Source: Kiritimatiellia bacterium
GTDB lineage: Bacteria; Verrucomicrobiota; Kiritimatiellia; RFP12; UBA1067
DNA length: 25,777 bases
NCBI GenBank assembly: GCA_024405255.1
Contig: JAKSOY010000033.1
Coordinates: 1 to 25,777 of the forward strand
Reading direction: 5' to 3'
The position numbers were made by a program, and so were the translations under genes. The notes under the pieces were generated by a model. It worked only from the letters and a program-made list of their open reading frames with translations. It searched no databases and was not told where the DNA came from. Positions within the stretch are counted from its first letter, which is position 1; every line of letters begins with the position of its first letter. Below, piece by piece: positions 1 through 25,777 of this stretch.

Positions 1-84
1 CTGGCGCGTAATCCGTGCCATCCGTGGACCTGGACGGCCTGGCGCGGTGAATTATTCAGATGCGCCCGGTGTGAAGTAAATCTG
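1..84. other. Upstream non-coding sequence, no gene seen
   Basis: No open frame with a credible start or recognisable product is visible. There is a short direct repeat (ATCCGTG twice, at about 11-25) and a second one (CTGGCGCG at 1-8 and 39-46). The left edge could contain the very end of a gene lying outside the window, but nothing supports that. Confidence 0.4.
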
Positions 85-113
85 TTGCCTTTGGGCGCGA
101 AATCATCTATACT
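85..113 (+). promoter_or_regulatory. Promoter of the BPL_N-domain gene
   Basis: A -35 of TTGCCT at 85-90 is followed, after exactly 17 nt, by a -10 of TATACT at 108-113. The predicted transcript start is near 120, giving a leader of about 27 nt with a purine-rich AAAGGG (133-138) 8 nt before the ATG at 147. The -35 resembles those of the GH43 gene, grpE and the V-ATPase operon (TTGCCN). Confidence 0.6.
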
Positions 114-146
114 ATGTCTATCCTTAGAAAACAAAGGGAATAACGT

Positions 147-2411
147 ATGGATATGACTCGTCTCTCGTTTACGGGCCTTCTCGGGGCCCTGTTCGTCGCC
201 GTTGGCTGCGGTGGGCTTTCTGCCGAAATTCCAAGTGATCCGCCCGTGGATCCTTCGGTCGTTCGCGTGGCCGTCTTCACCGACAAGGGCGCGCGCTCGA
301 TGGGCGCCTTCCGCCATCTGCAGATTGCGACCTTCGCCAAGAACGTTCACGGCTTCCCCGTGGACGGTAAGATGGTGGCCGAGGGCGCGCTCAACAAGGC
401 CGACGTGCTGATCATGCCGGGCGGCAGTTCCGGCGCCGAAGCGAAGGCGATGGGACCCGAGGGCGTGAAGAAGCTCGAAGCCTTCATCCGAAACGGCGGC
501 GGCTACATCGGCACCTGTGCGGGCTGCTTCCTCGTGAGCCAGAACGACAAATCCCATTCGACGATGATGGGACTCATCCCCTACAAGAACAGCGTGAGCG
601 GCGGCGGCGCCGACATGCTCATCCGTTTCACGAAGGACGCTGAAACGATGATGGGCATCAAGCCGCACACGCACCGCGTGGACTACCATAACGGTCCCGT
701 CATGGTGCCCGCCAAGCCGGTCGAGGGCGCGGACTTCAAGGTGATCGCCACCTACTATTCGGACGTCAATGCAAACGAAAAGCCGCGCGAAACAATGGCC
801 GGCAAGGCCGCCATCGTCGCCGGCTCCTACGGCAAGGGCCGCATCGTCGCCATCGGACCGCACCCAGAAAAGGACGTCGGCGACCACAGCATTCTCAAGG
901 GCGCACTGCGCTATGTGACGCATGGTCGCGCCGGCGAATGGACTCTGCCCCACCGCAAACCCGGCCAGCTCGCCGTGGGCGTGGTGGCGGACAACGCCTT
1001 CAGCGCCCAAACAGCGCGCTTCGCCCAGAAGCTGATGCGCCTCGGGGAATTCGAACTGCAGCCCCTCTGCGCATCCCTGATCGAAGAAGAATCGGCCCGC
1101 ACCGTCGACGTGATGCTCGTGCCGCCCTGTGCCGAAAAGAGCACGAGCAAGGGCGGACTCGGGTCCAACCGTAACGTCACGCGCGGTTTCCTCAAACGTG
1201 GCGGCCGCGTGATCGTGTGGGGCGAGATGGCCCCGCACTATGCGAAACTCGGCGACGGCGTCACCGTGGTCCAGAACGAAGAAGAGGCGCTCGCAGCCCT
1301 GCGGGCCCGTGCAAAGGAACCCGCCCCCGCCCCGCGACCGGCGGTCAAGAAGGTCGAGAAGCCCGTCAAGGTCGCGTACTACACGGACCGCGGCGGCGGT
1401 TCCTACCCGATTGCGGAACTCCTCGCAAATGCACCGGAATACCAGCTCGACATCGTCAACGCCGAAGACATCCGCAACGGCGCGTTGAAGAACGCCGACC
1501 TCGTGGTGATGCCGGGCGGACTTTCCAACGTGCAGTACAACAACCTCGGCGCCCTCGGACGCGAGGCGATCACGAACTTCGTGAACCAGGGCGGCAAGTA
1601 CTACGGCATCTGCGCCGGCGCCTATCTCGCCTCGCAGACGGTTACGTCCAAGAGCCTGCGCCTGAGCATGGTCCCCTTCAAGCACGACGGCGAGTCGTAT
1701 CGCGGCTGGAAGTCGACACGCATCAAGCTCACGGACGAAGGCCGCAAGGTGTTCGGCACGAAGGCGAAGAGCCGGATCGTGGAGTATTGGGGAGGTCCCG
1801 TACTCGTACCGGGAACGCCGATCCCCAATACGGACGTCAAGACGCTCGCCACCTACACGGCCAGCTCGATCAGTACCTGTTCGCCCGATGCCCGCAAGCC
1901 GATGACAGGTAAGACCGCTTTTGCGGCCGGTACCGTGGGCAAGGGCAAGGTCTTCATCTCGTCGTGCCACCCGGAATGCTACGACCACAGCATCGACCTC
2001 GTCCAGGGCATCCTCGCCTACCTCACGGGCGTCAAGCCCACATGGAGTCCGCGCCAGCGCCAGCTTGGCGACTACGTAGTCGGCTATGAGTCGCACAAAG
2101 ACCGCGACTTCGCCCGCTGGTTCACAAAGGATCTAATGCACGCCCCCGGCTTCTTCGCCTGGGACATGCACGACCGCCATGTGCCGACGGACCTGCTCTC
2201 TCTTGATGCCCTGCTGGTGATCAATCCCAAACGCGACTATTTCGGTCCACTGGTCACTGGATTCATCGCCTCGGGTCGTCCCGTGATCGCCATCGCCCGT
2301 ACGCCGGAACAAGTCAAGGCCGTCGAAGGCCTCAAGGGTGTCACGGTCGTACGGTCGTACGAAGAAGTTCTGCCCGCCTTGAAGAAGTTCAAGGCGGCTG
2401 CAACGCACTGA
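147..2411 (+). CDS. Secreted tandem BPL_N / glutamine amidotransferase-like protein
   Basis: A 754-residue exported protein made of two copies of a class I glutamine-amidotransferase-like fold, of the type called BPL_N (first found at the N-terminus of biotin-protein ligase). Repeat 1 begins near residue 39 and repeat 2 near 405. Each has a strand ending in MPGG and a nucleophile elbow, GTCAGC around Cys124 and GICAGA around Cys489, so both putative catalytic Cys are kept. Each repeat is followed by a segment of about 100 residues that looks like a further alpha/beta unit. The N-terminus is a signal sequence: the hydrophobic stretch at residues 6-20 leads to Cys21 (a weak lipobox, AVGC) or to a signal peptidase site after LSA26. 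The substrate is unknown for this family in secreted form. The start at 147 is chosen for its AAAGGG spacing; ATG 153 is an alternative. It is convergent with the 97-residue gene, 6 nt away. Confidence 0.75.
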   Translation: MDMTRLSFTGLLGALFVAVGCGGLSAEIPSDPPVDPSVVRVAVFTDKGARSMGAFRHLQIATFAKNVHGFPVDGKMVAEGALNKADVLIMPGGSSGAEAKAMGPEGVKKLEAFIRNGGGYIGTCAGCFLVSQNDKSHSTMMGLIPYKNSVSGGGADMLIRFTKDAETMMGIKPHTHRVDYHNGPVMVPAKPVEGADFKVIATYYSDVNANEKPRETMAGKAAIVAGSYGKGRIVAIGPHPEKDVGDHSILKGALRYVTHGRAGEWTLPHRKPGQLAVGVVADNAFSAQTARFAQKLMRLGEFELQPLCASLIEEESARTVDVMLVPPCAEKSTSKGGLGSNRNVTRGFLKRGGRVIVWGEMAPHYAKLGDGVTVVQNEEEALAALRARAKEPAPAPRPAVKKVEKPVKVAYYTDRGGGSYPIAELLANAPEYQLDIVNAEDIRNGALKNADLVVMPGGLSNVQYNNLGALGREAITNFVNQGGKYYGICAGAYLASQTVTSKSLRLSMVPFKHDGESYRGWKSTRIKLTDEGRKVFGTKAKSRIVEYWGGPVLVPGTPIPNTDVKTLATYTASSISTCSPDARKPMTGKTAFAAGTVGKGKVFISSCHPECYDHSIDLVQGILAYLTGVKPTWSPRQRQLGDYVVGYESHKDRDFARWFTKDLMHAPGFFAWDMHDRHVPTDLLSLDALLVINPKRDYFGPLVTGFIASGRPVIAIARTPEQVKAVEGLKGVTVVRSYEEVLPALKKFKAAATH

Positions 2412-2417
2412 CGCGTT

Positions 2418-2711
2418 TCATTCAATGCCGAAGAAGTCTTCGGCGCTCATCCTTCCACGCAGCGCTTTATACGGGGCTTTCAGGAAAGTAACAATGCGAC
2501 GCGGTGGTTTGGTCATCGACGAGGAGGCATCGTCCTCCTCGTTCTTTTTTTCTTCTTGCCGCTTTTTATCCTTGGCCCGGATAAAGGCTTCTGCCGTCGC
2601 GCGCGTGACATGGTGGACCTTCATCAACAGAGCAATCTTCGTCTCATGGAAACGTTCCTGCGGATCCATCTGACGAAGCGTTTTCGTTTTTTTCTGAGTC
2701 GTTGTTTTCAT
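2418..2711 (-). CDS. Small basic protein of unknown function
   Basis: A 97-residue highly charged protein that I do not recognise. Residues 1-50 are basic and predicted helical, with a segment (LMKVHHVTRATAEAFIRA) that could be a short helix-turn-helix-like hairpin. Residues 50-66 form a Lys/Glu/Asp-rich linker. The C-terminus, about residues 68-97, is basic and ends in SAEDFFGIE. No signal peptide or membrane segment is seen. The start is supported by GAGGAAG 7 nt before the ATG. It lies 20 nt downstream of the sigma-4.2-like gene on the same strand and is very probably co-transcribed with it. Its reading frame also contains, on the opposite strand, a terminator-like hairpin serving the convergent gene. 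It may act with the sigma-like protein, but this rests only on adjacency. Confidence 0.6.
   Translation of the reverse strand: MKTTTQKKTKTLRQMDPQERFHETKIALLMKVHHVTRATAEAFIRAKDKKRQEEKKNEEDDASSSMTKPPRRIVTFLKAPYKALRGRMSAEDFFGIE
2518..2551 (+). terminator. Intrinsic terminator for the BPL_N gene, inside the antisense gene
   Basis: Stem CGAGGAGG (2520-2527) pairs with CCTCCTCG (2534-2541) across a 6-nt loop. The stem is extended by A-T and G-T pairs outward and is followed by C and seven T (2545-2551). It lies about 107 nt past the stop of the plus-strand gene, within the coding sequence of the minus-strand 97-residue gene. Confidence 0.6.
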
Positions 2712-2731
2712 TTTTTTCTTCCTCGCGTATT

Positions 2732-2908
2732 TTAAAGGAAATCCATCACATCCGTCGCCCCGTAGCGACGCTTCATTTCCAAACGCAGCTTACGCAACGC
2801 GCTCTGCTCGATCTGCTGTACGCGCTGCCGTGTAATGCCGAAGTGACGAGCCGTCTCCTCGAGTGTATGTGAAACACCGTAGCCAATCTTCATTTCTTCA
2901 CCGTCCAT
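2732..2908 (-). CDS. Stand-alone sigma-70 region 4.2-like helix-turn-helix protein
   Basis: A 58-residue protein. After an N-terminal tail of about 14 residues it consists of a sigma-70 region 4.2 signature: TLEETARHFGITRQRVQQIE (residues 15-34), then QSALRKLR (35-42) and a short C-terminal tail ending VMDFL. Full sigma factors have regions 2 and 3 before this; none is present, and no frameshifted remnant is visible upstream. The recognition helix matches primary sigma factors (TRERIRQIE in E. coli RpoD) except that the residues equivalent to Glu585 and Arg588 are Gln. A perfect AGGAGG at 2915-2920 sits 6 nt before the ATG, so the small frame is clearly meant to be translated. It is followed 20 nt later by the 97-residue gene. 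It could be a DNA-binding regulator or a competitor of region 4 on RNA polymerase or its partners; which one is not decidable here. Confidence 0.8.
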   Translation of the reverse strand: MDGEEMKIGYGVSHTLEETARHFGITRQRVQQIEQSALRKLRLEMKRRYGATDVMDFL

Positions 2909-2919
2909 TTTAAACCTCC

Positions 2920-2936
2920 TGTTATTTCCTTACATG
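2920..2936 (-). repeat. 17-nt element, copy 1 (upstream of the sigma-4.2-like gene)
   Basis: The minus strand reads CATGTAAGGAAATAACA, identical over 17 nt to the element at 5223-5239 upstream of the AAA+ gene. Here it directly precedes the AGGAGG ribosome site, starting 28 nt and ending 12 nt before the ATG. It contains an ATG followed at once by TAA. It may be an operator, a promoter part or an mRNA leader element. Confidence 0.6.
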
Positions 2937-2947
2937 AGGTTAAACGG

Positions 2948-2990
2948 AAGAACTTCGTACCATCTTACGGGACGGTACGAAGTTTTTTCG
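2948..2990. terminator. Strong hairpin between the AAA+ gene and the sigma-like gene
   Basis: AACTTCGTACC (2951-2961) pairs perfectly with GGTACGAAGTT (2974-2984) over a 12-nt loop, and A-T/G-T pairs extend the stem outward to 2948/2987. The plus strand continues with six T, so the fold looks like a terminator in that direction. On the minus strand, where the flanking genes lie, the tail is TTCTTCCGTTT, a weaker terminator. It could partly isolate the sigma-like gene from read-through out of the AAA+ gene. Confidence 0.5.
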
Positions 2991-3015
2991 TGTTTTTTCG
3001 TTTCTCGTCCGCCGA

Positions 3016-5187
3016 TTAGAACCCGACCGTTGCGACCTTCGGACCATCCTTCTTCAGCAAACTTTCCTCACGCAGGGCCGCCAGCCGGTCCGCGTTCGTA
3101 ATCGTACCGCCGAGATAGAACTGTTCCTGACGCACGGTGCGGAAATCGCCCGGTGCCAGGTTGGGAATCGATTCGAGCTCTGCCTGTTCGGATTCCGACA
3201 GTTCCGACTTGAACATCTTCTCGAAGAAGACCTTCTTCCCGGCCGCATCAAGGTAGCCGAATTCCAGCTTGAAGGTGAAACGACGCATGGCCGCCGCATC
3301 GAGATTCTTCGAGAAGTTCGTTGCGGCCACCAGAATGCCGTTGAAGTTCTCCATCTGCTGCAGCAGTTCGTTGACCTGTGTCACTTCCCACGAATGGTCC
3401 GCCCCCGAACGGTCCTGCAGAAGGCCGTCGATTTCGTCCAAGAACAGAATCGCATGCTCGGCCTCCGCACGACGGAAGGCCGCCGCGATGTTCTGCTCCG
3501 ACCCGCCGACGTATTTCGAGAGCAGGTCGGACCCCTTCATCACAATCACGCGGCGGTCGAGTTCCTTGCCGAGGAACTTCACGAACTCGGTCTTGCCCGT
3601 GCCGGGGGGCCCGAAGAGCAGCACGTTCATCCGCGGCTTGTCCTCGGCCTCGAGATTGTAGGTCGCGTCCAAGAAGTTTCGTGCCGAGGCGACGATCTTC
3701 GCAGGCGACACCTTCCCCTTCACGTTAAGACCGTCCAGCGAGTAGCCCTTGGCCGGCATGAACTTCTCGTCCGCCGTGATGCCCATCAGCTTGCAATGCG
3801 GCTTCATCAGCGTCGCCACAAGTTCATCGACCTTGTCCGCCGCCGGCGCCATGCGCTTCACATTCTCGAGGACAATCGAGATACCACCGGCGCTCGTCTG
3901 GTACTTGTCGGCGTAAAGCGCAATCTTCTCTTCGGGAATCCGACGCTTGAGGCCGAACTTATTGATAAGATTCCGCCAGATGGCCCGGCGCTGGGCATTG
4001 GTCATGCGTTCGAAGCAAATCGAGTAGTCGAAACGACGACGGACACTTTCGTCCATGTGTTCGGCCGGTGCATTCGAAATCCAGATGGCCGGCAGCTTCA
4101 TCTCGTCGAGCAGGGTGTTCATCACCCCCTTCTCGGTGGACTTCCCGCCGCTCAAGGAAATTCCGAAGAAACTATAGGCCGATGTGCTACGCAGCAGTTC
4201 ATCCGCTTCGTCGACAATCAGGATGGTTTCATTCGGATCCTCCTTGCTGTTCGCAACCTGGATGCCGACCATGCGGCTGGGTGCATTCATATTGCGCCCG
4301 TCATCATCGCCCTGCTTGATTTCGAAACCCGTGTACCCCAGTTCACGAATCAGCGCCTTTGCGAAGCTCGACTTGCCGGTCCCCGGTACACCATAGAGCA
4401 GGATGTTGCACTTCCCCTTGCCCTTGCTGGCCGCAATCATCGATTTGAGGAGTTCGCCGTCTTTCGTCGCCAAATCCCCATAATACGACCAGGGCAGCGT
4501 TTCGCCCTCGACCTTCTGATAGAAGCGACGCTCGACGGCTTCATTGTCAGACCCGTTCAGATAACCGCCATAGTTGCGATAGAAGAAGTCCCAATCGTCA
4601 TCAAGAAGCTCGAACTTCCTCAAACGGCCATTCGCCGCCAGCATCTTCTGGACCTCCTCAAGCGAACGGTCGAGCGCCATCGCGAAATAGAGCGGTTTGT
4701 CACGGTCGTCGATGCGAACCGGCCACGAGAAACACGTCTGGTTCACAATGTAGGCGAGGCAGAGAATCTCGCTCTCAAGTTCGTCCAGTTTCAGGATGCG
4801 CGTGAGTTCCTTGAAGCGGCGTTCCATCGGTTCATTCTTCGCCGATACCATATCCGCCAGCACGAGATCGCGCAGGGCATAGAGTACGAGGCGGCACTTG
4901 CCACGTGATTCCTCGTGATTCCAGAGCACCTGGAAAATGTCATCCAGCGGGTCGTCGAAGTCCAGCCGCCCCACGCGCGAACGTCCCTCACGCATCGTTT
5001 TCAGTTCGTCTTCCGAATAGGCCGTTTCGATCAGTTCCACCGCCTGATCGTGGTCGCAGCTGTTGCGGATGATGTCGAAAAAGTCATCGTCACGAACATC
5101 GTCGTCATAGTTTTTGACGACGTTACTCCAATACCCCATCAACTTGCGAATGAGATACGACTGCGGTACATGTTTGAATTTTGCCAT
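3016..5187 (-). CDS. Tandem AAA+ ATPase (two AAA modules)
   Basis: A 723-residue soluble protein with a helical N-terminal region of about 240 residues and two AAA modules. Module 1 has Walker A GVPGTGKS (about 266-273), Walker B ILIVDEADE (about 321), a sensor-1-like WISNAP and an arginine-finger-like VRRRFD. Module 2 has Walker A GPPGTGKT (about 525), Walker B ILFLDEIDG (about 580), sensor 1 AATN and AMRRF. Both modules keep the Lys, Asp-Glu and Arg residues needed for ATP hydrolysis. The N-terminal part (LDELESEILCLAY, then a SLEEVQKML stretch) resembles the winged-helix-like preface of SpoVK/COG0464-type ATPases and probably binds a substrate or partner. No protease, nuclease or membrane segment is fused. 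The long N-terminus and degenerate module spacing differ from Cdc48/p97. The ATG is preceded by TAGGG. Its 454-nt upstream region carries the 17-nt element also found before the sigma-4.2-like gene. A remodelling ATPase is certain; its client is unknown. Confidence 0.85.
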   Translation of the reverse strand: MAKFKHVPQSYLIRKLMGYWSNVVKNYDDDVRDDDFFDIIRNSCDHDQAVELIETAYSEDELKTMREGRSRVGRLDFDDPLDDIFQVLWNHEESRGKCRLVLYALRDLVLADMVSAKNEPMERRFKELTRILKLDELESEILCLAYIVNQTCFSWPVRIDDRDKPLYFAMALDRSLEEVQKMLAANGRLRKFELLDDDWDFFYRNYGGYLNGSDNEAVERRFYQKVEGETLPWSYYGDLATKDGELLKSMIAASKGKGKCNILLYGVPGTGKSSFAKALIRELGYTGFEIKQGDDDGRNMNAPSRMVGIQVANSKEDPNETILIVDEADELLRSTSAYSFFGISLSGGKSTEKGVMNTLLDEMKLPAIWISNAPAEHMDESVRRRFDYSICFERMTNAQRRAIWRNLINKFGLKRRIPEEKIALYADKYQTSAGGISIVLENVKRMAPAADKVDELVATLMKPHCKLMGITADEKFMPAKGYSLDGLNVKGKVSPAKIVASARNFLDATYNLEAEDKPRMNVLLFGPPGTGKTEFVKFLGKELDRRVIVMKGSDLLSKYVGGSEQNIAAAFRRAEAEHAILFLDEIDGLLQDRSGADHSWEVTQVNELLQQMENFNGILVAATNFSKNLDAAAMRRFTFKLEFGYLDAAGKKVFFEKMFKSELSESEQAELESIPNLAPGDFRTVRQEQFYLGGTITNADRLAALREESLLKKDGPKVATVGF

Positions 5188-5222
5188 TTTGTCTTTTCCC
5201 TACTTCTTATAACGGTTCAGCA

Positions 5223-5239
5223 TGTTATTTCCTTACATG
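5223..5239 (-). repeat. 17-nt element, copy 2 (upstream of the AAA+ gene)
   Basis: Identical to 2920-2936. On this copy the match is framed by an inverted repeat, CATGT-N9-ACATG (5221-5239), which would suit a dimeric regulator. It lies 36-52 nt before the ATG of the AAA+ gene. Confidence 0.6.
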
Positions 5240-5407
5240 CGTTCGAATCCAATCGAGAATTATTTGCTCTTCTTCAAGATGGAGTGCATTTCCCATGTCA
5301 TTGAACCCTTTCATTTGACCCTACATTCGATTAAACGAACAAGCGACGGCCATCTTACAAAAAATCATCTACTACCGCAAAACCCAGATACTGAAATGAC
5401 AAGGTAC

Positions 5408-5470
5408 CCAAATGCTAGGGCGCCAAAATGCTAGGACGCCAAAATGGTAGGGCGCCAAAATGGTAGGGCG
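5408..5470. repeat. Four tandem 16-nt units
   Basis: Units at 5408-5422 (15 nt), 5423-5438, 5439-5454 and 5455-5470, with consensus CCAAAATGSTAGGGCG. The last two are identical. The last unit runs into the palindrome at 5467-5487. Confidence 0.8.
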
Positions 5471-5487
5471 CGCTCTCCGAGCGCGCC
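5467..5487. repeat. REP-like perfect palindrome
   Basis: GGCGCGCTC, loop TCC, GAGCGCGCC: a 9-bp GC-rich stem with a 3-nt loop and no T-tract. This is typical of a dispersed extragenic palindrome rather than a terminator. Confidence 0.6.
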
Positions 5488-5562
5488 GCAATGCCGGGCA
5501 GAATAGATTACAATTCACAAGACCCGAAATGGACATTGGAATGGCAATCACCCGGAAATTAC

Positions 5563-5584
5563 GGCGCGTTCAAAGAACGCCGCC
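5563..5584 (-). terminator. Hairpin downstream of polA, possible terminator or second REP-like palindrome
   Basis: GCGTTC (5566-5571) pairs with GAACGC (5575-5580) around AAA, and outer GGC/GCC pairs add three more across one bulged base. It lies 58 nt past the polA stop. The minus-strand tail (GTAATTTCC) is only weakly T-rich. Its sequence resembles the palindrome at 5467-5487. Confidence 0.35.
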
Positions 5585-5641
5585 ATGCGGGCTCGTGCGC
5601 GGACCGACCACACACTTGCCGAAAAAGCCCGCCGGATTGTC

Positions 5642-8494
5642 TTAATGCGCGTCGAGCCAGTTGGCGCCGACACCGACGGAGACTTCAAGCGGCACCCCGA
5701 GGGACATCGCCCCTTCCATTTCGCGCTTGACGATTTCCTTGACCTGTTCCACTTCGCCCTTCGGCACATCGAAGAGCAGTTCGTCGTGGATCTGCAGGAT
5801 CATCTTCGCCTGAAGACCGGCCGCCTTGAGCGCGCGATCGACTTTCACCATCGCGAGCTTGATCAGGTCCGCCGCCGTTCCCTGCACGGGCGTGTTGATC
5901 GCATCGCGTTCGGCGCCTTGACGCGCCGTCGCATTGCGCGAGGCGATGTCGCGTAGCGTGCGGCGGCGTCCAAGCGCCGTGACCGCATAGCCCGCGTCGC
6001 GCGCCTTGGCGATGGAGGTATCCATGAACGCGCGGATCTTCGGATAGAGCTTGAAGTAGGTGTCGATCAATCCCGCCGCCTCCTTGCGCGCGACCTGCAG
6101 GCGCTGCGCGAGGCCAAACGACGAGATGCCGTAGATGATGCCGAAGTTGACCATCTTGCACTTGCGGCGCATGTCGTCCGTCACGAGAGGCGGCATCACG
6201 TCGTAGACGCGTGCGGCCGTTTCACGATGGATGTCGGCGCCTTGCGCGAACGCGGCGAGCATCGACTGGTCGCCGCTCATCGCAGCCATGATGCGCAGTT
6301 CGATCTGCGAGTAGTCGGCCGAAACGAGGACATGGTCCGCATCGCGCGCGACAATCGCCGCGCGGATCAGCTTGCCGCGGTCCGTGCGCACGGGGATGTT
6401 CTGCAGATTCGGGTCGGACGAACTCAGCCGCCCCGTCTCGGTAAACGCCTGGGCGAACGTCGTGTGGACGCGTCCATCGGCACGGTCGATGCAGCGCGGC
6501 AGCTTGTCCACATAGGTGCCCTTCAATTTCGTGCACGCGCGATACTCGAGGATCTTGCGTATGACCGGATGGGCATCGACGAGCGACTGCAGGGCCTTCT
6601 CGTCTGTCGAGAACTGGCCCGTCTGCGTCTTCTTCGCACCCACCGGCTTGAGTCCGAGCTTGCCGTAGAGCAGGTCCGCCAGCTGCTTCGGCGAATCGAT
6701 GTTGAGATCCGGCATGCCGGCTGAAGCGCGGATTTCCGTCGCGTAGGCGGCGATTTCACGTCCCAGCTCGATCCCGAATTTCTCCAGCGCCGCCGTGTCG
6801 ATCTTCACGCCCGTCTGCTCCATCTCGACAAGAATCGGCACGAGCGGCTCTTCGCTCTGCTCAAGCGCCGCGAGCGCGCCCGCTTCGACGACTTTCGGAC
6901 GCAGCACCGCATCGAGCCGCAGGGTCACATCGGCATCTTCCGCCGCATAGTCGAGAATCTCCTCGGGCGACAGATCGGCCATGTTCTTCTGTTCCTTGCC
7001 ACGTTCCTTCTCGCCGATGAGCTGCGTGATCGGAATGGGATTGTAATCGAGAAACTCGCGCGCGAGCGTATCCATGTCGTGACGCGCGGCCGCGTCGATC
7101 ACATAGTGTTCCAGCATCGTGTCGCGCACCTTAGAACCGAAGGTGATGCCGTAGCGTCCCAGCATCGTGCGGTCGAACTTCGCATTCTGCGCGATGAGCG
7201 TCTTCGACGGATCGGCAAAAGCCGGCGCGAAAATCTGCACAAAGGCCTTTGCCGCCTCCAGCGCGGCCGGCTTGGACGCTTCCAGCGCCGCCGCGCTCGC
7301 AAAGAGATCGTCCGCCGGTGCGGCGGCCGTACCGGATCCGGTCCGATGCGGCGGCACGGCGACATACCACGCCTTGCCGGGTTCCGTGGCAAAGCTCATG
7401 CCCACGAGATCGGCCGTCTGCGCGTTCGTGCCGGTCGTCTCCGTATCGAACGCGAACTTGGGCGCCGCCAGCAGGGTCCAGGCGAGATCCTGGGCTTCCT
7501 TTGCCGTCTTGACGAGCGTGTAGGTATGCGGCCAGTCCTTCAAGGTGGTGAACGTCTTGACCGGCGCCGTCTCGCCGGCCTCGGACACGGGGACCGTCAC
7601 CGTTCCTGCACCGATCTCCACCGTTTCGCCCAGCAGGCGTTTCGCGAGCTGGCGCAATTCGAACTTCGTGCACACGGCACGGACCTTTTCGGCATCCAGC
7701 GTACCGCGCGCGAAGGCATTCCAATCGACCTCGAGCGGCACGTCGGTGCGGATCGTCGTGAGGAACTTGCTCATCTTCGCATCTTCGGCACCGGCGGCGA
7801 CCTTCTCCGCGAGCTTGCCCTTCAGTTCACCCGCGTGCGCGAGGATCCCTTCTACCGTGCCGTATTGCGCGAGCAGCGTCGTCGCGGTCTTTTCGCCGAC
7901 GCCGCGAATGCCGGGGATGTTGTCCGCCGTGTCGCCCGCGAGGGCGAGATAGTCGATCATCTGCGCCGGCGAACTGAGCGACCAATGCTCCTGAACCTTC
8001 GCCTCGTCATAGATCTCGGGGCCATCCTTGCCGTGTCCGGGACGAAACAGGTGGATGTGTGGACGCACCAGCTGCGCCGCATCCTTGTCGGGCGTAGCGC
8101 AATAGACCTCGAATCCCTCGGCCGCCGCCTTCACCGCCAGCGTACCCATCACGTCGTCGGCCTCGAAACCGTCCTGCCGTACCACGGGAAGTCCAAGCGC
8201 CTCGGCGACCTCAAAGGCATAAGGGATGTTGGCCGCGAGATCCTCCGGCATCTTCTCGCGCTGCGCCTTGTAGGGAGGATAGGCCGTGTGACGGAACGTC
8301 GGTCCGCCCGGGTCCATCGCCAGCACCGCATGCGTGGGCTTGTATTCACCGAGAATCGACGTGATGCCGTTCACGAAACCGATCAGCGCGGAAACGTTGA
8401 GACCCGTCGAGGTCATCCGCGGGCTCCGCAGGAACACGAAATGTCCCTTGTACAAAAACGGCATCAGATCGATAATGAAAATACTCTTCTTCAT
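5642..8494 (-). CDS. polA: DNA polymerase I
   Basis: A 950-residue enzyme that fills gaps and removes primers in replication and repair. Three domains are present. Residues 1 to about 300 are the 5'-3' exonuclease, with FEADDVMGTLA and the helix-hairpin-helix stretch GDTADNIPGIRGVGEKTA. About 320-560 is the proofreading exonuclease, with FDTETTG (Exo I), NAKFD (Exo II) and YAAED (Exo III), all acidic residues kept, so it should be active, unlike Taq. The rest is the family A polymerase, with motif A (SADYSQIELR), motif B (KMVNFGIIYG) and motif C (QIHDELLFD). An Ala-rich insert lies within the 3'-5' domain after VAVPPH. The start is placed at 8494, only 7 nt behind a TATAAT and with no Shine-Dalgarno, so the mRNA is predicted to be leaderless. 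An inverted repeat overlaps the promoter. Confidence 0.97.
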   Translation of the reverse strand: MKKSIFIIDLMPFLYKGHFVFLRSPRMTSTGLNVSALIGFVNGITSILGEYKPTHAVLAMDPGGPTFRHTAYPPYKAQREKMPEDLAANIPYAFEVAEALGLPVVRQDGFEADDVMGTLAVKAAAEGFEVYCATPDKDAAQLVRPHIHLFRPGHGKDGPEIYDEAKVQEHWSLSSPAQMIDYLALAGDTADNIPGIRGVGEKTATTLLAQYGTVEGILAHAGELKGKLAEKVAAGAEDAKMSKFLTTIRTDVPLEVDWNAFARGTLDAEKVRAVCTKFELRQLAKRLLGETVEIGAGTVTVPVSEAGETAPVKTFTTLKDWPHTYTLVKTAKEAQDLAWTLLAAPKFAFDTETTGTNAQTADLVGMSFATEPGKAWYVAVPPHRTGSGTAAAPADDLFASAAALEASKPAALEAAKAFVQIFAPAFADPSKTLIAQNAKFDRTMLGRYGITFGSKVRDTMLEHYVIDAAARHDMDTLAREFLDYNPIPITQLIGEKERGKEQKNMADLSPEEILDYAAEDADVTLRLDAVLRPKVVEAGALAALEQSEEPLVPILVEMEQTGVKIDTAALEKFGIELGREIAAYATEIRASAGMPDLNIDSPKQLADLLYGKLGLKPVGAKKTQTGQFSTDEKALQSLVDAHPVIRKILEYRACTKLKGTYVDKLPRCIDRADGRVHTTFAQAFTETGRLSSSDPNLQNIPVRTDRGKLIRAAIVARDADHVLVSADYSQIELRIMAAMSGDQSMLAAFAQGADIHRETAARVYDVMPPLVTDDMRRKCKMVNFGIIYGISSFGLAQRLQVARKEAAGLIDTYFKLYPKIRAFMDTSIAKARDAGYAVTALGRRRTLRDIASRNATARQGAERDAINTPVQGTAADLIKLAMVKVDRALKAAGLQAKMILQIHDELLFDVPKGEVEQVKEIVKREMEGAMSLGVPLEVSVGVGANWLDAH

Positions 8495-8501
8495 GCCGCC
8501 T

Positions 8502-8512
8502 ATTATAGCATA
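8502..8512 (-). promoter_or_regulatory. Leaderless extended -10 promoter of polA
   Basis: The minus strand reads TATGCTATAAT, with a TG-N extension. Seven nt separate the -10 from the polA ATG, so transcription should begin at or next to the start codon. No recognisable -35 is present. Confidence 0.65.
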
Positions 8513-8541
8513 TTTTCCCAGCCTGCGGCGATTGGGAAAAT
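8512..8541. promoter_or_regulatory. Inverted repeat at the polA promoter, candidate operator
   Basis: ATTTTCCCA (8512-8520) and TGGGAAAAT (8533-8541) are a perfect 9-bp inverted repeat separated by 12 nt, with half-site centres 21 bp apart (two helical turns). It covers the region from the -10 extension through the -35 position of polA. There is no T-tract, so a terminator role for the preceding GH43 gene is less likely. Confidence 0.5.
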
Positions 8542-8600
8542 GTGACTGGTCTCTGTCGCGGCGACCGTGACCTCTCTTTCGAGTCGAATGCGGGTGCGCC

Positions 8601-9905
8601 TCAGGGACGGAAACGCCAGGCGTCGAGTTCGCCGAAGGTTTTGCCGGGGGGGCAGGCGAAGACGAACTTGACTGTCTGAATGCCGGCGGGCATCGGCTTG
8701 GAGAGCGGAATCGTCACCGTTGCGAAGGTCTTGCCGTCACCGGACGGAATCGTTCCTGTGCCGTGTTCGCGACCCGTGCCGTCAAGGACGGTCACGGTTC
8801 CGCCGGCGGCGCTTTTGACGGTGAGTTCAAGCGAGGCGGCCGGTTTCGTGAAATTGAAATACCGCCAGAGGGCCGTGTCGCCCGCTTGGATTTCCGCCAG
8901 CCGTTCCTGTTTGTCGGGGAATGTGACGATGCGCACGTTGCCCGAAAGAAGGCACGCGAGACGCGCTTCCACCGTCGTGAACGGATCGAGCGGCGGTTCG
9001 GCACCGTTCGAGGTCATTTCCACAGGACGGATCAATCCCTTTTCGTCAAAGGTGATCGGTTCCACACAGGCCTTGCGCATCGTGTTCGACCCGTTGGTCG
9101 ACCGATGGTAGAAAATGTACCACTTGCCGCCGAATTCAACGAGACCGCCATGGTCGTTCCAGGTCTTTGGATCGCACCCCGTGTTGTCGACGATCACGCC
9201 GCAGTAGGTGTAGGGTCCGAACGGCTTCTCCGCCGTCGAATAGCCGATGCGCGCCGCCGAACGCGGACCGTCGGTCTTGAGGTCCGTATAGACGAGATAG
9301 TAGAGTCCCTTGCGCTTGAGCAACTGGATACCCTCGTGGAAGTGATGGCCCGCCTCGTCGATGATCCGCGTGTGAAGCGTACCGGGGACGAGTCCCGACA
9401 GGTCGTCCTTCAGCACGGCGCCGTTGAGGGCGAACTGTCCCCAGTTGTAGTAGAGCGTTCCATCGTCGTCGCGGAAGATCGCGGGGTCGATCTGCGTACA
9501 GGCGGAGAGCTTCTGCACGTTCGTGAAAGGTCCTTCGGGTTTCACCGACGACGCGATCCCTTCCATGTACTTGCGCGAGGGCGTGCAGAAGAAGAGCCGC
9601 CATGCGCCGTTATGATAGAGCGCATCCGGCGCATAGAGCACCTTCACGCCCGGCAATGAAGCCGCCGTGAACACATCGCGGTGGACCTTCCAGGTCCGCA
9701 AGTCCGTCGTTTCGTACGCATCGTTTCCCGAACTGCAGTAATAGCGCGGATTCTCGTCCCGCGAACCGAACACCCACAGCTTCCCGTCAGGACCCACCCG
9801 CGGCGCCGGATCAGACAAAAACTCGCCCTCCGCCGTAATCGGATTCACCGCACCGGCAACGCCCGCAAGCGCCACCACCATCGCAAAAATCATCGTATTT
9901 TTCAT
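8601..9905 (-). CDS. Exported glycoside hydrolase family 43 protein
   Basis: A 434-residue exported enzyme with the five-bladed propeller pattern of GH43, a family of arabinofuranosidases, xylosidases and related enzymes. The signal peptide spans residues 1-19 (cut after AGA). The three catalytic acids are visible: Asp32 (LSDPAPR, general base), Asp140 (QIDPAIF, pKa modulator) and Glu191 (FHEGIQ, general acid). The motif HGGLVEFGGKWYIFYHR is typical. The last 130 or so residues resemble a CBM6-like beta-sandwich (ALWRYFNF through LDAWRF). The longer frame from 9926 was rejected because its first seven codons spell the promoter (TGCTATAAT); the ATG at 9905 starts the signal peptide. It stands alone without a sugar transporter, so polysaccharide scavenging is inferred from the family. 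Substrate specificity cannot be read from the sequence. Confidence 0.9.
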   Translation of the reverse strand: MKNTMIFAMVVALAGVAGAVNPITAEGEFLSDPAPRVGPDGKLWVFGSRDENPRYYCSSGNDAYETTDLRTWKVHRDVFTAASLPGVKVLYAPDALYHNGAWRLFFCTPSRKYMEGIASSVKPEGPFTNVQKLSACTQIDPAIFRDDDGTLYYNWGQFALNGAVLKDDLSGLVPGTLHTRIIDEAGHHFHEGIQLLKRKGLYYLVYTDLKTDGPRSAARIGYSTAEKPFGPYTYCGVIVDNTGCDPKTWNDHGGLVEFGGKWYIFYHRSTNGSNTMRKACVEPITFDEKGLIRPVEMTSNGAEPPLDPFTTVEARLACLLSGNVRIVTFPDKQERLAEIQAGDTALWRYFNFTKPAASLELTVKSAAGGTVTVLDGTGREHGTGTIPSGDGKTFATVTIPLSKPMPAGIQTVKFVFACPPGKTFGELDAWRFRP

Positions 9906-9911
9906 ACGGAA

Positions 9912-9940
9912 ATTATAGCAAACCACCCCACCCTCGGCAA
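9912..9940 (-). promoter_or_regulatory. Promoter of the GH43 gene, leaderless
   Basis: The -35 TTGCCG (9935-9940), a 17-nt spacer and TATAAT (9912-9917) with a TGC extension form a full promoter. The ATG at 9905 follows the -10 after only 6 nt, and there is no Shine-Dalgarno. Confidence 0.7.
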
Positions 9941-10013
9941 GTCACAAGGCAACTGGAGTTTACCCATTTTTCAACCTCCCACTCTCGCGGCCACACGCGG
10001 CTATGTGGACGAA

Positions 10014-11204
10014 TCAGAGGAGAGCACGGAGGGCGCCGAAGAGGGCGCAGAGGAAGATGGCGGACATGATGGAGAGCTTGCGCGTGAGGAGCGCGGTCGC
10101 GGCGAAGGCGGCGAGCAGACACGCGAAGGGCTGCACGCAGCCCTGCTGCCACACGCTGAGGCACGCGAAGGTCAACAGCGCCTGGAACATGAGCGCGTTT
10201 GTCGCCGGACGCACCCCGAAGAGAATGCCCTGCACGAACTTGCTGCGCTTCCACTTGTCGAGTCCGCCCAGCGCCGCCGTGAGCAAAAAGTACGACGGCA
10301 GCAGCAGGGCCGTCGTCGCGAGCGCCGCCCCGCCAATACCGCCCAGGCGATACCCGAAGAACGTCGCCGCATTGACGCTCACCGGTCCGGGCGTCGCCTG
10401 AGTGAGCGCCATCAGGTTCGAGAACTCTTCCGCCGGCAGCTGCAGGAGCGAGGCCGCCTCGCCAACAAACGTCTCGAGGTAAAGCGGCACAAGGACAAAG
10501 CCGCCGCCGAAGCCGAGAAGCCCGAACTTGACGAACGTCCAGAAAATCGTTCCCGCCACAACCGTCACCACGCCCGCCGCAACAAGGCACGCACACACGC
10601 AGACGAGGCGTCTCGCCCGCGAGAGCGGTGCGAGCGCCACCCCCGCGCCCCGTTCATCCGGCGGCGGCAGCGCACCGCCTGCGAAAGTCCAGACAAGCCC
10701 CGTGGCCATCGCCCCCAGAATCACCGCGACGACGTTCACGTGAAAGCCCACCAGCAGGACGACCGCCAGCGCGAGAACGGTCCAGCCGTACACGCCCTTC
10801 ACACTCGTACGCAGGCCCTTCACGATCGTCCCCAGCACAATGCCCGTCAGCGCCGCGCGCAGACCCGCCAGCGCCCCGGCGACGAGCGGATGGTCCACGG
10901 GAAGGCCGCCATATCCCATCGACACGCCCAGAAAGATCAAAAAGGACGGCAGCGCAACCCCGAGGAGCGCAATCGCCGCCCCGCAGCGGCCGGCCGTTTT
11001 GAGTCCGACATAGATCGCCGTATTGCCGGCAATGAGCCCCGGGACCATCTGAAAGACGGGCAGTTGTTCCAAAAGTTCCCCCTCCGCCAGCCATTTGCGT
11101 TTTTTCCCGAAGATTTCATCCGCCACGACAATAATCGCATACCCGCCCCCCACGACGAAGAGCGAGATCTTGAAGAATTCCCAAAAGAGACGAAAGTATT
11201 TCAC
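10014..11204 (-). CDS. chrA: Chromate transporter (CHR family), two-domain
   Basis: A 396-residue inner-membrane protein with two homologous CHR domains of about 180 residues. Each starts with an FxxGGG motif (SLFVVGGGYAI near residue 15; GLLGFGGGFVLVP in the second half), followed by the PG-containing loop (MVPGLIAGNTA; QATPGPVSVNAATFFGYRLGG) and about five hydrophobic helices. Long ChrA proteins export chromate by proton exchange, but many CHR members in anaerobes have no tested substrate, so sulfate or another oxyanion is possible. The start is GTG at 11204: the upstream frame to 11228 would encode the promoter itself. The GTG lies 7 nt behind TATAAT, with no Shine-Dalgarno, so the mRNA should be leaderless. 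It is followed by the GH43 gene on the same strand, which has its own promoter. Confidence 0.88.
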   Translation of the reverse strand: MKYFRLFWEFFKISLFVVGGGYAIIVVADEIFGKKRKWLAEGELLEQLPVFQMVPGLIAGNTAIYVGLKTAGRCGAAIALLGVALPSFLIFLGVSMGYGGLPVDHPLVAGALAGLRAALTGIVLGTIVKGLRTSVKGVYGWTVLALAVVLLVGFHVNVVAVILGAMATGLVWTFAGGALPPPDERGAGVALAPLSRARRLVCVCACLVAAGVVTVVAGTIFWTFVKFGLLGFGGGFVLVPLYLETFVGEAASLLQLPAEEFSNLMALTQATPGPVSVNAATFFGYRLGGIGGAALATTALLLPSYFLLTAALGGLDKWKRSKFVQGILFGVRPATNALMFQALLTFACLSVWQQGCVQPFACLLAAFAATALLTRKLSIMSAIFLCALFGALRALL

Positions 11205-11211
11205 GCGCAAG

Positions 11212-11222
11212 ATTATAGCACA
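11212..11222 (-). promoter_or_regulatory. Leaderless extended -10 promoter of chrA
   Basis: The minus strand reads TGTGCTATAAT; the GTG start follows 7 nt later. The position of a -35 falls inside the heptamer array 11229-11263, and no TTG-type hexamer is present. Confidence 0.65.
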
Positions 11223-11228
11223 TTTCAA

Positions 11229-11263
11229 ATGGAGAATGGAGAATGGAGAATGGAAAATGGAAA
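11229..11263. repeat. Heptanucleotide array (ATGGAGA x3, ATGGAAA x2)
   Basis: Five exact 7-nt units lie between the divergent chrA and tgt promoters. The array is flanked on the chrA side by GCACATTTCAA (11218-11228), the same 11-nt flank that precedes the array at 16367. Confidence 0.9.
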
Positions 11264-11339
11264 ATGCCCCTCGCTTGCGACTGAAGAAGGGAGAATTTTA
11301 ATAATGTCCTTAACTGAAGACTTAATTTTCCCCGCGTTT

Positions 11340-11350
11340 TATGCTATACT
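11340..11350 (+). promoter_or_regulatory. Extended -10 promoter of tgt-yajC
   Basis: TATGCTATACT, with a TGC extension. The ATG at 11361 is 10 nt downstream, so the 5' leader would be about 3-4 nt. The -35 position holds only TTAATT (11322-11327). No Shine-Dalgarno is present (CTCTTCTCCT before the ATG). Confidence 0.6.
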
Positions 11351-11360
11351 CTCTTCTCCT

Positions 11361-12494
11361 ATGAATAGCACCCCTCAGCCCGGGACATTTGAGGTCCAAG
11401 CAAAGGACGCGCGCTCACGCGCGCGTGCGGGTGTATTGTGGACGGCTCACGGTCCCATCGAGACGCCGGTCTTCATGCCCGTCGGCACGCAGGGCACGGT
11501 CAAGGCGCTGGAGCCGCGCGATCTCGAAGAGAACGGCGCGCAGATCATTCTCGGCAACACCTACCATTTGAATCTGCGTCCCGGCATGGCGGTCATGGCG
11601 CATGCGGGCGGTCTGCACAAATTCATGGACTGGCACAAGCCGATCCTCACGGACTCGGGCGGATTCCAGGTGTTCTCGCTCGCGAAGATGCGCAAGCTCA
11701 CGCCCGAAGGATGCTGGTTCAATTCGCACCTCGATGGACGCCGCATCTTTCTGGGTCCGCGCGAGTCGATGGAAATCCAGCGCATCATCGGCAGCGACAT
11801 CGCCATGGTGTTCGACGAATGTCTGCCGTGGCCCTGTGAACGCGACCGCGCGGTGAAGAGCGTCGAGACCACGATCAAGTGGGCGAAGATGAGCCTTGAG
11901 GCGCCGCATGCGCCAGGACAGCTTGTGTTCGGCATCGTGCAGGGCGGCATCTACGACGACATCCGCCGCCACTGCGCGGAAGAGCTCGTGAAAATGGATT
12001 TCCCCGGCTACGCGATCGGCGGCGTGTCGGTGGGCGAACCCGAAGAGGCGATGTACAAGGCCGTGGAGGCCTCGGTACCCTATCTGCCGGAAGAGAAGCC
12101 GCGCTATGTGATGGGCCTCGGCGTGATGACGCAGATGGCCGAATGCGTGGCGCGCGGCGTGGACATGTTCGACTGCGTGATTCCCACACGCGTCGCACGA
12201 CACGGCACGGCATTGACGCGCCACGGGAACGTGGCGATCAAGGCCGCGAAGTGGGAGACCGACCTCTCGCCCGTTGAAGAAGGCTGCACATGCTATTGCT
12301 GCCAGCACTTCTCGCGCAGCTACGTGCGCCATCTCATCCACGCCGGCGAAATCCTCGGCTTCCGCCTGCTCACAATCCACAACGTGCATCGCCTCTGCGA
12401 ATTCTCGCGCGAGATGCGCCAATCGATTCTTGACGGAACCTTCCTCGACTGGAAGGAACAACTTCACAAAGACCAAGAAGGAAACAACAAATGA
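11361..12494 (+). CDS. tgt: tRNA-guanine transglycosylase
   Basis: A 377-residue enzyme that swaps guanine 34 of GUN-anticodon tRNAs for preQ1 in queuosine synthesis. The (beta/alpha)8 family signatures are all present: ILGNTYHL, LTDSGGFQVFSL with the catalytic Asp98, GIVQGG, YAIGGVSVGEP, and the nucleophile Asp271 in DMFDCVIPTR. The C-terminal zinc site is CTCYCC with the following His in the IHNVH segment. The frame stays open far upstream (to 9681), but that part is antisense to chrA and the GH43 gene and does not resemble Tgt. The start at 11361 gives the family length and fits the promoter. It overlaps yajC by the ATGA at 12491-12494. The partner QueA is encoded about 11 kb away on the other strand. 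Confidence 0.97.
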   Translation: MNSTPQPGTFEVQAKDARSRARAGVLWTAHGPIETPVFMPVGTQGTVKALEPRDLEENGAQIILGNTYHLNLRPGMAVMAHAGGLHKFMDWHKPILTDSGGFQVFSLAKMRKLTPEGCWFNSHLDGRRIFLGPRESMEIQRIIGSDIAMVFDECLPWPCERDRAVKSVETTIKWAKMSLEAPHAPGQLVFGIVQGGIYDDIRRHCAEELVKMDFPGYAIGGVSVGEPEEAMYKAVEASVPYLPEEKPRYVMGLGVMTQMAECVARGVDMFDCVIPTRVARHGTALTRHGNVAIKAAKWETDLSPVEEGCTCYCCQHFSRSYVRHLIHAGEILGFRLLTIHNVHRLCEFSREMRQSILDGTFLDWKEQLHKDQEGNNK

Positions 12495-12928
12495 ATACTC
12501 CGATTCTCTTCGCACAGGCCGCCCAGCCGGCCGCTGTTCAAGCCGCCCCGGCTCCTGCCGCAGCTCCTGCGGCCGCCCCGGCCACCACGGCGACGGAAGT
12601 TCAGCCGACGACGGATGGCGCAGCAGCACCGGCGCAGCCCCAGCAGCAGGGCGGCGGCATGGGCATGCTCATTCCGATGATCCTCCTCTTCGCGATCTTC
12701 TACTTCATGATGATCAAGCCGCAGCAGCGCCGGGAGAAAGAGCGCCAGAAGATGATCAATGAACTCCGCGCGGGTACAAAGGTCGTCTTCGCCGACGGCC
12801 TTATCGGCAAGATCGTCGAAGCCAAGGACAAGACCTTCCGCATTGAACTCGCGCAGGACGTCATCATCGAGGTCGCCCGCTCCTCCGTGCAGGCCATCGT
12901 GACGGAAGAGCAGCCGGCGGCCAAGTAA
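12491..12928 (+). CDS. yajC: Preprotein translocase subunit YajC
   Basis: A 145-residue single-span membrane protein that associates with SecDF. The TM helix is at about residues 57-75 (MLIPMILLFAIFYFMMI), followed at once by KPQQRREKERQK and the cytosolic GTKVVFADGLIGKIVE domain, the family signature. The first 55 residues are an unusual Ala/Pro/Gln-rich extension, making the protein longer than the usual size of about 100 residues. AAGGA precedes the ATG by about 8 nt, and the start overlaps the tgt stop. tgt-yajC is a classic pair, but here secD/secF do not follow. Confidence 0.93.
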   Translation: MNTPILFAQAAQPAAVQAAPAPAAAPAAAPATTATEVQPTTDGAAAPAQPQQQGGGMGMLIPMILLFAIFYFMMIKPQQRREKERQKMINELRAGTKVVFADGLIGKIVEAKDKTFRIELAQDVIIEVARSSVQAIVTEEQPAAK

Positions 12929-12938
12929 ATCCTTTGCC

Positions 12939-13898
12939 ATGGCATTCTCACGGGGCAAGTATGGGGTGGAATACCACCGATCCGAAACGGAGACGCATCA
13001 TCTCCGCGGATTCGTCATCCTTGCCCTCGTGCTCATCGGCGTCTCGTTTGCGAGCTATCGTATTTCGCGGTGGTGGCGGTCGCGCAACAACGTCACGCCC
13101 TCCACGCCGACACATGTCGCCGTGACGCCGCCACGTCCACCCGAGCCCACGACGCCACCGGCCGCGAAACCCGACACGCCCCCCGCCGTTTCATCGACGT
13201 CGACCAAGCCGCCCCAACCCGTTCTGCCGCCGCCCAAACCCATTCCGACCGTGCCGCCGACCGTACGACCGCTCGTGCAGGAACTGCTGGAATCGGAATC
13301 GGCGCGTCCGCAAGTCGACCAGATTCTCATCCGCCGCTATGCGGAGGCCGAACGTCAGGGCAATGTGCGCAACGCCATCGACACGATCAAGAAACTCTAT
13401 GACCGTCCGTCCATGGCGGACCAAAGCGACGCGCTCAAGCGTCGCCTCGGCGATCTCAATCTGCAAATACTGCTTTCGGGGAAGGCCACGCCCTGGACCA
13501 AGTTCGTGACCGTGCGGCGCGGCGATGGACAGGAACGCATCGCCCGCGAACACCGAACCACGACGGCGGCGTTGATCAAACTGAATCCTAAACTGAAATG
13601 GGAAAGGCTGAGTCCAGGCGATACTGTCAACGTACTGGATTTCCCGAATGCGGTCCTGGTGATCCACAAGCAGTCCAACACGGCGGACCTCTCGCTGCGG
13701 AACGAGAAATTCTTCCGTCGCTATGACATCTCCATCTCGAAAACCGCCGCCTGCGATATCTACCCCATTACGCCGGAAACCGGCGCCACCCTGCATGCCC
13801 GCTACCGTGAACTGGGCATCAAACTCGCCACCGCCGATCGCAATGAACTCGAGATGTTCCTCGGCCCCGGCGCGCGCATCGCCGTGACAGAACAGTAG
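12939..13898 (+). CDS. Membrane-anchored LysM protein with a YkuD-like remnant
   Basis: A 319-residue protein. Residues 1-22 are cytosolic and a TM helix runs over about 24-42 (GFVILALVLIGVSFASY). A Pro/Thr-rich periplasmic linker follows to about residue 107. A helical stretch (about 108-175) with TPR-like character comes next. A LysM-like fold is then visible from about 187: FVTVRRGDGQERIAREHRTT, then LIKLNPKL and LSPGDTVNVL. LysM binds peptidoglycan. The C-terminal part begins AVLVIHKQSNTADLSLRNEKFFRRYDIS, similar to the first strands of an L,D-transpeptidase (YkuD) domain, but the catalytic His/Ser-His-Gly-x-Cys motif is absent, so transpeptidase activity is not expected. It starts 10 nt after yajC without a strong ribosome site, so coupling to yajC is likely. 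A cell-wall anchoring or sensing role is inferred. Confidence 0.7.
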   Translation: MAFSRGKYGVEYHRSETETHHLRGFVILALVLIGVSFASYRISRWWRSRNNVTPSTPTHVAVTPPRPPEPTTPPAAKPDTPPAVSSTSTKPPQPVLPPPKPIPTVPPTVRPLVQELLESESARPQVDQILIRRYAEAERQGNVRNAIDTIKKLYDRPSMADQSDALKRRLGDLNLQILLSGKATPWTKFVTVRRGDGQERIAREHRTTTAALIKLNPKLKWERLSPGDTVNVLDFPNAVLVIHKQSNTADLSLRNEKFFRRYDISISKTAACDIYPITPETGATLHARYRELGIKLATADRNELEMFLGPGARIAVTEQ

Positions 13899-13974
13899 AG
13901 TTAAAGATTAAAGATTAAAAGTTAAAGATTAAAGGTTAAAGGTTAAAGAGGTAGGGCAAAGGTTATAGGTTAAA
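13899..13974. repeat. Heptanucleotide array (RRTTAAA)
   Basis: Seven units in register (13899-13947: AGTTAAA, GATTAAA, GATTAAA, AGTTAAA, GATTAAA, GGTTAAA, GGTTAAA), a 13-nt degenerate stretch, then GGTTATA and GGTTAAA (13961-13974). It fills the gap between two convergent genes. No hairpin terminator is seen here. Confidence 0.88.
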
Positions 13975-13988
13975 GGGTTGAAGGGTGA

Positions 13989-14963
13989 TTAGAAGGCGAG
14001 GCCGGCGATTGGGGCGGAATAGGCGCGCGCTTCTTGCAACTTGGCCTGATAGGCCGGATTCTTTTCGGGATCGGGAAGTTCCGCCGCATGGGCCTTCTTC
14101 CAGTCCTTGTGCTTTTGCGTCAGCTCCTGCATCTTCACCCGCAGCTGGGAAAGCTCGTAGGTCGCCTTGCGATTCGCTTCGCCATCGGCGTTCTTCATCC
14201 GCTCGACCTCGGCGGCCTTCTCCTTGAAGGCGCGCATCGCGGCGGCGGCCTGCTTGCCGTATGGACTGCGCAGCGCATTCTCTCGCAGCAATTTGGACTT
14301 AATCGCCATCGCCTCGCCGCGCAATTCGTAATACTTGCGCAAGCAGTCGCGCTGACGCTGCGAAAGCGAATCGGGCTTGCCCGAGAAGCAATAGAGATTC
14401 ATGGCCGGCACGCGCACGGGTTCGGCCATCGGCGTGGGCGTGAAGTTGCCCACGAGCACAAGACCCCTCTCGCTTTGCTCGCGGCTCTCGATCAGGAAGA
14501 AACGTCCACCCGCGACCGCGCCCTTCTCTTCGCCGTCAAGCCCTGTCACCGTGGTGATCTGGTTGAGAACGCCCCAGCTCGCCGTCTGCGCATCGGCCTG
14601 CATGACGCCCTTAAGCGACGGCAGATCGTCCTCTTCTTCTGTCTGAGGAACAGCCGGCCGAGCAGCGGGTTTCGCCGCTGCCGCCAGAGGCTGAACGGTC
14701 TGCTTTTTCGGGGCAAGCGCCTTCGGCGCCGCGGCGCGCTGTGTCACGAGGGGTTTTACGCCCGACGCCGCCGCAGCCGGAGCTGCCGGCACGGTGTCGG
14801 ACGCTTCTTTGACCGTCTTCCCGAAACACTTCGCCACCACATCGAAAATGGCCGCGCGGCTTGCCGGGGGAATCTTCTCACCGAGGGCTGGAGCGTATTT
14901 CCAGGTGGCGGCCAACGAGAGCGCCGCCACGATGATGTAAATCGGCCAGAAGTTCTTTCCCAT
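13989..14963 (-). CDS. Membrane-anchored coiled-coil protein of unknown function
   Basis: A 324-residue protein that I do not recognise. Residues 5-20 (FWPIYIIVAALSLAAT) form an N-terminal TM or uncleaved signal helix. About 60-110 is an Ala/Pro/Lys linker. About 115-195 is a compact region with beta-strand character (VLNQITTVTGL, then GRFFLIESREQSERGLVLVGNF), possibly SH3-like. About 200-305 is charged and helical with heptad character (LRKYYELRGEAMAIKSKLL; AFKEKAAEVERMKN; LSQLRVKMQELTQKHKDWKK). It starts 18 nt after serS, with AAAGGG before the ATG, so the two are probably one operon. An envelope location with the C-terminus outside is inferred from the topology. Confidence 0.65.
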   Translation of the reverse strand: MGKNFWPIYIIVAALSLAATWKYAPALGEKIPPASRAAIFDVVAKCFGKTVKEASDTVPAAPAAAASGVKPLVTQRAAAPKALAPKKQTVQPLAAAAKPAARPAVPQTEEEDDLPSLKGVMQADAQTASWGVLNQITTVTGLDGEEKGAVAGGRFFLIESREQSERGLVLVGNFTPTPMAEPVRVPAMNLYCFSGKPDSLSQRQRDCLRKYYELRGEAMAIKSKLLRENALRSPYGKQAAAAMRAFKEKAAEVERMKNADGEANRKATYELSQLRVKMQELTQKHKDWKKAHAAELPDPEKNPAYQAKLQEARAYSAPIAGLAF

Positions 14964-14981
14964 GGCAAACCCTTTTCGTCC

Positions 14982-16280
14982 TTACTTGACCGGCACCAAG
15001 CGGTCCGTACCCATATACGGACGCAACACTTCCGGCAACAGCACGGAGCCATCGGCCTGCAGGTGCTGTTCCAGCAACGCAACCACCAGACGCGGCAACG
15101 CCACGCCCGAGCCATTCAACGTGTGAACGAGCTTCGTCTTGCCATCGGCATCCTTGAAGCGGCAGTTCAAACGGCGGGCCTGGTAGTCGGTAAAGCACGA
15201 GCAGCTGGACACTTCCAGCCACTGCTTCTCGCCCGGCGCCCAAAGTTCGAGGTCATAGCACTTCGACGCGCTGAAGCCCATGTCGCCCGAGCTCAGCATC
15301 AACACGCGGAAGTGAAGTCCGAGACCCGTGAGCACATCTTCGGCTTCCTTCACGAGAACCTCCAGCTGCTGGAAGCTCGTGGACGGATGGACGAAGTTCA
15401 CCATCTCGACCTTGTCGAACTGATGCACGCGCAGCATGCCGCGCGTCATCTTGCCGGCAGAGCCCGCTTCACGGCGGAAGCACGGCGTGTAGGCCGTCAA
15501 CTTGACCGGCGTCTCCGGCGTGATCTTCGGCAGGTTGATGCCGTCGAAGATGTCGTCGCGATAGAAATTCGTCACCGGCACTTCGGCCGTCGGAATCATC
15601 CAGAAGTCATCCGCATTGGAGTGATAGAGATCCTCCGCGAACTTCGGCAGCTGGCCCGTACCGGTCATCGACGCCGAGTTCACCATGAACGGCGGCAGCA
15701 TTTCCGTGTAGCCCTGCTTCTGGCAATGGAGGTCGAGCATGTACTGAATGAGCGCACGCTGCAGCTTCGCACCCTGCCCGAGGATGACCGGGAAGCCCGT
15801 ACCCGTGAGCTTCACGCCGCGCGGGAAATCGAAGATGCCCAGCTTCTCGCCGATCTGCATGTGGTCTGGGATCTCGTAGTCGGGATCCTTCCACTCGCCC
15901 ACAAGGCGCACAACCTGGTTCGTGCTGGAATCAAGGCCCGTGGGAATCTCCGGCGCCGGCAGGTTCGGAATCATCAGCAGCGTTTCACGCAGCGACGTCT
16001 CAACCTCGGCCAACTGCTTGTCGATTTCGGTGATACGATCGCCGATGGCACGCATTTCGGCCTTCGCCGCAGAGATGTCGCCACCCGACTTCGCCAGCAC
16101 GCCAATCTGCTTTGACGCAGAGTTGCGCTTGGCCTTGAGCGTCTCGGTTTCAGCGAGGAGGGCGCGGCGCTGCGCGTCGAGGTCGCGAGCCTTCGCAACC
16201 TTCTCCTGCTCGACGCCACGACGCGCCAACTGCGCGACCGTGTTGTCGAAATCTTCGCGGATCTTCTTGATGTCGATCAT
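14982..16280 (-). CDS. serS: Seryl-tRNA synthetase
   Basis: A 432-residue class IIa synthetase that charges tRNA-Ser and tRNA-Sec. The N-terminal about 100 residues form the long antiparallel coiled coil that grips the tRNA (MIDIKKIRED, then VEQEKVAKARDLDAQRRALL). The catalytic core follows, with motif 1 near TGFPVILGQGAKLQRALIQY, motif 2 TPCFRREAGSAGK and motif 3 NGSGVALPRLVVALLEQ. The start is placed at ATG 16280 because the family begins M-x-D-I-K. A longer frame from GTG 16313 would add 11 residues. The only strong AGGAGG (16317-16322) lies 36 nt before 16280 and 3 nt before that GTG, so the start is not fully settled. Confidence 0.95.
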   Translation of the reverse strand: MIDIKKIREDFDNTVAQLARRGVEQEKVAKARDLDAQRRALLAETETLKAKRNSASKQIGVLAKSGGDISAAKAEMRAIGDRITEIDKQLAEVETSLRETLLMIPNLPAPEIPTGLDSSTNQVVRLVGEWKDPDYEIPDHMQIGEKLGIFDFPRGVKLTGTGFPVILGQGAKLQRALIQYMLDLHCQKQGYTEMLPPFMVNSASMTGTGQLPKFAEDLYHSNADDFWMIPTAEVPVTNFYRDDIFDGINLPKITPETPVKLTAYTPCFRREAGSAGKMTRGMLRVHQFDKVEMVNFVHPSTSFQQLEVLVKEAEDVLTGLGLHFRVLMLSSGDMGFSASKCYDLELWAPGEKQWLEVSSCSCFTDYQARRLNCRFKDADGKTKLVHTLNGSGVALPRLVVALLEQHLQADGSVLLPEVLRPYMGTDRLVPVK

Positions 16281-16339
16281 GGTTTTCTTCTTTCTGAAAG
16301 AGGGTGTCTCCACACGCCTCCTATTTCAAAGGGATTAAT

Positions 16340-16369
16340 ATTATATCACAAGGTGGGGGCACATTTCAA
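16340..16369 (-). promoter_or_regulatory. Promoter of serS
   Basis: TATAAT (16340-16345) is preceded by TGTGA, an extended -10. TTGAAA (16364-16369) sits 18 nt upstream and reaches into the first heptamer unit. The predicted transcript start is near 16333. Confidence 0.6.
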
Positions 16370-16429
16370 TTTTCAATCTTCAGTCTTCAATTTTCAATCT
16401 TCAGTCTTCAATTTTCAGTGTTCAGAGTT
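16367..16429. repeat. Heptanucleotide array (CAATTTT / CAATCTT / CAGTCTT)
   Basis: Nine 7-nt units in register: CAATTTT, CAATCTT, CAGTCTT, CAATTTT, CAATCTT, CAGTCTT, CAATTTT, CAGTGTT, CAGAGTT, so the first 42 nt are also a 21-nt higher-order repeat. Two further CAATTTT units stand at 16501-16514. GCACATTTCAA (16359-16369) flanks the serS side. Confidence 0.9.
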
Positions 16430-16528
16430 CCCCGCCCGACGGCGAATGTGCCGTCACTCTACAGCCACGCACGGAGCATCCATTCTCTATTCACCATCTT
16501 CAATTTTCAATTTTACATTTAAGATGGA
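16430..16528. other. Intergenic spacer between the serS repeat array and the grpE promoter
   Basis: No gene is seen. It contains a 6-bp perfect hairpin (GACGGC 16438-16443, GCCGTC 16450-16455) and two extra heptamers at 16501-16514. Confidence 0.5.
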
Positions 16529-16557
16529 TTGCCCCTTTCATCCAGAAATGATATAAT
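16529..16557 (+). promoter_or_regulatory. Promoter of grpE-dnaJ-rsmE
   Basis: TTGCCC (16529-16534), a 17-nt spacer and TATAAT (16552-16557) with a TGA extension. The transcript should start near 16564, leaving a leader of about 36 nt. No CIRCE inverted repeat (TTAGCACTC-N9-GAGTGCTAA) is present, so HrcA control is not indicated. Confidence 0.65.
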
Positions 16558-16599
16558 TAGTACTTCACTTATTTTGTAAATCGCAAGACAGAGATTAAA

Positions 16600-17307
16600 A
16601 TGAGTTGGTGGAGCCGAAAAATGGACAAGAAAGAAGAACAGAAGACGTCCGTCGATCCGACGGCGGAAGATAAAGCCGAAACGAAAATAAACGAAACGAC
16701 GCCGGAAGCTCCGGCTGAAGAGGGACAGACCCCCAAGGCCGAGGGACCCGCGGCAGACGCGAAGTCCGAAGAGGGACAGACCCCTGCGGACGCGAAGCCC
16801 GAAGAGGCGGCGGCATCGGCAGACGAAAAGGCCGCCGAGGAATCCGAAGCCCCGAAGGCGGAAGAAGCTGCCGCCGTGCCGGACTGGAAGGACCGCTATG
16901 CGCGGGCCATGGCCGATTTCGACAATTTCCGGAAGCGTACCGCGCGCGATCGTGAAGATCTCGTGAAGTTCGCCGCATCCGACGTCATCAAGGAAATCCT
17001 GCCGACCGTGGACAATCTCGCCCTCGCGCTCGACAAGGCGAAGGACAAAGCCGAGGATCCCTTTGTGGCTGGCGTCAAGCTCGTCTACGACGGCCTGCTC
17101 AAGGCGCTTGCCAACCAGGGCGCCACGCCGCTCGATTCCGTCGGCGAACCCTTCGACGCCAATTTCCACGAGGCTCTGGCCCAACTGCCTTCGCCGGATG
17201 TCGACGAAGGCGTGATCATGAACGAGGTGAAACGCGGCTGGCTGCTCCACGGCAAGTTGCTGCGCGCGGCACAGGTGGTTGTGAGCGCCGGCAAGCCGAA
17301 CGCGTAA
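16600..17307 (+). CDS. grpE: Nucleotide exchange factor GrpE
   Basis: A 235-residue co-chaperone that releases ADP from DnaK. The first about 90 residues are a low-complexity acidic Glu/Ala/Pro extension with a repeated EEGQTP motif, unlike the compact N-terminus of most GrpE. The dimerising helix follows (WKDRYARAMADFDNFRKRTA, then REDLVKFAASDVIKEILPTVDNLALAL). The C-terminal beta domain is VGEPFDANFHEALAQ and GWLLHGKLLRAAQVVVS. A second ATG at 16621 (MDKKEEQK) is an alternative start. It leads directly into dnaJ (12 nt). Confidence 0.95.
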   Translation: MSWWSRKMDKKEEQKTSVDPTAEDKAETKINETTPEAPAEEGQTPKAEGPAADAKSEEGQTPADAKPEEAAASADEKAAEESEAPKAEEAAAVPDWKDRYARAMADFDNFRKRTARDREDLVKFAASDVIKEILPTVDNLALALDKAKDKAEDPFVAGVKLVYDGLLKALANQGATPLDSVGEPFDANFHEALAQLPSPDVDEGVIMNEVKRGWLLHGKLLRAAQVVVSAGKPNA

Positions 17308-17319
17308 GGAGTTTTGCAA

Positions 17320-18510
17320 ATGGCAGAAAAGAGAGACTACTATGAGGTACTGGGCGTGCCGAAGGACGCCAGTGCCGACCAGATCAAGAGCGCCTACCGC
17401 AAGCTCGCCATGAAATGGCATCCGGACCGCAACCAGGGCAGTGAAGAAGCCAAGGCGAAGTTCCAGGAAGCGTCGGAGGCATACGAAGTTCTTTCCAATC
17501 CCGAAAAACGCCAGCGCTACGACCAGTTCGGCCATCAGGGCGTGAACTTCGGCGCCGGTGGGTTCGACTTCAACAACGCCACGGCCGACTTCGGCGACAT
17601 CTTCTCGCAGATCTTCGGCGGCGGCGGCGGCGGTTTTGCCGACATGTTCGGCAACATGTTCGGGGGCGGACGCCGTGCCCAACGGCATGACCCGAACGGT
17701 CCTCAGCACGGCGAGGACATGACGATGACGCTGCAGATCGATTTCGACGAGGCGATTTTCGGCAGCCAGCGTGAAATGGACCTCAACCTGCCCGATCAGT
17801 GTCCCGAATGCCATGGTACCGGCGCGGCCGAAGGCGCGAAGCGCGTGACCTGCCCGACCTGCCATGGCCACGGACAGGTGATCGCCGGCGGCGGGTTCTT
17901 CCAGATCCGCCAGACATGTCCGAAATGCGGCGGCTCGGGTACCGTCATTGAAAAGCCGTGCCGGAAGTGCCACGGTACCGGCCAGGTGCGTGTGCCCCGC
18001 AAGATTTCGCTGCGCATCCCGCCAGGGGTTGATACCGGTTCGCGTCTGCGCCTCAGCGGCAAGGGCGCGGGCGGACTTCGCGGTGGCGAGCCAGGCGACC
18101 TCTATGTTGTGCTGGACGTTCGGCCGAGCGAGATTTTCCAGCGCGATGAACTCGACTTGCTGGTCAATGTGCCCGTCTCGCCGATCCTTGCGGCGCTGGG
18201 CGGCGAAGTGGAAATTCCCACACCTGAAGGAATCGCCACGGTGAAGCTTTCCTCGGGCACGCCGAACGGCCATCGTATCCGCCTGCGCGGCAAGGGCGTT
18301 CCGAATCTGCGGGGCGGAGCCGCCGGCGACCTCTACGCCAATATCGTCTTTGAAGTGCCGAGCCGCCTCACGAGCAAGCAGCGCAGCCTCCTCCAGGACC
18401 TCGCGAAGTCGCTTGATGCGGAAAACTTCCCCGAGAGCCGGAGTTTCTCGTCCAAGACCAAAGTCTTCTATCAGCACAAGGACAAGCTGCAGAAGACAAA
18501 CGGAAGGTAA
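17320..18510 (+). CDS. dnaJ: Chaperone DnaJ (Hsp40)
   Basis: A 396-residue type I J-protein that delivers clients to DnaK and triggers its ATPase. The J domain is at residues 5-70 with HPD at 34-36. A Gly/Phe-rich region follows (FGAGGFDF through GGGGGGFADMFGNMFGGG). Four zinc motifs are intact: CPECHGTG, CPTCHGHG, CPKCGGSG and CRKCHGTG. The two beta-sandwich client domains end in the usual LLQDLAKSL helix. AAGGAG sits 8 nt before the ATG at 17320; the frame opens two codons earlier at a TTG, which is not used. dnaK is not in the window. Confidence 0.97.
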   Translation: MAEKRDYYEVLGVPKDASADQIKSAYRKLAMKWHPDRNQGSEEAKAKFQEASEAYEVLSNPEKRQRYDQFGHQGVNFGAGGFDFNNATADFGDIFSQIFGGGGGGFADMFGNMFGGGRRAQRHDPNGPQHGEDMTMTLQIDFDEAIFGSQREMDLNLPDQCPECHGTGAAEGAKRVTCPTCHGHGQVIAGGGFFQIRQTCPKCGGSGTVIEKPCRKCHGTGQVRVPRKISLRIPPGVDTGSRLRLSGKGAGGLRGGEPGDLYVVLDVRPSEIFQRDELDLLVNVPVSPILAALGGEVEIPTPEGIATVKLSSGTPNGHRIRLRGKGVPNLRGGAAGDLYANIVFEVPSRLTSKQRSLLQDLAKSLDAENFPESRSFSSKTKVFYQHKDKLQKTNGR

Positions 18511-18515
18511 GCCCG

Positions 18516-19265
18516 ATGCACCGTCTTCTGGTCGCGTGCGAGATCCTCTCGCAAGATGAGGTCGGTCTTCCCAAGGAGGCCGCCCATCATCTCAAGGTGC
18601 TTCGTCCCAAAACCGGCGAACCGATCGAACTGTTCGATGGCCAGGGGCACACGCGCGTCTACCAGTGGAACGGTGCAACAGGCCGGCTCGACCGGCCACA
18701 GGGTTCTGTCGTCTTCCATCCCCGCACGGGCCTGCCGCTCACGCTCTTCGCGTGCGTGACGAAGGGGTCGCGTTGGGATTGGACGATCGAGAAGGCCGTG
18801 GAACTCGGCGTTTCACGGATCGTTCCGGTCATCTCGGATCGCGCGATCGTGCGCCTCGACCCGAAAGAGCGTCCTGCCAAGGCAGAACGCTGGATGCGTG
18901 TCGCAGAAGACGCCGCTCGCCAGAGCGATGCCGTGTGGCTGCCCGAAATCGTCGCGCCGCTTGATTTCGCGGACTCGCTACCGCTCGTGCGTGCCTGCCG
19001 GGCGGTCTTCGTCGGCGCGCTGACCAATCCCCCGCCGCCGCCTTTGCTGGAAGCCGTTCAAAAAGTGCGGACGGCGGAAAAAGAAGAAGCCCCGGCGACC
19101 GCGAACGGTCTGGGGCTCTATGTTGGACCGGAAGGCGATTTCACGCCGGCGGAACTGGACGCGCTTCTGGCGATTGCCGTTCCGACCTCGTTCGGTCCGA
19201 CCATCCTGCGTGCAGAAACGGCGGCGATCTTCGGATTGTCCGTTCTCGCCGCCGCCTGTCACTGA
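18516..19265 (+). CDS. rsmE: 16S rRNA (uracil1498-N3)-methyltransferase
   Basis: A 249-residue SPOUT methyltransferase that modifies U1498 of 16S rRNA. The N-terminal PUA-like domain is visible to about residue 70 (HHLKVLRPKTGEPIELFDGQG). The trefoil-knot SAM site is formed by LYVGPEGDFTPAELDAL and by the LRAETAAIFGLSVLAA end. It begins 5 nt after dnaJ, an association also known in Firmicutes (dnaJ-prmA-rsmE), so co-transcription is likely. The C-terminus is convergent with the pseudopilin gene, 22 nt away, without a clear terminator. Confidence 0.93.
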   Translation: MHRLLVACEILSQDEVGLPKEAAHHLKVLRPKTGEPIELFDGQGHTRVYQWNGATGRLDRPQGSVVFHPRTGLPLTLFACVTKGSRWDWTIEKAVELGVSRIVPVISDRAIVRLDPKERPAKAERWMRVAEDAARQSDAVWLPEIVAPLDFADSLPLVRACRAVFVGALTNPPPPPLLEAVQKVRTAEKEEAPATANGLGLYVGPEGDFTPAELDALLAIAVPTSFGPTILRAETAAIFGLSVLAAACH

Positions 19266-19287
19266 CTTAACTTGTCACGCGTTTGAG

Positions 19288-20175
19288 TTAGCGCTCCTGA
19301 AGGTCTTCATACCGACCGCTCCGATACTGGAGCTCGTGGCCCGCGCACAGCTTTTCCGTCAGCTTCTTGAGATCGATCGATCCCTTCTCCGGCACGAGGA
19401 ACTTGCCCACATGGCCGTCGACGAATGCGACGTGTCCCGCCCAGTGGCCGACCTTCTGCTTGTGGTTGAAGCCGATGAACTCCTTGTCGTGCTGCAGCAC
19501 GGAGTCGCCCTTCTCGCCCTTCTCGTTGAGGTTCGCGACGAGACGGTATTCCGGATCGTCAATGCCCTGGATTTCTGCGAACATCAACACGCGATCCGGC
19601 GCACCGAAGCTGCCGTGGCTCTTGCCCGTCCACGACTTGAGCGCGTCGTTGCCGTCATAGGCCCAGCCGAAGTCCGAGTTCATCACATACGACCAACCCG
19701 GATAGCGATGGTTGCGCTTGTAGCAGGCTTCGGCATGAACCGGGCACTGATAGAGCTTGCGGCTGCCGTTCAGGCGGCTCCACAACGTTCCCGCCGTCAA
19801 CGCACGGCGCAGACCGTTCTTCGCATCCTTGTTCTTGAACGTGTCGTCTTCCGAGAACGAAATGATGGAACCGACCTTCTTCTCGCCACGCGGGTTGCGG
19901 GCGATCCAGCCGCTCTGTTCGTAGTACTGAAGGCTGCCGTTGTACTCCATCCACACGAACGAACCAGCCGCCGGATAGTGTCCGTACTCGTTCTGCATCG
20001 CGTAGTTGTGCGCCGCCGTCACGAGCGCCTTCATGTTGTTCATGCAGTGCGTCGCACGCGCGGCTTCGGTCGTGCCCGAGAAGAAGCCGAGCATCACTGT
20101 CATGAGAATGCCGATGATCGCCACGACGACCAGCAGCTCGACCATTGTAAACGCCGATTTGACTTTCTGGTTCAT
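19288..20175 (-). CDS. DUF1559-like type II pseudopilin
   Basis: A 295-residue protein with a class III (prepilin) leader: KVKSA, then FTMVELLVVVAIIGILMTVML. Cleavage is expected before Phe, with the +5 Glu kept; Ala rather than Gly occupies -1. The hydrophobic helix continues into the usual amphipathic stretch (EAARATHCMNNMKALVTAAHNYA). The C-terminus has the family ending GHWAGHVAFVDGHVGKFL, the His/DG(H) motif. Such proteins are numerous in Planctomycetes, Lentisphaerae and Kiritimatiellota. Whether they form a pilus or a secretion pseudopilus is unknown. It starts 15 nt after the V-ATPase K gene on the same strand and may be co-transcribed. Any functional link to the ATPase is unsupported. 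Confidence 0.88.
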   Translation of the reverse strand: MNQKVKSAFTMVELLVVVAIIGILMTVMLGFFSGTTEAARATHCMNNMKALVTAAHNYAMQNEYGHYPAAGSFVWMEYNGSLQYYEQSGWIARNPRGEKKVGSIISFSEDDTFKNKDAKNGLRRALTAGTLWSRLNGSRKLYQCPVHAEACYKRNHRYPGWSYVMNSDFGWAYDGNDALKSWTGKSHGSFGAPDRVLMFAEIQGIDDPEYRLVANLNEKGEKGDSVLQHDKEFIGFNHKQKVGHWAGHVAFVDGHVGKFLVPEKGSIDLKKLTEKLCAGHELQYRSGRYEDLQER

Positions 20176-20190
20176 TTTGCCGACACTTTC

Positions 20191-20637
20191 TTACTTGATG
20201 GATCCCAGCGCGATGATCGTGAAGACCATCGTGAAGATGGCAACCGTTTCGACGATACCCAACGCGCCGAAGTAGTTGGTGAGGCCCTGGCCCGTCTCTG
20301 CCTGCGCATCGCAAGCCGCCGCCGCCGCACGTCCCTGGAAAAGCGCCGAAAGGCCGATGCCGAGACCCGCGAACAGACCCAGCAGCACGCACGCAAAGCC
20401 CGCACCCTGCACGCTCGTCTTGCCGAGCATGATGAACATGAGAATCATACCATAGAGCGTCTGCGTGATCGGCGCACCCACCAGACCGAGCAGGATGAAC
20501 GGCGCCGGCTTGTTCGCGGCATAGCACTTCTTCCACGCCCCCACGGCGGCCGAGGCCGCAAAACCCGTACCAAACGCAGACCCCGCCGCGCTGAGACCCA
20601 GGCACGTAATCGCACCTGCAACAATCATCGGATCCAT
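20191..20637 (-). CDS. ntpK: V-type ATP synthase subunit K (proteolipid)
   Basis: A 148-residue membrane rotor-ring subunit with four TM helices in two hairpins (about 5-33, 46-71, 80-107, 119-146). The ion-binding Glu130 is in helix 4 (GIVETVAIF). The helix-2 Thr58-Gln59 and helix-3 Gln101 match the side-chain Na+ ligands Thr64, Gln65, Gln110 and Glu139 of Enterococcus hirae NtpK, and the Gln101-Glu130 spacing of 29 residues is the same as there. AAGGAG lies 8 nt before the ATG. Third gene of the D-I-K set, 28 nt after I. Confidence 0.95.
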   Translation of the reverse strand: MDPMIVAGAITCLGLSAAGSAFGTGFAASAAVGAWKKCYAANKPAPFILLGLVGAPITQTLYGMILMFIMLGKTSVQGAGFACVLLGLFAGLGIGLSALFQGRAAAAACDAQAETGQGLTNYFGALGIVETVAIFTMVFTIIALGSIK

Positions 20638-20665
20638 ACTTTTTACTCCTTCTTTTCTTTCAAAT

Positions 20666-22357
20666 TCAACTCCCGTGTTTCATAAACGGACGGAACGCCC
20701 GCCCGGCCCACGAAACACCCTTGTGATTGGAAAACTCAAGCGTGTTGAGTCGTACCGCATGCACAAGAATCGAAAGTCCCGCCATCGCAAGATTGAGCCC
20801 ATGGCCCACTACAAGGATCGCCACCATCGCCACCGCCAGCAGCGCATTGAGCCACCAGGCCTGTTCGGACGAGAGAAGTCCCGTCGCCATGTGGTTGAAG
20901 TTCTCCGCCACCTTCACCGAGGCAAGGCCCACCGCGAAGAGACGCACGTACGAAATGATGTCGCCGAGCGCGCTCATGATGTTGAGCGGCAGCATGCCGA
21001 GTTCGATTCCGCGGCTCTTCAGCTCGTTCCCCTTGAGCGTAAACCCGAACACCAGAACAAGCGACACGCCGAACAGCCAGTAGGCCCAGGTCGGAATGCC
21101 CGAGAAGATGCCGACGATCGAATTCGTGACAAGGTACATGAACAGCAGGATGCCCGCCCAGCCGAACTGCGCGAGACATGTGCGGTCGTTGATGATCTGA
21201 ATGCCGCTCCAGATGCGCGCCAGCATCAAATGCGAAACACCGATCGTGAAGCACAGAAGCATCATGTTCTGATAGCTTGGATCGGCCAGCCATTTCACCG
21301 TCGGCCAGTTCGCCGCGAACGGGAAGCCGGCGCCGAACCAGGTGTTCGAGAGAAGTCCCCACAACACGGTGGCGGACGAAAACACCGTCAGCAGACACAG
21401 CCAGCTTTTGACCACGCGCGGCCGCTTCGCCTCGCTGCCCTTTTTCGGCTTCGTCTTGTACCAGCCGAACAGCGTCGCCGCGAGGAAGATGAGTCCGTAC
21501 GCGCCATCGCCCACCAGCATCGCAAAGAACAGCGAGAAGTAGCACATGAACGGCACCGAGACATCCGCTTCCGTGTAGCCCGGCGAAATGCCAAGGCCCT
21601 CGAAAAGCGCCGCGACCGGACGGAACAGCTTCGGCGGACGAATCAGCGTAGGCGGATTCTCGCCTTCTTCTGCATCGCGCACCAGAAGCCCCCAGGCCTT
21701 CGTAACCGCCTTGGCTCGCACGCGCGGAACATTGTCAAGGCTCACCCAGCCCTCGATCCAGGAGACCACACCTTGCGTCTCGAGCATGTCGCGCGCCGAC
21801 TCGAATGCGACGCGATCCTTCAGTTCTGGATAGCGGGAGGTGATCCACGACTCGTCCGTACCGGCGAGATCCGCCGTACAGGCTTTCACCCTCGCCATCT
21901 GCGAGGCAAGTTCCTCACGCATCTGGGAAAGACGCTTCTTCGGCAGAGGATCCGGCAGCGTACACACACGCGACAAGTCGATGCCCTGGTCCAACAGGCT
22001 TCGCGCCAACGCGGGATCGAAGTCGCCATACGGCGCATAGACATCCACCTGACGGCGCAATTCGTCTGCCGCCGAAGACGCCTCCGCACGCGTCTGCACC
22101 AGGCGTTCGATTTCCTCCACCGTGCGCCGCTGGGTGTTCGTGCCCACCGGCAAGGCGTGGTCCCGCTTCGCCTTCTCGACTGTCCGCACGGCCATCACGG
22201 CCTTTTCAAAATCACCTCGCGCCGCAGCGAACTCCGCCGAGGACGCCGTGGACGAAAGATCCAGATGCACGCACCCGAGTTCGCGCAGCTCTTCCAGCGC
22301 CTTCTCCGCGTCCTTCGCCACGCACAGAAGCGTCAGATGTTTCATCGGAACGATCAT
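20666..22357 (-). CDS. ntpI: V-type ATP synthase subunit I (a-type stator)
   Basis: A 563-residue membrane stator that carries the ion half-channels. The first about 300 residues are the soluble arm (MKHLTLLCVAKDAEKALEEL, then coiled-coil segments), followed by about seven TM helices. The essential Arg of the ion path is in SYVRLFAVGLASVKVAENFN, with the surrounding family pattern. It is shorter than many a-subunits (600-650). The start codon overlaps the D stop (ATGA at 22354-22357), with GGAGGG 6 nt upstream. Confidence 0.94.
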   Translation of the reverse strand: MIVPMKHLTLLCVAKDAEKALEELRELGCVHLDLSSTASSAEFAAARGDFEKAVMAVRTVEKAKRDHALPVGTNTQRRTVEEIERLVQTRAEASSAADELRRQVDVYAPYGDFDPALARSLLDQGIDLSRVCTLPDPLPKKRLSQMREELASQMARVKACTADLAGTDESWITSRYPELKDRVAFESARDMLETQGVVSWIEGWVSLDNVPRVRAKAVTKAWGLLVRDAEEGENPPTLIRPPKLFRPVAALFEGLGISPGYTEADVSVPFMCYFSLFFAMLVGDGAYGLIFLAATLFGWYKTKPKKGSEAKRPRVVKSWLCLLTVFSSATVLWGLLSNTWFGAGFPFAANWPTVKWLADPSYQNMMLLCFTIGVSHLMLARIWSGIQIINDRTCLAQFGWAGILLFMYLVTNSIVGIFSGIPTWAYWLFGVSLVLVFGFTLKGNELKSRGIELGMLPLNIMSALGDIISYVRLFAVGLASVKVAENFNHMATGLLSSEQAWWLNALLAVAMVAILVVGHGLNLAMAGLSILVHAVRLNTLEFSNHKGVSWAGRAFRPFMKHGS

Positions 22358-22977
22358 GCTGCACCCTCCTCGCCCGTTCCGTCGGCCCCGGGTGAACGGC
22401 TCTTCGCGATCTTGCCGCGCGTCACCGCCGCCGTCTGTTCATCGCCGATCGCAATCTTGATGACGCGGATGTTCTCCTTGCACGCGGGAATCTTCACCTT
22501 CTCGAAAAGGTTCACACGCTGGGAGGTCGTACGCAGTTCTTCCGTGATGAGCTCTTTCTGCTTCTGCAGAATCAGGCGCTCGCTTCGCAGGGCCAGGATG
22601 TCCGTCAACGCGACAACGGCATCGTCCACCCACGCCGGCGTGGACCACAAATCGATTTCCTTCACCTCGGTGTCGATACCGTCGAACACGGGAATCTCCA
22701 CACCCGCGATGTTCGCCGTCGAGCGGCGGATCTCCTTCACGCGCACGAGCCCCTTCAGGAGATCCTCGCCCGTCGCGAACAGCGACACCCAACCGTCGAG
22801 ACGCGTCCGCACCGCCTGCTCGCGCGCCACCACATCATCCACCTTGGCGACAATACCGGCAATCTCGCCCTGAAGCTGCTGCTTCTTCAATTGCAGCATC
22901 GGCAAAAAACGACAGAAGCGTTTCAACGCATCTGTCTGTGCCTTCAGCTCTGTTTTTGTAAGTTTAATTTTCGCCAT
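22354..22977 (-). CDS. ntpD: V-type ATP synthase subunit D (central stalk)
   Basis: A 207-residue rotor axle subunit of the V1 part. The N-terminal signature KIKLTKTELKAQTDALKRF and the long N- and C-terminal coiled-coil helices (MLQLKKQQLQGEIAGIVAKV; LRSERLILQKQKELITEELR; QRVNLFEKVKIPACKENIR) are those of the family. It opens the D-I-K operon. The catalytic A and B subunits and C, E, F are not in this window. A promoter lies 30 nt upstream. Confidence 0.94.
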   Translation of the reverse strand: MAKIKLTKTELKAQTDALKRFCRFLPMLQLKKQQLQGEIAGIVAKVDDVVAREQAVRTRLDGWVSLFATGEDLLKGLVRVKEIRRSTANIAGVEIPVFDGIDTEVKEIDLWSTPAWVDDAVVALTDILALRSERLILQKQKELITEELRTTSQRVNLFEKVKIPACKENIRVIKIAIGDEQTAAVTRGKIAKSRSPGADGTGEEGAA

Positions 22978-23006
22978 TGAGGAATCTCGCCAAAATTTCA
23001 GTTGAT

Positions 23007-23036
23007 ATTATACACAATTTTACACTAAAAAGGCAA
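23007..23036 (-). promoter_or_regulatory. Promoter of the V-ATPase D-I-K operon
   Basis: TTGCCT (23031-23036), an 18-nt spacer and TATAAT (23007-23012). The start of transcription is expected near 23000, about 23 nt before the ATG of subunit D. The -35 lies within 4 nt of the queA stop at 23041. Confidence 0.6.
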
Positions 23037-23040
23037 GACT

Positions 23041-24168
23041 CTAGACAATGAGCATGCAATCGCCGTAACTGAAGAACCGATAGTTCGCCTTCACCGCCAG
23101 CGCGTAGGAAATGAGCATGCGCTCACGACCCGCCAGCGCGCTCGTCATCATCAACAGCGTGGACTGCGGCAGATGGAAGTTCGTGAGCATGCAATCGCAC
23201 ACTTTGAAACGATAGGGCGGATAGATGAAGATGTTGGAGGCCCCGCTGCCTGCCACGACGAGCAGATCCTCGGGACCTCGCTCACGCGCGGCCACCGTCT
23301 CGAGCGTACGCACGCTCGTCGAGCCCACGCAGAACACGCGCCCGCCGCGCGCCTTGCACGCATTGATCGCCGCCGCCGCCTCGGGCGAGACGGTGAACGC
23401 CTCGAAATCCATTTCGTGGTCTTCGATGTTCTCGGCCTTGACAGGACGGAACGTACCCGGCCCCACATGCAGCGTCACCGCCACGCGCTGAACGCCCTTC
23501 GCATCGAGCGCGGCGAAGATCTCCGGCGTGAAGTGGAGTCCGGCAGTCGGCGCGGCCACACTGCCCACGTGCTTCGCATAGATCGTCTGGTAGCGTTCGC
23601 GATCGGCGCGCTCCTCTTCTTGCGTGCCTTCGCGATGCACATAGGGCGGCACCGGGGTGTGGCCGAATTCGTCCAGAAGCGCCGCAAGCGGACGCGACGA
23701 GACGAAACGGATCTTCCACATGCCGCCGCCCATCTTCTCGAGCAGATGCGCTTCCAGCTCGCGGTTGGGTCCGAACACGGCCACCTGTCCTGCACGCGAA
23801 GGACGCCCCGAACCGACGAGGCACGTCCACTCGAGCTGCTCCAAAAGGCCGTTGCCTTCCGCGCCGACGAACTCCGCAGGATCCGGTGCCGGACCCTCGT
23901 TCGCAGGTGCCGGATGCACCATCAGCACTTCCACGGCGCCCGGCGAATCGCTCCAGGTGCCCACAAGACGCGCCGGGAACACCTTCGTGTCGTTGACCAC
24001 CATCAGATCGTTCGGCGTGATGTAGTCCGGGAAGTCGGTCACGCGTTTGTGTTCGATGAAACCGGTGTCACGATGCAACACCATCATTCGATCATCGCCC
24101 CGTTTCTCGGACGGATGCTGCGCGATGAGACGTTCCGGCAACGGATACCAAAACTGCCTTGTCTTCAT
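23041..24168 (-). CDS. queA: tRNA preQ1(34) S-adenosylmethionine ribosyltransferase-isomerase
   Basis: A 375-residue enzyme that transfers and isomerises the ribosyl part of SAM onto preQ1-tRNA to give epoxyqueuosine. Family landmarks are the N-terminal YPLPERLIAQHPSEKR, the NDTKVFPARL segment, AAPTAGLHFTPEIF, VTLHVGPGTFRPVKAENIEDHEMDFE (cited in parts: VGPGTFRPV and DHEMDFE), GSTSVRTLE, and the C-terminal TNFHLPQSTLLMM and ALAGRERML. All are intact. The start overlaps the aminotransferase stop by 4 nt (24165-24168), so it is translationally coupled. Its pathway partner tgt is elsewhere in the window. Confidence 0.97.
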   Translation of the reverse strand: MKTRQFWYPLPERLIAQHPSEKRGDDRMMVLHRDTGFIEHKRVTDFPDYITPNDLMVVNDTKVFPARLVGTWSDSPGAVEVLMVHPAPANEGPAPDPAEFVGAEGNGLLEQLEWTCLVGSGRPSRAGQVAVFGPNRELEAHLLEKMGGGMWKIRFVSSRPLAALLDEFGHTPVPPYVHREGTQEEERADRERYQTIYAKHVGSVAAPTAGLHFTPEIFAALDAKGVQRVAVTLHVGPGTFRPVKAENIEDHEMDFEAFTVSPEAAAAINACKARGGRVFCVGSTSVRTLETVAARERGPEDLLVVAGSGASNIFIYPPYRFKVCDCMLTNFHLPQSTLLMMTSALAGRERMLISYALAVKANYRFFSYGDCMLIV

Positions 24169-25382
24169 TTCTGCGCAGTCCCCTTTTCCGCGCGCAGGGT
24201 GGCCACAAACTCCGCCAGACGCTTCATCGCGATTTCGATCTTCTCATAGCTCGTCGCATAGCTCATGCGGATGAAGCCCTTGCCGGAGGCGCCGAACGCA
24301 GAACCCGGCACACACGCCACCTCATGCTCGTTGAGGAGACGGAGGCAGAAGTCTTCGTCCGAAAGTCCCGTCGACGCAATCGACGGAAACACATAGAACG
24401 CCCCCTTCGGCATCACCGTGGGAAGTCCCATCGCGTTGAGCGACGAAACGATCAGATCGCGCCGGCGCTGATACTCGCGCCGCATGCGTTCCACATCGTC
24501 ATCGCCCCGGTTCATCGCCTCCACGCCCGCATGCTGCGCGAGAGTCGGCGCACTCATGATGCCGTACTGGTGGATCTTCATCATCGTATCCACCACGTCC
24601 TTCGGACCGCACGCGTAGCCGAGCCGGTAGCCCGTCATCGCCCATGCCTTCGAAAAGCCGTTCAACAGCACGAGGTTGTCGCGCAATTCAGGGAGGCTCG
24701 CGAACGAGAGCGGCTTCGGCGCCGTACGCGCACCGGCCTCAGAATAGACGAGCTCGCCATACACTTCATCCGCGAGAAGAAGCAGGCCGTGCTTCAACAC
24801 GAACTTCGCAATCGCCTTCAGGTCGGCACGCGTCAGCGTGGCACCCGTGGGATTGCACGGGAAATTCAACAGCAACGCCTTCGTGCGCGGCGTCACCTTC
24901 GCCTCCAGCGCCTCCACCGTCAGACGGAAAGCGTCTTCGACATGCGTTTCCACGCACACGGGCACGCCATGCGCCATTCGGATTGTCGGCGCGTAGGAAA
25001 CAAAGCACGGTTCGTGATAGAGAATCTCGTCACCCGGCGACGTGATCGCGCGAATCGCGAGATCGATCGCCTCGGAAACACCGACGGTCACGAGGATCTC
25101 TTTCTTCCAGTCGTAGGTCGCACCGAAACGGCGCGTCACGTAGGCGGAAATCGCCTGGCGTAGTTCGGGCGTACCTAGATTCGACGTATAGTGCGTGGCA
25201 CCATCCTCCAGCGCCGCCACTGCCGCGCGCGAAATGTGCCAAGGCGTATCGAAATCGGGTTCGCCCACACCCAGCGAAACCACGTCCTTGCGCTGCGCGA
25301 CGATGTCGAAGAACTTGCGAATGCCACTCTTCGGCAACGCCGCCACGTGCGGCGCGATAAATGTCTTGCGTTTTACCGGCAT
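24165..25382 (-). CDS. PLP-dependent class I/II aminotransferase
   Basis: A 405-residue fold-type I aminotransferase. Visible are SLGVGEPDFDTP near the N-terminus, the cofactor-binding VSEAIDLAIRAI and LLNFPCNPTGATL (with the Asn), ADEVYGELVY (Asp that contacts the pyridine N) and the Schiff-base Lys in GFSKAWAMTGYRLGY. The C-terminal substrate Arg region is FIRMSYATSYEKIEIAM. It resembles subgroup I-gamma enzymes (aspartate, aromatic or alanine aminotransferases); the exact substrate cannot be assigned. It starts 29 nt after the RAM-domain gene, with AGAGG before the ATG, and overlaps queA. The regulator-like neighbour hints at amino-acid control of the operon. Confidence 0.9.
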   Translation of the reverse strand: MPVKRKTFIAPHVAALPKSGIRKFFDIVAQRKDVVSLGVGEPDFDTPWHISRAAVAALEDGATHYTSNLGTPELRQAISAYVTRRFGATYDWKKEILVTVGVSEAIDLAIRAITSPGDEILYHEPCFVSYAPTIRMAHGVPVCVETHVEDAFRLTVEALEAKVTPRTKALLLNFPCNPTGATLTRADLKAIAKFVLKHGLLLLADEVYGELVYSEAGARTAPKPLSFASLPELRDNLVLLNGFSKAWAMTGYRLGYACGPKDVVDTMMKIHQYGIMSAPTLAQHAGVEAMNRGDDDVERMRREYQRRRDLIVSSLNAMGLPTVMPKGAFYVFPSIASTGLSDEDFCLRLLNEHEVACVPGSAFGASGKGFIRMSYATSYEKIEIAMKRLAEFVATLRAEKGTAQK

Positions 25383-25411
25383 CCTAACCTCTTGAAACCG
25401 ATGACGGAATC

Positions 25412-25729
25412 TTAAACGATCGGCAGGCGCTGATCGCCGGCGAACTCGGCCAAAACGCCTTTCGCCTTGTAGGTCTTGAGCATGAAATGCGTCGCCGTCG
25501 AGAGCACGCCCTCCAGCGTCGACAGCTCGGCCGACACGAAGTGCGCGACATCCTGCAGCGACTTCCCGCTCACAAACACCAGCAAATCATACGTACCGCT
25601 CATCAAAAAGCACGCATCGACCTCGGGGTACTTCGCCACGCGCTGCGCGATCTTCGTGAATCCCGTGTCCTTCGCCGGCGTGATCTTGAGTTCAATAACC
25701 GCCGTCACCTTTTCTGCTGCTTTCTTCAT
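25412..25729 (-). CDS. Stand-alone RAM (Lrp/AsnC ligand-binding) domain protein
   Basis: A 105-residue protein that contains only the effector-binding beta-alpha-beta-beta-alpha-beta domain of Lrp/AsnC regulators (VTAVIELKITP, then PEVDACFLMSGTYDLLVFVSG, then LEGVLSTATHFMLKTYK; the middle run is shown in two parts as PEVDACFLMSG and TYDLLVFVSG). The DNA-binding helix-turn-helix is missing, and there is no upstream room for it, because the promoter lies 22 nt before the start. Such proteins bind amino acids as oligomers and may modulate enzymes or true Lrp proteins. AAGGAG lies 7 nt before the ATG. It heads the operon with the aminotransferase and queA. Confidence 0.85.
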   Translation of the reverse strand: MKKAAEKVTAVIELKITPAKDTGFTKIAQRVAKYPEVDACFLMSGTYDLLVFVSGKSLQDVAHFVSAELSTLEGVLSTATHFMLKTYKAKGVLAEFAGDQRLPIV

Positions 25730-25751
25730 CGTTCTTCTCCTTAAGGCGAAT

Positions 25752-25762
25752 ATTATACCATA
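25752..25762 (-). promoter_or_regulatory. Extended -10 promoter of the RAM-aminotransferase-queA operon
   Basis: The minus strand reads TATGGTATAAT, with a TG-G extension. The -35 would lie at the edge of the window and is not fully visible. The leader is about 16 nt, with a good AAGGAG. Confidence 0.65.
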
Positions 25763-25777
25763 TTTTCAGCCCGATTA

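What the first reader, a model, noticed from the sequence alone, without database searches (positions are those of the whole stretch)
2418..5239. Candidate undescribed module: tandem AAA+ ATPase, sigma-4.2-only protein and small basic protein under a shared 17-nt element
Seen: three consecutive minus-strand genes, of which the first (AAA+) and second (58-residue sigma region 4.2 protein) are each preceded by the same 17-nt sequence. Known: AAA+ proteins remodel protein complexes, and sigma region 4 contacts the beta flap and -35 DNA. Inference: the module could remodel or divert RNA polymerase or a sigma complex, with the 97-residue protein as an accessory. I know of no named system with this composition.
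Basis: partly seen in the sequence, partly recalled or inferred. Interest (0 to 1): 0.7.

Follow-up and report, generated by a model that had tools for sequence, protein, structure and literature searches.

The report
RNA-repair-linked unfoldase with ClpP-docking tail
The three genes are real and belong to a large, uncharacterised family of protein-unfolding motors in gut Kiritimatiellota whose relatives often sit beside a second ClpP protease and the RNA-repair regulator RtcR, which suggests an unknown protease switched on by RNA damage.

Summary
In detail: three consecutive minus-strand genes (723-aa tandem AAA+, 58-aa sigma-region-4 protein, 97-aa protein) and an exact 17-nt repeat before the first two. 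The reading does not: among 56 related loci a short region-4 gene lies near the AAA+ in 3, and no other exact 17-mer was found. What recurs is a small protein of the 97-aa family within 700 nt (35 of 56), clpP within 1.5 kb (18), divergent rtcR within 3 kb (13), and sigma-54 sites (29 of 52; 0 of 52 reverse strands). One relative reads rtcR | small-AAA+-rtcA-rtcB; another rtcB-clpP-small-AAA+. Of 19 genomes with two or more ClpP hits, 18 carry the AAA+; the extra ClpPs form one clade with the catalytic triad kept. All complete AAA+ copies examined end in (I/V/L/M)GF, the tripeptide with which Clp ATPases dock on ClpP. Best reading: a Cdc48-like unfoldase that feeds ClpP, in many relatives under RtcR/sigma-54 control in an RNA-damage response, with the small protein as adaptor. 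ClpP binding and function are inferred. The window's own copy has no clpP, rtcR or sigma-54 site nearby, so those links are shown for relatives only.

The parts
3016..5187 (-). Tandem AAA+ ATPase, 723 aa; mostly helical N-domain (about 1-230), D1 and D2 AAA modules
   Evidence: PF00004 twice; AF2 mean pLDDT 82, pTM 0.57; fold matches Rix7, AFG2, p97/Cdc48
4369..4392 (-). D1 Walker A GVPGTGKS (residues 266-273)
   Evidence: Lys kept in 36 of 36 aligned sequences, D1 Walker B Glu in 31 of 36
3589..3612 (-). D2 Walker A GPPGTGKT (residues 526-533)
   Evidence: Lys kept in 36 of 36, Walker B Glu in 36 of 36
3505..3516 (-). D2 pore loop KYVG (residues 558-561), the aromatic-hydrophobic loop of protein translocases (role recalled)
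   Evidence: Y, W or F in 36 of 36
3019..3027 (-). C-terminal VGF, (L/I/V)-G-(F/L) type, at the end of a low-confidence tail
   Evidence: [IVLM]GF in the last 10 residues of 49 of 49 complete copies (window included) and 120 of 120 listed database proteins (P0001 is the window protein); residues 715-723 pLDDT below 50
2732..2908 (-). 58-aa sigma-70 region 4 (4.2) only protein, no region 2 found
   Evidence: PF04545 38.5 bits, cut-off 24.1
2418..2711 (-). 97-aa member of the small SAEEFFG protein family: helical hairpin (17-67) and short C-terminal helix
   Evidence: family HMM E 1.4e-16 after iteration, the window protein being one of the seeds; AF2 pLDDT 81, pTM 0.49
2427..2447 (-). SAEDFFG linear motif near the C-terminus of the small protein
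   Evidence: alignment A3; a motif of this type in the last 16 residues of 17 of 31 members and the first 30 of 13 of 31
5223..5239 (-). 17-nt element, copy 1, 35 nt before the AAA+ start
2920..2936 (-). 17-nt element, copy 2, 11 nt before the sigma-like gene
2951..2984 (-). 14-bp hairpin between the AAA+ stop and the sigma-like gene, possible terminator
   Evidence: one search's terminator count in the region (4) is no higher than in shuffles (mean 4.2), the fold energy is (z -5.4)

Best explanation
The AAA+ protein is a Cdc48-like, double-ring protein unfoldase that docks on ClpP through an (I/V)GF tripeptide at its C-terminal tail and threads proteins into it for degradation. [quoted passage not shown] The small SAEEFFG protein would be the adaptor or substrate selector. 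Shown by sequence: the gene associations, sigma-54-type sites, ATPase and pore-loop motifs, the GF tail, and the kept catalytic triad of the extra ClpP. Inferred: ClpP binding, RtcR control of these promoters, the adaptor role and the substrates. The window's copy is a divergent member that kept the AAA+, the GF tail and the small protein but has no clpP, rtcR or sigma-54 site in reach; it pairs the small protein with a sigma-region-4 protein under a private 17-nt element and would have to use a ClpP encoded elsewhere.
Against: No physical or functional data. 27 of 45 AAA+-positive genomes show no second ClpP, so those copies would have to use the clpX-linked ClpP or none; one ClpP of the extra clade (G008 C197, L110) has no AAA+ hit within 3 kb. 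The tripeptide is terminal here, not in an internal loop as in ClpX, and in 7 of 13 ClpX-type frames of these genomes the pattern [IV]GF was not found, so it may not be the docking signature of this lineage. In PMC8745299 a grafted IGF activated ClpP but apparently not through the usual pockets, so the motif alone proves nothing. GF tails could serve another partner. The window has no clpP or rtcR and no strong sigma-54 site by the AAA+ (best 8.8 of 13.2); nine sampled relatives in its part of the tree (L009, L020, L022, L023, L027, L028, L029, L044, L052) also lack sites at 11.5 or more. 23 of 52 loci have no site at that threshold. 32 of 45 RtcR hits are not within 4 kb of the AAA+. Genomes are fragmented MAGs and related to each other; the p-values ignore this.
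Confidence: 0.48

Rival explanations
1. The AAA+ is a Cdc48/Rix7-like remodeller of RNA-protein complexes or stalled ribosomes that belongs to the RtcR regulon; the extra ClpP is merely co-regulated and never bound.
For: RtcR/RtcAB links do not need ClpP (L115); closest folds are ribosome-assembly and p97 remodellers; the about 49%-identity subtype has sigma-54 sites but no clpP found beside it; 27 of 45 AAA+-positive genomes have one ClpP or none.
Against: A second ClpP is nearly confined to AAA+-carrying genomes and mostly adjoins the gene, and the conserved tail is the ClpP-docking tripeptide.
Confidence: 0.28
2. It is chiefly an anti-phage system of ATPase-plus-protease type, like IetAS or the Cdc48-like ATPases of CoCoNuT loci, that uses RNA cleavage as infection alarm.
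For: The top named profiles are IetA (120.9 bits; E 2.4e-39); PMC11090510 (passages) describes RtcR-associated defence loci and Cdc48-like tandem ATPases in CoCoNuTs; several loci carry a ResIII helicase beyond rtcR.
Against: IetA score is far below the curated cut-off of 510 bits; no gene of that protease type turned up among the recurrent neighbours, though no dedicated search was made; one operon is a full rtc repair operon, and the window copy sits among housekeeping genes (polA, serS, queA).
Confidence: 0.13
3. One reading: the module remodels or diverts RNA polymerase or a sigma complex, with the small protein as accessory.
For: A sigma-region-4 protein adjoins the small gene in the window and stands just upstream of it in L010 and L016; full-length sigma-70 genes (4 of 56 loci within 5 kb) or weakly ECF-like genes (14 of 56 within 2.5 kb) lie near others.
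Against: Short region-4 genes in 3 of 56 loci. Of 10 ECF-like proteins tested, 2 pass a Pfam sigma cut-off, 3 match below it and 5 show no sigma match; the two that pass are not the ones just upstream of the operon. Sigma-54 sites separate the region-4 gene from the operon in L010 and L016.
Confidence: 0.06

Closest known systems
ClpX/ClpA/ClpC (Hsp100) with ClpP
   Same: AAA+ motor with aromatic pore loop, (L/I/V)G(F/L) tripeptide, gene sometimes beside clpP
   Different: Here a Cdc48-like tandem AAA protein with the tripeptide at the C-terminal tail; no zinc-binding or Clp N-domain among the 25 Pfam matches listed; most genomes examined also have a clpP beside a ClpX-type gene
Cdc48/p97, archaeal Cdc48 and actinobacterial Cpa with the 20S proteasome (PMC6017811, passages read)
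   Same: D1-D2 tandem AAA fold; a Cdc48-like ATPase acting with a barrel protease
   Different: Partner proposed here is ClpP; mostly helical N-domain; CDC48 profile 86 bits vs cut-off 802.65
rtc RNA-repair regulon (RtcR, RtcA, RtcB; PMC7790460, passages read)
   Same: RtcR orthologue, sigma-54-type site, in L115 one gene row with rtcA and rtcB
   Different: No AAA+ unfoldase or ClpP part was named in the passages read; in other loci the small-AAA+ pair stands beside rtcR without rtcBA in reach
CDC48-like ATPases of Type III-A CoCoNuTs (PMC11090510, passages read)
   Same: Tandem Cdc48-like ATPase in a system type often linked with RtcR homologues
   Different: [quoted passage not shown] here D1 keeps Walker A; the search of that text found 0 occurrences of 'clp'
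IetAS defence system
   Same: AAA ATPase with a serine protease partner (composition recalled)
   Different: Score far below the IetA cut-off; partner there a subtilisin-like protease (recalled)

Membership tests
ClpP-partner unfoldase (Clp ATPase) | (L/I/V)-G-(F/L) ClpP-docking tripeptide | tested here: met
   49 of 49 and 120 of 120 with [IVLM]GF, but terminal rather than in an internal loop
ClpP-partner unfoldase (Clp ATPase) | Hsp100/Clp AAA+ subfamily (not classic AAA) | tested here: not met
   Best Pfam is PF00004 AAA (25 of 56 matches shown); NCBIfam ClpX model 29.1 bits vs cut-off 359
ClpP-partner unfoldase (Clp ATPase) | Genetic linkage to clpP | tested here: inconclusive
   Met in part of the family: 18 of 56 loci, 18 of 19 multi-ClpP genomes; not met in the window itself, and 27 of 45 AAA+-positive genomes have no second ClpP
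ClpP-partner unfoldase (Clp ATPase) | Physical binding and ATP-driven degradation | not testable with these tools
   Needs purified proteins
Cdc48/p97 | D1-D2 tandem AAA fold | tested here: met
Cdc48/p97 | Family profile above curated cut-off | tested here: not met
   TIGR01243 86 bits vs 802.65
Cdc48/p97 | Cdc48-type N-domain | tested here: inconclusive
   Model shows residues 10-221 nearly all helix; N-domain not folded or searched alone
RtcR/sigma-54 regulon | sigma-54 -24/-12 promoter | tested here: inconclusive
   Relatives: 29 of 52 loci vs 0 of 52 and 7 of 182 controls. Window copy: no site (best 8.8 of 13.2)
RtcR/sigma-54 regulon | rtcR adjacent | tested here: inconclusive
   Relatives: 13 of 56 loci, RtcR identity confirmed for those scanned. 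Window copy: no RtcR-like frame in 25.8 kb
RtcR/sigma-54 regulon | Induction by RNA damage through RtcR | not testable with these tools
   Needs expression data
IetAS | IetA equivalog score | tested here: not met
   120.9 bits vs 510
sigma-70 factor (58-aa protein) | Region 2 plus region 4 | tested here: not met
   Region 4 only

The most novel reading that the evidence does not exclude
A new class of ClpP unfoldase outside the Hsp100/Clp lineage: a Cdc48-type double AAA+ motor that acquired a C-terminal IGF-type ClpP-docking tail, works with its own ClpP and a small helical adaptor, and is switched on by RtcR when RNA is cut, coupling RNA repair to targeted protein degradation in one regulon.
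Probability: 0.4. Interest if true: 0.87.

Novelty: new variant of a known kind. Interest (0 to 1): 0.7.

Why it matters
To my knowledge (recalled) described ClpP unfoldases are Hsp100/Clp proteins and the Cdc48 branch is linked to 20S proteasomes. A Cdc48-like motor with a ClpP tripeptide would join two lines of AAA+ proteases. The RtcR link would extend the rtc regulon from mending RNA to removing proteins, a link between RNA damage and protein quality control that can be tested directly with four genes.

Tried and rejected
Genome-wide census of the 17-mer: no whole genome is held, so only the loci in hand were scanned; the 17-mer stays unexplained. A sigma-54 site for the window's own AAA+ or sigma-like gene: none convincing (best 8.8 and 10.6 of 13.2); eight sites at 11.5 or more lie elsewhere in the window, so the threshold alone is not proof of a promoter. 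Sigma-70-type promoters in 2300-5700: none found. Kinship of the small protein by fold: no PDB match below E 5. The 'ECF-like' upstream proteins: I first took these for ECF sigma factors; of 10 tested, 2 pass a Pfam sigma cut-off (L016 8924-9526, L034), 3 match below it (L053 5599-6501, L022, L030) and 5 have no sigma match, so I call them weakly ECF-like. Viral relatives (5 confirmed of 76 stretches that matched a pattern) are 29-33% identical and were used only in the alignment. IetAS membership: below cut-off. Papers: no paper held all of kiritimatiell, clpp, aaa+; 5 hold rtcr and clpp, none on this by title; 10 hold cdc48, clpp and igf, 9 listed, none on this by title; the titles listed show no such system either, apart from the CoCoNuT paper discussed above. 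The library lacks most subscription journals, so this is not proof that nothing is in print.

Limits of the counts. Start codons for the sigma-54 test were set by me for 52 loci; for L017, L026, L045 and L053 the chosen start hid sites that one search shows elsewhere near the operon, and these were not added to the 29. ClpP counting dropped 11 hits with long frames and weak scores; one of them (G112 C30) is a ClpP start fused in frame to another ORF beside the AAA+. Some counted ClpP hits are contig-end fragments (for example G046 C224, G015 C9 and C132). The AAA+ table includes one fragment (G007 C421) taken. The search model for the small protein (A3) was built mostly from copies found beside AAA+ genes, so adjacency of those copies is partly by construction. 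In one search I took 13 frames beside clpP as ClpX by position and P-loop, not by profile; 6 carry [IV]GF, L106 reads IGY where seen, the other six were not looked at further; two more partial frames (L112, L113) show no match. The phylum search scored only two candidates a genome.

Full report
WHAT IS THERE. The window carries, on the minus strand, a 723-aa tandem AAA+ protein (3016-5187), a 58-aa protein consisting of sigma-70 region 4 only (2732-2908) and a 97-aa protein (2418-2711), with an exact 17-nt repeat at 5223-5239 and 2920-2936. A strong hairpin (2951-2984; -23.2 kcal/mol, z -5.4) separates the AAA+ stop from the second repeat. The flanking genes are ordinary: polA upstream, a BPL_N/glutamine-amidotransferase-like protein downstream, and further off serS, an RNA methyltransferase and queA.

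THE AAA+ FAMILY. A protein search returned 1,044 homologues at E 1e-3 or better among the 7,985 candidates scored; of the 120 listed, one is the window protein, two are 80-82% identical and the rest 65-68%, nearly all of 722-732 aa. The family occurs in 45 of 114 genomes of one GTDB family and 59 of 387 genomes drawn from the phylum, some with two to four matches. An AlphaFold2 model (mean pLDDT 82, pTM 0.57) matches Rix7, AFG2 and Cdc48/p97. Both P-loops keep their lysine in 36 of 36 aligned sequences, and the D2 pore loop has an aromatic residue in 36 of 36, as expected of a protein-threading motor. The last residues are of low confidence in the model, yet end in (I/V/L/M)GF in 49 of 49 complete copies (window included) and 120 of 120 listed proteins; three Spirochaete and one of five phage relatives also end near IGF or TGF. 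(L/I/V)-G-(F/L) is the tripeptide by which Clp ATPases dock on ClpP (PMC8745299, abstract and passages). Of 13 ClpX-type frames beside clpP in these genomes 6 carry IGF or VGF and 7 do not show it.

NEIGHBOURS. In 56 loci the following lie near the AAA+: a small protein of the 97-aa protein's family within 700 nt, 35 (34 of the 52 loci with more than 500 nt upstream); clpP within 1.5 kb, 18 (10 of the 39 loci with both flanks in hand); weakly ECF-like gene within 2.5 kb, 14; rtcR within 3 kb, 13; full-length sigma-70 within 5 kb, 4; short region-4 gene within 2.5 kb, 3. The small protein has a helical hairpin (LF.E.K..MVMRIYGVSR..A..II..R) and short SAEEFFG-type motifs at one or both ends in many members; the window's 97-aa protein was a seed of this family and scores E 1.4e-16 in it. 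In 114 genomes it was found in 28, of which 27 carry the AAA+, and 33 of 45 hits lie within 1.5 kb of an AAA+ hit.

CLPP. A Clp protease search of 114 genomes and the AAA+ table together show 19 genomes with two or more ClpP hits; 18 of them carry the AAA+, and 1 of 69 AAA+-negative genomes has two (Fisher p 6e-8, not corrected for kinship). Twenty ClpP hits (19 genes) lie within 3 kb of an AAA+ hit. Fifteen extra ClpPs form one clade apart from the clpX-linked ones (SH-aLRT 97 and 98, quick tree), share DTMKM where the others mostly have DTMQF or DTMQY, and keep the catalytic Ser, His and Asp; one of the fifteen (L110) has no AAA+ hit within 3 kb. Against: 27 of the 45 AAA+-positive genomes have no second ClpP.

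RTCR AND SIGMA-54. The most frequent other neighbour family in the clustering is a divergent gene, RtcR, in 15 loci: NF038308 709.7 and 708.5 bits in L038 and L001 (cut-off 650), 403 in the divergent L002 form. Sigma-54-type sites such as TGGCACGGTTATTGC occur within 220 nt upstream in 29 of 52 loci, against 0 of 52 reverse strands and 7 of 182 other ORFs. RtcR is present in 29 of 45 AAA+-positive and 5 of 69 negative genomes (p 6e-11, same caveat), and 13 of its 45 hits lie within 4 kb of an AAA+ hit. In G001 (L115) the order is rtcR | small-AAA+-rtcA-rtcB, and in G012 (L114) rtcB-clpP-small-AAA+. RtcR binds tRNA fragments ending in 2',3'-cyclic phosphate (PMC7790460, passages).

THE WINDOW'S COPY. 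On the tree it groups with P0002 and P0003 (support 100) inside a larger set (95) in which nine sampled relatives outside the 49% subtype (L009, L020, L022, L023, L027, L028, L029, L044, L052) have no sigma-54 site at 11.5 or more. It has no rtcR, clpP or sigma-54 site in reach. It keeps the GF tail, both ATPase sites and the small protein, but has a sigma-region-4 protein and a private 17-mer instead. In L010 and L016 such a region-4 gene also stands before the small gene, but a sigma-54-type site lies between them.

MECHANISM. Most likely (0.48): an RNA-damage-induced AAA+/ClpP protease with the small protein as adaptor. The associations and motifs are shown; binding, control and substrates are inferred. 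Main rival (0.28): a Cdc48-like remodeller in the same regulon that never touches ClpP.

NOVELTY. The ingredients are known; the combination (Cdc48-like motor, terminal ClpP tripeptide, own ClpP, RtcR link) was not found in the searches listed under Tried and rejected. The nearest prior description read is that of CDC48-like ATPases in CoCoNuT systems, a class often linked with RtcR (PMC11090510, passages), whose first ATPase domain has lost its Walker motifs and in whose text the term 'clp' was not found.

Noticed in passing
window 5410-5471: 3.9 tandem copies of a 16-nt unit (AAATGCTAGGGCGCCA) between polA and the AAA+ gene.
   Followed up: no
window 5225-5314, minus strand: A 29-codon reading frame just upstream of the AAA+ gene that ends inside the first 17-mer copy; coding status unknown.
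   Followed up: no
L002, L006, L007, L011, L014, L024, L032, L049 (0.8-7 kb from the AAA+): Recurrent block: an about 400-aa protein without Pfam match (one member tested) and a ResIII/RadD-like helicase, in several loci followed by a full-length sigma-70 and the divergent RtcR. A relative of the about 400-aa protein, by eye, also follows a small-rtcB pair in L116. Possibly a larger RtcR-controlled island.
   Followed up: partly
L016 8924-10946, also L022, L034, L043, L053: ECF-like sigma gene next to a gene of one cluster whose member in L016 is a serine/threonine kinase, in five loci.
   Followed up: no
L062-L066 (viral contigs, three of them over 340 kb): Distant tandem AAA+ relatives in phage contigs with a degenerate D1 P-loop; one of five ends in KIGFHP.
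   Followed up: no
L033-L042 subtype (L041 excepted), about 45-50% identical to the window protein: A second AAA+ subtype with sigma-54 sites but no small protein or clpP found beside it, in several genomes alongside the first.
   Followed up: partly
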